From: a virus | IMG/VR virus record: IMGVR_UViG_3300031951_000037 | Coordinates: 62,001-126,000 of that record | Strand: one strand, 5' to 3' | DNA: 64,000 nt | Shown: positions 1 to 64,000 of the stretch, piece by piece | Numbering within the stretch: the first letter of the stretch is position 1 | Layout: every line of letters starts with the position of its first letter | Translations under genes and position numbers: made by a program | The notes under the pieces: model-generated | What the model saw: the letters and a program-made list of their open reading frames with translations, nothing else | Told to the model about the DNA's origin: nothing | Databases searched by the model: none

Positions 1-1
1 A

Positions 2-3000
2 TTTGTTGGTACAGCTACAATTGCAGGCACAACAATGAATGTAACTGCAATTAGTGAGGGAACTGTAGTAATTGGTACATATGTGTATGGTCCAATTATT
101 GATCCTGATACTCGCATTGTTTCGCAGATAAGCGGGACACCGGGCGGAACAGGCGTGTACGAGGTTTCAATCAGTCAACCTGAGACTATTGTAGTTAACG
201 AAACAGTATCCTCATCTGGTTATATTGTAATGGAATCAACAAGTGGGTTCAGTATAAATGATGTAATAATCTTTGATGATATTGTTACCACAACCGGCAC
301 AACTAATATCGTTCCTGGAACAGTGTATTATGTAAAACAAATCATCAGTGGTACGGAACTTACATTATCAACTGCAATTAATGGATCACTATTCAATCCC
401 GGCAATTGGACAGGAAGTATGTCAGTCGTCGGCTCTGCTGTAAATGGATATGAATTGAATGCTGCTGGAACCACTGTTGGTTTCTATGTAGACATGCCGA
501 TTAAGTTTGTAGGAGCTGTAGTAGGTAACCTTGCTGAAAACGAAACTTATTATGTTTCTGCAATTCATAACCCTATTCAATTCTCAGTTTCTACAACTCA
601 GGGCGGCCCAACCGAAATCTTGATTAGTGAAACTGTGAGTGCGCAGGGACTAGAATGCTACACTGGTCAACTTGTAGACACTGCTATATTAACTTTAGAA
701 TATCCTGGAATTCTAGAAGTAACTACAACACAGGCTACTGTTAACACATTGACTGTTCCAATGTCACCCGTAGGCACTGGTGGAACAACAGGTTTCTATA
801 CTAATCTTCCAGTCTTCTTTACTGGGCAGGTGTTTGGTGGAATCATTGAAAATTTGGATTATTATATAACAACTGTTGTTGATAACGAAACTTTCACTAT
901 CAGTGAATTCAAAGATCCGGTTATCACAGAAATCTCTGAAACAGTTGCATCAACAGACACTATCGTAGTAGAATCCACAACCGGCTTTGACTTGAATGAT
1001 CCTATCATTATTACATCGCTAACCGGAACGTTAGCATCAAGTAATATTGAGTCTGGAAGAACTTACTACGTAAGTGAAATCGTCAGCAACACCGAAATGA
1101 CTATTTCAGAATTGGTTAACGGAACAGTATTGTCGCTCAATAACGGTACTGGAACTGCAATTCTAACCAATCAAAAGAATACAGTTCAGTTGACTAGCGA
1201 AACTGGTTCAATGACCATGAACGTTTCACTGCCTGTAAGTCCAGGACAAATCAATGGTCAGCTATTCACGCTATATCAGACTGCTGGACAGTATCCTGAT
1301 ATCGTTTCTGAAAACTATTCGGACTTGATTGAAAGAACAATTCGTGCTACAATCGGAACGAACTATACTGTTCCAGTTAATAGAATTGCAATCCCAGAAT
1401 CAGAAGGTGGAACATTTAATTTCTACGTTAACATGCCATTGCGAGTAAACAGTGCAGTGGGTGGATTGAGTACCGGTGTTACCTATTATGTAACTGAATA
1501 TTCGGGAGAAGAAATACCTGATCCTGAAAATCCTGGGGAGACAATAGCACGACCAAACATTCAGGTAGAAGTTAACACTACTTCTTCAGTAGGAAACGTA
1601 TTAACCTGTGCATACGATGTAGGAAGAAATCTATTAGGAACTACATCACTATACATCGGTATGCCAATCGTATTCTCTGGAATTGGATTGGGCGGAATTG
1701 TTATTGGACAAGAATATTTTGTTGAAAGCATCGTTAGTTCCACTGAGTTCACTATCTCTGAAACTGATGGCGGCACAGCAAAGACATTATCCACCGCAAA
1801 CGGTATTATGATGGGTGATGGTAACCCATACATCATCATATCTACTAGTAAGGGCGGAAGTGCAGTAGCTTTAACTAATGATACTTCAGCTTCTTCTAGC
1901 TTCACTCAGTTTATAACTGGGACTCCCGAATTCAGTTTGTCATATGTGTTGGGTGGATACACTGCGATAATTACTAATCCCGGTGAAGGCTTTGCAATCA
2001 ACAATGTGATTACTGTTTCCGGAACTGAGGTAGGCGGAACAACCCCGGCCAACGACATTACACTAACGGTTAACACAGTAGATGATGACGGCGGGATTAC
2101 ATCTGTAATAAGAACCGGTACTCCTCCCGCATCAACGCAGCAGTACTATCTACAGGTGCGCTCAGAAAATACAGTGGCGGTATACAACAACTCATTGATG
2201 ACTGTTCCGGTTAGCGGCATTGCTTTCCCGTTTGTAGGATATACTGAATCAACAGTTACCAATTCTACTACCGATACACTAACAGTAGACACAACTGGAT
2301 TCAGTAATTATGATGCAGTATCATTTAGCGGTTCAATACCTACTGCATTTGATATCGGTGAAACATACTATCTGTACAATGTAACTTCTACAACTGCTCA
2401 AGTAACGACCACTCCAAATGACGCAGGTACGATTGTTTCTGGAATCACATTTACTGATGATTTTATGATGGCTAAGCTAGGTAGCATCGCATTACTGCCC
2501 GAACCATTCTACTTCAATCAGAGCATTGTCAAGTTTAACAATAGAGTTTATGAATGCGTCATTTCTAACAACGATGACGAATTCATTTTCGGTAAGTGGG
2601 AGTTGCTTGATTCAGGTGATCGCAGATTGAATGCAATGGATCGTGTAATTGGATACTATCAGCCTACCGTGGACATGCCTGGGGTAGACCTCACACAGTT
2701 GTTTGAGGGTGTCACGTATCCTAATTCTACATATTTAGGTAATGCTTTCCAACCAAACCAGCAGTATCCTCTTGATACTCAGTTGTCTGACTTGCCATTC
2801 TACCCATCTGAGGTAGATATTACTGGCATCGTATACGATGGCGAAAAGTATATCTCTAGCGCAAATCTACCAACATATAGTGCTATTATCGGAAGCTTAG
2901 ATAATCAGAATTGGGGAGTAGGCAGACTAACTAATAATCCTGTCAACTTGACAGATATTACATATGCGGGCGGAATCTATTTAATGACTTCTGCTAACCC

Positions 3001-6000
3001 AGCAACTCCTATCTATAGAAGTACTGACGGTATTTCTTGGACAACAACCGGATACTATACGCCAAATGATCCTTCTACTGCATTGTCAGTTGCGACTATG
3101 CCTTTGAATTCAGTAGCATATTGCTCAATGGGTCAGGCTTGGGTAGCAGTAGGTCAGAACATACTTCGCAGCACAGATTCATATCTGTGGGATAAGATAA
3201 CAGATTTTAATCCTGCATACGAATATCAATTAAATGCAATAGCTCCAATTACTGGTACTAATTGCATGGGACTTATTGCAGTGGGTAAGGGTAAAGAGCC
3301 AGACTTTTCTAGTGGCATAGGACAGTTAGTAGATATTAACTTGTTCTTCTACAGCCCAGATAGTATCAATTGGACTCAGGCACCTGTTGTAACTGATAAA
3401 GGATTCTATGGAGTTGCTAGCGACGGTGCTGACATAATCGCTGTAGGTGAGAACGGTGTAATATACTACACTCAAAACGGAATTGATTGGGTAGGTCTAA
3501 ACGAAGTCAACTGTTTCTTCGTAAACTCAGCAACCAACGTATTGAGTGTGACAAATACTGCTGGATTTACTGGTGGCGCATTAGGCACTCCGGTCAGATT
3601 CAACAAATCATTCTCTACGATTATTGCCGGAACAACATACTACGTCAAGTCAGTTGTGTCAAGTACTCAAATAACATTATCTAATACATTAGACGGAGCT
3701 GTTAAGGAACTAGTTAGTATTACTGCTGGTGGATTTGTTAATGGTACTACTTACACAATCACCAGCATAGGTACTACAGATTTTACTTTAATCGGTGCAG
3801 CTAGCAATACAGTGGGTATTAACTTTACTGCAACTGGTCCAGGGTCAGGAACAGGTACTGCAAATATTGTTCGTGGCGACATTATTCCTCCGCAAACACA
3901 GATGTATCAGTATAATTCCCTAGATCCAAATCCTTCAACACTAAGAAGCATTATTTACGCTGGCGGAGTTTGGGTAACAGCAGGCGACGAAGGAACGATC
4001 AAGACTTCACCTGACGGTATTACATGGACAGTTAGAAATTCAGGGGTAACTCAAAATCTTAATAATATCGCTTATAATGACAACGATTCGTCATTTACTA
4101 TAGTAGGTGATAATAACGTAATTCTAGTAAGCGAAGATTTAGGTGTTACTTGGACTGCTACATCTGTATTCACTGTGCCAGAAACAGAATACGATGTTGT
4201 CGGTGCTGACTTCTCATTCGGCTATGCACCGGAAGAATTAGTTGCTGGTGTTGTAAGCGACAACATTTCAATAACAGTTACTACCCGCCCCGGAACAAAC
4301 TGGCCTGTAGTAGAATACGGACATACCGGATTTGAAGTAGTTTCATTGGAGTTATTACCAACTGACGGAGAACAGGTAGAATATAGCTTTGATGGTGCGG
4401 TGAAAGTTCCTGCACACATTAACGTTCAGGTAATTGATGGTGCTACTGATTTGGGAACATCGCTTGCAGAAACAGAATATACTATTGATTGGATCAACAA
4501 GTCAATTACGCTAGACACTCCGTTAGCATTCACCCCTGTCGCTGACAAGCTCAGAATTGATGTGTATGCAGTTGGTAATGGAGATCAACTAGTCAAGGCT
4601 AGCACCGATACCAACCCGATCAGAACCGATTCTGTAACCGGATTCAATGAAATCTATGTTAACGCAAATTACAGTGCTAGCATATTTGCTGGAAGCGGCG
4701 TACTAAGACCTGGCACTGACAACTTAAACGTTCGTGTATTCGAAACAGAATCAGTATCAGATAGAATTTTCTGTGACAGCGTGACTAACTTTGTTCTTAA
4801 CGGTCCTATCACGTTCCAAGGAATTCCCTTCGGCGGTCTACAAGAAGAAACAGTTTACTATGTGAAGTCTATCAGTTATGCTACCAACGCAATAATTATT
4901 TCACCGGTGTATGACTCTATTGCAGGACAAGCTGGCCCTGCACTAGAATTGTCTAACGCAACAGGCGAAATGTTTGCTAATATTCAAAACGGCGCGGCAT
5001 CTGTTTGGTCGGACCCAGTGGTAGATCACAATGGAACAAAACTAGTATTTGGTTCAACCGGATTAGTAACTCGTGCGAAAGCATCTAATAATGCATTAAC
5101 AACAGGAACTACTAGTGGGTTGATTGTAGGGACACCAATCACGTTTGGTCAAGGTACGTTTAGTACATTAGTACCATTCCAAAGATACTATATAAAATCC
5201 ATTCTTGATGGCAACGAATTCACAATCTCAGAAACACTTGGCGGCCCTGAGTTTGCTCTAACAGAGTTCAATGGCACGACCACGTTTGTAACTAACGATT
5301 ATGCAATCGGTAGGCGCTCTGATAATCATGCAAAAATTGTGTTTGCTTCTAATCAGTATAACACGGATGTTGATTATATTGTGTTCTCATTGTTTGGAGA
5401 AACAAGCCCAGTACAATATGGGTATGCATTACCAGAAGTGCAATACTTTAACGGTGATGGCTCAACTGCATCGTTCTACCTTAACAACTTTGTGGGATAT
5501 GACAATCCAACAAATGCTATTGTAGAAATTGATGGAGTGAGAATTACAGCGTCACAGTATACTATTAGTTCAATTTCAAATACCATCTTGTTCAATAGTC
5601 CTCCTGCAAATGGCACTATCATATCAGTAATGACATATAATGATACAAGCAGACAATATCTAACTAGTCAGTATAATATTACTGGTAATCCAGGCTCATC
5701 CCTAATAAGCTTGACTGTGGGCTCAACCACACACTTTGAAGCCACATATGACCAAGATACCCCAACAGTAATTACGTATGACCAAGATACCCCAAGTGTA
5801 GTTGCATATGATGAGGTATTAGATTACCTAACATTGTCATCTGGAAGCACGAGTTCATTAAATATCAATGACTCAATAATCTTTGCAGCACCTACGATCG
5901 GTGGCATCGTAGCTGGTCAAACTTACTATGTGACAGAGATCATCAATTCTACTGACTTTGTAATTTCAGAAGACGTTGGTGGACTGCCATTTACAGTAAC

Positions 6001-7693
6001 TACTGATTCTGGATCAATGACCTTGCAGGCAAATGGTTTGACTGTTGCCCCGATATCAAACATTGTCAATACTATTGCACCGCCGATTGCAACTACAACT
6101 GCGTCTTCATCCACTAGTGGTTCACCCAACGAAATTACAGTTGATAGCACTAGTGGGTTTATAGTTGGTCAGCCTGTTCAGTTCTTTGGAACATCGTTTG
6201 ATGCAAACATTGAAACTGATGGAACTGTATACTATGTTGATTCTATTGTCAATAGCACTACATTCACGATTGAGGATTATCAAGGTAATCAGATAGTAAC
6301 TGCTGGCGGCGGCCCTGGAAATATGCTAGTCGTTGTTGGTGGAAATCCAACAGTACGAGTAACCACAGACATTGAGCATAACTTAGTAGAAAATACTTTG
6401 GTTCGTATTGACGGAACAACTGGATCTACCCAACTCAACAATAACACATACTATGCTAAGATTATAAATCCATATGTGTTTGACATTTATGCTCAACCAT
6501 ATGACCCGTCACCAACCGCAGTCAACGATCCAATCATTGCTATTTCGGCTTACACAGGTGGCGGCTATACATGGAGACAGGGTCTGTTCTTCATCACAAC
6601 TACTACCGCTACCGCTACCGCAGTAACCACTAACTTTATTACTGTGGGTTCAACCGAAGACTTGTTCGTAGGAACTCCGGTATACTTTAGTCAGGTTGAA
6701 ACTAATAACGGAACTGCTCTCATGGGTGGATTAGACCAAGGCACTGTATACTACATTAAGACAATTGAAAATGCTACCACAATAACTGTTTCTGAAACTA
6801 GATACGGTGATCCAGTCACATTAATTAATGATACTGGAAGTATAAATCTAACTCAGTGGGCACAGACCAATGTAGATAGACTTTGGGTAACAATCAATGG
6901 TTATCGTGTACCTTCATCAAGTCTACGGGTAAATGACTTCAACGAAGTAAGCATTTTGTCTGAAATCGTGCCGGGTGATCAGGTAATCATTACTAGCATG
7001 ATTCCTACAGCAACTCCCGACGAAGACATTTACATCAACTTTGTGAATCAGGTTAATGAGGGAACGGTATATCGTATCAATCCTGACATTACTACATGGT
7101 TAACTGAACCTGTATACCCGCTCAGCGAAACAATTTACATTGATGACGTTACTAAAGTAACTCGTCAGGTTGTACAGAATGTCACTACACCAGCTGCAAC
7201 CTCAGGATTCTATTATATCGGATTAACCGCAGACAAGAACTTGATTGCTAATGTTAGAGTATTCAACAAGTCTACAGGAAACTTCTTACCACAAGAAGCA
7301 ATAAGTGTTGTTCTCATTGACTTATCTCCCAATGTCAAGATTGTTCCTGGGGCCTACATTACAGCGCCGAATCTGACTTATCTCGGAGACGAGTTGATTA
7401 TTACTACCCTTGAAGGAAACACTGTGTACATTAACGGTGAAGAAATCAGATTCGGTAGCGTAGATTTTGAAAACAATGCGCTAACTGAATTAGGCAGAGG
7501 AGTAAACGGGACGGCAGCACAGCCATACATAGCTACATACAGTAGAGTATATGGTTTGCTTTCATCCAATAAATTGAATGATATATATTACGATCAAACT
7601 TGGAACTCTAAGGTTTACAATACAGTAGAGGGTGATCCGTTACAGATTAGTGAAACGGTGCCAGCAGATTTCTTAAATAATCAAAATACCTAA
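2..7693 (+). CDS. Giant beta-repeat virion protein, 5' end outside window
   Basis: The frame is open from base 2, so the gene almost certainly begins upstream; the first in-window ATG is at 35. At least 2552 residues are visible. About 14 copies of a degenerate repeat end in a pattern like G-x-x-YYV-x-x-I followed by FTIS, and each is preceded by a glycine-rich turn reading roughly TTGF...G.PV.F. A split BNR/propeller-like part lies at about residues 935-1155 and 1300-1375, with motifs such as RSTDGISW, TQNGIDW and TSPDGITW. Between these halves sits an inserted beta module (FVNGTTYTITSIGTTDF). This composition (Ser/Thr/Gly/Val-rich, almost no Cys) is typical of long tail-fibre or surface proteins of marine T4-like phages. 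The neighbouring genes are also structural. No catalytic residues can be named, so a specific gp number is not assigned. Confidence 0.85.
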   Translation, partial: FVGTATIAGTTMNVTAISEGTVVIGTYVYGPIIDPDTRIVSQISGTPGGTGVYEVSISQPETIVVNETVSSSGYIVMESTSGFSINDVIIFDDIVTTTGTTNIVPGTVYYVKQIISGTELTLSTAINGSLFNPGNWTGSMSVVGSAVNGYELNAAGTTVGFYVDMPIKFVGAVVGNLAENETYYVSAIHNPIQFSVSTTQGGPTEILISETVSAQGLECYTGQLVDTAILTLEYPGILEVTTTQATVNTLTVPMSPVGTGGTTGFYTNLPVFFTGQVFGGIIENLDYYITTVVDNETFTISEFKDPVITEISETVASTDTIVVESTTGFDLNDPIIITSLTGTLASSNIESGRTYYVSEIVSNTEMTISELVNGTVLSLNNGTGTAILTNQKNTVQLTSETGSMTMNVSLPVSPGQINGQLFTLYQTAGQYPDIVSENYSDLIERTIRATIGTNYTVPVNRIAIPESEGGTFNFYVNMPLRVNSAVGGLSTGVTYYVTEYSGEEIPDPENPGETIARPNIQVEVNTTSSVGNVLTCAYDVGRNLLGTTSLYIGMPIVFSGIGLGGIVIGQEYFVESIVSSTEFTISETDGGTAKTLSTANGIMMGDGNPYIIISTSKGGSAVALTNDTSASSSFTQFITGTPEFSLSYVLGGYTAIITNPGEGFAINNVITVSGTEVGGTTPANDITLTVNTVDDDGGITSVIRTGTPPASTQQYYLQVRSENTVAVYNNSLMTVPVSGIAFPFVGYTESTVTNSTTDTLTVDTTGFSNYDAVSFSGSIPTAFDIGETYYLYNVTSTTAQVTTTPNDAGTIVSGITFTDDFMMAKLGSIALLPEPFYFNQSIVKFNNRVYECVISNNDDEFIFGKWELLDSGDRRLNAMDRVIGYYQPTVDMPGVDLTQLFEGVTYPNSTYLGNAFQPNQQYPLDTQLSDLPFYPSEVDITGIVYDGEKYISSANLPTYSAIIGSLDNQNWGVGRLTNNPVNLTDITYAGGIYLMTSANPATPIYRSTDGISWTTTGYYTPNDPSTALSVATMPLNSVAYCSMGQAWVAVGQNILRSTDSYLWDKITDFNPAYEYQLNAIAPITGTNCMGLIAVGKGKEPDFSSGIGQLVDINLFFYSPDSINWTQAPVVTDKGFYGVASDGADIIAVGENGVIYYTQNGIDWVGLNEVNCFFVNSATNVLSVTNTAGFTGGALGTPVRFNKSFSTIIAGTTYYVKSVVSSTQITLSNTLDGAVKELVSITAGGFVNGTTYTITSIGTTDFTLIGAASNTVGINFTATGPGSGTGTANIVRGDIIPPQTQMYQYNSLDPNPSTLRSIIYAGGVWVTAGDEGTIKTSPDGITWTVRNSGVTQNLNNIAYNDNDSSFTIVGDNNVILVSEDLGVTWTATSVFTVPETEYDVVGADFSFGYAPEELVAGVVSDNISITVTTRPGTNWPVVEYGHTGFEVVSLELLPTDGEQVEYSFDGAVKVPAHINVQVIDGATDLGTSLAETEYTIDWINKSITLDTPLAFTPVADKLRIDVYAVGNGDQLVKASTDTNPIRTDSVTGFNEIYVNANYSASIFAGSGVLRPGTDNLNVRVFETESVSDRIFCDSVTNFVLNGPITFQGIPFGGLQEETVYYVKSISYATNAIIISPVYDSIAGQAGPALELSNATGEMFANIQNGAASVWSDPVVDHNGTKLVFGSTGLVTRAKASNNALTTGTTSGLIVGTPITFGQGTFSTLVPFQRYYIKSILDGNEFTISETLGGPEFALTEFNGTTTFVTNDYAIGRRSDNHAKIVFASNQYNTDVDYIVFSLFGETSPVQYGYALPEVQYFNGDGSTASFYLNNFVGYDNPTNAIVEIDGVRITASQYTISSISNTILFNSPPANGTIISVMTYNDTSRQYLTSQYNITGNPGSSLISLTVGSTTHFEATYDQDTPTVITYDQDTPSVVAYDEVLDYLTLSSGSTSSLNINDSIIFAAPTIGGIVAGQTYYVTEIINSTDFVISEDVGGLPFTVTTDSGSMTLQANGLTVAPISNIVNTIAPPIATTTASSSTSGSPNEITVDSTSGFIVGQPVQFFGTSFDANIETDGTVYYVDSIVNSTTFTIEDYQGNQIVTAGGGPGNMLVVVGGNPTVRVTTDIEHNLVENTLVRIDGTTGSTQLNNNTYYAKIINPYVFDIYAQPYDPSPTAVNDPIIAISAYTGGGYTWRQGLFFITTTTATATAVTTNFITVGSTEDLFVGTPVYFSQVETNNGTALMGGLDQGTVYYIKTIENATTITVSETRYGDPVTLINDTGSINLTQWAQTNVDRLWVTINGYRVPSSSLRVNDFNEVSILSEIVPGDQVIITSMIPTATPDEDIYINFVNQVNEGTVYRINPDITTWLTEPVYPLSETIYIDDVTKVTRQVVQNVTTPAATSGFYYIGLTADKNLIANVRVFNKSTGNFLPQEAISVVLIDLSPNVKIVPGAYITAPNLTYLGDELIITTLEGNTVYINGEEIRFGSVDFENNALTELGRGVNGTAAQPYIATYSRVYGLLSSNKLNDIYYDQTWNSKVYNTVEGDPLQISETVPADFLNNQNT
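5747..5806 (+). repeat. 30-bp in-frame tandem duplication
   Basis: The 19-mer TATGACCAAGATACCCCAA occurs at 5747-5765 and again at 5777-5795, an exact period of 30 bases, followed by a decayed third start (gcatatgatgag). It encodes the repeated decapeptide YDQDTPTVIT / YDQDTPSVVA inside the giant virion protein. Near-identity at DNA level suggests a recent duplication. Confidence 0.8.
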
Positions 7694-7696
7694 GAG

Positions 7697-7703
7697 ATAA
7701 ATA
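7697..7703 (+). promoter_or_regulatory. Putative T4-type late promoter ATAAATA
   Basis: ATAAATA overlaps the end of the giant structural gene and lies 5 bases before the ATG at 7708. T4-group late promoters use a TATAAATA -10 element read by the gp55 sigma factor. A transcript from here would be almost leaderless for the 50-residue ORF but would serve the following structural genes. Confidence 0.5.
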
Positions 7704-7707
7704 GAAC

Positions 7708-7860
7708 ATGAGCAAAAATAAATCAATAAATGAAGGAAAAATTAAGCAAACTGCTGATAGAAAACCAAATGAAGTTGGCGGGTTTTATTTTTCCTCTGGA
7801 GTTAAGATTTTTGACCCTACTTCAAACGAAGTATTGGTTCAGAAAAGAGGGGATAGTTAA
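7708..7860 (+). CDS. 50-residue ORF resembling the next gene's N-terminus
   Basis: This short ORF starts at ATG 7708, runs without interruption for 50 codons and its stop overlaps the start of the following gene (TAATG). Its residues 27-46 (around SSGVKIFDPTSNEVLVQK) resemble residues 9-29 of the next protein (around EGFLKIYDPNNGEVFVDK). It may therefore be a duplicated N-terminal module of that structural protein. There is no clear Shine-Dalgarno sequence. The coupling and similarity support a real gene, but function is unknown. Confidence 0.55.
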   Translation: MSKNKSINEGKIKQTADRKPNEVGGFYFSSGVKIFDPTSNEVLVQKRGDS

Positions 7861-8480
7861 TGTCAGTTATTAACCTGTCATACAATGTTGAAGGTTTTCT
7901 AAAAATATATGACCCTAATAATGGGGAAGTATTCGTTGATAAAAAGAATGCCATTAACTATGAAAATATGTCTGAGGCTATCGCAGACACACTAAGTAGT
8001 CGTGGATATGGCGAAATCTATCAGATGGCTTTCGGCAACGGCGGCGCCAGCGTAGACCAAACCGGAGTAATCACATATCTACCTCCTAACGTAACTGGTC
8101 AGAATGCAGCACTATACAATCAAACCTACGAAAAGATCGTAGATGACACGAGCGTATTCAACTTAGATCCTACTCGTAACAAGATGACAGTTTTCCACAC
8201 TACTGGAAATCTTTATACAGATATCGTTGTGCAGTGCTTGTTAGATTACGGCGAGCCTTCAGGTCAAGCTGCGTTTGATAACAGCACCCAAACAGATAGT
8301 ACATACATCTTTGATGAGCTAGGTCTACTAGCTAATTATGGAACTGATAGCAACGGAAACGTGATCACCAGACTATTGACTCACGTTATATTCCACCCGG
8401 TGCAAAAATCATTGAACAGACAGATTCAAATTGACTATACAATTAGAATCCAAAGCTTAACTAATCTAGTAACTATTTAA
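7860..8480 (+). CDS. Conserved virion-associated protein, 206 aa
   Basis: The protein has no catalytic motif that I recognise. It carries a central MAFGNGGASVDQTGVITYLP stretch and an acidic, Asn/Thr-rich composition typical of T4-like tail or baseplate-associated proteins. It sits between the giant repeat protein and a tail fibre, coupled by TAATG to the small ORF before it. A role in fibre attachment or the distal tail is inferred only from position. Confidence 0.7.
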   Translation: MSVINLSYNVEGFLKIYDPNNGEVFVDKKNAINYENMSEAIADTLSSRGYGEIYQMAFGNGGASVDQTGVITYLPPNVTGQNAALYNQTYEKIVDDTSVFNLDPTRNKMTVFHTTGNLYTDIVVQCLLDYGEPSGQAAFDNSTQTDSTYIFDELGLLANYGTDSNGNVITRLLTHVIFHPVQKSLNRQIQIDYTIRIQSLTNLVTI

Positions 8481-8497
8481 AAGAACGGAGTGCGGAA

Positions 8498-11107
8498 GTG
8501 TCATATACTATAGTAAGGACTGATGGTACAGTATTAACGACAATTCCCGACGGTATTGTAAATACCACAAGCACTCCTCTTAGCTTGCCTGGTAGAAACT
8601 ATCCTGGCTATGGTCAGGTGATGGATACCAACTTTGTCCGTTCACTAGAAAACTTTGCAGATAGTACACTACCTGCAAATGCTATTCGTGGGCAGTTGTT
8701 CTTTGACACCACTGATGATACGATGTATATTTGTCCATCTGATGGTGAAAGCAATCTCAGTAATTGGTACCGCGTACTTTCTGCACCGCTAGTTAATCTA
8801 GAACTAACTGATCTTGACGCTTCCGGTGACATTACTGCTAATAATGCATACATTGATAATGATGTAACAGCGAATCACATCATTACAGATTATCTTACGG
8901 TAAATGTCAACGCCAATATCACTGAAGCAAATATCGCTACCGTAGCATACATTGGTGAGGCAAACACTAGAAGCATTACAACTGGTACAAGACCCACATT
9001 AGGTAACATGATCGGCGCTTGGACTGTTAATGGTATAGGTACAATCAATGGTGTTAGTAATACTAGTTTGTGGGTCACCGGCGGTAACTTAGTTGTTACT
9101 GGCCCAGGTACTGTAGGTATTCGCACTAATAATTATATGTGGGCGAATGGCGTTGCAGTGTCATTTGACGGCACCTACACCAACACTAATGTAGCTCTAT
9201 ACATGCCCACTTATGCAGGCAATGTCAGTTTCCCTAACAGCGGAACAGCTTTTAACGGCAACGTATTATCTGCTGGTTCAAGTGCTACTAACGGAACTAT
9301 TGTAGGTAACTGGACTCTCTCCCCAGGTTCATCATTGAACGGAATACCCGCAATAGATGGAGCTAACGTTACCGGTACTGTAGGCAATGCACTAATAGCA
9401 CAATTTGCAAACACTGCTGGTGTAGCTAATACAGTTTCAGTGAACGCACAGCCCAACATTACTAGTTTAGGCACACTAACTTCACTTGGAGTAAATGGAA
9501 ACATTACTGCTGCAAATATTACTGCAAATACCGGTATCTTTGCAGGAAATGCTGCTGGACTATATAACATTCCCATAGCTAACTTAGTAGGAACGTTCCC
9601 TACTGTAGATAATGCATCCAATGCTTCTCAAGCAGACATTGCAAACACAGTTCGTGTTAATGCCCAGCCCAACATTACTAGTGTCGGTACATTGACCGGA
9701 TTGATCGTATCAGGAAACTCACAGTTTACCGGTGAAGTAGTAAGTTTAGGATCAAACAGTAATGTAAGAATAACTGGCGGTTCTGCTGGACAGGTATTGT
9801 CTACTGATGGCACCGGTGCTCTCAGTTGGGTACCAACCGGAGCTGCAAATACTGCACAGACTGTTACTAATAATGCCCAGCCTAACATTACAAGCTTAGG
9901 AACATTATCTAGTCTTAACGTAACCGGTAATATTACGTCAGGTAACGTTTATGCTAATTCAGGCACTGTCAGAGGTAGTCTGTTGACCGGTACATTAACT
10001 ACTGCAAGTCAACCAAACATCACAAGTTTGGGAACGTTGGCAAACTTGACTGTTTCCGGCAACGCACAATTTACGGGGCAATTAGTCAACTTAGGAACTG
10101 TTGGTAATCTCAGAATCACCGGTGGCTCAGCTGGATATGTTCTAACTACTGACGGCGTGGGCGGATTAAGTTGGGCTTCGGCGGGTGCTGCTACTACCGC
10201 AATTACTGTAACCGGTAATGCCCAGCCTAACATTACAAGTCTCGGTACTCTTAATTCACTAGTAGTATCGGGCAATGCATCATTTACCGGACCAAACGTA
10301 TCTTTAGGCGCTATAGCAAACTTGAAGATCGCCGGCGGCTCATCTGGTTTTGTTCTTTCCACAGATGGATCAGGAAACTTATCTTGGGCCCCTACTGGAA
10401 CTGCAAATACAGCAGCCACAGTAACAACTGCTGCACAACCTAATATTACAAGTGTCGGTACATTAACTAGCTTAACTGTAAGTGGCAACATAACTACTAC
10501 CGCCGGACGCTTTATTGGAAGCGGCTTAGGGTTAACTAACGTTCCGGGTGCAAACGTCACCGGAACTGTAGCTAATGCTACATATGCAACCACAGCAGGT
10601 AGTGCGGCGACAGCAACTTCAGCCACAACTGCCACTACCGCAACAACTGCTACGTCAGCAACCTCAGCAGGAACTGCATCGTTTGCAACTAACGCAGAAA
10701 CCTCAAACAGAGCTAACGTGGTCTTAGGGTCAGCACAGCCAAATATCACAAGCGTCGGCACATTGACCTCTCTCGCAGTATCAGGTTCACTCACTAGAGG
10801 TGGTCAAGATGTTATCACACTGGGTGACTTCACTAATAGTTCAGGTTGGACTAGACTTCCAAATGGATTATTGATGCAGTACGGTACCGCAACTGCATTC
10901 AGACAAACATCTACCTTTATTAACTATCCCATCGCATTTTCTTCATTCTCTGTTGCCGTGTGTAGCGGTTCAACTGCATCTAACTTCGACGGATCACAGG
11001 GCGCCCCTGGAGTAATCAATTCTACTACAACCGGGTTTACGACATTCTTCGGCACAGACGGTGGCGGAAGTGCTGTTACAATACGTTGGATAGCGATAGG
11101 ATATTAA
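8498..11107 (+). CDS. Long tail-fibre-like protein with NAQPNITS repeats
   Basis: GTG start at 8498 after an ACGGAG-type ribosome site. The N-terminal ~110 residues (MSYTIVRTDGTVLTTIPDG, then LPGRNYPGYGQ and RGQLFF) are shared with the fibre gene at 11536 and look like a common attachment domain. From about residue 315 to 745 there are seven copies of a repeat centred on NAQPNITSLGTL, each followed by a short VSGN strand, the type of beta repeat found in trimeric fibres. The final ~90 residues (WTRLPNGLLMQYG to WIAIGY) resemble the receptor-binding tip domain of many phage fibres. The gene is followed at once by a fibre-assembly chaperone, which supports the call. Confidence 0.85.
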   Translation: MSYTIVRTDGTVLTTIPDGIVNTTSTPLSLPGRNYPGYGQVMDTNFVRSLENFADSTLPANAIRGQLFFDTTDDTMYICPSDGESNLSNWYRVLSAPLVNLELTDLDASGDITANNAYIDNDVTANHIITDYLTVNVNANITEANIATVAYIGEANTRSITTGTRPTLGNMIGAWTVNGIGTINGVSNTSLWVTGGNLVVTGPGTVGIRTNNYMWANGVAVSFDGTYTNTNVALYMPTYAGNVSFPNSGTAFNGNVLSAGSSATNGTIVGNWTLSPGSSLNGIPAIDGANVTGTVGNALIAQFANTAGVANTVSVNAQPNITSLGTLTSLGVNGNITAANITANTGIFAGNAAGLYNIPIANLVGTFPTVDNASNASQADIANTVRVNAQPNITSVGTLTGLIVSGNSQFTGEVVSLGSNSNVRITGGSAGQVLSTDGTGALSWVPTGAANTAQTVTNNAQPNITSLGTLSSLNVTGNITSGNVYANSGTVRGSLLTGTLTTASQPNITSLGTLANLTVSGNAQFTGQLVNLGTVGNLRITGGSAGYVLTTDGVGGLSWASAGAATTAITVTGNAQPNITSLGTLNSLVVSGNASFTGPNVSLGAIANLKIAGGSSGFVLSTDGSGNLSWAPTGTANTAATVTTAAQPNITSVGTLTSLTVSGNITTTAGRFIGSGLGLTNVPGANVTGTVANATYATTAGSAATATSATTATTATTATSATSAGTASFATNAETSNRANVVLGSAQPNITSVGTLTSLAVSGSLTRGGQDVITLGDFTNSSGWTRLPNGLLMQYGTATAFRQTSTFINYPIAFSSFSVAVCSGSTASNFDGSQGAPGVINSTTTGFTTFFGTDGGGSAVTIRWIAIGY

Positions 11108-11116
11108 GGATTAGTT

Positions 11117-11491
11117 ATGACGATTTATTATAGTCCAAGCACAGCCGGTTTTTATGATACAGGAGTTGTAGAATATCCCACACTTCCTGAGGATTGTATT
11201 GAAATTACTCAAGAAGAACGTGATCTTTATATTGAAGAAATCAATCATAAAAATAATCAGCTTGTGGTTGAAGACGAAAAGTTAGTACTAAAGCTCAAAG
11301 AAGAAATCGTAACTTGGGAGACAGTACGACTCAAGCGTAATGGTTTACTAAACGCAAGCGACTATACACAGGTTCCTGATTTTCCAGGAAACAAAGAAGC
11401 ATGGGCGGCATATAGACAGCAACTTAGAGATATTCCTCAAATGTTTGTCAACCCAGAAGACGTTGATTGGCCGTTTGTACCAAATAACTAA
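11117..11491 (+). CDS. Tail fibre assembly chaperone-like protein
   Basis: The C-terminal half contains WETVRLKRNGLLNASDYTQ, then PDFPGNKEAWAAYRQQLRDIP, the signature of the phage tail assembly chaperone family (W-x-x-VR-x-x-RN-x-LL...YRQ-x-LRDIP). Such proteins assist folding of the adjacent fibre and are usually encoded directly downstream of it, as here (9-base gap). The 124-residue length fits the family. The N-terminal part has the YYSPSTAGFYD pattern also common in these proteins. Confidence 0.85.
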   Translation: MTIYYSPSTAGFYDTGVVEYPTLPEDCIEITQEERDLYIEEINHKNNQLVVEDEKLVLKLKEEIVTWETVRLKRNGLLNASDYTQVPDFPGNKEAWAAYRQQLRDIPQMFVNPEDVDWPFVPNN

Positions 11492-11506
11492 GCAAAACAA
11501 AGTAAG

Positions 11507-11513
11507 ATAAATA
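11507..11513 (+). promoter_or_regulatory. Putative late promoter ATAAATA
   Basis: GATAAATAAAC lies 23 bases upstream of ATG 11536, in the only intergenic gap of this region, ahead of a structural gene. It matches the T4-group late -10 element. A GGAG ribosome site follows at 11522-11525. Confidence 0.55.
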
Positions 11514-11535
11514 AACGTAACGGAGAAATTTTAAA

Positions 11536-12774
11536 ATGGCTTATACGATTGTCAAGAGTGATGGTAATGTGTTGACTACTATCGCCGACGGTACTATTAA
11601 CACTTCTAGTACCTCTCTTGGCCTACCTGGTAGAAACTATGCTGGATACGGTCAAACGCTAGATACCAATCAGGTACATATTCTTGAGAATTTTGCGGCA
11701 GCTACCCCGCCTGCTAACCCTCTCAGAGGTCAGCTTTGGTTCAATATTACTAATAGCACGTTGTATGTTTGCCCCGCAGACGGAACTACAAACGCAGCAG
11801 CTTGGCTATCACTAACCTCAACTGCCTCAGGCGGTACTACAACATTTGGTAATGTTTCTGTTTCAGGAAATCTCTCAGCCAATAATGCTTCAGTGGTAAA
11901 CACAATCTCTGCCAATGCAATAACTGCTGGATATCTAACAGTATCAACTCAAGCTAATATTGCTAACGCCAACTTAAGCGGAACTACTAGCATTGCAAGC
12001 TTAACTACAACTTCTATCACATCAGGGTCTCAATCAACAAATGGAACATTAACTGGTGTGTGGACTGCTAACGGCGCAGGCACCGCAAACGGCGTTAATG
12101 GTACTTCAATGTGGGTTACTGGTGGTAATCTAGTAATTACCGGCGCAGGGTCAATTGGTATCAGAACTGACAATTACTACTATGCGAACGGCGATCCCCT
12201 TTCGTTCCCTGGTACATATAGCAATGCTAATGTTGCTTCTTATATCCCAACATATGTTGGCAACGTAGGTTCTGCTGGAGGCGCAACTATTTTCAATGGC
12301 AGCACCTTAAGCGCCGGCGCAAATACTACACCCGGAACAATTACCGGTAACTGGACATTGAGTGCAGGATCAAGACTAAACGCTACTTACGCTGACTTGG
12401 CGGAACGTTTTGAAGCAGATACCTCATATGAACCGGGAACAGTAGTTCAGTTGGGCGGTGAAAAGGAAATTACTGCGGTTCAATATGAACTATCAGAAGA
12501 CGTATTTGGTGTTATCTCAAATACTGCTGCTTACTTAATGAACGCAGGCGCAGGAAGTGACGCTACTCACCCTCCAGTAGCGGTCACAGGTAGAGTTGAA
12601 GTTAAGGTTACAGGAAAGATTAAGAAGGGTGATCGTCTTGTTAGTGCTGGGTCAGGAATTGCTCGTGCTGCTAAGTCAGGTGAAGCAAACGCATTTAACA
12701 CGATCGGTAGATCCTTAGAAGATAAAACAACTGATGGCGAAGGCTTTGTTGAAGCTATCGTAATGATTAGGTAA
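11536..12774 (+). CDS. Second tail-fibre-like protein with peptidase-G2-like C-terminus
   Basis: The first ~85 residues (MAYTIVKSDGNVLTTIADG ... LPGRNYAGYGQ ... LRGQLWF) are clearly homologous to the fibre gene at 8498, so the two proteins probably use the same attachment site. The C-terminal ~125 residues begin TYADLAERFEAD and continue with YEPGTVVQLGGE and GRVEVKVTGKIKKGD. This resembles the autoproteolytic/chaperone C-terminal domains (peptidase G2-like) of phage fibres and tailspikes. The domain assignment is from memory of the family. Other possibilities are a shorter alternative receptor-binding fibre. Confidence 0.8.
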   Translation: MAYTIVKSDGNVLTTIADGTINTSSTSLGLPGRNYAGYGQTLDTNQVHILENFAAATPPANPLRGQLWFNITNSTLYVCPADGTTNAAAWLSLTSTASGGTTTFGNVSVSGNLSANNASVVNTISANAITAGYLTVSTQANIANANLSGTTSIASLTTTSITSGSQSTNGTLTGVWTANGAGTANGVNGTSMWVTGGNLVITGAGSIGIRTDNYYYANGDPLSFPGTYSNANVASYIPTYVGNVGSAGGATIFNGSTLSAGANTTPGTITGNWTLSAGSRLNATYADLAERFEADTSYEPGTVVQLGGEKEITAVQYELSEDVFGVISNTAAYLMNAGAGSDATHPPVAVTGRVEVKVTGKIKKGDRLVSAGSGIARAAKSGEANAFNTIGRSLEDKTTDGEGFVEAIVMIR

Positions 12775-12786
12775 CAGGGATAAGAC

Positions 12787-13740
12787 ATGACCTACGCACA
12801 ATTTGGACTTATACAGGCAGCAGATTTTAACACATTGGTGGGAGGAAACCCCACTACGACTGTTAATACGCTAAACGCAACTTGGGCAACTGGCGGCGGG
12901 TCAGCAGGTTATGGACAAACAGCAGTAGCTAACGTAGCAGCAGGAGGCAGCGTCCTTGCTAGCACTCAGTGGGCTTCCCTAGTGTCTAACACTGCTAGTG
13001 CAGCATCACACCAAGGCTCAAGCATCACTTCAGTTTCGGTTCCCGTAGCAGGCGGTGTAATTACATACAATGCAGCTATTCCCACTAACTTGACAACTAT
13101 CTATACCAATAGATTAAATGCAGCGGCTCAAAGTTCAACCACAGCGAATACTGCTACTAGAGGAACTACTTGGACAAACCAATTGACGTTTACTCACACT
13201 GCTACTTTTGCTAACGGTAATGCCGCCCGCTATTTCTTCAATGCTGGTGGTCAGATTAAAATGACCGTATCACATCCGGGTACAAATGGCATTGACCTAT
13301 TGTTTAACAATCTAGCGAGTAACGTAGGTACAGTAGTATTGTCTGCACCAACATCAGGTTCAGTATCAATTGCTGGTACATCATATAACGGTATTACTAA
13401 GATTGGTGGAGGCGGCAACACTCCCACTATTTCTCAGAACAATGGTTACTATGCGTTGACTACATCAAACGCTAACGTATTCACGCAGACTGCTAGTACG
13501 GGCCCAAGCGGCTATCTATCATCATTCATTCGCTTCATTGTCCAAAGCAATGGTACACAGGGTTCAAACGGTGATGCTGGATCAGTAATCACTATCTACA
13601 CTATTTGGGATGAAGTTCCTGATGGACTAACTGTAGCATCAGGTTCAGCAACTACTATGACATTGACCCCACCTTCTACGACTAACATTGCTAATACTTG
13701 GGGCTCAGTCACGTTGTCCGGCACGGTCAGCGGTTCATAA
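12787..13740 (+). CDS. Virion surface/structural protein, 317 aa
   Basis: Ser/Thr/Ala/Gly-rich protein beginning MTYAQFGLIQAADFNTLVGG, an N-terminus frequent in fibre-associated proteins of marine T4-like phages. It has predicted all-beta composition with no catalytic motif or Cys. It follows the second fibre gene by 12 bases with a weak upstream GGGATAAG ribosome site. Structural role is inferred from composition and position. Confidence 0.7.
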   Translation: MTYAQFGLIQAADFNTLVGGNPTTTVNTLNATWATGGGSAGYGQTAVANVAAGGSVLASTQWASLVSNTASAASHQGSSITSVSVPVAGGVITYNAAIPTNLTTIYTNRLNAAAQSSTTANTATRGTTWTNQLTFTHTATFANGNAARYFFNAGGQIKMTVSHPGTNGIDLLFNNLASNVGTVVLSAPTSGSVSIAGTSYNGITKIGGGGNTPTISQNNGYYALTTSNANVFTQTASTGPSGYLSSFIRFIVQSNGTQGSNGDAGSVITIYTIWDEVPDGLTVASGSATTMTLTPPSTTNIANTWGSVTLSGTVSGS

Positions 13741-13759
13741 CTTTTTTAATCACGCAGGG

Positions 13760-13798
13760 GTATCCATCTAAATACTCATAGGAGTTTATGATGGATAC
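13760..13798 (+). repeat. Inverted repeat spanning late promoter and start codon
   Basis: GTATCCATC (13760-13768) is the exact reverse complement of GATGGATAC (13790-13798). The 21-base loop contains CTAAATA (overlapping its left arm), the GGAG ribosome site and the first ATG at 13788. If the RNA included both arms, the start codon would be sequestered. Confidence 0.7.
13768..13774 (+). promoter_or_regulatory. Putative late promoter CTAAATA
   Basis: CTAAATACTC lies 14 bases upstream of the ATG pair at 13788/13791, in the short gap between two genes, and is the same element as those upstream of the terminase and other virion genes. Confidence 0.55.
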
Positions 13799-14096
13799 TA
13801 AGACCTTAATTACCGAAGCAAAAGCTCGTTTTGCTCACAATTCAGCAAAAGACTATCTAAAAGAAAAGTACAATGCAAAGCTACTCGTAGCAGAGCAGGG
13901 TGGTCTTTGGCGTGCTGACCAAGAAACTATCTCATTCCTAACATCATTCTTAAATGAAGAAGTCGTTCTTATGGATACATTTGACAATCCAGTAAAGGTT
14001 AATCGCCAAGACCTTAAAGATAAGTTATGTGAAACTTATTATAGAGTGATGAACGAATGGCACGATGAGTGGAAAGAGCTTGAAAGTAAGAGATAA
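13788..14096 (+). CDS. Conserved small phage protein, 102 aa
   Basis: ATG 13788 is followed immediately by a second ATG at 13791; either could start translation after the GGAG site. The protein is charged and helical (EAKARFAHNSAKDYLKEKYN, ending EWKELESKR). Its N-terminus DTKTLITEAK contains an I-x-E followed by Ala, which resembles a T4 prohead-protease processing site, so it might be packaged; this is speculative. I recall similar ~100-residue proteins beside the fibre genes of marine T4-like phages, without known function. Confidence 0.75.
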   Translation: MMDTKTLITEAKARFAHNSAKDYLKEKYNAKLLVAEQGGLWRADQETISFLTSFLNEEVVLMDTFDNPVKVNRQDLKDKLCETYYRVMNEWHDEWKELESKR

Positions 14097-14097
14097 C

Positions 14098-14271
14098 ATG
14101 ACCGAACTAGTATACGATTCAGATAACGGCATCATCGCATTAGCATTACAAATGTACGTTCACTACGCTACTGAAATGGGCGGCGATCAGCATTTGATTG
14201 ACAGAGCTGGTGAGCTAGAGTTTATCTTTAAGAATAAACCTACAACAGAAAGATACGAGTGGCCAGAATGA
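14098..14271 (+). CDS. Small acidic protein, 57 aa
   Basis: ATG 14098 is preferred over an upstream in-frame GTG at 14065 because it begins just after the previous stop and gives MTELVYDSDNGIIALALQ. The protein is short and mostly helical, and its stop overlaps the next start (ATGA). It opens the coupled glycan cluster. No family recognised. Confidence 0.65.
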   Translation: MTELVYDSDNGIIALALQMYVHYATEMGGDQHLIDRAGELEFIFKNKPTTERYEWPE

Positions 14272-15074
14272 CTCGTGGCGTAATACTATTTGCTTTCAAT
14301 AGTCCCAAATACAATTACTATGATATGGCTAAACATACTGCAAAGCGTGTTGAGCATTTCTTAAAGCTGCCTGTTACGTTAGTAACAGATGAAGACTCTA
14401 TGCCTGCAGGAGAGTTTGCGTATTGGGACAAAGTAGTAAAGATTAAGCCGGATAAGAATAACTTTCGTGACTGGGGCATGTGGATCAATAAGGGTCGCTA
14501 TATGGCTTACGAGCTTAGCCCTTACGAAGAAACATTATTACTTGACGTAGACTACATCATCAACTCAAGTAAACTGCTTACCTTATTTGATATTGACACA
14601 GATTTTTGCTGCCACAATAGAACTAATTTCTTAATGCATCCAAATGCACCACAAGAACTACTGTCAGTTTACAGCTATGAGACACTATGGGCCACTGTTG
14701 TGATGTTCCGCAAGAGTACTCGTGCCGAGCAAATCTTTAAATGTTTAGAAATGGTACAAAAGAACTATGAACACTACGCCAACATTCATAATTTTATCGC
14801 CCCTGTATATCGTAACGATTATGCTCTCACTCTCGCCCTTCGTATTGCTAACGGCCATAGTGTTGATTCCCGCGATGTTATTCCTTGGGATTTACTGCAC
14901 GTTGGAAAAAATACGCAAGTTTATCGTAATGGTGATGACCAGTTTGGGACAGAGTATACGGTCATGTTTGACAACTGGCAACGGGGCAAAATAAGAAAAG
15001 AGTATATTACAATCAAAGATCAAGACTTCCACGTGATGGATAAAGAAATATATGTGGAGATGATCAATGAATAA
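14268..15074 (+). CDS. GT-A-like glycosyltransferase
   Basis: ATG 14268 (ATGA overlap with the previous stop) is preferred to GTG 14259. The N-terminus MTRGVILFAFNSPKYNYYDMA followed by KLPVTLVTDED is the Rossmann-like start of a GT-A nucleotide-sugar transferase. LLLDVDYI at about residues 90-97 supplies a D-x-D metal-binding motif at the end of a beta strand. The protein probably transfers a sugar from an NDP donor. It overlaps the next gene, another GT of the same general type, by 8 bases. Acceptor and sugar are unknown. Confidence 0.75.
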   Translation: MTRGVILFAFNSPKYNYYDMAKHTAKRVEHFLKLPVTLVTDEDSMPAGEFAYWDKVVKIKPDKNNFRDWGMWINKGRYMAYELSPYEETLLLDVDYIINSSKLLTLFDIDTDFCCHNRTNFLMHPNAPQELLSVYSYETLWATVVMFRKSTRAEQIFKCLEMVQKNYEHYANIHNFIAPVYRNDYALTLALRIANGHSVDSRDVIPWDLLHVGKNTQVYRNGDDQFGTEYTVMFDNWQRGKIRKEYITIKDQDFHVMDKEIYVEMINE

Positions 15075-15825
15075 AGGCTTTGTCATTATGGCGCAGGGTC
15101 TTGATTATGAAGTCTGTGCAGAAGTTCTTAAGGACAGCATCTTAAACGTGATGCACGATGCCAACGTGACTATCGTTACTACTGATATGCTTCCGTACGG
15201 TGATCAGGCTCCCGATATTGATTGGAAGTTGCAGAATGACTGGCAAGTATACGAAGCAAGTCCATATGACTATACAATTAAACTTGAAGCCGATATGTAT
15301 TTACCAAAGTCAATTGACTATTGGTGGGATGTATTACAGAATAGAGACTTAGTAGTAAGCACTACAATCAGAAACTTCAAGCAAGAGATTTCGGATGTTA
15401 AAGCATATCGTAGATTTATTACTGACAACAATCTACCTGATACTTATAATGCCATTACATACTTCCGTAAAAGTGAGTTAGCAGAAAAGTTCTTCAACAT
15501 TGTTAGAGACGTATTTGAAAACTGGGACCAATACAAAGCTATTCTAAAATGCAACGTTGATGAGCTTTGTACAACAGATTGGGCTTATGCTATTGCTGTA
15601 CATATTCTAGGTGAAGAGAATACTACACTGCCGCAATTCAAAGAAATGTCAATGATACATATGAAGCAATTCATTAACGGTTGTCCTACTCAGAATTGGA
15701 CAGACAATTTGATTTATGAGAAGCTTCCGCACACATTTAGAATCAATACTATTCCGCAACTGTATCCATTGCACTATCACGTAAAAAGTTTAACTAAAGA
15801 ACTTAGGGGAAATAACAATGGATGA
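15067..15825 (+). CDS. GT-A-like glycosyltransferase, paralogue of upstream gene
   Basis: The N-terminus MNKGFVIMAQGLDYEVCAE and the strand YDYTIKLEADMYLP (an E-A-D variant where the neighbour has D-V-D) match the layout of the preceding protein. The C-terminal half, with NAITYFRKSELAEKFF and a downstream DWAYAIA, parallels that protein too. It is therefore a divergent duplicate, likely a sugar transferase. Overlaps on both sides (8 bases each) indicate translational coupling. Confidence 0.7.
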   Translation: MNKGFVIMAQGLDYEVCAEVLKDSILNVMHDANVTIVTTDMLPYGDQAPDIDWKLQNDWQVYEASPYDYTIKLEADMYLPKSIDYWWDVLQNRDLVVSTTIRNFKQEISDVKAYRRFITDNNLPDTYNAITYFRKSELAEKFFNIVRDVFENWDQYKAILKCNVDELCTTDWAYAIAVHILGEENTTLPQFKEMSMIHMKQFINGCPTQNWTDNLIYEKLPHTFRINTIPQLYPLHYHVKSLTKELRGNNNG

Positions 15826-16138
15826 AGTAGTTGTTATTTGGGAAAGTCATAAGGTTGCCAAGCCAGAGTTTAGGCTTTATTATGACGATAGGGGATGTGC
15901 TATCGCTTATACCTGTGAAAAACTTGAAGGTAATTACATTATCATTGATGCAACAACATTTGCTGAGGCTAGACCCGACATTAAAGTTGTTGACGGAAAA
16001 ATCATTAGAGATCACTATGGCTCGGTAGTGAGCAAGTTGTGTAAAGACACTGAGGGTGTTCTTTGTGAGGTTGAAGACCTAAGCGTTATCACTGAGACCG
16101 ATGGACAATATTGGAAATTAAAAACTTATGAATTATGA
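15818..16138 (+). CDS. Small protein between glycosyltransferases, 106 aa
   Basis: The protein is beta-rich and acidic (MDEVVVIWESHKVAKPEFRL, ending YWKLKTYEL) and is coupled to glycosyltransferase genes on both sides by overlaps of 8 and 11 bases. No enzyme motif is visible. A helper or subunit role for the adjacent transferases is plausible but not shown. Confidence 0.65.
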   Translation: MDEVVVIWESHKVAKPEFRLYYDDRGCAIAYTCEKLEGNYIIIDATTFAEARPDIKVVDGKIIRDHYGSVVSKLCKDTEGVLCEVEDLSVITETDGQYWKLKTYEL

Positions 16139-17078
16139 TGACATTGTAGATATCGCAGACCTAGACTGCATCTATCTTAGCTATGATGAACCACAGAAAG
16201 AAGAATTTTGGATTAAGATTAAGAACTTGGTTCCATGGGCTAAGAGAGTTGATGGAGTTAAGGGTAGCGATGCCGCACACAAAGCAGCAGGCGAAGCAAG
16301 TGAGACAGAACGCTTCATTCTCATTGACGGCGATAATATGCCTAACGAGGATTTCTTCAATCTACAACTAGACTTTACAGGATTAGATCCTAATTACAAG
16401 TTAGCGCAATATCGTTGGCGTGCAGTTAATGCTATCAATGGCTTGCGTTATGGCAACGGCGGTATGAGTTCTTGGACAAAGACCTACGTTGCCAACATGA
16501 AGACCCATGAAACAAGCGATGGTAGTGACACTACTGCCGTTGACTTTTGCATGGATTCTTCTGATAATCTATACTGGGCGATGCACGACTGCTACTCCAC
16601 AACGTATCCTAACTACACTCCCTTCCAAGCGTGGAGAGCAGGATTCCGTGAAGGTGTCAAGATGGTACTTGATCGGGGTGCAAAGCCCAGTATAGATGAC
16701 TTTAGAGAAAGAGTTGCAGGACGCAATCTAAACAATCTTACTATCTGGCATAACGTTGGCGCAGACGTAGAGAATGGTGTTTGGGCTATCTATGGTGCAA
16801 GACTTGGTACATATATGACTATGCTCACAGATTGGGACCACAAAGAAGTAATGTGGTTTGATAACTTTCCTATTCTTTGGGAAAAGCACAAAAATGCACA
16901 GCCTATTATAAGTTCCGAGATGTTGGGAGATGAGTTGGTTGATAAACTTGGACTACCAATGTGCATGTTAGACCCCGAGCAAAGCAAGTTTTTTAAGCGT
17001 CACTATAACGCAGACAAGTATAACATGGGTCCACTCGTTAAGGAGATGGACGTTATTAGAAAGATTGAAGGCTGGTAA
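16128..17078 (+). CDS. Glycosyltransferase with IDGDN motif
   Basis: Residues 14-21 (CIYLSYDE) form the first strand. RVDGVKGSDAAHKAAGEASET at about 40-60 is followed by ILIDGDN at 64-70, a D-x-D metal site at the expected place for a GT-A fold. The segment after it (DFTGLDPNYK...AVNAINGLRYGNGG) and the later FQAWRAGFREGVK are mirrored in the C-terminal domain of the 1650-residue repeat protein at 29239, where the D-x-D is lost. The protein is therefore the best candidate for the active ancestor-like form of that family. Confidence 0.75.
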   Translation: MNYDDIVDIADLDCIYLSYDEPQKEEFWIKIKNLVPWAKRVDGVKGSDAAHKAAGEASETERFILIDGDNMPNEDFFNLQLDFTGLDPNYKLAQYRWRAVNAINGLRYGNGGMSSWTKTYVANMKTHETSDGSDTTAVDFCMDSSDNLYWAMHDCYSTTYPNYTPFQAWRAGFREGVKMVLDRGAKPSIDDFRERVAGRNLNNLTIWHNVGADVENGVWAIYGARLGTYMTMLTDWDHKEVMWFDNFPILWEKHKNAQPIISSEMLGDELVDKLGLPMCMLDPEQSKFFKRHYNADKYNMGPLVKEMDVIRKIEGW

Positions 17079-17106
17079 GTCTCAGCCATAACTAAGGAAA
17101 TAAAAT

Positions 17107-18504
17107 ATGTCATTTAACGATTACCAGCGTCATTTAGAAAATACAAAGACCGAATTGGATTCGGTTAGTGGTTCATTCTGTGCCGCTAAGTGGAAGCAAG
17201 TGACCATGCACTTACAGAATGGCCACACGCATAGCTGTCACCACCCCAAAACACACCACGTACCGGTTGAAGAAATTAAAAGAAATCCAACTGCATTGCA
17301 TAACAGCGAATATAAAAAGCAGCAGAGAAAATTGATGCTTGAAGGTGAACGCCCTTCTGAGTGTGACTATTGCTGGAGAGTAGAAGATCAGGGAGATAGC
17401 TTTAGTGACCGAGTGTACAAGAGTGCAGACAACTGGGCCAAACCTTTTATTCAAGATATCGCTAGCAAGCCATGGGATGACAACGTTGATCCTAGCTACG
17501 TAGAAGTTAGCTTTGGTAATGTGTGCAACTTCAAGTGCAGTTATTGTGCGCCACATATCAGCAGTCAGTGGATGGAAGAAATTGAAAGACACGGTCCCTA
17601 TCCTACCAGCGATAACTTTAACAATCTAGATTGGCTAAAGAGTCAGAACATGATTCCGATTCCCAATAGAGAAGAAAACCCATACGTTGACGCTTTTTGG
17701 GAATGGTGGCCAAGAATGTATAATAGTTTGCAGCACTTTAGAATTACGGGCGGCGAACCACTATTAAACAAAAACACTTTCAAGGTATTGGACTATATTA
17801 TTGATAATCCTAATCCTAACCTAGAAGTAAGTATCAATACTAATATGAATGCACCTGACGATATTCTTGACAAGTTTTTAGAGAAGGTCAAGATCATTCA
17901 TGGTGAAAATAAATTAAAGAACTTTAAGTTGTTTACAAGTGCCGAAGCTCATGGTAGACAGAGTGAGTATATCAGATTTGGAATGAATTATGATAAATGG
18001 TTAGGCAACATTCATAAAACTTACAAAGAAGTTCCGGGTATTCAGTTCACCATTATGAGCACCTACAACTTCCTAAGTATGACTTCATATATTCCATTCT
18101 TGAAAGATGTGCTAGATATTAAGTTAGAGTATCATCGTTGGGACGATCACAGAACCCCGATGTTACTTGACATTCCATATCTAAGATTCCCCAATCATCA
18201 GGCAATATTCATTATGGAACCAGAGCAGCTACAAATGATCTATGATCAGGTTACATTCATGTACCAAAATCTTGAATACAAGAACTGGTATGGTAGTGCT
18301 AACCGTGGGTTCTTTGAACATGAGGCTGACAAATTGAAAAGAATCTACAATATCGCTAAAGACAATGTTGTAACGGAAGTCACCGAAAATAATCGCAGAA
18401 ACTTTGTAAAGTTTGTTGATGAGCATGACAAGCGCCGAGGCACGAACTTCTTAGCGACATTCCCTGAGTACGGGGAAGTTTACTATAAGTGGAAGAATAT
18501 GTAA
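17107..18504 (+). CDS. Radical SAM protein (twitch-type)
   Basis: The cluster-binding motif is C140-x3-C144-x2-C147 (NVCNFKCSYC). ITGGEPLL at about residue 215 is the classical SAM-binding GGE strand. An N-terminal Cys/His-rich part (CAAKWKQV, HSCHHPKTHHV, ECDYCWRVED) could bind a second cluster or zinc. Length 465 residues matches the phage 'twitch domain-containing' radical SAM proteins known from marine T4-like viruses, whose substrate is unresolved. It sits inside the glycan cluster, so modification of a sugar or a peptide/fibre residue are both possible. Confidence 0.85.
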   Translation: MSFNDYQRHLENTKTELDSVSGSFCAAKWKQVTMHLQNGHTHSCHHPKTHHVPVEEIKRNPTALHNSEYKKQQRKLMLEGERPSECDYCWRVEDQGDSFSDRVYKSADNWAKPFIQDIASKPWDDNVDPSYVEVSFGNVCNFKCSYCAPHISSQWMEEIERHGPYPTSDNFNNLDWLKSQNMIPIPNREENPYVDAFWEWWPRMYNSLQHFRITGGEPLLNKNTFKVLDYIIDNPNPNLEVSINTNMNAPDDILDKFLEKVKIIHGENKLKNFKLFTSAEAHGRQSEYIRFGMNYDKWLGNIHKTYKEVPGIQFTIMSTYNFLSMTSYIPFLKDVLDIKLEYHRWDDHRTPMLLDIPYLRFPNHQAIFIMEPEQLQMIYDQVTFMYQNLEYKNWYGSANRGFFEHEADKLKRIYNIAKDNVVTEVTENNRRNFVKFVDEHDKRRGTNFLATFPEYGEVYYKWKNM

Positions 18505-19283
18505 TGCGTGTAGCACTATGCATAAGTGGTCAGCCAAGAACATGGAAAAACTCATATTATACATGGGTTGAACACTTATTGCCCGGTGTAGAAAAAGATA
18601 TTTTCTTCCATTTATGGGATTATAACACATTGCCGGGAATAGTAGTACAGTCAGGAGTATCTAAACTTGAGGATGTTCCTATTTCAGAAGAAGAAAAACA
18701 AGAAATACTAGATACGTATCAACCTAAGAAATATAAGTTTGATAGTAGAAATGTTAATCCGGTTGAACGTGACAAAGATCCTAGTATACTGTCTGATTAT
18801 GTGAAATATCCATTAGGTTGGTGGTGTAGAAGTCAGTATCATAGCTTATACTATGCTGCCAATCTAAAAAGACAATACGAACTTGAAAACAATTTTGAAT
18901 ACGATGTTGTGTTTAGAATGAGAACTGATCTATATTTTATGGAAAACTTAAACATGCCCGCTACAATTCGTCCTAACGAGTTCTACAGCAAAAGCAACGG
19001 CTACATGGATAACGTTGAAGCCTTTATGATAGGTGATACATTTTATTTTGCTGATAGTTTTACATACGACCAAGCGGCAGAGTTCATCTATGGATTAAAC
19101 TTCATTGATGCTAGACACGTTGCACCCGCACACATATTATGTCCTCCACCTGAGGTTGGGTTATATCCCTTTTTGTGTGCTAGTGGAATAAAAAATGTCA
19201 GTTGCCCGCAAAACATAAAGATATTACGAAATCAAGAATATCTTGACATAAGAGGAAGGTTAGCACACTATGAAGTCGTATAA
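18504..19283 (+). CDS. Putative glycosyltransferase, first of three tandem paralogues
   Basis: ATG 18504 overlaps the previous stop (TAATG) and is preferred over GTG 18489. The start MRVALCISGQPRTWKNSY is repeated in variant form in the next two genes. YDVVFRMRTDLYF at about residue 130 is a strand followed by an R-x-D turn, and its counterparts occupy the same position in the paralogues. The family looks like a small GT-A or fringe-type transferase. The enzymatic call is inferred from the fold-like pattern and the location among glycan genes. Confidence 0.65.
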   Translation: MRVALCISGQPRTWKNSYYTWVEHLLPGVEKDIFFHLWDYNTLPGIVVQSGVSKLEDVPISEEEKQEILDTYQPKKYKFDSRNVNPVERDKDPSILSDYVKYPLGWWCRSQYHSLYYAANLKRQYELENNFEYDVVFRMRTDLYFMENLNMPATIRPNEFYSKSNGYMDNVEAFMIGDTFYFADSFTYDQAAEFIYGLNFIDARHVAPAHILCPPPEVGLYPFLCASGIKNVSCPQNIKILRNQEYLDIRGRLAHYEVV

Positions 19284-20139
19284 GATAGCAGTCTGTTTGA
19301 GCGGCGAGGCGCGCACTTGGGAGCATTGTGCAACCAACATACTAGAATTCTACAAAAGCGATGTTCACGAAGTAAAGTTTTTTGGACATACCTGGACTGA
19401 AAGCGACTATAGAAAAGAGCATGAATACTATGGTGTGGAAAGATACGAACGCTACGATAATACAGTGCTAAATCTCAAAATGCGAAACAAAATTAATTAT
19501 CAAAAACTAGTAGTGGATAATAAATCGGTAGTCAACGACACACCTGAACCAAGCGTTATAAGTTTTGATGAATGTACATATGGTCTCAAACGAGCAGCAA
19601 ACTTAGTCAAGCCTACAGTGTATGTGCATATGAGCTACAGTATCATGAAAGCTAACTGGCTTAAAACAATGTACGAAATAGAAAACGATATGCGTTTTGA
19701 TTTAGTAGTTAGAGCAAGACATGACACATACTATATGCCCGGTACAACGTTTGACAGTTATATACCTAATAATATAGAGCCAACTGTAATACATGGTGCC
19801 ATCAACACCTTTCCAATGGAATATTGGCAAAACCACTTTAATGACGTATTATTCTTTGGATCAAGTAGAGTGATGAATACTGTATGTGATTTTTACAGAT
19901 ACTATAGTACGGGAAAGTTTTGGGAACTATTAGATACACACTGGAACGACCCTTATGTAAAAATCTGCGGGTATAATGTTAGTTTGTATAAATGGTTAGC
20001 AATGAAAAACATAAGGGTAAAAGAAACTCCCCTCTTGTTTAATACTGCTGTGTTTAGAAAAAAAGCAGCAGACGAACTATATAGATTGCCTCAAGATGCG
20101 GAAGCAATTTTAGATGTTGAAAGAGGGTTGTTCCGATGA
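19270..20139 (+). CDS. Putative glycosyltransferase, second tandem paralogue
   Basis: The N-terminus MKSYKIAVCLSGEARTWEH parallels CISGQPRTW upstream and CFSGVIRTG downstream. FDLVVRARHDTYYMPG is the counterpart of the RTD strand. It overlaps the previous gene by 14 bases and the next by 4, so the three form a coupled set. Sugar and acceptor are unknown. Confidence 0.65.
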   Translation: MKSYKIAVCLSGEARTWEHCATNILEFYKSDVHEVKFFGHTWTESDYRKEHEYYGVERYERYDNTVLNLKMRNKINYQKLVVDNKSVVNDTPEPSVISFDECTYGLKRAANLVKPTVYVHMSYSIMKANWLKTMYEIENDMRFDLVVRARHDTYYMPGTTFDSYIPNNIEPTVIHGAINTFPMEYWQNHFNDVLFFGSSRVMNTVCDFYRYYSTGKFWELLDTHWNDPYVKICGYNVSLYKWLAMKNIRVKETPLLFNTAVFRKKAADELYRLPQDAEAILDVERGLFR

Positions 20140-20957
20140 GAATTGCAGTATGCTTTAGTGGGGTTATAAGAACAGGAGTGTTATGTGTTGATAACATAAA
20201 ACGTTTCTTAGGAGACATGCTACCAAACTGCGATTTTTTCCTACACACATGGGATTACGAAACTAATAAGCCTTTTGCTAGAACGCACTGGAACGATATT
20301 CCATTTATTCAGCGACTTGACGAACCGTTACGTCAAGAAAAACTACAAAAATTCATTGAAGCATACAATCCAATAAAGTTTAAGGTAGATAGTTATTCAG
20401 AGTTTATGAATAGCGTTACTAATAAACAGTTTCCTATAGTGTGGCATACGCTGTCTAGAAGCTTTGAGCTTAAAAGACAACATGAACTGGAAAACAATTT
20501 TACGTATGATGTAGTAATAAAGATTCGCCCAGACGTTATATTTCCCGATTACAAGAGTCTGCGAAAAGCATTAGCTAGAATAGATATATCTAAACCGGTT
20601 ATTTACAGTGATCCGCATATAGCTCATAGGTTAGATGATGTATTTTGGATCACAAATAGCCAGGTCGCTGATACAATGATTAGATTAGTAGCGGAACCTA
20701 GGATGCCACCAGATAACTTTAATACAGCAGTGGTTGAGTTCATACGAAATAATGGAATATCTCATTTACCGATTGCGGGCATTGATCAGATTTGCTATAC
20801 TATATACAGATATGAATCGTACATGCTTGACCCTATGACAAATTTCCGTGAATGCTATATGAACGATCTTATACATTACAGTTCTGTACCTGCCGAAGAA
20901 ATACAAGGAGTGTTTCGTTACAACGATAAAAATAACTTATATAGGACAGTGAAATGA
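20136..20957 (+). CDS. Putative glycosyltransferase, third tandem paralogue
   Basis: The protein starts MRIAVCFSGVIRTGVLCVDN and carries YDVVIKIRPDVIFPD at about residue 125, aligned with RMRTD and RARHD in its two neighbours. KRQHELENNF in the preceding helix is nearly identical to KRQYELENNF of the first paralogue, which supports duplication. It overlaps the following SGNH gene by 4 bases. Confidence 0.65.
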   Translation: MRIAVCFSGVIRTGVLCVDNIKRFLGDMLPNCDFFLHTWDYETNKPFARTHWNDIPFIQRLDEPLRQEKLQKFIEAYNPIKFKVDSYSEFMNSVTNKQFPIVWHTLSRSFELKRQHELENNFTYDVVIKIRPDVIFPDYKSLRKALARIDISKPVIYSDPHIAHRLDDVFWITNSQVADTMIRLVAEPRMPPDNFNTAVVEFIRNNGISHLPIAGIDQICYTIYRYESYMLDPMTNFRECYMNDLIHYSSVPAEEIQGVFRYNDKNNLYRTVK

Positions 20958-21748
20958 TTGATTTCCTATACGCAAATGGATGTAGCTGGACAGCCGGCAA
21001 CGGCATTCAAGATGACCCAAGTTTATCCGATTTGGAACCTGTTGAGAGATGGAGTCATCTCGTACCAAACGCATGGCCTAGTGTAGTCGCAGAAAAATTG
21101 GGCGTTGAACATATCAACGAAGCTCAGGGCGCCGGCAGCAATGCACGTATGGTTAGAACCACGTGCGATTTCTTACGGAACTATCCAAAGGAAAAATATA
21201 GTTCATTGGTAGTAATGTTGGGCTGGACTACGGTTGACAGAAATGAAGTATATTTACGTGAAGACGAAAAAGAAGGATGGTGCATGTTTAATGCTACACA
21301 GCCGGTTAGTTCACACGGTGTACCCTTCAGACCAGACTTTAGTAAGGACTATTTGCGAATCATTGATGAGTGGCAAAAAGACTATATCTTAAATGTGTAC
21401 TCAAATCATAATAACTATGTTAAGTTTCTGCAAGAAATGTATCTTATGAGCAATCTACTAGAAAACTTGGGCATAAGGTATTTGTTCTTTAGCAGCTTGC
21501 CATGGAGAACTGCATGGATGCCAAATCATGATAGTTTTGATATATCAGAAAGATTTGCTCAAGAAATTGCAGCAGTACAAAAGCCCTGCATTTTGAATAC
21601 CCGAGATTCAGATGAATCATTAAATGTAATGAGTATTTTTTGCAATATTAATCAAATCCCAATGGCTACCGATTGCCACACTATGATAGAAGGACACAGA
21701 AGATGGGGCGAACATCTATATCAGGAGTTTACTAATATTTATGGATAA
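20954..21748 (+). CDS. SGNH-hydrolase-like protein 1
   Basis: The N-terminal strand and nucleophile elbow FLYANGCSWTAGNG replaces the usual GDS with GCS, keeping the Ser. A block II-like Asn region (NEAQGAGSNARMV) and a LGWTTVDR strand follow. TDCHTMIEGHRRWGEHLY near the C-terminus resembles the D-x-x-H end of SGNH enzymes. It is the first of three such genes in a row. It might be a sugar O-acetyl esterase or transferase, but no substrate can be read from sequence. Confidence 0.65.
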   Translation: MIDFLYANGCSWTAGNGIQDDPSLSDLEPVERWSHLVPNAWPSVVAEKLGVEHINEAQGAGSNARMVRTTCDFLRNYPKEKYSSLVVMLGWTTVDRNEVYLREDEKEGWCMFNATQPVSSHGVPFRPDFSKDYLRIIDEWQKDYILNVYSNHNNYVKFLQEMYLMSNLLENLGIRYLFFSSLPWRTAWMPNHDSFDISERFAQEIAAVQKPCILNTRDSDESLNVMSIFCNINQIPMATDCHTMIEGHRRWGEHLYQEFTNIYG

Positions 21749-22538
21749 GAAAAAAATTGTAGTATGCGGAGATAGCTTTAACGTCGGCATCGGCCTTGTT
21801 GATATGGAAAAGCAGCGATATGGCCAGCTCGTCGCAGATGAATTGGGGCATGAATTAGTAATGCTGGCTAGAGGTAGTGCCTCAAACTATGCAGTGTTTC
21901 TTCAAGGCATGTATGCTAGTGAAATGACGCCCAAACCAAACTGTGTCATTATATGCGTAACAAGTTATGATAGAATTGAGTGGCTAGAAGATGAATTTGA
22001 AGATCATGTAACTCTTGATCTTTCTCATTTGAACTATCACTTATACCCGCCTCATCATCATCCTCAACCACATCATGATGGTCCATTGGATTTTTATTTT
22101 AAGGATAAGGTTGGGTATAATCCAAAACTATTGACTGAACAAGTTGGTGCAATTCCAGATTATCTAAGTTTATTAGATAAGAAGAATCCGGCTGGCTATT
22201 ATCAGAGATTGCATTCACAATCTCCTGAAAAATTAAAAATGTTGATGGAACATTATTTGACTGTTTGGTCTAACAATTCTATCAAACCTGATTACGATAG
22301 GGGACTGATACTGAGTGCCTACACTAAGATTACAAACAGTGGTATAAACTGTTTGGTTCTTTCAAGTGATCGCAAGTTTGATACCTTAATACCTAAGAAG
22401 GATTTGATTTACCACAATTGGGGACAATTGACAATGTTATATCCCGACACTATAGGTAGTCATCACGCAGATTATCCAGCACATGAAATTACTGCAAAAA
22501 TGATAATTGAAAGAATGCTAGAAAATGGATACAACTGA
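21741..22538 (+). CDS. SGNH-hydrolase-like protein 2
   Basis: Start IVVCGDSFNVGIG gives a GDS nucleophile motif at about residue 10. MLARGSASNYAV at about 45-56 is the second conserved block (G...N). An unusual His-rich stretch (YPPHHHPQPHHDG) lies near residue 112. SHHADYPAHE at the C-terminus offers a D/H pair. It overlaps both neighbours, so the three SGNH proteins are likely made together. Confidence 0.65.
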   Translation: MDKKKIVVCGDSFNVGIGLVDMEKQRYGQLVADELGHELVMLARGSASNYAVFLQGMYASEMTPKPNCVIICVTSYDRIEWLEDEFEDHVTLDLSHLNYHLYPPHHHPQPHHDGPLDFYFKDKVGYNPKLLTEQVGAIPDYLSLLDKKNPAGYYQRLHSQSPEKLKMLMEHYLTVWSNNSIKPDYDRGLILSAYTKITNSGINCLVLSSDRKFDTLIPKKDLIYHNWGQLTMLYPDTIGSHHADYPAHEITAKMIIERMLENGYN

Positions 22539-23430
22539 TGAGTTGATCTTGATAGCGAACGGCGATAGCTGGACCTATGGATGTGAAATAGTGGATCCTA
22601 TCCTGCTGGAAAAATATCCAAAGATCACTCATTTGACTGAGATAGACTATCTTCCTGAAAATGATAGTTATAGACTCTCTAGAGTATGGTCAACTAAGCT
22701 AGCAGAGTTATTAAAATGCAAGGTGATGAACATATCTGAGCCGGGCGATGACAACACTAGCATACTGTCTAGGACGCAAGAGTATGTCCTGCATTTACTG
22801 AGTCAGGGCGTAAAGCCCGAACAACTGTTTATCGTTATCGGTTGGACAAGTCCAGAACGCAGAGACTTTTGGTACAAGAGTGATGACAACACTCAAAGCT
22901 ATAAGTTTAAGCTTAACCCCCACACGCCAAAATATAATGAGCGTCCATTAACGGAGCTTACTAGGACATATGCATTGAACTTTTGGAATCCAGAAGAATA
23001 TATTGTTAGGTATGTCACTACCGTGTTGAACTTCCAAAACTTTTGTGTAGCGCATGGAATTAAGTTTTTAAGCTTTAATGCTTTCTATAGACAAAAAAAC
23101 GCGGACATTGGTACATGGCAAGATATCAATATTGAAGAACAACTTAACTCGTTGTCATTGGGAAACATCCCTATTTCAGATAATAGTACTCGTGAAGTCC
23201 ATCGTATAAATTACAATACAGTGTGGCAAAATATAGATAGTACCAGATACTATAATAAAGACAACGTGAATAATTCATTTAAGACATTTGTGGATAATAC
23301 GCTTGGGCCACAAGGATATACTGGATGGCACCCAAATGAAGATGGCCATAATTTATGGGCCACTCAACTATTTCGGTATATACAAGAACATAAGCTACTA
23401 AATATTGGATATGACTATGAACGAACCTAA
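22525..23430 (+). CDS. SGNH-hydrolase-like protein 3
   Basis: LILIANGDSWTYGCEI carries the GDS elbow, followed by NISEPGDDNTSI (G-x-x-x-N block) and IVIGWTSPERRDF, the same strand as LGWTTVDRNE in the first SGNH protein. The end GWHPNEDGHNLWA has the D-x-x-H-like catalytic terminus (HPNEDGH). This is the most canonical of the three. Substrate unknown; deacylation or acyl transfer on a glycan is a reasonable guess. Confidence 0.7.
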   Translation: MDTTDELILIANGDSWTYGCEIVDPILLEKYPKITHLTEIDYLPENDSYRLSRVWSTKLAELLKCKVMNISEPGDDNTSILSRTQEYVLHLLSQGVKPEQLFIVIGWTSPERRDFWYKSDDNTQSYKFKLNPHTPKYNERPLTELTRTYALNFWNPEEYIVRYVTTVLNFQNFCVAHGIKFLSFNAFYRQKNADIGTWQDINIEEQLNSLSLGNIPISDNSTREVHRINYNTVWQNIDSTRYYNKDNVNNSFKTFVDNTLGPQGYTGWHPNEDGHNLWATQLFRYIQEHKLLNIGYDYERT

Positions 23431-23860
23431 AATTGTAACTAAGCACTGGGGCCAAGAAACATGGATAGCTGACGGTGTTAGAACTCCATATGCATTAAAG
23501 CGTATTCTTTTTAAAGCTGGTAACAGAACGAGCTTGCAGGTGCACCAACAAAAGTTTGAAACTAACTATGTACTCTCAGGCACAGGCTTGTTGTATATCA
23601 GCAAAGACAAGTTTGACGTAGAACACTTCTTGAATAATTCAATGACACCAGCAGAAGTGGAAGAATACGAATCAACATTTGATATTGTACAACTTGAACC
23701 AGGCGTCACCTTTGATGTTCAACCTGGGTATGTCCATCGTGTAGTTGCCACTACAGACCTTGAATTCATTGAAGCAAGTACTCCAGAGCTTGATGACGTT
23801 ATAAGACTTCAGGACGATCAGAACAGAACGCATGGCAGAATACAGTATGAGCACCAGTAA
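23411..23860 (+). CDS. Cupin, phosphomannose isomerase type II-like
   Basis: ATG 23411 (or 23417) is preferred to a TTG at 23405. HWGQETWIAD, then RTSLQVHQQKFETNYVLSG and EPGVTFDVQPGYVHRVVA, follow the double cupin-motif pattern of mannose-6-phosphate isomerase / GDP-mannose pyrophosphorylase C-terminal domains, with candidate metal ligands in VHQQKFE and the later VHR. At 149 residues it is a stand-alone cupin. Encoded next to a sugar nucleotidyltransferase, it may isomerise a sugar phosphate. Confidence 0.7.
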   Translation: MTMNEPKIVTKHWGQETWIADGVRTPYALKRILFKAGNRTSLQVHQQKFETNYVLSGTGLLYISKDKFDVEHFLNNSMTPAEVEEYESTFDIVQLEPGVTFDVQPGYVHRVVATTDLEFIEASTPELDDVIRLQDDQNRTHGRIQYEHQ

Positions 23861-25406
23861 TACAGTAGTTATACCTACTGCTGGATTAGGCTCTAGAATG
23901 GGCAATCTTACTAAGAACCTAAACAAAGCCCTATTGCCCTACAAGAACAAGCCGGTATTGTCACATATCATAGATCAGTTTCCTGATAATACAGACTTTA
24001 TTATTCCTGTTGGACACTTGAGTCAACAGGTTAAAGACTATTGTAATATTGCACATGATGACAGAAATATAACGTTTGTTGAGATTGACGACTATACTTC
24101 TAGTATTAGTGGCACTGCCTATACTTTAAAAAGATGCTTGCATTTATTAAATAAACCGTTTTGGTATATACCCTGCGACACATATTTTAATATTGATCTA
24201 GTATCGTTGATCAATGACACCAGTAAAAACTATTATTTCACTAAGCAGGTAGATGAAGAATTAACCAATCTTTATACGATGTTCAAGACCGACGACATGG
24301 TTATCACTGACATGTTGTTTAAAGAACAATGCTCAACTGATTACGCAGCCTTTACCGGCGTCATGTATCTTGGTGATTATACAAGCTTTAATTCACGGCT
24401 ACGTGAGCTAGCAAGCAATGAAGTTATTTTTGCAATAGCCAGTGGTGAATCTACGATTGATCTAGCTAGCTGGATTGACTTCGGTAACATTGAAAGCTAT
24501 ACCGACGCAGTAAATGCTAGTCAAAAGTTTGACTTTAGTAAAGAAGATGAAATCACTTATGTCACTGAATCTAAGGTTGTCAAGTGGTGGGTAGATAAGT
24601 CTGTTACTGAAAACAAGTATAAGCGTACAGTAAATCATACTGAGATATATCCAAACAACTGTAAAATAGTTGGCAACTTTTTAGCATACGACTTATATCC
24701 TGGGAAAACATTGTACCAGCACAACAACGTTGAACACTTTAGTAGTTTACTAACATGGCTGGATACTAATGTTTGGCAGTATACGAACACAGATATAAAA
24801 GATAACTGCATTGATTTCTACAAGAATAAGACTATCCATAGAATTGACAAGTATCTTAGTAAGTATGTTGAACAAGAAAATGTCACAAGCGTAAATGGTA
24901 TTGATGTAAAAGATTATACATACTATCTAAACAACATAGACTATTCTTATTTGTCAGAGACAGTTCAAGCTTCGTATGTTCACGGCGACTTACAGTTTGA
25001 TAATATTATTTTAGGTGAAGACTATAGATTAATTGACTGGCGTCCTGACTTTGCGGGTAACACAGTAACCGGTGACATTTACTATGATTTGGCTAAGTTA
25101 GCTGGTGGATTCATTATTAACTATAGTAAGATCAAAGAGAACAACTTCAAGATTGACATTGTTGATAATAATGTTACATTGGAAATACCTTATATAGATA
25201 ACCATGAACAGTATTTTGACATATTGAAAAAGTTCGTAGACGAGAAAGAACTAGAGTGGAAGAAGGTAGAACTATTGATTCCTGTAATCTTTTGGAACAT
25301 GTCTCCACTACACACTAGTCCCTTTGATAAGTTTCTTTGGTACCTAGGTATTAAATTGTTCCAGGAGTATGAATCTAAATACTCTAATCATGAAGCAGTT
25401 CTATAG
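23832..25406 (+). CDS. Nucleotidyltransferase-kinase fusion
   Basis: Residues 10-230 form a sugar-phosphate or phosphocholine nucleotidyltransferase: AGLGSRMGNLTK at 17-28, the Lys in NKALLPY at 31-37, and PCDTYF at 114-119. Residues 290-520 resemble an aminoglycoside/choline kinase domain: VHGDLQFDNI at 383-392 (catalytic Asp in HGD, metal Asn), IDWR at 401-404 and the GDIYYDLAKL helix. The fusion could phosphorylate a small molecule and activate it as an NDP/CDP conjugate. ATG 23847 is an alternative start. It overlaps the cupin and dehydrogenase genes. Confidence 0.8.
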   Translation: MAEYSMSTSNTVVIPTAGLGSRMGNLTKNLNKALLPYKNKPVLSHIIDQFPDNTDFIIPVGHLSQQVKDYCNIAHDDRNITFVEIDDYTSSISGTAYTLKRCLHLLNKPFWYIPCDTYFNIDLVSLINDTSKNYYFTKQVDEELTNLYTMFKTDDMVITDMLFKEQCSTDYAAFTGVMYLGDYTSFNSRLRELASNEVIFAIASGESTIDLASWIDFGNIESYTDAVNASQKFDFSKEDEITYVTESKVVKWWVDKSVTENKYKRTVNHTEIYPNNCKIVGNFLAYDLYPGKTLYQHNNVEHFSSLLTWLDTNVWQYTNTDIKDNCIDFYKNKTIHRIDKYLSKYVEQENVTSVNGIDVKDYTYYLNNIDYSYLSETVQASYVHGDLQFDNIILGEDYRLIDWRPDFAGNTVTGDIYYDLAKLAGGFIINYSKIKENNFKIDIVDNNVTLEIPYIDNHEQYFDILKKFVDEKELEWKKVELLIPVIFWNMSPLHTSPFDKFLWYLGIKLFQEYESKYSNHEAVL

Positions 25407-26118
25407 CTTAAGTCAGTATCCTGGTAAAACTGGAACATACTACTACAATCTGTTCTTTAATAAGTTTGGTATTGACGCAACTTATACAGCATTGGGTTGC
25501 CAGCCACATGAATTCAATGACACGTTTAACCGCCTAGTCAACGATACTGATACGTGTGGCATCAGTGTGAGTATGCCATATAAAAACACAGTAACCCATC
25601 TGTGTAACGAATTAGACAAACAAGCTCACCTATATAATAGTTGCAATACAGTTACGGTAAACAATGGACATACCGTAGGATATAACTGCGACATATATGG
25701 ATTGTTGGGTATCATTTCTGAGATATCAGTTGACGATAAGATATCAATATTAGGCGATGGGTCTATGGGACAAATGTTCTATCGTTACCTAAACGACAAT
25801 AAATATTTTGATGTTACCGTGTATAGCAGAAAAAACAACAATTGGCATGACAGGCATGAACCAGCGAACGTCATAATAAATTGCACTAGCTTGGGCACGA
25901 GCGAACTTGTTTCTCCATTAATGTTGATTCCTGCAGGAACCTCGTGTATAATTGACTTAGCGTTAAACAAGTCCGTTTTATACGAGCAATGCTTAGCAAG
26001 CCATGTGAAGTACATAACTGGTACGAACTTTTACGCACATCAATTTGTAAAGCAGTTTGAAATATACACTGGTATAAAAATTACAGTTGAACAGTTTAAC
26101 GAAGTGGCAATTAAATGA
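25390..26118 (+). CDS. Shikimate dehydrogenase family oxidoreductase (AroE-like)
   Basis: Start MKQFYSLSQYPGKTGTYYYN at 25390 fits the AroE N-terminus better than ATG 25369. The substrate-site motif GISVSMPYKN (family V-T-x-P-x-K), YNSCNTV, then VGYNCDIYGLLG (family G-x-N-T-D-x-x-G) and the NCTSLGTSE strand are all present. ISILGDGSMGQMF is the dinucleotide-binding loop with a variant G-D-G-S-M-G. A true shikimate enzyme is unlikely in a phage; reduction of a keto-sugar or cyclitol is a more likely role. Confidence 0.75.
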   Translation: MKQFYSLSQYPGKTGTYYYNLFFNKFGIDATYTALGCQPHEFNDTFNRLVNDTDTCGISVSMPYKNTVTHLCNELDKQAHLYNSCNTVTVNNGHTVGYNCDIYGLLGIISEISVDDKISILGDGSMGQMFYRYLNDNKYFDVTVYSRKNNNWHDRHEPANVIINCTSLGTSELVSPLMLIPAGTSCIIDLALNKSVLYEQCLASHVKYITGTNFYAHQFVKQFEIYTGIKITVEQFNEVAIK

Positions 26119-26600
26119 TTATAAACAAACTTGTTATTGATATTGATGGTGTGTTGACAACCGGGCATGTACTATACAATATAGAAGGCAAAACCTTCAA
26201 GATTTTTGGGCCACACGATAAGGATGGTCTTAAACTAGTAACTAAGTATATCAGTGATATTACTTTTATCACTGCGGACAAGACTGGCTTTGATATCACT
26301 TACGCAAGAATCGTCAAAGATTGGAAGTTTCGTGATGATCAGTTAGTTTTGGTTCCGGAAGAATCTAGATTTGACTGGTTTGTAAGTAATTGTGATTTCA
26401 ACACAACTGCATATATTGCTGATGGTTACCACGATGCTCCCATATTAGAGCGGGTAGCACTCGGTATTGCCCCCAAAACTGCTAGAATTGAAGCAAGAAA
26501 TAGTGCTAATTATGTCACACCTAGTGATGCTGCAAATGGTGCTGTACTTGACGCATGTTTATATATTGAAAGAGTGATTAATGGACTTGAAACAGTTTAA
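26115..26600 (+). CDS. KdsC-like HAD phosphatase
   Basis: KLVIDIDGVLTTGHV (residues 5-18) is the HAD nucleophile motif in the KdsC form D-x-D-G-V-L-T. The missing cap domain, ~160-residue length, FKIFGPHDKDGLKL and the ITADK motif II are all features of the 3-deoxy-octulosonate-8-phosphate phosphatase/acylneuraminate-type subfamily. IADGYHDAPIL gives the motif IV acidic pair region (D-G-x-x-D). It likely dephosphorylates an intermediate of the sugar made by this cluster. Confidence 0.8.
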   Translation: MIINKLVIDIDGVLTTGHVLYNIEGKTFKIFGPHDKDGLKLVTKYISDITFITADKTGFDITYARIVKDWKFRDDQLVLVPEESRFDWFVSNCDFNTTAYIADGYHDAPILERVALGIAPKTARIEARNSANYVTPSDAANGAVLDACLYIERVINGLETV

Positions 26601-27585
26601 ATTAGGTGTGGGTCCAATGAGCAAAGAGATAGTTGAGCTATGCCTCAACTATAGCCACTCGCACGATCATCCACTAATGATTATCGCTAGTCGCAATCAA
26701 GCAGATTACGATAGTGGGTACGCAATGAATACCAAAGAACTATCGGAGCTAGTGTTCAATCATGAACATTATAATCCTAATAGGGTATTATTGTGTAGAG
26801 ACCATTGCGGTCCTTATTTCAGCGATATGGATAATGGTCTAGAACTAGAAGCAGCGTTAGTGCGATGCTTGAATACAATCAAGGCCGACATTGATGCAAA
26901 CTTTGACCTCATTCACGTTGACGTAAGCAGAGTAGAACCGAACAAGCAGCAATATGTTGCCGAGAAGTTGTTTTCCTATGCAATGGAACTGAATCCAAAT
27001 ATTATGTTTGAGTTTGGCACCGAAGACAATACGGGCAACACCACTGAAACATTGAATATGTTGAACATTCAACTAGAATATGTCAAGCCTTGGCAGAACA
27101 ATCTTCGCTATGTAGTGTCTCAGACAGGAAGCTTGACTAAGCAAACTCAAGTTGGTACGTTCAACATTGAACAGACCAAGAAGCTTATCAACGTCATTCA
27201 TCAAAATGGCTATATGTTCAAGGAACATAATGCAGACTATCTTGATGTTGAGCAGGTAAAGTTGCGTAAAGATACAGGAGTGGATGCATTAAATATCGCC
27301 CCGCAACTTGGCACTATTGCTAGCAGTGTGCTATATGATTTGGGTTCGGGCACAGTTGAATTATCAGAGTTCATGAATGTTGTACTTGATTCGGGCTATT
27401 ATAAAAAGTGGTGCACCGTTGAAGTAGACAATGACAAAGACCGCTTTATCAGTTCTGCACACTATTTGTTTGAGCATCCATACTGCTATGATCTAAAGCA
27501 AGTAATAGATATGGAAGAATACGCTACAGTGTTAGAGGCTAGATTGTTTGACGCACTAGACCAATATAGATTTGGGTACAACTAA
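26581..27585 (+). CDS. GatZ/KbaZ-like aldolase-family protein
   Basis: The motif LLCRDHCGPYF (residues 70-80) corresponds to the GGDHLGP signature of GatZ/KbaZ, the class II tagatose-bisphosphate aldolase accessory subunits. A TIM-barrel-like series follows: LIHVDVSRVE, MFEFGTEDN, and VKLRKDTGVDALNIAPQLG. In standard systems this subunit stabilises a GatY/KbaY catalytic partner, but no such partner is in the window. It may therefore act alone, or with a host enzyme, in making the cluster's sugar. Confidence 0.7.
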   Translation: MDLKQFKLGVGPMSKEIVELCLNYSHSHDHPLMIIASRNQADYDSGYAMNTKELSELVFNHEHYNPNRVLLCRDHCGPYFSDMDNGLELEAALVRCLNTIKADIDANFDLIHVDVSRVEPNKQQYVAEKLFSYAMELNPNIMFEFGTEDNTGNTTETLNMLNIQLEYVKPWQNNLRYVVSQTGSLTKQTQVGTFNIEQTKKLINVIHQNGYMFKEHNADYLDVEQVKLRKDTGVDALNIAPQLGTIASSVLYDLGSGTVELSEFMNVVLDSGYYKKWCTVEVDNDKDRFISSAHYLFEHPYCYDLKQVIDMEEYATVLEARLFDALDQYRFGYN

Positions 27586-27608
27586 TAAAAATGGTAGCAT
27601 AATACCCA

Positions 27609-27615
27609 ATAAATA
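27609..27615 (+). promoter_or_regulatory. Putative late promoter ATAAATA within an inverted repeat
   Basis: ATAAATACTGAC lies 22 bases before ATG 27638. It is bracketed by CCAATA (27606-27611) and TATTGG (27624-27629). This is the only real break in the otherwise coupled cluster from 14.1 to 27.6 kb. Confidence 0.5.
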
Positions 27616-27637
27616 CTGACTACTATTGGAAACAACT

Positions 27638-27742
27638 ATGATTAAAATTATCAAGAACCTTATCAACAAAGTTAGGCGCGAGATTCTATATAGAAAAAGA
27701 ATCAAAGAGCTTAAAAAAAGAGATCCACATATTTACAGATGA
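27638..27742 (+). CDS. Basic 34-residue protein before carbamoyltransferase
   Basis: ATG 27638 opens a 34-codon ORF rich in Lys, Arg and Ile (starts MIKIIKNLINKVRREI, ends KKRDPHIYR); its stop overlaps the next start (ATGA). Codon pattern and coupling favour a real gene. I recall tiny proteins ending in KKRDPFIY-like motifs beside glycan genes of marine phages. Function unknown; an amphipathic helix that binds membrane or the partner enzyme is possible. Confidence 0.6.
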   Translation: MIKIIKNLINKVRREILYRKRIKELKKRDPHIYR

Positions 27743-29229
27743 ACTACGTAGGCATTAGTTGCGGCTTCCATGATGCCGGTTTAAGTGTCATTGATAACAA
27801 TGGCAATATTCTTTTTGCTGGGCACAGCGAACGATATAGCAAGAAAAAGCATGATAGTGACTTGTGCTTGGGCATTGTTGATGATGCGTTAAATTATATC
27901 AACAATGATTTTCAAGTGCATTACTATGAACGCCCTTATGTTAAGGCAATCCGTCAACTATATGCAGGGCAAAAGTTAGGACCATTTGGCTGGGACAAGT
28001 TAATCGGTTCTTCATTGTATGCGTTAAACACGGGCGAACACTCTCATAAAGGTAGAGTAAAGACGCACAATCACCATCTATGTCACGCCGCAGCAGGATT
28101 CCAAACAAGTCCATATGAAGATGCTACAGTAGTTGTTATTGATGCTATCGGTGAACTAGATACTATTAGTATTTGGGATGCAACTTACGATAAGAACGGT
28201 GTAGCAAAGTACAAGAAGATTTGGGGACGCAAGTATCCTGACTCAATTGGTCTTTTCTATTCTGCAATGACAGCACGAGTAGGCTTGCGCCCACTAGACG
28301 AAGAATATATTCTGATGGGTATGGCTGCATATGGTAAGCCAGTATATGATATCTCAATGCAACGATTATTCAGTAACTTTAATGAGATTGTTTTGAAAGA
28401 TAACCTACACATCGGAGTTGATGAAAAGTTTCTAAAGGATGCAGACGAAATGGATATTGCTGCATCTGCACAGGCTGTTGTTGAACAGCTAATAGAAACA
28501 GTAATGAAGAAGGCTAAGAAGCTAGGTAGTAGCGACAATCTCGTATATGGCGGCGGCGTTGCTCTCAATTGTCTTGCCAACAGACTACTGGGTAAGTATT
28601 ACGAAAACATTTGGATCATGCCTAACCCAGGTGATGCAGGTAATAGCTTAGGCGCAGCAGCGTTGGGCTATGGCAAGAAGATCAACTGGACAGATGCTTT
28701 CTTAGGATTTGACATTGAAGGTGATTATCCGGTTGACAGCATCATCAAAGAATTATATAGTAACAAGATGGTAGGTGTCGCTAGTGGCAGGGCGGAGTTT
28801 GGCCCTCGTGCATTAGGTAATCGAAGCCTGCTAGCAGACCCTCGCGGCCCTGAAATTAAGGACAAAGTTAATGACATTAAACGAAGACAGAAGTTCCGCC
28901 CGTTTGCGCCAGTCATTTTGGAGGAGCTGGTTACTGATTACTTTGATATGCCTAGTGGCTGGAGCGACAGTAGGTATATGCAAGTCATCGCTACTTGTAG
29001 GCATCCTGACTTATTTCCTGCTATCGTTCATCATGACGGGACTTCTCGTGTTCAGACTGTCCCGAATGACGGATCAGGAATTAGAAAACTACTAGAAGCC
29101 TGGTATAAAGAAACCGGCTGCCCAATGCTTTTGAATACGTCATTGAACATTCGTGGAGAACCCATGGTTAATGATCGTAATGATGCTGATAGATTTGAAA
29201 AACTCTATGGAGTAAAAGTCTGCTCATAA
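27739..29229 (+). CDS. Carbamoyltransferase, NodU/CmcH family
   Basis: The N-terminus GISCGFHDAGLSVIDNNG with FAGHSERYSKKKHDSDL and HHLCHAAAGFQTSP is the ASKHA-like (Kae1-type) half. YGGGVALNCLANR and SGRAEFGPRALGNRSLLADP, then KFRPFAPVI and LLNTSLNIRGEP, are the strongly conserved C-terminal signatures of O-carbamoyltransferases. The enzyme would transfer a carbamoyl group from carbamoyl phosphate, via carbamoyl-adenylate, to a sugar hydroxyl. Length (496 aa) is slightly shorter than the usual ~550-600. It probably decorates the glycan made upstream. Confidence 0.9.
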   Translation: MNYVGISCGFHDAGLSVIDNNGNILFAGHSERYSKKKHDSDLCLGIVDDALNYINNDFQVHYYERPYVKAIRQLYAGQKLGPFGWDKLIGSSLYALNTGEHSHKGRVKTHNHHLCHAAAGFQTSPYEDATVVVIDAIGELDTISIWDATYDKNGVAKYKKIWGRKYPDSIGLFYSAMTARVGLRPLDEEYILMGMAAYGKPVYDISMQRLFSNFNEIVLKDNLHIGVDEKFLKDADEMDIAASAQAVVEQLIETVMKKAKKLGSSDNLVYGGGVALNCLANRLLGKYYENIWIMPNPGDAGNSLGAAALGYGKKINWTDAFLGFDIEGDYPVDSIIKELYSNKMVGVASGRAEFGPRALGNRSLLADPRGPEIKDKVNDIKRRQKFRPFAPVILEELVTDYFDMPSGWSDSRYMQVIATCRHPDLFPAIVHHDGTSRVQTVPNDGSGIRKLLEAWYKETGCPMLLNTSLNIRGEPMVNDRNDADRFEKLYGVKVCS

Positions 29230-29238
29230 GTAAAGTAT

Positions 29239-32200
29239 ATGCTTAGAGACGTATTCTATTTTGGTAAAAAGCCCAACGTTCATCCTAGAGAACAGTTTGC
29301 AGAGAATCTACAAGATGCTAGACTAAAAGCCACTACTCGTGACTTTTGGATCATTAATGAGTTCTCTGACTATCGCAATTTTGATTGGGACTTTGATTTT
29401 GAATTTTTGCCTGACGAAGACGTTTGGGCAGAAGATCACAATAACGTATGGCCTAGTCAGCATCAAAAGGACAGTGGCACATGGTTGTGTCCCAAGGAAC
29501 ATAGTGATGTTATTGTCTATCGCAATGATGTAGATCCGGTCATTCGTAAAAACGAAAAGACCGACCAATGGGTCGAGCTTGATTTAATCAACTATAGTAA
29601 GTTTGACTTTAGTTGGCATCCTGACCCAACTGATCCTCCCTATATCTATAAGTGGGGTTGTAAGTTCTTCCCAACAGAAATCAAGCATGTATTAGAGTAT
29701 CGTGTTCCTGGCGCTACTCAAGAAAAGTATATGAACACGATTGCAGAGTTAGTACCTGAATATGATCGTTGGGTAGAACATCAGGCAATTGACAAAGATA
29801 GATTTGATATGTCATGGAGACCAAATCCATTGGATCCACCATTCATCTATGTTTGGGGTAACAAGTATGTTGACGGAAGACTACAGCCCACACTTGAATA
29901 TCATGCTCCGAACGCAACTGATATAAAATATCTATCAGAACTTGTCCCTGTTTTACCTGAACAAGATAGATGGACTATTCTTGAGGATATTGTAAAAGAT
30001 TCATTTGACTTTAGCTGGCGTCCTGACCCAAGAGAACCAGCATTCATTTATGTATTTGGTAACGAACAATACGATGGCACAATCATGCCTACACTTGAAT
30101 ATCGTTGCCCTAATGCTACAGAAATTAAGTATGTCAATGATATTACGGCTAAATTAGCTCCCAAGAAGGAATTGTTTGAGCATTTAGAAGACAGTTATGG
30201 TATTGATTATAGCTGGCGCCCTAATCCTACAAGTCCTCCCTATATCTATGCATGGGGTAATCAATGGAATAGTCCAGAAGAAAAGATATCTATTCAGTTT
30301 GTCGTTCCAGGAGCCACAGAATACAAATATATGACAGAGCGTGCTATTCGCAAGCCATGCATGGATAATTGGGTAGTCCCTGATGATGTTGACGCTACTG
30401 GATTTGATTTTAGTTGGGAGCCAAACCCCACGGCACCCCCGTACATTTATGAGTTCGCAACACAATGGCAGAAGACCGGCGGCCCTCAGTACGTAGTACC
30501 GGGAGCTACGGAGAAACAGTATGTGGATTTTCAAAGAGTTAAAAGACTTCCTACAAACAAAGGTTGGGCGATTCCTAACAATATTGATATTGATAGATTT
30601 GATTTTTCATGGCATCCAGATAGTTCTAGTCCTCCTTATGTTTATGTATTTTCTACTCAGTGGGCATTCAGCGGCGGACCTGTATATACAGTTGATGGAG
30701 CAACTGAGGTCAAGTATGTAGAAGATCAGGTTGCTACTGCAATCGTAGATATGAATAATTGGGTATATGATGCTACTGAGATTGATGTAGACAGCTTTGA
30801 TTTTAGCTGGCATCCACATGCAGAAGATCAGCCATATATCTACCAGTTCGGTACTCAATGGCAGAAGACAGGTGGTCCTAAATATATTACTTCGGGCGCT
30901 GATAATTCAAGCCCGGTAAAATATGTAGATACTCGTATTATAAAAGCAATGCGCTTATCCAACCCACATGATTACTATTGGGTAGAAAATTATCCCATTA
31001 AAGACTTTGATTACTCATGGCACCCAGACGATACCGAAGAGCCATATATCTATGTATTTGGTAACAAGCAGTATCCTGCCGAAGAGTGTCCTACTATTGA
31101 ATATAGAATGGAAGGCGCAACTCAGGTAAAATACATTCATGATATCGTAGCTACGTTAGATGTAGATATGACTAACTGGGTAATTCATGAACCAATTGAT
31201 GAAGACAGTTTTGACTTTAGTTGGGTACCTAATCCAACTGACCAGCCTTATATCTATGTTTTCGGTAACCAACGTTATTCGGGTGAGATTTATCCCACTG
31301 TAGAATATCGTACTCCTAATGCGACAGAAAAGAAATATGTCAGTGATGTAACCGCTAAACTTAAAGTTGACAAGTCTAAGTTTACTTTATTATATCCAAT
31401 AAACGAAGATAAGTTTGATTTTAGATGGAGACCTAACCCAATGTCTCCTCCCTATATCTATATCTTCGGTAACCAATATTACTCAGCAGAAGAAATGCCC
31501 ACTGTAGAATATCGGGTAGATGGTGCTACCGAAATAAAATATGTGAAAAATATTACTGCACATTTGAAGTCCAACATGACAAATTGGGAAGTTCCTAGTA
31601 ACATTGACGTTTCAAGTTTTGATTTTAGCTGGGTGCCTCATCCCAAAAGTCCTCCCTACATCTATGAGTTTGCAACGGTGTGGAATGACAGGGGCGGACC
31701 TAGGTATATCGTCAAAGGGGCAACAGAATACAAGTACATTGAAGAAATTAAAGCTAAAACATTACCTGATAAAACCAATTGGGACATTCCGAATAATATT
31801 GATATTTCAAGTTTTGATTTTAGCTGGGTTCCTCATCCCAATTCCCCTCCATACATATATGAGTTTGGGACACAATGGAATGACAGGGGAGGACCTGTTT
31901 ACCGAATGCCTGGTGCAACGGAATACAAATACATTGATACTGTAAAGGCAAATACTCTTCCAAGCCGAGTCAACTGGGAAATACCAGACGGGGTAGATGT
32001 TAGACGATTTGATTTTAGTTGGGCACCACATCCGATGGCCCCGCCCTACATCTATCAGTTTGGTACTAAGCTAGATAACAACGACGGTCCTAGATATGTC
32101 ACGCCTAGCAACAACGGAGAGATTGTATATCTTGAGCGGGTAGAACTTTTAGGTTCATCTGATATTAGTGTGGGTCAATATTATATTGAAACCAGCTTGG

Positions 32201-34191
32201 AAGAGTTAATCAATAAGCATCCAAAAGAAATCTTTTGGGCAATGCGAAAGAACATTGACTATTCACACTTTGATTTTAGCTGGCGCCCAACTACTGTGGA
32301 AGTTGCCTATGAACTAGATTATGTTCATGTTTTTGGTTCTCCTGAATCAGAACTAACACAGACATATTTTGTGAGCGCAGAGCATTATCTAAAAGGTAAC
32401 ACCGAGTTTAAGTTTGTAGAAGATTTAAAACTAAATGAAGATACTTTGGCTAAACTATTCAAGAAGCCTGATATGTTCTTTATTGACAGAAGCAATAGTG
32501 AATCACAAGAGCGGTTTGAGAAGCTTAAAGAACGTTTCCCTGGCATTCAAAAGACTCGCTATCTTAATAGCTGGGTTGATACTATCAATCGCTGCACTAA
32601 GAAAGCAAGCACTGAATTGATTTGGGTTCTTAATAGTGAACTAGACTATAGCGACTTTAACTTTGATTACTATCCTAATCCTTGGCAGATGAAGATGGTT
32701 CAAGTGTTTGGTACTCAGTGGAGCCATTGGGGAACAACGTTCATGGTTAACTGCGAAACATTCCCCGAAGATACCAGGTATGTCAAGATTATTGAACATC
32801 TATCCAACTTGAACTTTGTGAAGGATATTCGTACTAAGGCAACACAGTGCGTCCATGATATTGTAGTTATTGACCATGCTAACAAGGAAACAAGTGATGT
32901 AGTGTCATTTTTGCAGAGTAAGGTATCTGACAACACGATTACGGTAATTCCTTATCAAGAGAGCTACCTAGAAACCTTCAAGGAAATTATTAGTAAGCAG
33001 CAAGAAAAGAAGGATCATTACATTTGGATTTGCTCAAGTGTATGTGACTATACGAACTTTGATTTCTCATATGTGTGTGATCCGTTTGCAAGAGACCAGC
33101 TACATGTTTTCCCAAGTGGAACGCAGAAGTTCGGTGATACTTTCTTCGTAGATGTTAACAAGGCTAGAGAAGTTATCAGTGATCTAGAACTACTAGAAAG
33201 CTTCAATAAGGTAAACTACAACATGACTATTAGGGCAGAAAGATTGCCCGAACCAGTGATTGTTGTTAATGATGACACGCATTCTACTGCTATTAATAAG
33301 ATTATTGATTTCCCATACGCAACACTAGTTACCTATGATAACACTGATGTACCTAAGGTTGATATTGAGCCGATGAATCTTTGGTCTAGCGATACTAAGA
33401 ATATCTATGTTACTAGTACTGGTGCAACTCGTATTGTTGTGCCTGTCGAAGCTAAGGACTATGTTAAGAAAGAATTGTATGAATATCCATACATTAAGCG
33501 TGCTCCTAAGTTAGCAACTTCTAAGCCATTAGATATCGTATACCTAAGTAACGGCGAAACAGGTGCCGACGAAAACTATCAATACTTGTTAGATGTTACT
33601 AAGGATCTCCCCAATAGAGTTGTTAGGGTAGATGGAATTAACGGTCGTGTTGCTGCTTATCATGCAGCAGCAGAGGCTAGCGAAACGACTTGGATGTTCA
33701 CGGTCTTTGCTAAGCTTAAAGTCAACCCTAAGTTTGATTGGAACTGGCAACCCGATAGAATGCAGGCTCCTAAGCATTATATTTTCTATGCAAAGAATCC
33801 AGTTAACGGATTAACCTACGGTCACCAAGCAATGATCGCATATAACAAGAAGCTCACACTTGCTAATGAAGGCAAAGGTCTTGATTTTACATTGGATGAC
33901 GAGCATGAAGTAGTGCCATTGATTTCAGGAACAGCAAACTACAATACTGACGAGTTCTCAACGTGGCGCACTGCATTTAGAGAAGTTATCAAGCTTAAAG
34001 CGGATTCTGATGATATAGCCAAATATCGCCTTGATGCCTGGCTTACTAAAGGGGAAGGTAATTTCGCAGAGTACAGCATTAAGGGTGCGTTAGATGCAGA
34101 AAAATACTATGATGATGTTGGCGGTGACTTTGACATGATCAAATTAAGCTATGAATGGGATTGGCTGCGAAACAAGTTTAATGAAATGTGA
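29239..34191 (+). CDS. 1650-residue protein of degenerate glycosyltransferase repeats
   Basis: From residue ~120 to ~960 there are 13-14 tandem repeats of 60-75 residues centred on FDFSWxPxPxxPPYIYxFG and ending in a GATExKYV-type motif. Two subtypes alternate in blocks: one with PTVEYR, one with GTQW...GGPxY. At about 960-1400 three longer, more divergent units restore a Rossmann-like half (for example MFFIDRSN..., then STELIWVLNSELDYSDFNF). The last ~220 residues (IVYLSNGETGADEN, RVDGINGRVAAYHAAAEASE) match the glycosyltransferase at 16128, but its IDGDN is replaced by TVFAKLK. The protein may be a glycan-binding or scaffolding factor rather than an active transferase. Confidence 0.85.
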   Translation: MLRDVFYFGKKPNVHPREQFAENLQDARLKATTRDFWIINEFSDYRNFDWDFDFEFLPDEDVWAEDHNNVWPSQHQKDSGTWLCPKEHSDVIVYRNDVDPVIRKNEKTDQWVELDLINYSKFDFSWHPDPTDPPYIYKWGCKFFPTEIKHVLEYRVPGATQEKYMNTIAELVPEYDRWVEHQAIDKDRFDMSWRPNPLDPPFIYVWGNKYVDGRLQPTLEYHAPNATDIKYLSELVPVLPEQDRWTILEDIVKDSFDFSWRPDPREPAFIYVFGNEQYDGTIMPTLEYRCPNATEIKYVNDITAKLAPKKELFEHLEDSYGIDYSWRPNPTSPPYIYAWGNQWNSPEEKISIQFVVPGATEYKYMTERAIRKPCMDNWVVPDDVDATGFDFSWEPNPTAPPYIYEFATQWQKTGGPQYVVPGATEKQYVDFQRVKRLPTNKGWAIPNNIDIDRFDFSWHPDSSSPPYVYVFSTQWAFSGGPVYTVDGATEVKYVEDQVATAIVDMNNWVYDATEIDVDSFDFSWHPHAEDQPYIYQFGTQWQKTGGPKYITSGADNSSPVKYVDTRIIKAMRLSNPHDYYWVENYPIKDFDYSWHPDDTEEPYIYVFGNKQYPAEECPTIEYRMEGATQVKYIHDIVATLDVDMTNWVIHEPIDEDSFDFSWVPNPTDQPYIYVFGNQRYSGEIYPTVEYRTPNATEKKYVSDVTAKLKVDKSKFTLLYPINEDKFDFRWRPNPMSPPYIYIFGNQYYSAEEMPTVEYRVDGATEIKYVKNITAHLKSNMTNWEVPSNIDVSSFDFSWVPHPKSPPYIYEFATVWNDRGGPRYIVKGATEYKYIEEIKAKTLPDKTNWDIPNNIDISSFDFSWVPHPNSPPYIYEFGTQWNDRGGPVYRMPGATEYKYIDTVKANTLPSRVNWEIPDGVDVRRFDFSWAPHPMAPPYIYQFGTKLDNNDGPRYVTPSNNGEIVYLERVELLGSSDISVGQYYIETSLEELINKHPKEIFWAMRKNIDYSHFDFSWRPTTVEVAYELDYVHVFGSPESELTQTYFVSAEHYLKGNTEFKFVEDLKLNEDTLAKLFKKPDMFFIDRSNSESQERFEKLKERFPGIQKTRYLNSWVDTINRCTKKASTELIWVLNSELDYSDFNFDYYPNPWQMKMVQVFGTQWSHWGTTFMVNCETFPEDTRYVKIIEHLSNLNFVKDIRTKATQCVHDIVVIDHANKETSDVVSFLQSKVSDNTITVIPYQESYLETFKEIISKQQEKKDHYIWICSSVCDYTNFDFSYVCDPFARDQLHVFPSGTQKFGDTFFVDVNKAREVISDLELLESFNKVNYNMTIRAERLPEPVIVVNDDTHSTAINKIIDFPYATLVTYDNTDVPKVDIEPMNLWSSDTKNIYVTSTGATRIVVPVEAKDYVKKELYEYPYIKRAPKLATSKPLDIVYLSNGETGADENYQYLLDVTKDLPNRVVRVDGINGRVAAYHAAAEASETTWMFTVFAKLKVNPKFDWNWQPDRMQAPKHYIFYAKNPVNGLTYGHQAMIAYNKKLTLANEGKGLDFTLDDEHEVVPLISGTANYNTDEFSTWRTAFREVIKLKADSDDIAKYRLDAWLTKGEGNFAEYSIKGALDAEKYYDDVGGDFDMIKLSYEWDWLRNKFNEM

Positions 34192-34210
34192 TTTTGGGTA
34201 CTTAAAGCGG

Positions 34211-34239
34211 TTGACAACAGAATAAAAGATAAGTATAGT
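34211..34239 (+). promoter_or_regulatory. Sigma70-type promoter
   Basis: TTGACA (34211-34216), 17-bp spacer, TATAGT (34234-34239), about 50 bases before ATG 34292, in a 100-base intergenic gap. It shares a GGTTGAC core with the other promoters in this window, so it is likely an early/host-polymerase promoter for the accessory island. Confidence 0.75.
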
Positions 34240-34291
34240 AGAAGCTATAGTGAAAAATATCACATTACCCTAACAGCCAAAGGAGGCTACT

Positions 34292-34654
34292 ATGAAGAAG
34301 TTCATTTCCCTTATTACAATGTCTGCAATGCTTGCTGTCTCTACGCCAGCTCTCGCCGATCATAGGCGCTTTGACCCACGCTGGGGCGTAGATCATGGTG
34401 GGAGGCAACATCCTGGTACCTGGCGAGGTCATCGTGATCGTGGTGTAAGCACTGAAGGTGCAATTATCATTGGACTCGGTGCATTGCTTGTAGGTAAGGC
34501 TATTGCCGATAGCAACAACCGTCGTCGTGAACGTGAAGTAATTATTGTAGAACGTTACCCGCAACAACCCCGACAAGTTTGTCAAGACGTAGTTCAGCAC
34601 GATTACTATGGGAATCCATATGTTGCCGGACGTAACTGCTGGTACGAGCGATGA
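34292..34654 (+). CDS. Secreted protein with signal peptide and glycine-zipper-like helix
   Basis: A strong AAAGGAGG ribosome site precedes ATG 34292. Residues 1-22 (KKFISLITMSAMLAVSTPALA-D) form a typical Sec signal peptide with an A-x-A cleavage site. The mature part is His/Arg-rich, then has GAIIIGLGALLVGKAIAD, a small-residue-rich hydrophobic segment like a glycine zipper, and a C-terminal QVCQDVV...GRNCWYER with two Cys. It would act in the periplasm or outer membrane, possibly altering the envelope during infection (superinfection exclusion is one idea). It reads like a host-derived accessory gene with its own promoter. Confidence 0.75.
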   Translation: MKKFISLITMSAMLAVSTPALADHRRFDPRWGVDHGGRQHPGTWRGHRDRGVSTEGAIIIGLGALLVGKAIADSNNRRREREVIIVERYPQQPRQVCQDVVQHDYYGNPYVAGRNCWYER

Positions 34655-34815
34655 TTGATTGGTCAGGTATGCGTACTGTGCGAAAGCCGACTCAAAAGGA
34701 GCGCGGACGCTATCAACGTTGGGTAAAGTATCTTAAAGATTCTAGACTCACCGAAGAACAAATCCATGAACGAGCAGCTAGATTGACTGAACAGGGTCGG
34801 GAGCCTGATCTATAA
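34651..34815 (+). CDS. 54-residue basic protein
   Basis: The start overlaps the previous stop (ATGATT; ATGA coupling). It is Arg/Lys/Glu-rich and helical: starts MIDWSGMRTVRKPTQ, ends RAARLTEQGREPDL. It contains RYQRWVKYLKDSRLTEEQIHER, cut short here by its length. No family recognised. Part of the island expressed from the promoter at 34211. Confidence 0.6.
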   Translation: MIDWSGMRTVRKPTQKERGRYQRWVKYLKDSRLTEEQIHERAARLTEQGREPDL

Positions 34816-34817
34816 TT

Positions 34818-34985
34818 ATGGTAGTCTGTAGTTGTAGAAACATTAGAGACTCGCAATACACTAGCAGAGAAGAACTATCTGCCCGCATTTTACAAGACGA
34901 TTATTGTTGTGGTACATGCTTAGACGAGTTTTTACCAAACGACAACAAAAAGATTGACACGAACCCCCAACTAGTATATAAATAG
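34818..34985 (+). CDS. Bfd-like [2Fe-2S] ferredoxin, 55 aa
   Basis: ATG 34818 starts two bases after the previous stop. The Cys layout is VVC4-S-C6 near the N-terminus and C31-G-T-C34 (YCCGTC), with about 24 residues between them. This is the C-x-C ... C-x-x-C pattern of bacterioferritin-associated ferredoxin (Bfd), a [2Fe-2S] protein that releases iron from bacterioferritin. The length is close to the ~60-65 residues of Bfd. The extra Cys30 is unusual. Its last codons carry the promoter of the tmRNA gene. A role in iron mobilisation is inferred from family resemblance only. Confidence 0.65.
   Translation: MVVCSCRNIRDSQYTSREELSARILQDDYCCGTCLDEFLPNDNKKIDTNPQLVYK
34954..34982 (+). promoter_or_regulatory. 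Sigma70-type promoter of the tmRNA gene
   Basis: TTGACA (34954-34959), 17-bp spacer, TATAAA (34977-34982); it lies within the 3' end of the Bfd-like ORF, whose stop is at 34983-34985. Predicted transcription would start near 34989, just upstream of the acceptor piece. Confidence 0.75.
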
Positions 34986-35053
34986 ATTATCAGTTGTTTG
35001 ATGCAATCTGATGTTTGTGCAGGACCCGGGGGCGGTACCCGGCGCCTCCACCA

Positions 35054-35174
35054 TTAACACACTTGCCTGACTCCTCCGGTTTTTGGGAGGTAAGTTGGGA
35101 CCGAACTTCACTAGAGGTCGTTCTACAGTGCCTTGAGGCATGAGGATACTAACAGAAACGAGTGTGTTAATGAT
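35054..35174 (+). other. Intervening transcribed segment of the permuted tmRNA
   Basis: These 121 bases join the encoded CCA of the acceptor piece to the mature 5' end of the coding piece. Their ends are complementary: TTAACACACT at the left and AGTGTGTTAA at the right. This would extend the acceptor stem in the precursor and guide its excision, as known for permuted tmRNAs. Confidence 0.85.
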
Positions 35175-35259
35175 GGGGGCGAAATTTAGGATCGACTGCA
35201 AGGCAGAGGTGAGAGTAGACTGATTGGTTGGCCGCATATAAGCCAAAACTGTAAATGTC

Positions 35260-35301
35260 GCAGCTAATGACAACAATGTGGATCTTGCCCTAGCGGCATG
35301 A
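35260..35301 (+). other. tmRNA tag reading frame (AANDNNVDLALAA)
   Basis: The resume codon GCA 35260 follows AATGTC. Thirteen sense codons then end in TGA. AANDN at the start and ALAA at the end are typical of alphaproteobacterial tags, and the LAA-type end is a ClpXP degron. Confidence 0.93.
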
Positions 35302-35356
35302 TTCTACGGGGTCCGGGAGTACCTTGCAACAGAAACTCCCAACCATACTAACTATC

Positions 35357-35363
35357 ATAAATA
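35357..35363 (+). promoter_or_regulatory. Putative late promoter inside an inverted repeat covering ATG
   Basis: ATAAATA ends 4 bases before ATG 35368. CCATACT (35343-35349) and AGTATGG (35365-35371) are exact reverse complements; the second arm contains the start codon of the multidomain gene. Confidence 0.55.
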
Positions 35364-35367
35364 CAGT

Positions 35368-38300
35368 ATGGACATTAATGAATTGGAATCCTTTAAATTA
35401 AGCGATGCTGTAACTTTCCACAAGGAATTGAACCCTAAGTTGTGGGAAGATAATACACTTGATCCAGAAGTGCGTGATCAATTACTATTGATTGCCGAAG
35501 ACTTTGTAGAATATCTAGGCATCAGCAATCTTAAAGTTAGAGACGTTACTATCTCAGGTAGTAACGCTGCCTATTCATATACTCCTCACAGTGACTTAGA
35601 CTTGCACATATTGGTAGACTTCAATGAACTACCAAACAACGAAGTGTACCAAGAACTGTTCACTGCTAAGAAAACATTATATAACGATGCCCACGACATT
35701 ACGGTGCGTGATGTTCCCGTAGAACTATATGTGCAGGATACAAATCAGCCTCATGTTAGTTTAGGTGAGTACAGCATTGTCTATGACAAGTGGATTCGCA
35801 TTCCTAAAAAGCGTAGAGCAAACTTTGACGAAGCTGCAACCAAAGCAAAGTATGAGAAGCTTGGTGACCTTATTGAGTTGGCATTGAAGTCACGAGATCC
35901 AAAAAGAGTCAACGATACCCTCGCACTAATCAAACGTTATCGCAAGAGCGGACTGGAGAAAGCTGGCGAGTTTGGTCCTGAGAATCTAGCATTCAAAGCA
36001 ATCAGAAAGCAGGGACTGATTCAAGACCTACATGACCTCAAAGCACAATTACACGCTGAAAAGTTAAGCATTGACGAATATGCTAACGAAGATTATGATC
36101 CAAATGGTCCGCCCCCTGGACCCGAGTTTAAGCCTACGATGCCTGCAGGTACTGTCAGAGTAGACGTTAGTGATGTATACGATTGGTACAAGCTAGGTCA
36201 ACATATCAGCAATATGAAGGGTTTGGGTAAGCACGATTTCGGTAAAGGTCCTCCCAGCACTATTTTGTCATTCGGTGATGAAGATACCGAACACAAATAT
36301 ATTCAAGATTTAGAAAAGACTGGATTGACTACGACTGATATTGATCCAGTTGACCCCAAGCAACCAAAAGGTATGAAGCGTCAAAAAACTGACCCTACAT
36401 TTAATGTCAATGAGACAGACGATAGAAAAGCAGCAGTACTTAAGATTCAGAAACACTTGAATAAGAAGTATGGTGCCAACCTTGACCTTGACGGTAAACT
36501 AGGTCCGTTGACTCTTAAATCAATCAACAAGTTTATGCCTAGAGCAAAAACTGGATTAGCTGATGAGCCTAACAAGACAACAGCAGTGCAGGGTAAGAAG
36601 CTGAAAGAAGCAAAGATTGATGCCCATCGTCAGGGTGATACTATTTGGATCAACTACTTTGAGGTTCCTGAGAAAGGTAAAGGACTTGGTACTCAAGAAT
36701 ATATGAAGTTTGAAAAGAGCCTTCCTAAAGACATAAAGAAGATTCGTTTAGTAGCAAGTGATGCCGGATATGGTCCTACTCACGAGTTTTGGGACAGAAT
36801 GGGATTTGACTATGCTTATCCAGATGATGATAATGAAATGGTTAAGCTGCTAGAAGCCGTCAAGTTCAAAGTACAAAAGGGCAAGAATAAATTCTCTACT
36901 GAATTATTAGTAAGCGGTGAACCTGTTGGTATATATCAATACGATGCTACTACTGGACGCAGTATTGCCGAAATTTATCCTGAGTTTAAGGGCAAGGGTT
37001 TAGGTAAACTATTAGTCTTACACGCTATCTATACCGCTGCACAATTAGGTCTTGATTTTATAGAAGATGATTCACGAACCGCAGAATATGATAACGTATT
37101 AGATAGCCTAAGCAGCAATGGTTATATAGTAGATGATGATGGATATTGGTATGTCACAGGTGACGGAGAACAATATCTGAAACAATCATTAAAAGAAGCC
37201 CACCTGGTAGAAACCGCAGAGGAAAATCAAATTATCAATGCAGTTTCTAGAGCAGCCGCTGATAAAATTGTCGAGTTCATGCAAGCGAATGAAAGCAAGA
37301 TATTGGATATGTTATTGGTAGGCATGACTCCCAAAACTCGTCTAATATTATTTGGTTTAAAACCAAAAGACCTAAATGTTCCCTCAGTGAAAGACCCGCT
37401 ACTCAATAAATTATTAAAAACTATGAAAATTAAAGTCAGTACCTATAAGAATTGGAAAAACGAAAAAGATACAAAGATTTATGGAGAATACTATGAGGGT
37501 GATAACAGTATTTTACTTTATTTCCCGGCTCATGAACTTGCTGCTAAAATACGAGGAACAACCATTCAATCCGAGGTTGCCAGTACATTATCACATGAAA
37601 TTCAACATGCGCTTGACGATTTAAAAAGTCAGGGCAAGGCACTAGCAGATCCTATATTATACAAAGGAATGAGTAACGATTATCAATCATATCTTAAAAG
37701 ACCATATGAAGTGAATGCTAGATTCCAACAAGCAACTATGGACATAGCAGAATATGTAGCTATGCCAAAGAAAGATGGTAGCAAGGCTACACAGAAAGAT
37801 TTGCCGGAACTAATTCGTTACGCATTTGAAAAAAATCAATTAGATAAAATCTACGAGAAAAATCAAAAAGAATATAAGAGATTATTGTCTCGTGCTTATA
37901 AGTTCTTCCAAGCTGAAATGAATGCTCCTAAGAAAGCAACTCCTCAAAATATAGTGAGTAGAGCAGTCAATTGGATAATGGGTAATTCCACAAAAGAAAT
38001 TAATGAGGCTTCCGGATACATTCCAAGCGAAAAAGAGAAGAATGATCCTCGCTTCAAGACTGCACTGACTGTAGACGTTAAGCCAGACTCAATCAAGAAG
38101 AATGCTAAGGCGTTCAACTGGAAAACCTCACGAGCAGGCATCCCTCCCCAAGCACGAGCAGATGGTAAGCTTGCGGAAGACCTAATGAGAGAGTTTAAAA
38201 GTTTTTTACTTGAAGATAAGCAGCCCAAAGTAGGTTATCACGTTACTGCTACAAAAAACTTACCAGTCATACGTAAGAACGGAATCAAAGCAGATAGCAG

Positions 38301-38532
38301 AGGCAATAGCTATGTTTGGGATTCGTTTGAAATGGCTGAATGGTTCACCGACTTTCAGAACGATGAGGGTCAAGATAGAACGATATTGAAAATAGATATG
38401 ACAGGCATTGATGCCCGCCCCGATCCAGAAGCCGAAGACATGAGCGAATGGTCAAGTAGATTTAAGCCCGGCACGAACGGCGGCGCTTGGATAGTAACAG
38501 GTTCTATTCCACCGGACAAAATCATAGGTTGA
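35368..38532 (+). CDS. Multidomain protein: NTase, PGB-like, GNATs, HExxH peptidase, ART-like
   Basis: Residues 60-85 hold a nucleotidyltransferase signature (SGSNAAYSYTPHSDLDLHI). Residues 353-390 look like a peptidoglycan-binding module (LKIQKHLNKKYGANL, DGKLGPLTLKSINKF). Residues ~420-495 and ~497-600 look like GNAT acetyltransferase cores (EKGKGLG and FKGKGLGKLLV are acetyl-CoA-loop-like). Residues 743-747 are HEIQH, followed by RPYEVNARF at 778-786, a zinc-peptidase pattern. Residues 954-1054 (VGYHVTATKNLPVIRKNGI ... WIVTGSIPP) resemble an ADP-ribosyltransferase/KptA-like fold. Boundaries carry LKE-A, LLE-A, LKE-A, INE-A and LLE-D, the form cut by T4-type prohead protease. It may be packaged, processed and injected. 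Individual activities are motif-based inferences. Confidence 0.7.
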   Translation: MDINELESFKLSDAVTFHKELNPKLWEDNTLDPEVRDQLLLIAEDFVEYLGISNLKVRDVTISGSNAAYSYTPHSDLDLHILVDFNELPNNEVYQELFTAKKTLYNDAHDITVRDVPVELYVQDTNQPHVSLGEYSIVYDKWIRIPKKRRANFDEAATKAKYEKLGDLIELALKSRDPKRVNDTLALIKRYRKSGLEKAGEFGPENLAFKAIRKQGLIQDLHDLKAQLHAEKLSIDEYANEDYDPNGPPPGPEFKPTMPAGTVRVDVSDVYDWYKLGQHISNMKGLGKHDFGKGPPSTILSFGDEDTEHKYIQDLEKTGLTTTDIDPVDPKQPKGMKRQKTDPTFNVNETDDRKAAVLKIQKHLNKKYGANLDLDGKLGPLTLKSINKFMPRAKTGLADEPNKTTAVQGKKLKEAKIDAHRQGDTIWINYFEVPEKGKGLGTQEYMKFEKSLPKDIKKIRLVASDAGYGPTHEFWDRMGFDYAYPDDDNEMVKLLEAVKFKVQKGKNKFSTELLVSGEPVGIYQYDATTGRSIAEIYPEFKGKGLGKLLVLHAIYTAAQLGLDFIEDDSRTAEYDNVLDSLSSNGYIVDDDGYWYVTGDGEQYLKQSLKEAHLVETAEENQIINAVSRAAADKIVEFMQANESKILDMLLVGMTPKTRLILFGLKPKDLNVPSVKDPLLNKLLKTMKIKVSTYKNWKNEKDTKIYGEYYEGDNSILLYFPAHELAAKIRGTTIQSEVASTLSHEIQHALDDLKSQGKALADPILYKGMSNDYQSYLKRPYEVNARFQQATMDIAEYVAMPKKDGSKATQKDLPELIRYAFEKNQLDKIYEKNQKEYKRLLSRAYKFFQAEMNAPKKATPQNIVSRAVNWIMGNSTKEINEASGYIPSEKEKNDPRFKTALTVDVKPDSIKKNAKAFNWKTSRAGIPPQARADGKLAEDLMREFKSFLLEDKQPKVGYHVTATKNLPVIRKNGIKADSRGNSYVWDSFEMAEWFTDFQNDEGQDRTILKIDMTGIDARPDPEAEDMSEWSSRFKPGTNGGAWIVTGSIPPDKIIG

Positions 38533-38557
38533 CAATGGCCCAAAACTATTGTAGTGT
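38529..38557 (+). promoter_or_regulatory. Possible sigma70-type promoter giving a leaderless transcript
   Basis: TTGACA (38529-38534), 17-bp spacer, TAGTGT (38552-38557, poor match). The expected start would fall at or next to ATG 38564, and no Shine-Dalgarno is visible before that ATG. The -35 box overlaps the previous stop codon. Confidence 0.4.
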
Positions 38558-38563
38558 GAGACT

Positions 38564-38836
38564 ATGAGCAAAGATTTCAACACCGCAGAAGAAGCTAGAA
38601 TGATCATGTATGATATCAATGATCAGCTTTGTAAGCTACCATATAACCCTGACCTAAGCAAGTTTTGCTACAATATCTGTGACATGGTTGAAGAGCTTAG
38701 CAAGCTTGAGGTCTATACCCGCCGCACCCCTCCCCGTTCTCGCTATCATGTGCAGTATAATAAACTGCGTGAAGAAATCCGCGGTGCTATTAAGCACCTC
38801 AACAACCTTATCCTTATGCTTCGCCTCATGGCATAA
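38564..38836 (+). CDS. Small helical protein, 90 aa
   Basis: The protein is charged and helical (NTAEEARMIMYDINDQL, then EELSKLEVYTRRTPPRSRYH, ending NLILMLRLMA). The second half uses C-ending codons like the MoxR gene that follows. No family recognised. It stands alone between two promoters. Confidence 0.65.
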   Translation: MSKDFNTAEEARMIMYDINDQLCKLPYNPDLSKFCYNICDMVEELSKLEVYTRRTPPRSRYHVQYNKLREEIRGAIKHLNNLILMLRLMA

Positions 38837-38864
38837 AAAAATATCCAGTTAGGCAAAAAACTGG

Positions 38865-38893
38865 TTGACTTCCCCCTCATAATATCATATAAC
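38865..38893 (+). promoter_or_regulatory. Sigma70-type promoter of the MoxR gene
   Basis: TTGACT (38865-38870), 17-bp spacer, TATAAC (38888-38893), about 65 bases before ATG 38957. CCAGTT...AACTGG (38855-38864 region) just upstream forms a small inverted repeat. The -10 and spacing are close to ideal. Confidence 0.8.
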
Positions 38894-38956
38894 AAGACTA
38901 TAGAGAGCAACGAAGCAAACACTCTCTACATTTGTTCAAACTAAGGAGCTTAAAGT

Positions 38957-40057
38957 ATGTCTCAAATGTCCGATAATCTCACTATCACTTCTATTCAGGC
39001 CCGTAAGGCTATTCTCGCTGCGTTCAAGGCAAAGCGCCCTGTCTTCCTCTGGGGCCCTCCGGGTATTGGTAAGTCTGAATGCGTTCAGGAAATCACTGAC
39101 GAACTCGGTGGCTACATGGTTGATCTTCGCATGGCGCAGATGGAACCGACTGACATTCGCGGTATCCCCTACTTCAACAAGGAAATCGGCAAGATGGATT
39201 GGGCCGAACCTGTTGATCTTCCCAGCGAAGAACTTGCCGCACAGTATCCGATCGTCGTTCTTTTCCTTGACGAAATGAACTCCGCTCCCCCTGCTGTTCA
39301 GGCTGCTGGTTATCAGCTTATTCTGAACCGTCGTGTTGGTAAGTACAAGCTGCCTGATAACGTTGTTATCGTTGCTGCTGGTAACCGCGATAGCGACAAG
39401 GGTGTTACGTATCGTATGCCGATGCCGCTTGCTAACCGTTTCGTTCACCTTGAAATGCGTCCTGACTTCAACTCTTGGCAGCAGTGGGCTGTTAACAAGG
39501 GCGTTCACAAGGACGTTGTTGGTTATCTCTCGTTCGCTAAGCAGGATATGTACGACTTTGATGCTAAGGCTTCGTCTCGCGCCTTCGCTACCCCGCGTTC
39601 GTGGGTGTTCGTGAGTGACCTGCTCACTGACGAGGACAACGTTGATAACGATACGCTGTTCAATCTCGTTGCTGGTGCTGTCGGTGACGGTCTCGCTACC
39701 AAGTTCATGGCACATCGTCGTGTTGCTGGTCAGATGCCGAACCCCGCTGACATTCTTGATGGTAAGGTCAAGGACCTTAAGGTCAAGGAAATCTCTGCGA
39801 TGTATTCGCTTACGATTTCTATGTGCTACGAACTTAAGGAAGCACTTGACAACAAGCGTGTTGATAACAAGCAGTTCCACGTGATGGCTGATAACTTCTT
39901 TGAATACATCATGAAGAACTTCGAAACTGAACTGGTTGTGATGGGTGCTAAGATTGCGCTTAAGACGTACCGTCTGCCGATTGAGCCCTCGCAGCTTTCT
40001 AACTTTGACGAGTTCCACAAGAAGTACGGTAAGTACATCGTGGAAGCTGGCAACTAA
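38957..40057 (+). CDS. MoxR-family AAA+ ATPase
   Basis: Walker A GPPGIGKSE at about residues 33-41 and Walker B VVLFLDEMNSAPP at about 95-107 are both clear; AAGNRDSDKG at about 140 is sensor 1 (N). The pattern with the -NSAPPAVQAAGYQLILNR- helix is typical for MoxR ATPases. These act as chaperone-like remodellers together with a VWA protein, which is encoded just downstream (40382). AAGGAG ribosome site. Codon use is shifted to C-ending, GC-richer codons relative to the glycan genes, suggesting high expression. In infection it might remodel a host complex, but the target is unknown. Confidence 0.9.
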   Translation: MSQMSDNLTITSIQARKAILAAFKAKRPVFLWGPPGIGKSECVQEITDELGGYMVDLRMAQMEPTDIRGIPYFNKEIGKMDWAEPVDLPSEELAAQYPIVVLFLDEMNSAPPAVQAAGYQLILNRRVGKYKLPDNVVIVAAGNRDSDKGVTYRMPMPLANRFVHLEMRPDFNSWQQWAVNKGVHKDVVGYLSFAKQDMYDFDAKASSRAFATPRSWVFVSDLLTDEDNVDNDTLFNLVAGAVGDGLATKFMAHRRVAGQMPNPADILDGKVKDLKVKEISAMYSLTISMCYELKEALDNKRVDNKQFHVMADNFFEYIMKNFETELVVMGAKIALKTYRLPIEPSQLSNFDEFHKKYGKYIVEAGN

Positions 40058-40070
40058 GTCAGCAAGCTCC

Positions 40071-40105
40071 GGGGGAGGGTTTGAGACAGCCCTCCCCCAT
40101 TTTTC
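40071..40105 (+). terminator. Intrinsic terminator after MoxR gene
   Basis: GGGGGAGGG (40071-40079) pairs perfectly with CCCTCCCCC (40090-40098), with a 10-base loop, followed by ATTTTTC. It lies 14 bases after the stop. Confidence 0.85.
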
Positions 40106-40117
40106 GTAGGTATTAAT

Positions 40118-40318
40118 ATGAGCATAGCCACTTGCGCGGTTTGCGGTGTCCAAGTAGAAAGAACACTTCATCAATTCCCTACCCGTAAGTATCCGCACAA
40201 TGCTCCCTACCTTGCCGCTCTATATCACCGAGATCCTTTTTGGGGAAATGGTGATTTTGAAGAATATTGCGGCCCTAAATGCGCTACAGAGGCTTTCTTA
40301 AAAAGCAAACAAGTATAA
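40118..40318 (+). CDS. Small Cys-pair (zinc-binding-like) protein, 66 aa
   Basis: Two Cys pairs are visible: C6-x2-C9 (ATCAVCGV) and C51-x3-C55 (EYCGPKCATE), a possible zinc ribbon. It lies between the MoxR terminator and the promoter of the VWA gene. Function unknown; DNA or protein binding is possible. Confidence 0.65.
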   Translation: MSIATCAVCGVQVERTLHQFPTRKYPHNAPYLAALYHRDPFWGNGDFEEYCGPKCATEAFLKSKQV

Positions 40319-40327
40319 AGTTTTTGG

Positions 40328-40356
40328 TTGACAATACCGCTTAGGTTTGTTATATT
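40328..40356 (+). promoter_or_regulatory. Sigma70-type promoter of the VWA gene
   Basis: TTGACA (40328-40333), 17-bp spacer, TATATT (40351-40356), 26 bases before ATG 40382. The TTTTTGG preceding the -35 also precedes the promoter at 61567. Confidence 0.8.
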
Positions 40357-40381
40357 GTCTATATCAACTAAGGAGATTTCT

Positions 40382-41686
40382 ATGAGTGACGTTATTCCCG
40401 GTACTGCGACTAAGCCTAAGAAGGGCAAGCGTACCCGCAGCAAGAAGTTTGAAAATCTGATCGGCCCGACCGATCCTAAGATTGATCACGAAGCCCGTGA
40501 GCGTCTTATTACCGCTCGTATTGGTCTCCTGCTTCGTCAAAGCTTTTTCGGCAATCTCGCTACTCGTTTACAGCTTGTAAACGCTGACGAGTGGTGCTCC
40601 ACTGCTGCTACTGACGGTCTGCGTTTCTACTACAACAGTCGTTTTATCAAGATGCTTCGCACTAAGGAAGTTGAATTCCTTGTCGGTCACGAGGTCCTTC
40701 ACGTTGTTTACGATCACCTTGGTCGTCGTGACAGCCGCGACCCTGAAATTTGGAACATCGCTAACGACTATGCTGTTAACGCTGACCTCAAGCGTCACAA
40801 GGTCGGTGAAATGATCACTACTGTTCCTGCTCTCTATGAGCAGAAGTATGATGGTCTTGCATCCGAAGTCATTTATGACGACCTCATGAAGAACGTCAAG
40901 TACATTGATATTGACGAACTCCTCGACAAGATGCTTGACGATCACCTTGAAGATGAAGGTCAGGGCGAGGGTGACGGCGAAGATAATGGTCAGCAGGGTA
41001 ATGGTAAGCGTCCGCGGATGAGCCCTGAGGAACGTGAACAAGCCCGTCAGGAAATGAAGCAGGCTATTCTCAACGCTGCACAGACTGCCGAAGCTGGTAC
41101 TATCCCGCTGGGCGTTGAACGTCTTATCAAGCAGCTTACTGATCCTGTCATGCCCTGGCGTGAACTGATCCAGACTAATCTGACCTCTGCTATCAAGTCT
41201 GATTACACTTGGATGCGTCCTTCTCGTCGTTCTTGGCACATGGATGCTGTTATGCCTGGTATGAATCCTGGTGAAGAAATTGACGTTGATATCTACATTG
41301 ACATGTCAGGTTCTATCAGCAACAAGCAGGGTATGCAGTTCCTTAGCGAAGTCGCTGGTATGATGGAAGCGTTTGATGGTTACTCGCTCCGTGTCACTTG
41401 CTTTGATACTCGCTGCTACAACACGCAGGAGTATACTAGTGAGAACATGGAGAACATTGAGGAGTATCAGCTTCACGGTGGTGGCGGCACCGACTTTGAT
41501 AGCATCTTTGATGACCTCAAGGAAGCTGGTCGTGTCCCCAATCGTTTGATCGTCTTCACTGACGGTTATCCGTGCGGTAGCTGGGGCGATGCTGATTATT
41601 GTGATACGACTTGGATCATTCACGGTGACCCCAATCCGAACCCGCCCTTCGGTACGTATGCTATCTATGACGACCATAAGAAGTAA
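40382..41686 (+). CDS. VWA-like protein with metallopeptidase-type domain (DUF2201-like)
   Basis: ATG 40382 follows AAGGAG and a promoter; the frame extends upstream to 40328 but that would include the promoter. Residues 90-180 resemble the putative metallopeptidase domain: FLVGHEVLHVVYDHLGRR with HEVLH at 103-107, then NIANDYAVNADLK. An acidic linker (DDHLEDEGQGEGDGE) follows. The C-terminal VWA-like domain has D307-M-S-G-S (MIDAS) and GGGGTDFD. The MoxR-VWA gene pair is a known functional module; here both genes have their own strong promoter and host-like codon use. Confidence 0.85.
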   Translation: MSDVIPGTATKPKKGKRTRSKKFENLIGPTDPKIDHEARERLITARIGLLLRQSFFGNLATRLQLVNADEWCSTAATDGLRFYYNSRFIKMLRTKEVEFLVGHEVLHVVYDHLGRRDSRDPEIWNIANDYAVNADLKRHKVGEMITTVPALYEQKYDGLASEVIYDDLMKNVKYIDIDELLDKMLDDHLEDEGQGEGDGEDNGQQGNGKRPRMSPEEREQARQEMKQAILNAAQTAEAGTIPLGVERLIKQLTDPVMPWRELIQTNLTSAIKSDYTWMRPSRRSWHMDAVMPGMNPGEEIDVDIYIDMSGSISNKQGMQFLSEVAGMMEAFDGYSLRVTCFDTRCYNTQEYTSENMENIEEYQLHGGGGTDFDSIFDDLKEAGRVPNRLIVFTDGYPCGSWGDADYCDTTWIIHGDPNPNPPFGTYAIYDDHKK

Positions 41687-41708
41687 TACGATAGCAAGTG
41701 TAGGGGCT

Positions 41709-41939
41709 ATGATATACGAGTCCCCGGACGGTGGAAAGACGATCTACGCAAGAGAGCGTGGGTCGTCTTACTGCGTTTTAGTCCGAAAAGACGATACCGT
41801 AGAGGAAATTAAACAGCTTCTTGCTAGACGAGACCGGCTTACTAAAATTTGTGAACTGGCTAAAACAGTTCCTGCATTAAACGATCAGCTAGAAAAGCTT
41901 GAAGAAATATATTTGTTGGTGAAAAATGAAAACAATTGA
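41709..41939 (+). CDS. Small coiled protein, 76 aa
   Basis: ATG 41709 is preferred over an in-frame TTG inside the preceding gene. MIYESPDGGKTIYARERG resembles a beta hairpin, and the second half (EIKQLLARRDRLTKICELAKT, cut here) is helical. It overlaps the next gene by 14 bases. No family recognised. Confidence 0.65.
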   Translation: MIYESPDGGKTIYARERGSSYCVLVRKDDTVEEIKQLLARRDRLTKICELAKTVPALNDQLEKLEEIYLLVKNENN

Positions 41940-42165
41940 CGATATCAACCTACACACATGGTTTATGGAACGTGAACTGGAGTTTAAGCCGGCGCACTTC
42001 ATTGAGTCCAGCGTACCTGTTACCGAAGAATCTAAGGTTTGGATTCTAGAAAAGCTTACCGGAAGATTCACTTTAGGACCGGGCGCTGTCACTTTCTATA
42101 ACGGTATGTTCCCCTCATTTGAAGATTCTAAAGAAGCACTGTTCTATGAACTTACGTGGGGTTAA
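41926..42165 (+). CDS. Small paralogue family member 1 (ends ELTWG)
   Basis: The C-terminal segment PSFEDSKEALFYELTWG aligns with WFEEEKHLMMFILRWS and TFDDPKHAVFFTLRWK of the next two genes, so these three overlapping small ORFs are tandem duplicates. The N-terminal half has FMERELEFKPAHFIES. Function unknown. Confidence 0.65.
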   Translation: MKTIDDINLHTWFMERELEFKPAHFIESSVPVTEESKVWILEKLTGRFTLGPGAVTFYNGMFPSFEDSKEALFYELTWG

Positions 42166-42466
42166 CGCTACTACTGTTGTACAAGACGATGTTCCGTTTG
42201 AACCTGCGGCTCGGCGTATACTTACCTTTCAACGAGACCGCAGTAAACTTTATGTTGATAAAACACCATACCACTATGCCAATCCAATAATGTATTCATT
42301 TGCAGAGTTGGAAGAAATGGCTTATTGGTGCCATGATACCTTTGGTCATCGTGGCTATAGACAAAATACTATGGAACTTGTGTGGGACTTCAATGCTGAT
42401 CCTTACTACATCTTTTGGTTTGAAGAAGAAAAGCATTTGATGATGTTTATACTACGCTGGTCATGA
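42146..42466 (+). CDS. Small paralogue family member 2 (ends ILRWS)
   Basis: ATG 42146 (MNLRGVNATTVVQDD) is preferred to a TTG at 42119; it overlaps the previous gene by 20 bases and the next by 4. EEMAYWCHDTFGHRGYRQ and the C-terminal FILRW motif place it with its neighbours. Function unknown. Confidence 0.65.
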   Translation: MNLRGVNATTVVQDDVPFEPAARRILTFQRDRSKLYVDKTPYHYANPIMYSFAELEEMAYWCHDTFGHRGYRQNTMELVWDFNADPYYIFWFEEEKHLMMFILRWS

Positions 42467-42696
42467 CCACCGTACGAATCGGGTCTGGTATGGCAAAGAA
42501 CGTACTGGAAGTGTTAGAATGGCTTGACGAGAATATCGGTGAATTCCACCGCAGACATATGTCTACCTCATGGACCACATCCTACTACGGTGAAGGGTGG
42601 GAAGCACGCTGGCACTCCGCATGGCCAGGGTGGTTTATGGATGTGACATTTGATGACCCAAAACACGCCGTATTCTTCACTCTACGCTGGAAATAA
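42463..42696 (+). CDS. Small paralogue family member 3 (ends TLRWK)
   Basis: The 77-residue protein has NVLEVLEWLDENIGEFHRR followed by many Trp/Tyr/His residues (WTTSYYGEGWEARWHSAWPG) and the shared end AVFFTLRWK. It is coupled to the previous gene (ATGA). Aromatic content suggests a compact binding protein; function unknown. Confidence 0.65.
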   Translation: MTTVRIGSGMAKNVLEVLEWLDENIGEFHRRHMSTSWTTSYYGEGWEARWHSAWPGWFMDVTFDDPKHAVFFTLRWK

Positions 42697-42721
42697 AAAT
42701 ATTCTCCGAACAAATTAGCAA

Positions 42722-42728
42722 TTAAATA
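42722..42728 (+). promoter_or_regulatory. Putative late-type promoter TTAAATA in an imperfect inverted repeat
   Basis: ATTAAATACAAATG lies 29 bases before ATG 42757. AAATTAGCAATT (left) and AAATGCGAATTT (right) pair at 10 of 12 positions around it. Confidence 0.4.
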
Positions 42729-42756
42729 CAAATGCGAATTTACAAGGAGAACGCAA

Positions 42757-43464
42757 ATGGCTTTTTTAAGACACGTAGGGAAGCACGGTGATCGCAAGGT
42801 AGCGATTGTATTCCGTGAAGTACCAGGCGAGCCACATATGTGTTTAGTAGTATATACAGAACTACTCAACAGAAATATTCATGATCCGTTGGTAAAGTGC
42901 ATTGAAAGTGACATTGGTCAGAACAGTAAGAACTTAGCCGACGCATTAAATCGTACACACACCACTGATGGTAACATCATCCTTCAGAAGCTTCACGCCG
43001 AAGGCATGTTAAAGAAGGTTAATACAGAACTTATCGTAATGACCCCTGCCCCCAACACTCAGATTAAGCTTAGTGAATTGAACACTATCCTTGACGAAAT
43101 GGAAAAGGGCGAAGCAGCAGTTAAGAAGCTTGCTGAAATGGATAGTCAGCTTGGTATGCAGGATCCAGTTCAGGTTGCTAAGCGTATGCGCGGTGACATG
43201 ATCACTGAAAGTGCTACACGCAATGAAGTCCCGGCCGCTGCCCCATTGCAAGCATCAGGTGACGCATTAGGCGATGCAGCGATTGCTAACAACATTCGTC
43301 AACAGGCAATGAGAATGGCAGCAGAAGCTAGAGGTCTTCTAGCAGAATCGGAAAGAATGCTTAAGGAAGCTGATGCCCTTGCTCCCGCAGCCCCTGCTGT
43401 TAGTGCTACTCCAGTAGCAAAGAAGACACGTGGTAGACCAAAAAAGGTAGCTATTTCTGCATAA
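42757..43464 (+). CDS. Conserved phage protein with AT-hook-like C-terminus, 235 aa
   Basis: AAGGAG site before ATG 42757. The N-terminal ~95 residues (RHVGKHGDRKVAIVFREVPG ... LVVYTELLNRNIHD) look like a conserved phage domain. The middle is a helical EKGEAAVKKLAEMDSQ-type segment, and the end KKTRGRPKKVA contains the RGRP core of an AT-hook DNA-binding motif. I recall related proteins in marine T4-like phages without a defined function. Confidence 0.7.
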   Translation: MAFLRHVGKHGDRKVAIVFREVPGEPHMCLVVYTELLNRNIHDPLVKCIESDIGQNSKNLADALNRTHTTDGNIILQKLHAEGMLKKVNTELIVMTPAPNTQIKLSELNTILDEMEKGEAAVKKLAEMDSQLGMQDPVQVAKRMRGDMITESATRNEVPAAAPLQASGDALGDAAIANNIRQQAMRMAAEARGLLAESERMLKEADALAPAAPAVSATPVAKKTRGRPKKVAISA

Positions 43465-43474
43465 GGTAAAGTAA

Positions 43475-43771
43475 ATGTCCCCTGAATTTATTGAAAAGTG
43501 GGAAAGACTACTTGAAGATGTTGACAAGCAGAAAATTCCAGTTGAGTTTATCAAAAAGATTATATTGAAGTTACAAGGCAGAAGACAGCACACTATCAAT
43601 ATACAGAGACTAATGGAACAAGGACTTTACCCGGAAGAGATTGAAGATGTGATAAGCACTAAACTTATTGATCTTGACGAACTAGTAATAGGAATTGAAT
43701 TTATACTTAATGTTGAGAGCATTGCAGAAACAGTGCAGCCCGAAACAGATAGATTATTGAATGGATTATGA
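43475..43771 (+). CDS. Hypothetical helical protein, 98 aa
   Basis: Mostly helical and charged (EKWERLLEDVDKQKIPVEFI, then RLMEQGLYPEEIEDVIS). It overlaps the DHFR start by 4 bases, so it is probably co-translated with folate genes. No family recognised. Confidence 0.65.
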   Translation: MSPEFIEKWERLLEDVDKQKIPVEFIKKIILKLQGRRQHTINIQRLMEQGLYPEEIEDVISTKLIDLDELVIGIEFILNVESIAETVQPETDRLLNGL

Positions 43772-44238
43772 AACTAATAATAGCATGTGACCCAAATGGG
43801 GGTATAGGCTATGAAAACAGATTGCCCTGGAGTAATATCCAGGGCGATTTGCCAAGATTCAAGCGTTTAACAGAAGGACAAACTGTTATCATGGGACGCA
43901 ACACTTGGGATAGCTTACCAAAGAAACCGTTACCAAAGAGGTATAACTTTGTCGTAACGAGCCAACAACTTGATATGCCAGAGCATTCAGAATGCATAAC
44001 CTACGAAGAATTTACAGCCCCGTCTTGTTCTCTTAGGTTTAGTAGCACATGGTTGATAGGCGGCGCACAATTAGTCAATGCATGTTGGCCTCACATCACT
44101 GAAATACATCTAACAAACGTATACGACCATTATACTTGCGATACTCACATAGACCTGCTATATGTAGAAGCTAACTTTACTAGGGTTTGGAGCGAAGTGT
44201 TCCCTGATCATAGATATGAAATTTGGAAAAGAAAATGA
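43768..44238 (+). CDS. folA: Dihydrofolate reductase
   Basis: IIACDPNGGIGYENRLPWSN at the N-terminus is the classical DHFR start (I-x-A...N-G-G-I-G...LPW). FKRLTEGQTVIMGRNTWDSLP, then YNFVVTS and WLIGGAQLV, supply the remaining NADPH and folate motifs. The enzyme reduces dihydrofolate to tetrahydrofolate, feeding the next gene, thymidylate synthase. Stop and next start overlap (ATGA). Length of 156 residues is normal. Confidence 0.95.
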   Translation: MKLIIACDPNGGIGYENRLPWSNIQGDLPRFKRLTEGQTVIMGRNTWDSLPKKPLPKRYNFVVTSQQLDMPEHSECITYEEFTAPSCSLRFSSTWLIGGAQLVNACWPHITEIHLTNVYDHYTCDTHIDLLYVEANFTRVWSEVFPDHRYEIWKRK

Positions 44239-45065
44239 AACAGTACCACGATTTGCTTGAAGATATACTAAATAACGGTGAAGTCAAGGACGATAGAACT
44301 GGAGTCGGAACTATCAGCGTTTTTGGCCGTCAACTTAGATTTGATCTATCAAAAGGCTTCCCTGCTATTACTACTAAAAAATTAGCCTGGAAGTCAGTAA
44401 AAAGCGAATTACTTTGGTTTATAGAAGGGACAGGCGATGAGAGAAGACTTGCGGAAATTTTACACGGATCCAGAGATTCTACAAATAGCACTATCTGGAC
44501 AGGAAATGCTCAAGCAACTTATTGGTTGCCCAAGGCCAAATACGACGGGGATTTGGGACGAGTATATGGTGTGCAGTGGAGAGACTGGCGAGGAGTTGAC
44601 CAGCTCACAAAATTGATTGAGGGTATCAAGACTGATCCTAACGGTCGTAGACATATCATTACTGCATGGAATGTAGATGAACTTGATCAGATGGCATTGC
44701 CTCCCTGCCATGTTCTCGCACAGTTCTATGTTAGCAACGGTAAGCTAAGCTGCCATATGTATCAGCGTAGTGTTGACGTATTCCTTGGCCTCCCCTTCAA
44801 CATCGCTAGCTATGCGTTGCTTACTCATATGATTGCACAAGCATGTGACCTAAAGGTAGGTGAACTTATCATTTCAACTGGTGATACTCATATCTATAGC
44901 AATCATATTGAACAGGTTAAAGAACAGTTAAGCAGAGAAGAATACCCATTACCTGCTCTTTTCCTTAATCCCGAGATAAAAGATATTGACAAATTCGCAA
45001 TGGATGATATACTGCTATTTGACTATCAGAGTCATGGAACTATTAAGGCTGATATGGCAGTATGA
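44235..45065 (+). CDS. thyA: Thymidylate synthase
   Basis: ATG 44235 is preferred to a TTG at 44223. RTGVGTISVFGRQLRFDLS, GRVYGVQWRDW and MALPPCHVLAQFYV (catalytic Cys about residue 158) are unambiguous ThyA motifs, along with YQRSVDVFLGLPFNIASYA and TGDTHIYSNH. It methylates dUMP to dTMP using methylene-tetrahydrofolate. Coupled with DHFR upstream. Confidence 0.96.
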   Translation: MKQYHDLLEDILNNGEVKDDRTGVGTISVFGRQLRFDLSKGFPAITTKKLAWKSVKSELLWFIEGTGDERRLAEILHGSRDSTNSTIWTGNAQATYWLPKAKYDGDLGRVYGVQWRDWRGVDQLTKLIEGIKTDPNGRRHIITAWNVDELDQMALPPCHVLAQFYVSNGKLSCHMYQRSVDVFLGLPFNIASYALLTHMIAQACDLKVGELIISTGDTHIYSNHIEQVKEQLSREEYPLPALFLNPEIKDIDKFAMDDILLFDYQSHGTIKADMAV

Positions 45066-45304
45066 CAATTACCGTAACCGCACACTGGTTTACAGTCGGT
45101 GATGTGGAAGACCCTGAAATTTATGCGGCTGAGCCAATTTTTGAATGGCAGCAAACAGAAGCCGGTAAATGGGTTATGGAACATTCCAACCCAGCTCCTA
45201 GCTTTCACCAAATAGTTGATTTCACAGAATGGGGAACCAGATACTGTATTAAATGCTACCTAACTCCTGAAAATTATACTTATTGGAAGTTGAAATACGA
45301 ATGA
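45062..45304 (+). CDS. Small protein, possible fourth member of the LRW-end family
   Basis: The 80-residue protein (MTITVTAHWFTVGDVEDPE) ends YLTPENYTYWKLKYE, which resembles the C-terminal x-D-P-K-H-A-x-F-F-x-L-R-W end of the three small proteins at 41926-42696. It overlaps ThyA by 4 bases and the next gene by 4. Function unknown. Confidence 0.6.
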   Translation: MTITVTAHWFTVGDVEDPEIYAAEPIFEWQQTEAGKWVMEHSNPAPSFHQIVDFTEWGTRYCIKCYLTPENYTYWKLKYE

Positions 45305-45591
45305 AAACCCGTGAAGAAATCATCAATAATATGTGCATGACCTTTCGTCATGATTACGGTCTTGAAATCAGTGAAGATGATAGAATGTACACACTTATGT
45401 CAGGCATGACTAAGCAGGAACGTGAAGCATTATATCGTGATATGGAGCAGGTCTTTGATCACTGCTTTTCTTCTATCTTTACCGAGTTTCAAGGCGTGTA
45501 TAACGGTTCTCTGATTACTATGCCAAAAAACGAAGAACATGCTAAGGCCATGCTTAGAGTAGCACAGTTTTATTTGGACAACCAGGGATGA
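45301..45591 (+). CDS. Hypothetical protein, 96 aa
   Basis: ATG 45301 overlaps the previous stop and is preferred to a TTG at 45283. Helical, with TREEIINNMCMTFRHDYGLE at the N-terminus and KNEEHAKAMLRVAQFYLD at the end. It overlaps the epimerase gene by 4 bases. No family recognised. Confidence 0.65.
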   Translation: MKTREEIINNMCMTFRHDYGLEISEDDRMYTLMSGMTKQEREALYRDMEQVFDHCFSSIFTEFQGVYNGSLITMPKNEEHAKAMLRVAQFYLDNQG

Positions 45592-46553
45592 GAGTTCTAG
45601 TCACAGGTGGTATGGGCTTTATTGGGCATAACGTTGTTGCTCAATTAGAAGACATGGGGTATGACGATATCACACTTGTTGACAATTTTACTACATATGG
45701 AATCATTCCCGAAAATGAATTAACTGCGTTGATGTTAGAGCGTCAATCACGTATTTCGTCTGTCTGTTATGAATATGATATTGCAGCATCGGCAGTGGAA
45801 ACTGCGTTTAAAGCAAATAAGCCCGACCTTGTAATTCATCTTGCTAGTTTCCCTAGACAGAAGGTAGTCAATAGCAATCCTACACTAGCTGCCGACACGA
45901 TGATGAAGGGCTTACTCAATCTTTGTGAGTTGAGTTGCAAGTATCAGGTCAAGCGTTTTGTGTATGTCAGTAGTAGCATGGTCTATGGCGACTTCAAAGA
46001 CGGCACTGATGAATATGCATTCTGCAAGCCCCAAGGACAATATGCTATCATGAAGCTTGCAGGAGAGCAGCTTGTAAGAGACTACGGGCATCGTGGATGC
46101 TTTGATTATACAATCGTTCGCCCCAGTGCTGTGTATGGTCCGTGTGACGTTGAGGATAGAGTAGTATCAAAGTTTTTTATGACTGCGATGCGTGATGGTA
46201 TTCTTAAGGTCAATGGGGAACACGAGCGACTAGACTTTACGTATGTAACAGATACCGCCTCAGGCATCGTAGGAGCGTCTCTTAGTAAGGACACGGCGTT
46301 CAGAACATATAACATCACTCGGGGCGAATCTAGAACCTTACTTGAAGCAGCAACGCTTATCACAAAGATTGTTGGAAAGGGTAAGATTGAAGTAACGCAT
46401 AAAAGCGAAGACTACCCAAGTCGCGGCACATTAAGCATCAACGCAGCACGTAGAGATTTTGAATTCAGCCCTACCATCAACATAGAAGAAGGATTTGTCA
46501 GGTACTATGAATACTTGGTTAATTCCCCATTTTGGTCTGAAAAGACAGTATAA
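45588..46553 (+). CDS. NAD-dependent sugar epimerase/dehydratase (SDR)
   Basis: MRVLVTGGMGFIGHNVVAQL is the G-x-x-G-x-x-G nucleotide-binding fold. FVYVSSSMVYGDF is the Ser strand and YAIMK near residue 151 is the Y-x-x-x-K catalytic pair. TIVRPSAVYGP and VNGEHERLDFTYVTD are extended-SDR motifs for NDP-sugar substrates. It is followed by a DegT aminotransferase that overlaps its end, a pairing typical of amino-sugar synthesis. Confidence 0.85.
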   Translation: MRVLVTGGMGFIGHNVVAQLEDMGYDDITLVDNFTTYGIIPENELTALMLERQSRISSVCYEYDIAASAVETAFKANKPDLVIHLASFPRQKVVNSNPTLAADTMMKGLLNLCELSCKYQVKRFVYVSSSMVYGDFKDGTDEYAFCKPQGQYAIMKLAGEQLVRDYGHRGCFDYTIVRPSAVYGPCDVEDRVVSKFFMTAMRDGILKVNGEHERLDFTYVTDTASGIVGASLSKDTAFRTYNITRGESRTLLEAATLITKIVGKGKIEVTHKSEDYPSRGTLSINAARRDFEFSPTINIEEGFVRYYEYLVNSPFWSEKTV

Positions 46554-47604
46554 TAATCTTCAAGAGGAGTTGCTAGATGCAACTCACGAAGCCCTAAAAG
46601 AAGGGACATTAGTTAACGGACCTTTCACGGCTTCTTTTGAATCTTGGCTTAGAGATTACACTGGATGTAAGTTTGCTACTGTTACTCACAGTGGTACTCA
46701 GGCGCTAGAATTCATCGCTGGCTATCACTACGATCTAAGCTTTTTGGCAGGGTATGATGACCCTCCTAAAATACGTATTCCTAATTTAACTTATCCAGCA
46801 ACACTCAACGCTTTCTATACGACTGGTTGGGAAATTGAATTAGTTGACACTGATAACAATGGATTGATCAAGGTTGACAGTTATGAAGATAACCTGGATA
46901 CTCATACTTGTTTTGTAGGACTATACGGCGCAACTGGAAATAGAGCATTCTATTCGCCTATAATCGTAGATGGTGCCCAGCACTGGCTATCTACTACTAA
47001 GGATCAAGTGGGTGATGGTATGGCTATCAGCTTTGACCCAACTAAGAACTTGCCTAGCAGCGGCAATGGCGGCGCCGTAGTGACGAATGATGAAGCGTTG
47101 TATGATTGGGTAAACGTTATGAAGAATAACGGCAAACCAGACCATTTCTACTCTGGATCAAACAGTAAGATGAGCGAACTAGAGTGCAGTCATTTGTTGG
47201 TAAGAGCAAAGTACATTGATGCTTGGCAATTGCGTAGATATGATATTAGAAAATACTATTTGAAGCAGTTTGATGAGTTGCCAATCAAATGCTTAAGCCG
47301 CGGATTTCATGCGGGCCGCGGATTAAACTGTCACGCTGACCAAAAGTTCGTCATTTACACTAGTGATAGAAATGATTTGTTGAACTATCTACTAGACAAT
47401 GGAATTGAAGCCAAAGTGCATTACCCATACGCACTTTCTGAACTTCCTATATCAAAGGATATCGTCAGCAAGCCCGATCTTATTAGCACTAGCGTAGCAT
47501 TATCTAGAGGATTGCTAAGTCTTCCTATCTATCCTGAACTATCAGATAGTGAAATTGAAACTATTGCAGATAAGGTAAAGGAATTTTATTCCAATCATAA
47601 ATAA
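46507..47604 (+). CDS. DegT/DnrJ/EryC1/StrS aminotransferase
   Basis: ATG 46507 is preferred over TTG 46495. IPHFGLKRQYNNLQEEL, FATVTHSGTQALEF, RIPNLTYPAT and VDGAQHWLS are standard motifs of sugar PLP aminotransferases. Lys180 in FDPTKNLPSSGNGG is the PLP-binding residue, in the form found in this family. It would transfer an amino group to an NDP-keto-sugar, following the epimerase/dehydratase upstream. The product may feed the 14-34 kb glycan cluster. Confidence 0.85.
   Translation: MNTWLIPHFGLKRQYNNLQEELLDATHEALKEGTLVNGPFTASFESWLRDYTGCKFATVTHSGTQALEFIAGYHYDLSFLAGYDDPPKIRIPNLTYPATLNAFYTTGWEIELVDTDNNGLIKVDSYEDNLDTHTCFVGLYGATGNRAFYSPIIVDGAQHWLSTTKDQVGDGMAISFDPTKNLPSSGNGGAVVTNDEALYDWVNVMKNNGKPDHFYSGSNSKMSELECSHLLVRAKYIDAWQLRRYDIRKYYLKQFDELPIKCLSRGFHAGRGLNCHADQKFVIYTSDRNDLLNYLLDNGIEAKVHYPYALSELPISKDIVSKPDLISTSVALSRGLLSLPIYPELSDSEIETIADKVKEFYSNHK
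47597..47603 (+). promoter_or_regulatory. Putative late promoter ATAAATA before spanin genes
   Basis: ATCATAAATAATAGC overlaps the aminotransferase stop and lies 5 bases before ATG 47609. Lysis genes are expected to be late genes. Confidence 0.45.
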
Positions 47605-47608
47605 TAGC

Positions 47609-48070
47609 ATGAACGTTTATTGGCTAATTGCATTAATACCTACATGGGTTATCTTTACACTTCTTATTGCAGGCGCAGTAGGACTATTTGTCGCATTCTT
47701 TGTTGGTAGAATACCCTTTATCAAGCAATATAATTTTCCAATCAAGCTAGTTTCCACTATTTTGCTAATCTGCGGCGTATACTTGCAAGGTGCCGCAGCA
47801 TATAAACAAAGCGTAGCTGTTGAAGTAGCAGAACTCAAGGTTAAGCTGGCAGAAGCAGAAGCTAAGGGTGCAAAAACTAACACAGAAATCGTTGAAAAGA
47901 TTGTTAAAGATACCCAGGTCATTCGTGAAAAAGGTAGAACAATCACTGAATATGTTGACAGAGAAGTTATCAAGTATAACAACAGATGTGAGCTTCCGGC
48001 AGAAGTAATCAATGCACACAATGCAGCAGCTACATTAGATCCTAGCAAGCTTGAGGGAGAAAAGAAGTGA
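47609..48070 (+). CDS. i-spanin-like inner-membrane protein
   Basis: Two hydrophobic segments (about residues 5-32 and 45-65; IALIPTWVIFTLLIAGAVGL and VSTILLICGVYLQG) are followed by a long helical, coiled-coil-like periplasmic part (AEVAELKVKLAEAEAKG, VIREKGRTITEYVDREV). The C-terminal CELPAEVINAHNAAA resembles the Cys/LPxxV end of Rz proteins. Its stop overlaps the next gene, a lipoprotein, in the manner of Rz/Rz1. Together they would fuse inner and outer membranes at lysis. Confidence 0.8.
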   Translation: MNVYWLIALIPTWVIFTLLIAGAVGLFVAFFVGRIPFIKQYNFPIKLVSTILLICGVYLQGAAAYKQSVAVEVAELKVKLAEAEAKGAKTNTEIVEKIVKDTQVIREKGRTITEYVDREVIKYNNRCELPAEVINAHNAAATLDPSKLEGEKK

Positions 48071-48336
48071 AGAAATTAGTGATTCTTCCACTTTTCCTAT
48101 TAGCAGGATGTGCAGTACATGTAGAGCCTGTAAATCCTAAGTTTCCAGAAGCACCCGCAACCCTACAAGAAAAATGCGCTCAACTCAAAGAAGCAACTGA
48201 GGGAATGTCTCTCACTGAGTTTACTAAAGTTGTAATTGAAAACTATGTTTTGTACCACGAATGCAGCCGAAAAGTTGACGGTTGGCAAGAGTGGTATGCT
48301 AAACAAAAAGCGATATTTGAAAACGCTACCAAATAA
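48067..48336 (+). CDS. o-spanin-like outer-membrane lipoprotein
   Basis: Signal peptide with lipobox: KKLVILPLFLLAGC, lipidated Cys about residue 15. The mature part is short with Pro-rich start (VEPVNPKFPEAPATL) and two more Cys. Overlapping the preceding i-spanin-like gene by 4 bases, it matches the two-component spanin arrangement. At 89 residues it is longer than many Rz1 proteins. Confidence 0.75.
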   Translation: MKKLVILPLFLLAGCAVHVEPVNPKFPEAPATLQEKCAQLKEATEGMSLTEFTKVVIENYVLYHECSRKVDGWQEWYAKQKAIFENATK

Positions 48337-48355
48337 CAAAGTGGCATCCATCGTG

Positions 48356-48362
48356 ATAAATA
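48356..48362 (+). promoter_or_regulatory. Putative late promoter in an inverted repeat
   Basis: ATAAATACTC, 24 bases before ATG 48386. CGTGAT (48352-48357) and ATCACG (48370-48375) are complementary and bracket it. GGAAGG ribosome site follows at 48375-48380. Confidence 0.6.
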
Positions 48363-48385
48363 CTCTATAATCACGGAAGGTTACT

Positions 48386-48925
48386 ATGGCTACACAACAA
48401 ATCATCAATATCGGTACATTACCTAATGATGGCGAAGGCGATCCGTTACGTGTAGCATTTAGCAAGATCAACAATAACTTCTCAAATCTATTTTCTACAT
48501 TTGTTAATACTAGCTTGTCATACAGTAGTGGCAATGTTGCTGGTCAAGTGATATTTGAAACTCCTGCCAACACATTCACTATGGGGGAAATGTTCGTTTA
48601 TACCGCAGATTCTAGCACCAATGAGTCACAGACTATTCAATTGTTTGCACAACTCAATCAATCAGCAGATGACGTAAAGTTTACTGGCTATGGTAGTACA
48701 TTTTTCGGAAATGCATTATCTAGTTATGATATGGAAGTGTCAGATGGAAATGTAAAAATATTAGCTAATCCATTAACTGGCAACCTCTTATTTCACTTTA
48801 TTGGCTCACAAAACATGTGGGTCGGACCAAACGTTCCAGGTATCCCGTTACAATTGGATGGATATATTGCTAATTCAATCATGTCAACTGAGGAAGACCA
48901 AGGCGTTACAACAGAGCAACTATAA
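48386..48925 (+). CDS. Virion structural protein with INIGTLPNDG N-terminus
   Basis: QIINIGTLPNDGEGDPLRVA followed by FSKINNNFSNLF is an N-terminal motif recurrent in phage fibre or head-surface proteins (I-G-T-x-P-N-D-G-x-G-D-P-L-R-x-A-F-x-K-I-N-x-N-F). The rest is beta-rich. It is preceded by a late promoter and followed by TAATG coupling to the first CTS-like protein, so a virion role is likely. Confidence 0.75.
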   Translation: MATQQIINIGTLPNDGEGDPLRVAFSKINNNFSNLFSTFVNTSLSYSSGNVAGQVIFETPANTFTMGEMFVYTADSSTNESQTIQLFAQLNQSADDVKFTGYGSTFFGNALSSYDMEVSDGNVKILANPLTGNLLFHFIGSQNMWVGPNVPGIPLQLDGYIANSIMSTEEDQGVTTEQL

Positions 48926-49314
48926 TGAGGGCACACGAATTCATCACCGAATCAGTTACAGATGGGTTAAACATGGTGGCCCATACTCTTCCTAGCACCT
49001 ACATTATGCCTGACCTTAAGAATAATGACTTCTATGAATTATATCGCTTTGGTTTAGCTATTGCAGATGTTCGTGGAAGTAGCGGCAATGATGATGTTCA
49101 GAACGGATTCAAGCATGAGTTTGAAGCCGAAAGTATGTGGGGAGAGCATCAAGTAGTTGTTTCTTGGGACCCAAACATTGATCAAGTTCTTGACCAAGCG
49201 TTAAGTAAAGTTCACAAAAAAGGTAAAAAGTTAGTCAGTACTAAAACTAGTGACGAGATTCCTAGCACTAGTACTGGATCACCTTTGAAGCCTTTTAAAG
49301 GATATAAGCGATGA
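48925..49314 (+). CDS. Putative internal head protein 1 (MRAHEFITE N-terminus)
   Basis: The first nine residues MRAHEFITE followed by Ser resemble the capsid-targeting sequence of T4 internal proteins (MKTYQEFIxE, recalled from the literature), which is cut by the prohead protease after [I/L]-x-E. The next two genes share it. The C-terminal end SPLKPFKGYKR is nearly identical to the SPIKPFKGYKK of the second protein. The protein may be packaged with DNA and injected. Its mature activity is unknown. Confidence 0.65.
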   Translation: MRAHEFITESVTDGLNMVAHTLPSTYIMPDLKNNDFYELYRFGLAIADVRGSSGNDDVQNGFKHEFEAESMWGEHQVVVSWDPNIDQVLDQALSKVHKKGKKLVSTKTSDEIPSTSTGSPLKPFKGYKR

Positions 49315-49685
49315 GAGCTTGGGAATTTATCACTGAAGGGAAGAAAGTTCCCGATTCCCCTGAACATCACGACGGTCCTATGACCGGGCTTCATAGATTT
49401 GCTGACAGCACCTACGACCGTTTTTATCTGTTAAATCGTGTAATGATGGCTGCTGCAAGCACAGACGGAAAAACGATCCCTGATATAGACAGCGATAGTT
49501 GGGCTTCTCGTTTTAACATAGCACATCCCTACACAAAAGAAGAAGCGGATAAGTTAAAAATAGCATATAAAGCAGCAGGTGTCAGAAAGTTTGATGACAT
49601 AACAAACGGAGATTTGTCCAGTACTGAACCAAAAGGCACTAATGATGCTAGCCCAATCAAGCCATTCAAAGGATATAAAAAGTGA
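49311..49685 (+). CDS. Putative internal head protein 2 (MRAWEFITE N-terminus)
   Basis: MRAWEFITE followed by Gly gives the same I-T-E cleavage form as the gene before. The body (TGLHRFADSTYDRFYLLNRVMMAAASTDG) aligns with KFMDNGTDRTYHLNQIMKAVAMADG of the third protein. The start overlaps the previous stop (ATGA). Paralogue; function unknown. Confidence 0.65.
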   Translation: MRAWEFITEGKKVPDSPEHHDGPMTGLHRFADSTYDRFYLLNRVMMAAASTDGKTIPDIDSDSWASRFNIAHPYTKEEADKLKIAYKAAGVRKFDDITNGDLSSTEPKGTNDASPIKPFKGYKK

Positions 49686-50059
49686 GAGCTAGTGAATTCA
49701 TCCATGAAAGCAAGGGTAAGGTGCCTAAAAGACACAATAATGCCCAGCCCGGTGCCTATAAGTTTATGGACAATGGCACGGATAGAACTTACCACTTGAA
49801 TCAGATTATGAAAGCAGTAGCAATGGCGGATGGATCATCTACTAAGGCTCTTAAAATGGATGATGAAAGCTTTGTCGGTAAAAATAATCTTGCATACCCA
49901 TATAGTGATTTAGAACATAACATGATGCACCAAGCATTTAATACGGTATCTCCTACCCAAGCAAAAGCAATGATCAAGGGACGAGATAGCAGCGAGTTGG
50001 ATTCTGTAAATAAGGTTAGCCCTGTTGCAAAAAGACCAAAAGATCACAGAAAAAAATAA
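49682..50059 (+). CDS. Putative internal head protein 3 (MRASEFIHE N-terminus)
   Basis: GTG start overlapping the previous stop (GTGA). MRASEFIHE followed by Ser gives an I-H-E site. The C-terminus is basic (VAKRPKDHRKK). A basic, small, cleaved protein fits T4-like internal proteins that bind packaged DNA. Function unknown. Confidence 0.65.
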   Translation: MRASEFIHESKGKVPKRHNNAQPGAYKFMDNGTDRTYHLNQIMKAVAMADGSSTKALKMDDESFVGKNNLAYPYSDLEHNMMHQAFNTVSPTQAKAMIKGRDSSELDSVNKVSPVAKRPKDHRKK

Positions 50060-50089
50060 TTACACCACCTTCACTAGATAAGTAATGCT

Positions 50090-50794
50090 ATGAGCAACTT
50101 AATTGATATTAACCAAACCCTAGACCTCGTCAAGCTAAAGTTTTACAACGAATGGCTTTACACTGCCCACATCTATGATGAGGGCGACAGCGAATTTCAC
50201 CGCCAGCTTACTAAGCAAGTAGTAGAAACTTATGTTGATCCTATTGACTTACCTAAGGATGCACACATTCTTGATCTTGGATGTGGCCCGGGATATTTCC
50301 TAGACGAAATGAAAGAAAGAGAATACACTAACGTTTACGGTGTAACATTGAGTCCCGGCGATATTTCTATCTGCGAAGGCAAGGGACACACTATTAAGAA
50401 GTACGACTTGAGTTTCCTTCCACAGAAGGATGGTTACTATGATGAGTCAGTAGACTTCATCTTCTTGCGCCATGCATTAGAGCATAGTCCATATCCTATC
50501 TTCTCATTGATGGAATACAATCGTGTATTGAAGCAGGGTGCAAAGATTTATATTGAAGTCCCTGCACCTGATTGTGATCGCAAGCACGAATTCAATCTGA
50601 ATCACTATAGTATCTTTGGTGCAAATCAGTTGGCTGCATTATTAATTCGTTGCGGGTTCAACATTGATAACTTCAACAATCTTGAGTTTGACCTCAACAT
50701 GCCCGACCCAGAAGATCCTGAAAAGACTACTAAGGCTAAAGAAACATACTACTGTATTGTTGCTACTAAAGCACGACCCTTAGATATCAAGTAA
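50090..50794 (+). CDS. Class I SAM-dependent methyltransferase
   Basis: HILDLGCGPGYFLDEM is motif I (G-x-G-x-G SAM site). VYGVTLSPGDI is motif II, DFIFLRHALEHSPYP the post-I region, and EYNRVLKQGAKIYIEVP the typical Methyltransf_11-type segment. Target unknown. Located between virion genes, it could methylate a sugar, protein or small molecule. A strong terminator follows. Confidence 0.8.
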   Translation: MSNLIDINQTLDLVKLKFYNEWLYTAHIYDEGDSEFHRQLTKQVVETYVDPIDLPKDAHILDLGCGPGYFLDEMKEREYTNVYGVTLSPGDISICEGKGHTIKKYDLSFLPQKDGYYDESVDFIFLRHALEHSPYPIFSLMEYNRVLKQGAKIYIEVPAPDCDRKHEFNLNHYSIFGANQLAALLIRCGFNIDNFNNLEFDLNMPDPEDPEKTTKAKETYYCIVATKARPLDIK

Positions 50795-50799
50795 GTAAG

Positions 50800-50806
50800 A
50801 TAAATA
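50800..50806 (+). promoter_or_regulatory. Putative late promoter overlapping a terminator hairpin
   Basis: ATAAATACTC lies 29 bases before ATG 50836. Its last bases form the left arm of the perfect hairpin at 50803-50830. Confidence 0.55.
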
Positions 50807-50835
50807 CTCTCATAGAAATGTGAGAGTATTTTTTT
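50803..50835 (+). terminator. Perfect intrinsic terminator abutting the next start codon
   Basis: AATACTCTCA (50803-50812) and TGAGAGTATT (50821-50830) form a 10-bp stem with 8-base loop; a T run continues to 50835, immediately before ATG 50836. Confidence 0.85.
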
Positions 50836-52458
50836 ATGGCATTCCCTGAACCAACCGAAGTTTCCCCATGGTACTTACGTAATATTACTCAGGCCTTAGG
50901 GTTAGATGAAACGACCGGCAATGTTTACATGCGTTCAAGCATTGTAGGCGGGAATGTTACCATCGCCGGTAATGTTATCGTTAGCAATGTTACAGTAGAC
51001 GCAATCGGAAACATTGATGTTTCAGGCAATACTATGCCCGTTAGCGGCAATATCAACATAGACGCAGGTAATGTTACTGTATTTCAGGGAACTGATCCTT
51101 GGATGGTTGAAGGTAATGTCAACGCAAACGTCACTGGCAATGTGAATATTGACAACAGTGTTGAAGTTACTCAGGGCACTGATCCTTGGATGGTTGAAGG
51201 TAATGTTGCTATTACTGGTACTGCACAAGTATCATTTGCTCAGGAAGCGACAGATGCTTTTGGTAGACTAAGAGTTAGTAACCCATACACCCTGTATGAT
51301 ACGCAAGCACGATATTATGATCATGAACAATTTAGTAATAGTATCACTGGCACCGCAGATGTTGAGTATGATGCCAACTCAAGTTCATATGAACTTACAG
51401 TAGGACAAGGGTCAGGAGACAGTGTTCTACGAGAAACAACTAAGACCTTCCCATACCAACCAGGTAAGAGTTTGTTGATTCTTTCTTCATTCAGTATGAG
51501 TACTCCCAAAGCAAATCTTCGCCAAAGAATCGGATATTTCGGAGCACAGAACGGAATATATTTTGAAGTTGCCGGCACTACGCTCAACATGGTAATCAGA
51601 AGTAGTAGCACAGGTGTACTTGTAGAAGATAGAATCCCGCAAAGTCAATGGAACGGTGACAGACTAAATGGCGCCGGCGGGGCTAATAACCCAAGCGGCA
51701 TCACACTAAACCCTGCGCTAGATCAGATTTTTTGGATTGACGTTGAATGGTTGGGCGTAGGAACTGTTAGAGTGGGCTTCATTATTGACGGCGTTTATAT
51801 CACTTGTCACTCATTCCATCACGCAAACGTGATAAGCACTCCGACTACTGATAACACTACTACGTATATGACCACTGCGACACTACCATTGCGTTGTGAA
51901 CTTACGAATACTGGTGCAACCGCAAGTCCAAGCTTGATGAGACAGATTTGTGCCAGTGTGATTAGTGAGGGCGGCTTCCAGCTATCAGGTTCAGGTAACC
52001 CAAGAGCAGCATCGCATACGCTTAGTGCTCCGGTAAGATTGCCAAATGATCTAAGTTTTAAACCAGTAATAGCAATAAGACTAAAAAGCACAATGTCAGA
52101 TGCAGTTGTTATTCCTATCAACTATTCACTAGTGCCGGCTGCACAGAGCATATTCCAATACCGTGTTTTTAAACGAGCCATTACCTCAGGTGGTACTTGG
52201 GTAGATAGTGCACCAGATAGTGCAGTACAATACAATCTTGCACCTGCCACGTTAGTAAGTGGCGACATTGCTGAACAATCATTTATTAACTCAAGCAATC
52301 AAAGTAGTAGTGCACCGGTACAAGAAGCATTTGGATTTGAGTATCAACTTGAAAGAGAACCATTTACTGGGGTAATGTATGAGTATGTGATCACAATGGC
52401 TACTACTGGTACTAACCAAGATGTGTACGCAAGCATAGAATGGCAAGAGATAACTTAA
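50836..52458 (+). CDS. Virion structural protein, 540 aa
   Basis: An N-terminal Gly/Asn/Val-rich repeat region (residues ~30-130) contains two copies of GTDPWMVEGNV, then DAFGRLRVSNPYTLYDTQ, a motif I recall from neck/fibre-like structural proteins in many tailed phages. The rest is beta-rich with LPLRCELTNTG-type strands. No Shine-Dalgarno is visible before ATG 50836 because a terminator T run occupies the space. Structural role inferred. Confidence 0.75.
   Translation: MAFPEPTEVSPWYLRNITQALGLDETTGNVYMRSSIVGGNVTIAGNVIVSNVTVDAIGNIDVSGNTMPVSGNINIDAGNVTVFQGTDPWMVEGNVNANVTGNVNIDNSVEVTQGTDPWMVEGNVAITGTAQVSFAQEATDAFGRLRVSNPYTLYDTQARYYDHEQFSNSITGTADVEYDANSSSYELTVGQGSGDSVLRETTKTFPYQPGKSLLILSSFSMSTPKANLRQRIGYFGAQNGIYFEVAGTTLNMVIRSSSTGVLVEDRIPQSQWNGDRLNGAGGANNPSGITLNPALDQIFWIDVEWLGVGTVRVGFIIDGVYITCHSFHHANVISTPTTDNTTTYMTTATLPLRCELTNTGATASPSLMRQICASVISEGGFQLSGSGNPRAASHTLSAPVRLPNDLSFKPVIAIRLKSTMSDAVVIPINYSLVPAAQSIFQYRVFKRAITSGGTWVDSAPDSAVQYNLAPATLVSGDIAEQSFINSSNQSSSAPVQEAFGFEYQLEREPFTGVMYEYVITMATTGTNQDVYASIEWQEIT
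51088..51207 (+). repeat. Duplicated GTDPWMVEGNV-coding segment
   Basis: The sequence coding for GTDPWMVEGNV occurs twice about 90 bases apart (near 51089 and 51179), with almost identical DNA, inside the 540-residue virion gene. Confidence 0.7.
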
Positions 52459-52464
52459 CACTAA

Positions 52465-52471
52465 CTAAATA
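52465..52471 (+). promoter_or_regulatory. Putative late promoter CTAAATA of the terminase gene
   Basis: AACTAAATAGTT, itself nearly palindromic, ends 3 bases before the ATG region at 52477. Same element as elsewhere in the window. Confidence 0.5.
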
Positions 52472-52476
52472 GTTCT

Positions 52477-54024
52477 ATGGCAAACACACCAACACTAATC
52501 AAGGATCCATACAAGAAAACTGTATTCAAGAACCAAAAGGAACTTGGTGAGTTTATGAAGTGCTGCGACCCTGAAACGGGTTATCTATACTTCATGGATA
52601 ACTTCTTCATGATTCAGCATCCTACTAAAGGATCAATGAACTATCACCCTTGGCCATATCAAGAAAGACTAATTGACACATACCATCGCTATCGTTTCAG
52701 TATCAGTCTAATGCCTAGACAGTCAGGTAAGTCAACATCGGCAGCAGGGTATTTGCTTTGGTACGCCATGTTCGTACCTGACTCTACTATTCTAATTGCA
52801 GCACACAAGTACACCGGTGCCCAAGAAATTATGCAGCGTATTCGTTATGCATATGAAAACTGCCCGGACCACATCAAAGCCGGGGTAACTACATACAACA
52901 AAGGCTCACTTGACTTTGAGAACGGTTCCCGTATCGTGTCTGCTACTACGACTGAAAACACAGGTCGTGGTATGTCTATCACACTACTATACCTTGACGA
53001 ATTTGCGTTCGTTCGCCCCTCAATCGCACAAGAATTCTGGACTGCTATTACTCCTACGCTATCAACTGGTGGTAAAGCAATCATTACATCAACACCAAAC
53101 AGCGACGAAGATCAATTCGCTCTTATCTGGAAGATGGCTAACAAGACCGAAGACGAGTTTGGTAACACAACTGAGTTAGGCGTCAACGGCTTTAGAGCCT
53201 ACAGAGCATACTGGCACGAACAGCCCGGCAGAGATGAGAAATGGGCTGCTGAGATGAAGGCTCAGTTAGGTGAAGACAGATTCAATCGTGAAATCGGTTG
53301 TGAGTTCATTATCGCAGATGAAACACTTATCAATCCAAACACCTTAGTAATGCTTGAAGGCATTGAACCTATCAATAGATTAGGTCAGGTTCGCTGGTAT
53401 AAACAGCCCGAAAAGGGTAGAATTTATGTAGTTGCACTTGATCCGTCATTGGGTACAGGCGGCGATCCGGCTGCTATTCAAGTATTTGACGCAAGCACTA
53501 CTACACAGATCGGTGAATGGAAACACAATAAGACTGATATTCCTAGTCAGATTAAGTTACTTGCTGAGATTTGCAAATATATCTCAGAAATAACAAAAGA
53601 GCCAAATAGCATTTACTACAGCATTGAAAATAATGGCGTAGGTGAGGCTGCGGTTGTTTCACTCAACGAGTATGGTGAGTCAAATATTCCTGGCATTTTT
53701 ATATCTGAGAAGGGCAAAGGACGTAGAGGGTTCAACACTTCTAATAAGCCTAAGCTAGCTGCTTGCGCTAAGTTCAAAACACTGCTAGAATCAAAGAAGA
53801 TGACCATACATAGTCGCTCTCTCATTAGCGAATTGAAAGCGTTTGTTGCCAGCGGCGGCAGTTACGCTGCTAAGATCGGAGACACAGATGACTTAGTAAT
53901 GTCAACTCTCCTGGCAGTGCGTATGATGACACAGTTAGCAGACTTCCATGGCGATTTAGAAAGCCAAATTAGAGACCACGATGAAGTGATTGCACCGTTA
54001 CCATTCTTTGCCGTCTTGGGCTAA
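52477..54024 (+). CDS. 17: Terminase large subunit (gp17)
   Basis: Walker A-type MPRQSGKSTSAA at about residues 79-90 (the Q-S-G-K-S form common in T4 gp17), Walker B LLYLDEFAF about residue 170, coupling SVIVTSTPNS-like strand (IITSTPNSDED), then nuclease motifs VALDPSLGTGGDP (first Asp), SIENNGVGEA and GDTDDLVMSTL. The protein packages DNA into proheads with its ATPase and cuts concatemers with its RNase H-like nuclease. At 515 residues it is slightly shorter than T4 gp17 (610). Confidence 0.95.
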   Translation: MANTPTLIKDPYKKTVFKNQKELGEFMKCCDPETGYLYFMDNFFMIQHPTKGSMNYHPWPYQERLIDTYHRYRFSISLMPRQSGKSTSAAGYLLWYAMFVPDSTILIAAHKYTGAQEIMQRIRYAYENCPDHIKAGVTTYNKGSLDFENGSRIVSATTTENTGRGMSITLLYLDEFAFVRPSIAQEFWTAITPTLSTGGKAIITSTPNSDEDQFALIWKMANKTEDEFGNTTELGVNGFRAYRAYWHEQPGRDEKWAAEMKAQLGEDRFNREIGCEFIIADETLINPNTLVMLEGIEPINRLGQVRWYKQPEKGRIYVVALDPSLGTGGDPAAIQVFDASTTTQIGEWKHNKTDIPSQIKLLAEICKYISEITKEPNSIYYSIENNGVGEAAVVSLNEYGESNIPGIFISEKGKGRRGFNTSNKPKLAACAKFKTLLESKKMTIHSRSLISELKAFVASGGSYAAKIGDTDDLVMSTLLAVRMMTQLADFHGDLESQIRDHDEVIAPLPFFAVLG

Positions 54025-54030
54025 GTTGGC

Positions 54031-54037
54031 ATAAATA
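54031..54037 (+). promoter_or_regulatory. Putative late promoter ATAAATA
   Basis: GGCATAAATATTAAC, 6 bases before ATG 54043, right after the terminase stop. No strong inverted repeat here (only TGGC/GCCA). Confidence 0.5.
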
Positions 54038-54042
54038 TTAAC

Positions 54043-55779
54043 ATGGCCACTGACAACGAATCATTCAACCGCGACTTATACGACCTTCTCAAAGTAAGAG
54101 GGTATCAACCTGTTCCACTAGACAGTAAGAATCAACGAGTTCCTGCTAGTCAGGCTGCTGATGTTATTCAGTTTACTTTCAATAAAGACGGTAAAGATTA
54201 CGGCAAAGCATGGGTATCAATTGATGATGCTGCTAACGTCATTGTATACTATGACGAAGAACAGCAAGAAAGCCCCAGCACTACTACTCCGGGCGCAGAA
54301 TATGACGATAGTTGGACTGGGTTCTTAAAGCATTTAAAGAATTGGGCACAACGTAGACAATTAAGTTTTGAATTGTCAAACAAAGATCGTCTAGGCGACG
54401 ATATGAGACAACGGGATTACTATAAGATGAAAGAAAAGCTAGGCGAGAGCTACCATCCAATGGGTAGAAAAGCAAGTTATAATGACGCAGTTCCAAATGT
54501 AAAGATCATTCTACAACATAACCGCGCACTTGAAGAAGGTGAACAGCGTTATCGTAACGTAGCTAAGATTTTCCTTGAGAACCAAGAAGGTGAAAGATTC
54601 CTTGCTCCAACTACCCGCCCTGGCATCGCTCGTGTATATGCTCGTCATATCGCAGAAGGCGGCGTACCCAATGATGACAAGTGGAATCATATCAAGTCAG
54701 TATGTGAAGACTATAACAAGATGGCTGGATTTGTTCGTGCAACTCGTAATGGTCAGTTCAATGAATCAGCACAAGAATTAGTAAACGAAGGTATCAATCA
54801 CTATACTAGCTTGCGTGAAACACTACACAAGTTGACTACTCACAAAGGATATCAAAATTATTTTGAATCTTGGACTCCTACACTAATGGAAGACGAACTT
54901 GACGAATCAATCAATGACTTGTTCGTTCAAGAAATGGTAGACCCTCGCATTGAATCAGCAATGCCAATCTTATCAAGACTCAAGAAGCCAGTAACTGAAA
55001 TGGAAGAAATTGATACTCTAGCAGAATGGGCAGACAGCGTTATCAATGAGAAGCTAGAACTTGACGAGGGCGATGTTGTCCCGTTCAAGAAGAAGCAAGA
55101 TGATGATTTAGATGACGATGATGACGATAGCTGGATTCCATCAGAAGAAGACTTTGAGCGTGAAGAAGAAATGCGTAATCGTAAACCTCACGCTGCAAAT
55201 GATGTAAACGAAATGGACAAAGAACACGGGTCAAAGCGTGACTTTGACAATGCAAGAGGTCCAGATAAGACTGCTAAGATGCTAGCTGCTAAAAAAGCTA
55301 TGAAGGATGCTAGAAAGACTCTTGACAAAGCATTCAAGGGCGATGTTGAAGAAAACTTTATCAGCATGGCACCCCAAACAGTAGCAGAAGAAGAAGTTGA
55401 AGAAGCCCGCACCAAAAAGGTAAATGTAGAAGTTACTGATAAAGGTGCAGTTTACGTTAATGATACTCGTATTACAGGTCGCCATACTAAATGGGGAATA
55501 CAAAATACTATATTTCAGGCGAAAGTTCCCTTAGACCAAGTAGTACAAACATTGCGTGATAATGGATTCGGAAACATTAGACTTGATCCTCAATATTCTG
55601 CGGAAATGGGAATCCAGCTTGAAGAAGATTTGGGTCCAGAACAAAAGCGTGTAGGTCAACTTGGTCCTACTGAGAAGGTAAAGAACAACAATATCGGTAA
55701 ATTAGTTGGTGCCAGCGAATCAACAGAGATTGATCCAGAATTAGCTCGTATCATAGAAATGGCACTTTTCAAAAGATAA
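54043..55779 (+). CDS. Conserved virion-associated protein downstream of terminase, 578 aa
   Basis: N-terminal ~90 residues (DLYDLLKVRGYQPVPLDSKN ... FTFNKDGKDYGKAWVSID) form an alpha/beta domain. The centre is highly charged and helical, with an acidic run (KKKQDDDLDDDDDDSW). The C-terminus contains GPEQKRVGQLGPTEKVKNNN and GKLVGAS, a motif I recall recurring in large proteins of marine T4-like phages. The charged nature suggests a scaffold/core or packaged protein. Not one of the classical T4 gp21/22/23 by motif. Confidence 0.65.
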   Translation: MATDNESFNRDLYDLLKVRGYQPVPLDSKNQRVPASQAADVIQFTFNKDGKDYGKAWVSIDDAANVIVYYDEEQQESPSTTTPGAEYDDSWTGFLKHLKNWAQRRQLSFELSNKDRLGDDMRQRDYYKMKEKLGESYHPMGRKASYNDAVPNVKIILQHNRALEEGEQRYRNVAKIFLENQEGERFLAPTTRPGIARVYARHIAEGGVPNDDKWNHIKSVCEDYNKMAGFVRATRNGQFNESAQELVNEGINHYTSLRETLHKLTTHKGYQNYFESWTPTLMEDELDESINDLFVQEMVDPRIESAMPILSRLKKPVTEMEEIDTLAEWADSVINEKLELDEGDVVPFKKKQDDDLDDDDDDSWIPSEEDFEREEEMRNRKPHAANDVNEMDKEHGSKRDFDNARGPDKTAKMLAAKKAMKDARKTLDKAFKGDVEENFISMAPQTVAEEEVEEARTKKVNVEVTDKGAVYVNDTRITGRHTKWGIQNTIFQAKVPLDQVVQTLRDNGFGNIRLDPQYSAEMGIQLEEDLGPEQKRVGQLGPTEKVKNNNIGKLVGASESTEIDPELARIIEMALFKR

Positions 55780-55784
55780 TAACA

Positions 55785-55829
55785 AATTGGGTACATAGTG
55801 TAATATAATATTATATTATGCACCCAATT
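55785..55829 (+). repeat. Large hairpin in the gap before gp32
   Basis: AATTGGGT (55785-55792) pairs with ACCCAATT (55822-55829); between them is an 18-base perfect palindrome TAATATAATATTATATTA (55801-55818). It may end transcription of the upstream gene or act in gp32 control. No T run follows. Confidence 0.75.
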
Positions 55830-55832
55830 CTA

Positions 55833-55861
55833 TTGTAAATACTTCTGACATGAGTTATAAC
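55833..55861 (+). promoter_or_regulatory. Candidate gp32 promoter
   Basis: TTGTAA (55833-55838, weak), 17-bp spacer, TATAAC (55856-55861), giving a leader of about 80 bases before ATG 55949. GTAAATA (55836-55842 region) overlaps it, so late transcription is also possible. The leader has AAAAGGAG as ribosome site. Confidence 0.5.
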
Positions 55862-55948
55862 ATAACTTGTGTTGAAGTTGTCTCCAAACAACAAACATAA
55901 AAACACATTTAGGCTCAACTTAGGCACATTTAAAAGGAGAAAAACAAA

Positions 55949-56947
55949 ATGGCAAGTCTAGCAGAAATCCGGGCTCGTTTGGCAGCCCAAGAAAACAAGA
56001 ATCAGAACAACGGTCCACGTACTCAGTCTGATAATGCAATTTACCCACATTGGAATATTTCGGAAGGCGCAACTGCAACAGTGCGTTTCCTTCCTGACGC
56101 CGACAACACCAACGACTTTTTCTGGGTTGAACGTCAGATCATTAAGCTTCCGTTCAATGGCATTAAGGGTCAGCCAGATGCTAAGCAGGTAATCGTTCAG
56201 GTTCCTTGCGTAGAAATGTATGGCGACAACTGCCCCGTTCTCGCAGAAGTTCGTCCTTGGTACAAGGATGACACTCTTAAGGACCTCGCTAACAAGTATT
56301 GGAAGAAGCGTTCTTATCTCTATCAGGGCTTCGTTCGTGCAAACCCTCTCGGTGATGATGCAACTCCGGCTAATCCTATTCGTCGCTTCGTAATCAGTCC
56401 TCAGATTCAGACTGTAATCAAGGCATCATTGATGGATCCTGAGTTGGAAGAATTGCCAACTGATTACGCTCGTGGTCTTGACTTCAACATCAAGAAGACT
56501 TCAAAGGGTGGTTATGCTGACTACTCAACTTCTAACTGGGCCCGTAAGGAATCCCCGTTGACTGAGGCAGAACTTGCTGCTATTGAAGCACATGGTCTTT
56601 TCAATCTTAAGGACTTCTTACCGAAGAAGCCAAGCGAAGCAGAACTTCGTGTTATCAAGGAAATGTTTGAAGCATCTGTTGATGGTCGTGCATATGATCC
56701 TGATAAGTGGGGCGCTTACTATCGTCCTTATGGACTTGAGGCCCCAGCTGGAGCAGCACAGGACGAACCAGCGGTGACTGCTGAAACCAGCACTACCCAA
56801 ACTGCTCCAGCAGTCAACAATGATGTTCCTTGGGACGAAGATGCAGCACCGGCTGCAACTGATCCAGTAGTTGTTCCTAAGTCGGACACATCAAGCGACA
56901 AGGCTCAGGACATTCTTGCAATGATCCGCGCCCGTCAGTCTAAGTAA
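55949..56947 (+). CDS. 32: Single-strand DNA-binding protein gp32
   Basis: The N-terminal basic segment LAEIRARLAAQENKNQN is the cooperativity (LAST-like) region. YPHWNISEGATATVRFLPDA, then FFWVERQIIKLPFNGIKG, begin the OB-fold core, and CVEMYGDNCPVL holds Cys residues at the zinc region. The C-terminal ~70 residues are acidic and low-complexity (AQDEPAVTAETSTTQ ... DVPWDEDAAPAATD), as in T4 gp32, the arm that contacts replication partners. GC-rich codon use suggests high expression, as expected. Confidence 0.92.
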   Translation: MASLAEIRARLAAQENKNQNNGPRTQSDNAIYPHWNISEGATATVRFLPDADNTNDFFWVERQIIKLPFNGIKGQPDAKQVIVQVPCVEMYGDNCPVLAEVRPWYKDDTLKDLANKYWKKRSYLYQGFVRANPLGDDATPANPIRRFVISPQIQTVIKASLMDPELEELPTDYARGLDFNIKKTSKGGYADYSTSNWARKESPLTEAELAAIEAHGLFNLKDFLPKKPSEAELRVIKEMFEASVDGRAYDPDKWGAYYRPYGLEAPAGAAQDEPAVTAETSTTQTAPAVNNDVPWDEDAAPAATDPVVVPKSDTSSDKAQDILAMIRARQSK

Positions 56948-56957
56948 AACTTAGATA

Positions 56958-56980
56958 GGGGAGGCTTAGTCCTCCCCATT
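56958..56980 (+). terminator. Hairpin after gp32 gene, possible weak terminator
   Basis: GGGGAGG (56958-56964) and CCTCCCC (56971-56977), 6-base loop, followed only by ATTTG. The weak T run suggests partial read-through to the recombination genes or mRNA 3' protection. Confidence 0.6.
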
Positions 56981-56995
56981 TGACAGGAGGTTTAT

Positions 56996-57226
56996 ATGAC
57001 ATTACCAAATGAAAGATATAGAGCCTTGAAGCAAAGCAGAAAGCTTTTAGAAGAACTTTGCGATCCTGGCAAAACACCCAGAGTACCAAGTATCATTCGT
57101 GACCGTGCTAGAACTATTCTACGTCATTATCCATGGGATAGTCACTTAGATGAACTAGCAGAAAATTGTCCCGAAGTGCTTGAAAAAACTTCAACGGGTG
57201 ATAAGTTAAAACAAATTGTAAGATAA
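56996..57226 (+). CDS. BPSL0761-family small protein
   Basis: MTLPNERYRALKQSRKLLEE, then PGKTPRVPSIIRDRARTILRHYP matches the pattern of the proteobacterial BPSL0761 family (x-M-P-N-E-R-x-R-A ... TPRVPxxIRxRARxLLRHFP), as I remember it. Function unknown. An AGGAGG site precedes it. It lies between gp32 and UvsX, so it may have been gained from a host. Confidence 0.65.
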   Translation: MTLPNERYRALKQSRKLLEELCDPGKTPRVPSIIRDRARTILRHYPWDSHLDELAENCPEVLEKTSTGDKLKQIVR

Positions 57227-57238
57227 CAGGAGAAAATA

Positions 57239-58306
57239 GTGGCAAAGCCATTTGATATTAGTAAGTTCCGCAAGGACATTACTAAGGCGATTGACGGCCT
57301 TAGTATCGGATTTAACGACCCAACCGATTGGGTAAGTACAGGTAATTATGCACTCAATTATAGAATTAGTGGAGATTTTAATAAGGGGATTCCTCTTGGT
57401 AAAGTTACTGTCTTTGCCGGAGAGTCTGGATCAGGTAAGAGCTACATCTGTTCGGGCAACCTAGTACGCCATGCTCAAGAGCAGGGTATCTATGTTGTTC
57501 TGATTGACAGCGAAAACGCACTTGACGAAGCCTGGCTTCACGCTCTTGGTGTAGATACTGCTGAGGATAAGCTCCTCAAGTTGAACATGGCAATGATTGA
57601 TGATGTTGCTAAGACTATCAGCGAATTCATGAAGGGCTACAAAGCCATGAATGAAGAAGACAAGCCTAAGGTTCTGTTCGTCATTGACTCGCTTGGCATG
57701 TTGCTAACTCCGACTGATGTTAATCAGTTTGAAGCCGGTGACATGAAGGGTGACATGGGTCGTAAGCCCAAAGCATTGACTGCACTTGTTCGTAACTGCG
57801 TAAACATGTTTGGTTCAAACAACGTCGGTCTTGTTGCTACTAACCACACTTATGCATCGCAGGATATGTTTGACCCTGACGATAAGATTTCAGGTGGTCA
57901 GGGCTTCATCTATGCTTCGTCTATCGTGGTAGCTATGCGTAAGCTTAAGCTTAAGGAAGACGAATCAGGTAACAAGGTCAGTGACGTTCGTGGTATTCGT
58001 AGTGCTTGTAAGGTCATGAAGACCCGCTATGCAAAGCCCTTCGAATCCGTGCAGATTAAGATTCCATACGAAACTGGTATGAATCCTTATTCGGGTATGC
58101 TTGACATGGCAGAATCAATGGGCATGGTAAGTAAGGAAGGCAACAGTCTTGTTTATACTAAGCTTGATGGTTCTATCATCAAGAAGTTCCGTAAGGCTTG
58201 GGAAGCAAACGATGATGGTTGTTTGGATACAATCATGGCTGAGTTTGAAGCTAAGACTGCCAAGACTGCTGCTACTCTGATTGAAGAAGAGGACAGCGCA
58301 GAATGA
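57239..58306 (+). CDS. uvsX: UvsX, RecA-like recombinase
   Basis: GTG start at 57239 after AGGAG. Walker A GESGSGKS at residues 61-68, then YVVLIDSENALDEAWLHALG and KVLFVIDSLGML (Walker B). VATNHTYASQDMFDPDDKISGGQG is the L2/ssDNA-loop-type region. The protein forms filaments on ssDNA for strand exchange and recombination-dependent replication with gp32 and UvsY. Length 355 is close to T4 UvsX (391). Confidence 0.94.
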   Translation: MAKPFDISKFRKDITKAIDGLSIGFNDPTDWVSTGNYALNYRISGDFNKGIPLGKVTVFAGESGSGKSYICSGNLVRHAQEQGIYVVLIDSENALDEAWLHALGVDTAEDKLLKLNMAMIDDVAKTISEFMKGYKAMNEEDKPKVLFVIDSLGMLLTPTDVNQFEAGDMKGDMGRKPKALTALVRNCVNMFGSNNVGLVATNHTYASQDMFDPDDKISGGQGFIYASSIVVAMRKLKLKEDESGNKVSDVRGIRSACKVMKTRYAKPFESVQIKIPYETGMNPYSGMLDMAESMGMVSKEGNSLVYTKLDGSIIKKFRKAWEANDDGCLDTIMAEFEAKTAKTAATLIEEEDSAE

Positions 58307-58668
58307 TGGAACTTAGTTTGGCAAAGAAGATGCTATCCGGCATTGCATATAGTATGGGAAGGAACCGAGTCTCTGGTCGTCCAGTAAAAGAGGTCACTAT
58401 AACCCCTCAGGATCTAGTAGATATGTTCAGTGAACAAGGTGGAAAGTGTTATTGGTCAGGTCTTCCTTTAGACCCAAACTACAATAAAATTAAACATCAT
58501 CCATTCGCTATTAGTCCCGAACGTCTTGACAATGCCGGACCTTACAGTAAAGAAAATGTTCGGCTATGTAGAAGAATGTTTAACTTGGGTCGTATGGCAT
58601 TCCCTGAAAATGATTTTCAAGAAGTAATGAATGAATTGAAAGTTGAGTTTAAGGAGTTAGCAGAATGA
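58303..58668 (+). CDS. HNH-like nuclease-fold protein, 121 aa
   Basis: GGKCYWSGLPLDPNYN, then HHPFAISPERLDNAGPYSKE and NVRLCRRMFNLGRMAF follow the layout of compact HNH proteins (C-x-x-S/T-G, H-x-x-S-x-E/D-R-x-D, G-Y-x-x-x-N-v). Only one Cys of the usual zinc pair is present in the first element, and the central His is displaced, so activity is uncertain. It overlaps UvsX by 4 bases, so it may assist recombination rather than act as a homing enzyme. Confidence 0.6.
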   Translation: MMELSLAKKMLSGIAYSMGRNRVSGRPVKEVTITPQDLVDMFSEQGGKCYWSGLPLDPNYNKIKHHPFAISPERLDNAGPYSKENVRLCRRMFNLGRMAFPENDFQEVMNELKVEFKELAE

Positions 58669-58946
58669 GCATTGGATTAATCGGTGAAGTTTGGAAGCTT
58701 CTTAAGTCTAGTATTGAAGCTGGCGATGTAGATGGTGCAGCCGAAACACTAGTTAATTACCTAGTTGAAGAAGATTATTCAGCACACGAAATCAAGAATA
58801 CTTTTAGAGGTGACAAGGATATCAAGGAAGCACTTGAATTTTATCTAGAAACACCCGAATCAGGAGTACTCTTTGATCAAACTGATGATTTTGACGAAGA
58901 CGATTACTACGACGAAGACGATTATTACGACGACGATCCATACTAA
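58665..58946 (+). CDS. Small protein with Asp/Tyr-rich tail, 93 aa
   Basis: A helical body (IGEVWKLLKSSIEAGDVDGA ... EALEFYLETPESG) ends in a strongly acidic, tyrosine-rich tail of about 20 residues made of repeats of DDYYDE. It is coupled by 4-base and 1-base overlaps to both neighbours. The tail could mimic DNA or bind basic partners such as UvsY or UvsX. Function unknown. Confidence 0.65.
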   Translation: MSIGLIGEVWKLLKSSIEAGDVDGAAETLVNYLVEEDYSAHEIKNTFRGDKDIKEALEFYLETPESGVLFDQTDDFDEDDYYDEDDYYDDDPY

Positions 58947-59404
58947 TGACCTGGTATAGTAAGATAACAAGTGATTTAAGTCACATTCCTGACTTCATAA
59001 CCCATTATGAAAATGAATTGTTATCCGCACGTAATGATGTAAAGGTGTACGGCAATGTTGAAAAGAACATTGCTGCACTACCCGGAGTCACGGAGTATCG
59101 CTTCAATCAACTTCAAGAGATTGAGGCGGTATTACGGTACCTAGAAATCCAGTTACGCAAGATTCGTAGAAAGCATTATAAAAAATATCTAGAAGCATAT
59201 AACAGACAATTGACCGAACGTATTGCCGAAAAATATGTTGACGGCGAAGATGAGGTTATTGATTATGAAGTCTTGATTAACGAAGTAGCATTGCTTCGTA
59301 ATAAATGGACTGGCGTGATTAAAGGAATTGACGCCAAACAGTGGCAGTTAGGGCACATTGTCCGTCTACGAACTGCTGGTATGGAAGATGTATCAATTGG
59401 GTAA
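58946..59404 (+). CDS. uvsY: UvsY-like recombination mediator
   Basis: The 152-residue helical protein has RKIRRKHYKKYLEAYNRQLT, then YVDGEDEVIDYEVLINEVAL and WTGVIKGIDAKQWQLGHIVR, close in layout to UvsY (length 137 in T4), where the C-terminal helix pair closes a hexamer. The position right after UvsX supports this. It would load UvsX onto gp32-covered ssDNA. Assignment is by pattern and gene order. Confidence 0.7.
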   Translation: MTWYSKITSDLSHIPDFITHYENELLSARNDVKVYGNVEKNIAALPGVTEYRFNQLQEIEAVLRYLEIQLRKIRRKHYKKYLEAYNRQLTERIAEKYVDGEDEVIDYEVLINEVALLRNKWTGVIKGIDAKQWQLGHIVRLRTAGMEDVSIG

Positions 59405-59447
59405 CCTAGCTATTGATACTTGGCACGATATAAGATAGTGTAAAAAT

Positions 59448-60176
59448 ATGAGCAAGATTAATGTATCTATAGTCCAAAATTGGGACGATTTGTTGACAAC
59501 TTCCGTTGCTGATAACGATCCGGATATCGTGTATAACTTTACACAAGATCCACTGCTTGTCAGTTGCACACTTTATCGCTTGACCAAGGATGCAGAGAAG
59601 GGCTACCAGTATAGAAACTGGTCATTGACCGAACACACTGATAAGATTGCATCTAAGATTACCGATCAGGATCGTGTTTTTGCAGAGATTGTTAGGTCTT
59701 ATTATAAGTCAAAGTTGCTTGTTGCCAAACTACGCAATGAACACTTTACTAGATATAGAACAGATTTGTTGACCTATCTAACTGACTCTCCTAGCCGCGT
59801 AACTTCCAAGTTTGTAGGAATGATCTACAAGCTTCCTTACTTCTATGAATATGATATGTCGTTGACAGAGATTTTTGGTGGAGAATATTCGGAAGTTAAG
59901 GGCCCTAGTAGAGTTGAAGGCACAATAGCACTATCCTTTATTAATAAGGTTCATAATGGACGCAAGCGTTCAGTTGTAAATGAATACTGGTTTCAAGATA
60001 CAAATGGCGTCCGTATCATGTTACCGCTTCTCAAGAATAATCCCATCACTAACTTGTGGGAGCATCATATCAAGAATAACGTAACCTATATTGAAGCTAT
60101 CTTCCAAAAGAAAAACAAGGACACTTGGGCATATTACGAAGCTAGTGGTTGGGAAATCAATGTCCCAGAAGATTGA
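59448..60176 (+). CDS. Hypothetical phage protein, 242 aa
   Basis: No motif recognised. Helical N-terminal half (QDRVFAEIVRSYYKSKLL, LRNEHFTRYRTDLLTYL) and beta-rich C-terminal half (VNEYWFQDTNGVRIMLPLL, WAYYEASGWEINVPED). It overlaps the zinc-motif gene after it by 17 bases, in the recombination operon. Confidence 0.65.
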   Translation: MSKINVSIVQNWDDLLTTSVADNDPDIVYNFTQDPLLVSCTLYRLTKDAEKGYQYRNWSLTEHTDKIASKITDQDRVFAEIVRSYYKSKLLVAKLRNEHFTRYRTDLLTYLTDSPSRVTSKFVGMIYKLPYFYEYDMSLTEIFGGEYSEVKGPSRVEGTIALSFINKVHNGRKRSVVNEYWFQDTNGVRIMLPLLKNNPITNLWEHHIKNNVTYIEAIFQKKNKDTWAYYEASGWEINVPED

Positions 60177-60609
60177 ACTTGATGATCTACCAAAGACCAT
60201 CACTGGTTCTATGTCAAGGTCTAACAAAGTCATTCTGTGTGATCGTTGCAATGGATTTGGATTCTTTGAGAAGGACGAATTGACAGACTATCATAAGAGA
60301 GAGTATAGCACATACCGGACCCCTTGTAGTACATGCGAGGGTGATGGTAGAATGATTCAATCTACTGAACATATGTCATTTAATCTTGGAAATGATAAGG
60401 TTCAGAAAATGCCCTATATTTCTTTCAAAGAATTTGTTGACCCGCATGGGTACGAAGATCGTTGGTTTAGATATCGGTTGGATATGACTGATCGTGACCT
60501 TGAGCGAAAGTATCCTGAACTACAAGCAGTTAATTACGACAACTATGATAAGATGGTTGAGCATTATAGAACTGTAGAAGCATTAAAGAAGGACTACAAT
60601 GAAGTGTGA
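60160..60609 (+). CDS. Protein with DnaJ-type zinc finger, 149 aa
   Basis: ATG 60160 is preferred over TTG 60091. Two CxxCxGxG-type knuckles are present: CDRCNGFGF at about residue 28 and CSTCEGDGR at about 56, the DnaJ/PSII-type zinc-finger arrangement. The rest is charged. In phages such single-finger proteins may be chaperone-like or DNA-binding. Function unknown. Confidence 0.7.
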   Translation: MSQKIELDDLPKTITGSMSRSNKVILCDRCNGFGFFEKDELTDYHKREYSTYRTPCSTCEGDGRMIQSTEHMSFNLGNDKVQKMPYISFKEFVDPHGYEDRWFRYRLDMTDRDLERKYPELQAVNYDNYDKMVEHYRTVEALKKDYNEV

Positions 60610-60781
60610 TAAACTAAAACTGCACATTGCAGAATTAAAGCATAGGCATCATCATTTAGAATTGGAAATAAATCAGCTTGTTTACACTCACGCTGATGAT
60701 TTAAAAATCCAAGAGTTAAAAAAGCGTAAACTCAAATTAAAGGAAGAGATATCTCATTATGAACAGCAATTGGAACAGTGA
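60599..60781 (+). CDS. YdcH/DUF465-like small coiled protein
   Basis: The 60-residue protein has the heptad-like pattern with HHHLELEINQLV, an acidic spacer, then IQELKKRKLKLKEEISHYE, which matches the YdcH/DUF465 signature (H-x-x-L-x-x-x-I ... L-K-K-x-K-L-x-L-K-D-E-I). Hosts in Alphaproteobacteria commonly carry such genes. It overlaps both neighbours. Confidence 0.65.
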   Translation: MKCDKLKLHIAELKHRHHHLELEINQLVYTHADDLKIQELKKRKLKLKEEISHYEQQLEQ

Positions 60782-61031
60782 GCAAGTAAAGCTTTGGCTT
60801 ACTAATTTTTTATCCGCACTGGAGCAGACTGCAAACAGATGGTCTAGTGGAATTTTTGTTCTCATCAAAACACTATCAGCGTTGTTTGGCTTGGTTGCTC
60901 TTATGGCAGTAATCGTTGTCCTAACACAATGGTTCTTAGCAGTCTATGGTGCTGCTACATTTGTATTGACATTGATCCTAGCATCATTTGCACTGTCAGT
61001 CTTGTCTACGATGAATAATAAAAAGCCATAA
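60759..61031 (+). CDS. Two-helix membrane protein, 90 aa
   Basis: Two hydrophobic spans (about residues 30-58, ALFGLVALMAVIVVLTQWFL, and 63-82, AATFVLTLILASFALSVL) follow a helical, amphipathic N-terminus. It could anchor a complex at the membrane. Function unknown. Confidence 0.65.
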   Translation: MNSNWNSEQVKLWLTNFLSALEQTANRWSSGIFVLIKTLSALFGLVALMAVIVVLTQWFLAVYGAATFVLTLILASFALSVLSTMNNKKP

Positions 61032-61036
61032 AGAGG

Positions 61037-61065
61037 TTGACATATCTCCTACGATTTGCTATTGT
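61037..61065 (+). promoter_or_regulatory. Sigma70-type promoter of the HD gene
   Basis: TTGACA (61037-61042), 17-bp spacer, TATTGT (61060-61065), about 27 bases before ATG 61093, with AAAGGAG as ribosome site. Preceded by GAGG as GGTTGAC. Confidence 0.75.
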
Positions 61066-61092
61066 TAATTATAGACAGAGAAAGGAGCATAT

Positions 61093-61539
61093 ATGAAAAA
61101 AGGTGAACTACTCGGCAAAGTCCTAGTTCTCGCTACGAATGCTCACGCAGGTCAGTTTGACAGGGGTGGCAACCCGTACATTCTTCACCCGCTAAAGGTC
61201 ATGCATTATCTCAAGACCGACGATGAAGAACTACAGTGTATGGCACTGCTTCACGATGTTGTTGAAGATACCAAAACCACTTGGAAAGACCTTGAAGCAA
61301 TCGGTTGCACTGAACGGGTGATCAACGGAGTTAAGGCGCTGACTAAGCAGCCCGGTCAGACCTACGATGAATACAAGGAAGTAGTGTTTGCCAACGAGGA
61401 TGCAATGCGTGTTAAGCTTTGTGATCTTCGTCACAACACTGATATCCGTCGTCTCAAGGGCGTCACACAGAAGGACATTGAACGTATGGCAAAGTACAAT
61501 CAATTCTTTCTTGAAATTCAGGCTCGCTTGAACGGATAA
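61093..61539 (+). CDS. HD-domain small alarmone hydrolase-like (Mesh1/SpoT-HD) protein
   Basis: HAGQFDRGGNPYILHPLKVM is the N-terminal HD-family region (H-x-x-Q-x-R-x-x-x-P-Y-x-x-H), ALLHDVVEDTKTT contains the HD-x-x-x-E-D motif, and VKLCDLRHNTDIRR the final D-x-x-H-N motif, the ligand set for Mn2+ in ppGpp hydrolases. No synthetase domain follows, and the length of 148 residues fits a stand-alone small alarmone hydrolase. It would remove (p)ppGpp and keep host synthesis active. The substrate is inferred from family. Confidence 0.8.
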   Translation: MKKGELLGKVLVLATNAHAGQFDRGGNPYILHPLKVMHYLKTDDEELQCMALLHDVVEDTKTTWKDLEAIGCTERVINGVKALTKQPGQTYDEYKEVVFANEDAMRVKLCDLRHNTDIRRLKGVTQKDIERMAKYNQFFLEIQARLNG

Positions 61540-61544
61540 AAACT

Positions 61545-61581
61545 GGCATCCGAGGCAACTTTTTGGTTGACTTCGGATGCC
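61545..61581 (+). repeat. Inverted repeat overlapping the next promoter
   Basis: GGCATCCGA (61545-61553) and TCGGATGCC (61573-61581) are exact reverse complements with a 19-base loop that contains the -35 box of the AAA-gene promoter. Followed by CATTTTG, so it might terminate transcription of the HD gene, or be an operator. Confidence 0.75.
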
Positions 61582-61595
61582 CATTTTGTTATAAC
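61567..61595 (+). promoter_or_regulatory. Sigma70-type promoter of the AAA gene
   Basis: TTGACT (61567-61572), 17-bp spacer, TATAAC (61590-61595), 32 bases before ATG 61627. The -35 lies between the arms of an inverted repeat. Confidence 0.8.
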
Positions 61596-61626
61596 TAATA
61601 TATCAACACATCACAGAGGAATTCAT

Positions 61627-62634
61627 ATGTCTCGCATTCTCATCAAGAACGGTGAATATCGTAACAACCCGGTCATCGACAGCCAGTTTACTCTCGTCAA
61701 GGGTTTTCAGACTGGTAAGAAGGGTACTTTCGTGACTGTCAAGAATGACGGTGCTTTCCCCGTAAACATTGATGAAGTTCGCATCAAGATCGCTGACACT
61801 AGCGATGTTGAATTCCTTGACGGTGATGCTACCCCGACTGCTACCGTTACTGAAACTGATGAAGAAGCAATGGATCGTATTGCTACTCGTTTTCAGATCC
61901 TTGATGAAATGTCGGCTGCTTGCATCAACGGCGACATTCGTGCGATGATCGTTTCGGGCCCTCCGGGTGTTGGTAAGTCGTTTGGTGTTGAACAACAGCT
62001 TGAAAAGGCTTCTATGTTTGACAAGATTGCAGGCAAGAAGCTTCGCTATGAAGTTGTTAAGGGTGCTATGACTGCACTCGGTCTGTATGCCCAGCTGTAT
62101 CGCTACAGCGACAAGAAGAACGTCCTCGTGTTTGACGATTGCGATAGCGTGTTTGCTGATGAACTTGCCCTGAACATTCTTAAGGCTGCTCTTGACAGTG
62201 GTAAGCGCCGGCGCATCTGCTGGAACTCGGACTCGCGCCTGCTGCGTGACGAGGGTATTCCGAACAGCTTCAACTTCAATGGTTCTGCTATCTTCATCAC
62301 GAACCTCAAGTTTGAAAACGTTCGTAGCAAGAAGTTGCAGGATCACCTTGAAGCCCTTGAAAGTCGTTGTCATTTCATTGACTTGACGATTGACACCCAG
62401 CGTGACAAGATGCTTCGCATTCGTCAGGTTGATCGTGACGCCGAAGGTGGCCTGTTCGCTGACTACAATTTTCAGAATGGCGAAGGCGCCGAAGTGCTTG
62501 ACTTCATGCAGACTAATCAGAAGAAGCTTCGTGAAATGTCAATTCGTATGGCTCTCAAGCTTGCCGATCTTATCAAGATTTCCCCGCGTAACTGGAAGGC
62601 ACTTGCTGAAAGCACTTGCATGAAGCGGGGATAA
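61627..62634 (+). CDS. Phage AAA-type ATPase, 335 aa
   Basis: ATG 61627 follows GAGGAATTC; the frame extends upstream to 61567 but would overlap the promoter. N-terminal ~85 residues form a beta-rich domain (ILIKNGEYRNNPVIDSQFTL). Walker A GPPGVGKS at about 111-118, Walker B NVLVFDDCDSVF around 167 and a sensor-1-like AIFITNL. C-ending codons as in MoxR. It is the third AAA/remodelling-type gene in the window with its own strong promoter. Target unknown. Confidence 0.85.
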   Translation: MSRILIKNGEYRNNPVIDSQFTLVKGFQTGKKGTFVTVKNDGAFPVNIDEVRIKIADTSDVEFLDGDATPTATVTETDEEAMDRIATRFQILDEMSAACINGDIRAMIVSGPPGVGKSFGVEQQLEKASMFDKIAGKKLRYEVVKGAMTALGLYAQLYRYSDKKNVLVFDDCDSVFADELALNILKAALDSGKRRRICWNSDSRLLRDEGIPNSFNFNGSAIFITNLKFENVRSKKLQDHLEALESRCHFIDLTIDTQRDKMLRIRQVDRDAEGGLFADYNFQNGEGAEVLDFMQTNQKKLREMSIRMALKLADLIKISPRNWKALAESTCMKRG

Positions 62635-62669
62635 AGAAACTCGTGGTGAGTATTTGTCATAGTAACCTA

Positions 62670-62696
62670 GGGGAGACTTCGGTCTCCCCCTTTTTT
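62670..62696 (+). terminator. Strong intrinsic terminator after AAA gene
   Basis: GGGGAGAC (62670-62677), TTCG tetraloop, GTCTCCCC (62682-62689), then C and TTTTTT (62691-62696). This is an ideal UUCG-capped terminator. Confidence 0.95.
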
Positions 62697-62707
62697 CCAG
62701 AATGCTT

Positions 62708-62714
62708 GTAAATA
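62708..62714 (+). promoter_or_regulatory. Possible late-type promoter GTAAATA
   Basis: TTGTAAATACCACGTG lies 20 bases before ATG 62735, right after the terminator; a related GTAAATAC precedes gp32. The variant first base makes this uncertain. Confidence 0.35.
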
Positions 62715-62734
62715 CCACGTGATAGTGATATAGT

Positions 62735-63739
62735 ATGGACATGAACAACAAAGAACAGCTTCTTTATTTCTTCCTAAACGGCAAGATAAGCTTGAGTCAG
62801 TATGACTACAAGTTCATGGCTAACCTGCAAACTATGATCCAGAATAAGGACAGGGTTACTAGTAATCAGGCAACTCTCTTTGACAATCTTATCAGTAAGT
62901 ATAAGAAGCAGCTTACTAAGAACGGTTTTGATAAGGACACCTTGAAGGCACTGCCATGGAAGACTATGGTAGTTGAAAGCACACCAGAATATACCGGTGC
63001 TACCGTGTCTCTGTATGACAATGATATTGTTATCAAGGTGCCGTTCAACAAGCCGTTTATCAGTGCATTTAGGCAGGTCAAGAACAACAATTTTGAATGG
63101 AACCGCGATACCAAAATGTATCGTGCTCCTTTTAGTACCACAGCACTTAAAATAGCAAATACTGAACTTGGTAAGTATTTTGATACTGTTAGGTTTGATG
63201 ATCAATTGTCTAGCCTACTTGATGATATCAACACCTATTATGCTGAGGTATACGATCCTACATTATATGTAGTTAATGATAGGCCTATTATTGTTGCCAT
63301 CAATAGTGTTTTGGGCGAGTTGATTAAGGACATGGTTATTCAGGTTGATCCAAAGACCTTGTTTAGGTTGTCACTAATGGGAATCAATATTGATGAACGT
63401 GTTTATGCGACTAATCCTAAATTAGAGTTTGCAAGCAAGCGTGTCTATGAAATGGAAATTGATCAGGTAGAAACGGCAATTTCGTGGATGAAAAGTTTGG
63501 GCTGCAATAATGTGATTATCGGTAGAGGTCTACGTACACAGTTAAATCAAGATACTCTCAACGAGCTTATTTCCAAATATGGCATGAATCCTCTTGGTCC
63601 AATGGCGTTCGGTAAACTTCCTGAGGGCGTAAACATGCTGTTGCAGCATACTAGCAACATTGATATTCGCAATGCCTTTGCAGGGCAAATAAGTAAAACA
63701 GTCGTGCTTAAAGATAGCCGACCGATTGAGGTAAAATGA
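62735..63739 (+). CDS. Conserved phage protein, possible HARP-like domain, 334 aa
   Basis: Starts MDMNNKEQLLYFFLNGKISL with a helical RVTSNQATLFDNLISKYKKQ segment. Residues ~90-140 (IVIKVPFNKPFISAFRQVKN ... FEWNRDTKMYRAPF) resemble the HARP/PLP-type DNA-annealing motif pattern (strand-F-P-Y-N-x-x-x-I-x-x-h-k...W-D-x-x-x-k-x-W). This reading is tentative. It is coupled to a UvsW helicase gene by a 4-base overlap, so it may assist helicase-mediated annealing or branch processing. Confidence 0.6.
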   Translation: MDMNNKEQLLYFFLNGKISLSQYDYKFMANLQTMIQNKDRVTSNQATLFDNLISKYKKQLTKNGFDKDTLKALPWKTMVVESTPEYTGATVSLYDNDIVIKVPFNKPFISAFRQVKNNNFEWNRDTKMYRAPFSTTALKIANTELGKYFDTVRFDDQLSSLLDDINTYYAEVYDPTLYVVNDRPIIVAINSVLGELIKDMVIQVDPKTLFRLSLMGINIDERVYATNPKLEFASKRVYEMEIDQVETAISWMKSLGCNNVIIGRGLRTQLNQDTLNELISKYGMNPLGPMAFGKLPEGVNMLLQHTSNIDIRNAFAGQISKTVVLKDSRPIEVK

Positions 63740-64000
63740 ACGAAGCAAAAATCATCATTAAGGATGAAGTCAATGTGAAAATTGAAGGTCTTGAATTGTC
63801 AGACCGAAGAGCATTGATGAAGAAGTTTGAGTACGAAAAGCCGGGGGCAAGATATTTGCCTTCGGTTCGTTTGGGCCGTTGGAATGGCAAGATCAGTTAT
63901 TTCAGTCTTGCAGGTAGCACTTATCTGAACCTACTGGAAGATGTTATCACATATCTATACGATAAGAATTATGACATTGAACTGATAGACAACAGGGAAC
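63736..64000 (+). CDS. uvsW: UvsW helicase, N-terminal part, runs off window
   Basis: ATG 63736 overlaps the previous stop; the frame is open through the window end (88 codons). IIIKDEVNVKIEGLELSDRR, then FEYEKPGARYLPSVRLGRWN and GKISYF, match the N-terminal DNA-binding domain of T4 UvsW (F-x-x-x-x-x-G-Y-x-F-x-P-x-x-x-x-G-x-W-D/N-G-x-I). The helicase core lies downstream. UvsW unwinds R-loops and branched DNA, controlling the switch to recombination-dependent replication. Confidence 0.8.
   Translation, partial: MNEAKIIIKDEVNVKIEGLELSDRRALMKKFEYEKPGARYLPSVRLGRWNGKISYFSLAGSTYLNLLEDVITYLYDKNYDIELIDNRE

Follow-up and report, generated by a model that had tools for sequence, protein, structure and literature searches.

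Gene content of the locus

The DNA analyzed here, a stretch of 64,000 nucleotides (the window), spans bases 62001-126000 of a virus record 126,519 bp long. A circularly permuted (two-piece) tmRNA gene was identified on the plus strand, at window positions 34989-35343, with ARAGORN and Rfam, and is the one alpha_tmRNA present in the record. The gene sits inside a phage genome, as indicated by the viral nature of the record, by its terminase and virion genes and by the occurrence of the same tmRNA in further phage contigs. The terminase belongs to the T4 superfamily (T4/jumbo-type) and shares about 50% identity with its counterparts in Sinorhizobium phage Phosso, Agrobacterium phage Atu_ph07 and Pseudomonas phage PA5oct. 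The record also encodes virion proteins and a Nol-like carbamoyltransferase; no tRNA genes were found in a scan of its first 126,000 bases. The name “Bfd-like”, given to the upstream 55-aa ORF in a preliminary description of this DNA, had no Pfam support, and the downstream gene matched only a PHROG of unknown function and, below threshold, a Pfam family. There was no match to SmpB in the record, which is probably incomplete, or in 20 other phage records. To judge by these partial records, host SmpB would therefore have to serve, and is presumably used by the phage tmRNA.

The features of the locus are listed in Table 1. The same description placed a near-ideal promoter upstream of the RNA. 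The two hexamers are indeed present, and L005 and L086 keep both of them 17 nt apart even though the spacer has diverged; the TTGACA-17-TATAAA arrangement is absent from L012, L013 and L017. The -10 box ends in A, without the consensus final T, and for this reason the promoter was omitted by a strict scan.

Table 1. Positions of the elements of the tmRNA gene and its promoter in the window
Feature	Position	Strand	Basis
Likely sigma-70-type promoter, TTGACA-N17-TATAAA	34954..34982	+	Sequence; hexamers and spacing kept in L005/L086
Acceptor piece, ending in encoded CCA	34989..35053	+	RF04321 from 34989, RF01849 from 34950; 5' end inferred
T-arm, 5-bp stem and 7-nt loop	35026..35042	+	Sequence, Rfam; compensatory change in L141
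Acceptor stem, 3' strand CGCCTCC, holding the U of G3-U70	35043..35049	+	Pairs with 35175-35181
A, then encoded CCA	35050, 35051-35053	+	Sequence
Intervening segment (IVS), 121 nt; predicted excision from the precursor	35054..35174	+	
IVS closing stem, 5' strand	35054..35064	+	Compensatory changes in L005, L141
IVS closing stem, 3' strand	35160..35170	+	Pairs with the 5' strand at 35054..35064
Coding (mRNA-like) piece	35175..35343	+	RF01849 to 35343; predicted RNase P cut 5' of G 35175
Acceptor stem, 5' strand GGGGGCG	35175..35181	+	7 bp with CGCCTCC, G-U at pair 3
Tag frame AANDNNVDLALAA, then stop TGA	35260-35298, 35299-35301	+	ARAGORN
Terminal pseudoknot stem GGGAG/CTCCC	35315-35319/35336-35340	+	5/5 pairs doubly changed, 10 relatives

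Anatomy of the permuted tmRNA gene

ARAGORN, run unprompted on the whole window, called a single gene, the permuted tmRNA, with the tag (V)AANDNNVDLALAA. The Rfam model RF01849 (alpha_tmRNA) matched positions 34950-35343 with 96.8 bits (cut-off 50; E-value 3.9e-25), and RF04321 (tmRNA_permuted) matched positions 34989-35301 with 73.3 bits (cut-off 47). The elements at 34954-35343 (+) follow the permuted order, with the acceptor piece preceding the IVS and the coding piece coming last. The tRNA-like domain formed across the permutation has a 7-bp acceptor stem, the G3-U70 pair, a T-arm and CCA, and the tag frame closes in ALAA followed by a stop codon. G3-U70 is the alanine identity pair. All the elements enumerated in the preliminary description were found in the sequence, with its coordinates for the CCA and G1 exact to the base. 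ARAGORN, Rfam and the covariation among relatives described below agree with its identification of a phage-encoded, permuted tmRNA of the alphaproteobacterial type, and the complementary intervening segment that it mentioned is closed by a stem, with compensatory versions in relatives.

Conservation and selection on structure

Relatives were retrieved with the downstream gene and with a well-conserved part of the coding piece, and ARAGORN found a permuted tmRNA in most of them. The tmRNA was also present in nine of 11 metagenomic records related to the window by the neighboring gene or by the tmRNA itself, and in part of these records it adjoins the same neighboring gene as in the window. In an alignment with these relatives, the tmRNA was the most conserved stretch; variation was seen in the flanks, in the IVS and at the 3' end. 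The 3' end beyond the tag, including the last pseudoknot, exists as at least two alternative modules shuffled among near-identical phage tmRNAs (L005, L008, L009, L012 and L017 compared with window positions 35299-35343).

Covariation was counted over six helices in ten distinct copies (nine plus L152). In these helices, 96.8% of the cells were paired and 11 base pairs were changed on both sides, versus 31-51% paired cells and 0-3 doubly changed pairs in controls with the partners slid by one or two positions; the structure was taken from these same, related copies, and the counts are to be read as support for it rather than as a formal test. Double changes in the terminal pseudoknot were counted for the stem at 35315-35319/35336-35340 alone. 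Three of the seven pairs of the acceptor stem were doubly changed and G3-U70 was invariant, the G-U pair being retained in all four variants observed (CGCCTCC/GGGGGCG, CATCTCC/GGGGATG, CACCTCC/GGGGGTG and CAGGTCC/GGGCCTG).

Integration commonly targets the acceptor end of tmRNA genes. These genes are known integration sites (PMC11915505), and many of the viral contigs retrieved with the acceptor pattern yielded no ARAGORN tmRNA call. A captured host relic or a prophage attachment scar might thus be considered, for which only an unselected fragment would be expected. The gene is nevertheless complete, its helices are held by double changes and its tag is conserved across the family despite divergent flanks, making this explanation extremely improbable. 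A scar in ssrA consisting of the acceptor end alone was likewise rejected, the coding piece being complete and covarying. To judge from its sequence, the gene is selected and of working type, rather than an integration scar.

The tag and the host

The amino acids of the tag are kept in the relatives, in which we observed synonymous changes, one D/E change and a TGA/TAA swap; a diverged tag, VNDNDTMDLALAA (ARAGORN), was found only in L141 and L146. A strict, degenerate DNA pattern (NDNNV(D/E)xA(L/F)AA-stop) gave no exact match to the tag when 84,980 genomes of bacteria and archaea were scanned. The T-arm/acceptor sequence was found, with an exact match, in more than 100 genome contigs; the titles shown were almost all alphaproteobacterial. 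In light of this acceptor match and the tag scan, the gene is alphaproteobacterial in type and its tag was not found in the sampled hosts. Neither result assigns a host: the acceptor sequence is common to many Alphaproteobacteria and hence not diagnostic, and the tag had no exact match in the genomes scanned. Viral permuted tmRNAs with much longer tags, of about 29 residues (e.g. ANDNALSNVTFVDFSAPVTAVNEDFALAA), were also observed (L044, L074, L080 and L289).

The preliminary description suggested that the tmRNA is carried to cope with cut mRNAs or to change tagging. This is plausible, because no SmpB was found in the record and the tag has no exact match in the scanned genomes. A stronger version, in which retagging is the main purpose, giving stalled host or phage proteins another protease fate or protecting phage proteins, would be in keeping with that same lack of an exact match and with the conservation of the tag within the phage family. 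Against it, the tag ends in LALAA, a normal signal for degradation, and may be no more than an ordinary copy that has diverged; the pattern used in the scan was also strict. We regard retagging as the main purpose as possible, if rather doubtful. The tmRNA might alternatively be a decoy or competitor, titrating host SmpB or blocking host trans-translation, as the tag-less tmRNA of phage DS6A inhibits the endogenous tmRNA in E. coli (PMC11915505). A pure decoy would need no tag, yet the window copy retains a full tag frame under selection, together with its stop, and this role is very unlikely.

The intervening segment in the window and its phage family

Within the family, the contents of the IVS swap at one point, from 4 to 295 nt, with the flanking tmRNA nearly unchanged. 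The IVS is 4-5 nt long in L012 and L013, 9 nt (TAAACTTAT) in L008, L009, L017 and L086, 119 nt in L141, 121 nt in the window, 127 nt in L005 and 295 nt in L152. The long versions have unrelated interiors and a common closing stem, which is kept by compensatory change (TTAACACACT/AGTGTGTTAA, TAGACGCATT/AAGTGCGTCTA and TAGACACACT/AGTGTGTCTA) and comprises 12 pairs in the window.

An IVS of this length is unusual for the class, about three of the 150 matches listed from a search of 385 Alphaproteobacteria being as long, and the segment as a whole folds better than shuffled sequences (z = -3.8). Processing of the tmRNA might therefore release it as a small RNA with a function of its own. Once the closing stem was trimmed, the interior folded no better than shuffles (z = -0.75), so the folding signal is that of the stem alone; there was also no non-tmRNA Rfam match and no diverged homologue for covariation analysis. 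A small RNA is, on balance, improbable, and a structured one was rejected on the folding values. A ribozyme, riboswitch or tRNA was rejected too, with no convincing non-tmRNA Rfam match for the IVS of the window, L005 or L141; a T-arm-like hairpin in the L141 IVS was not scored as a tRNA. Neither the phage genome nor phage isolates yielded a further copy of the insert, and no ORF with a ribosome-binding site was found to cover the window IVS. Given the lack of an ORF, the stem-only fold and the absence of a non-tmRNA Rfam match, the window IVS is treated as a long spacer.

Small ORFs nested in viral intervening segments

The IVS of L152 (5710-6004, minus strand) contains a complete ORF of 88 aa (MGGMNNKTSKEV...TVRWK) with a ribosome-binding site. 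This contig carries a member of the window's tmRNA family, with a retained closing stem and a covaried acceptor stem, together with a homologue (42% over 121 aa) of the ORF that lies upstream in the window. A wider survey of permuted tmRNAs was therefore performed, on contigs obtained with sequence patterns; only copies with a 5-bp T-stem and a 7-bp acceptor stem whose third pair is G-U were accepted. The survey yielded at least 345 unique permuted tmRNAs, 101 bacterial and at least 244 viral, the viral counts throughout being lower bounds and not frequencies. The median IVS length was 35 nt for the bacterial tmRNAs (n=101; four of at least 100 nt) and 86 nt for the viral ones (n of at least 244; at least 102 of at least 100 nt), a comparison that is only indicative because the two samples were drawn with different patterns.

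ORFs were counted by a single rule, a Shine-Dalgarno-like motif followed by an ORF covering at least half of the IVS, in sequences that are related to one another. At least 33 of the 102 viral IVS measuring 100 nt or longer contained a qualifying ORF, versus one on the reverse strand and 3.1 in dinucleotide shuffles. For viral IVS of at least 140 nt, the corresponding values were at least 30 of 58, versus one and 1.9, and 22 of these ORFs covered at least 80% of the IVS, versus 0.05 in shuffles. No qualifying ORF was found in IVS of 60-99 nt or in 17 bacterial IVS. A 184-nt IVS with a 49-aa membrane-type ORF was observed in L199 (PAHC01000018.1, a Rhodobiaceae MAG); it is the sole bacterial case seen, and its ribosome-binding site falls short of the counting rule.

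Eight nested-ORF families with at least two members are under purifying selection, with pN/pS values of 0.10-0.40 in simple pairwise counts. Their stop codons recur at set positions, in most cases 1, 7 or 12 nt short of the IVS end, and the ribosome-binding site usually sits in or beside the closing stem's 5' strand. At least 17 viral contigs (including L404, L414, L426, L438, L439, L462, L467 and L477) carry, nested in the tmRNA IVS, a conserved family of small hydrophobic proteins with the motif YIxWSICAD (pN/pS of 0.38). The 388-nt IVS of L392 holds two overlapping small ORFs, both with homologues elsewhere, and several nested families have members outside the IVS in related contigs, sometimes directly beside the tmRNA. 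No significant PHROG match was obtained for the 11 nested ORFs tested, and no Pfam match for the one checked. The IMG/VR contigs are fragments, some of which may be host DNA; phage-type genes near the tmRNA were confirmed in L394, L399, L152 and L141 only. CUA-anticodon tRNAs (“Pyl” in the ARAGORN output), possible amber suppressors, were observed at L152:1713-2296 and L043:7297-7583, on contigs that both carry tmRNAs.

Permuted tmRNAs of cultured phages

Two-piece tmRNAs of phages have already been published: tmRNA genes were reported in 402 of 18,146 phage genomes in the study describing the OM43 phage Melnitz, in which 53 of 133 unique phage tmRNA structures were two-piece, 50 of these 53 being marine or aquatic (PMC9004378). 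The 2025 tmRNA database contains 79 unique phage sequences (PMC11915505), and tmRNAs have been described in Bradyrhizobium phages in a 2025 paper (PMC12656738). The window gene adds one to this set. It resembles the alphaproteobacterial tmRNAs of RF01849 and RF04321 in gene order, G3-U70, CCA, T-arm, AANDN...ALAA tag, closing stem and terminal pseudoknot, but differs from them in being phage-borne, in its tag without an exact bacterial match and in an IVS length in the upper tail of the alphaproteobacterial range.

Phage Melnitz (MZ577097) likewise has a phage-borne permuted tmRNA of alphaproteobacterial affinity and no SmpB found in its record. It differs in its OM43 host, in the glutamine riboswitch described in its paper (PMC9004378) and in having an open frame in its IVS, where the window has none. 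This IVS (L503, approximately 3285-3430) has a ribosome-binding site and a frame beginning MFKWLSKTRL..., with no stop within the IVS. The annotated gene 85 of Melnitz (L503:2989-3189), which ends 3 bp before the annotated ssrA, is homologous to ORFs nested in the IVS of L286, L301, L334, L353, L378 and L385. As gene 85 lies outside the IVS and its homologues lie inside, the gene has moved with respect to this segment.

Sinorhizobium phage Phosso (PV764938), the nearest cultured relative by terminase, is, similarly, a jumbo phage of an alphaproteobacterium with a permuted tmRNA, with the tag ANDNVSTKVALAA. Its tmRNA (L505, PV764938.1:349596-350198, minus strand) is unannotated, has a non-coding IVS of 410 nt, unlike the window copy, and is too dissimilar to that copy for blastn. 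Long inverted repeats in the Phosso IVS could pair with CCACCA and the acceptor-stem GGGGCT, as a competing fold. Phosso is one of several cultured phages whose permuted tmRNAs lack such an annotation, together with HTVC008M (L535:721-1062) and the phages RcRudolph and RcSimone-Hastad. In the Rhodobacter phage RcRudolph, the tmRNA is located at L282:2942-3356 and is overlapped by a called hypothetical protein; in RcSimone-Hastad, it was recognized by its sequence elements (L504, from approximately 1320). An interpretation of the Rhodobacter phage matches as attachment scars was rejected, RcRudolph having a full permuted tmRNA called by ARAGORN and RcSimone-Hastad the same elements.

Discussion

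We consider the window gene to be a functional-type phage two-piece tmRNA that would recycle ribosomes on broken mRNAs during infection by means of a phage-encoded tag, with a probability of about 0.88. The analysis shows the anatomy of the gene, the selection on its structure and tag, its conservation across the phage family and the lack of SmpB in the record; its transcription, processing, charging and tagging, and its benefit to the phage, are inferred, the protein steps being those of established tmRNA biology. The gene's own promoter would give rise to a single precursor transcript, from which host RNase P and 3' tRNA-processing enzymes would excise the 121-nt IVS, the acceptor and coding pieces staying joined via the acceptor stem and the P2 helices. 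The tmRNA would be charged through G3-U70 by the alanyl-tRNA synthetase of the host, whose SmpB and EF-Tu would deliver it to stalled ribosomes. The ribosome would then append AANDNNVDLALAA and terminate, and ribosomes on broken mRNAs would be recycled during infection.

The IVS of the two-piece tmRNA is probably a cargo site in many aquatic phages, the window IVS being an alternative occupant of this site. The cargo would be one or two genes for small proteins, often membrane-type, with the ribosome-binding site in or beside the 5' strand of the closing stem and the stop in or beside its 3' strand, and the same transcript would serve both as the mRNA of such a protein and as a ribosome-rescue RNA precursor. 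Because the ribosome-binding site and the stop both lie in or beside the closing stem, translation of the precursor and folding of this stem would be expected to compete in the viruses with nested ORFs; the transcript may act either as mRNA or as tmRNA precursor, or as one and then the other. We found no report of a protein gene nested in a tmRNA IVS, in a literature search that left out most subscription papers and all preprints.

The window thus provides a well-supported addition to the small published set of phage two-piece tmRNAs, from a phage family that can be aligned and in which selection on tmRNA structure and tag can be demonstrated. The viral IVS sampled are far longer than the bacterial ones and repeatedly contain conserved small protein genes, in a segment that is supposedly disposable. 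Such nested genes could couple the translation of phage proteins to the maturation of the tmRNA, and their position within an RNA gene may cause small phage genes of this kind to be overlooked in annotation.
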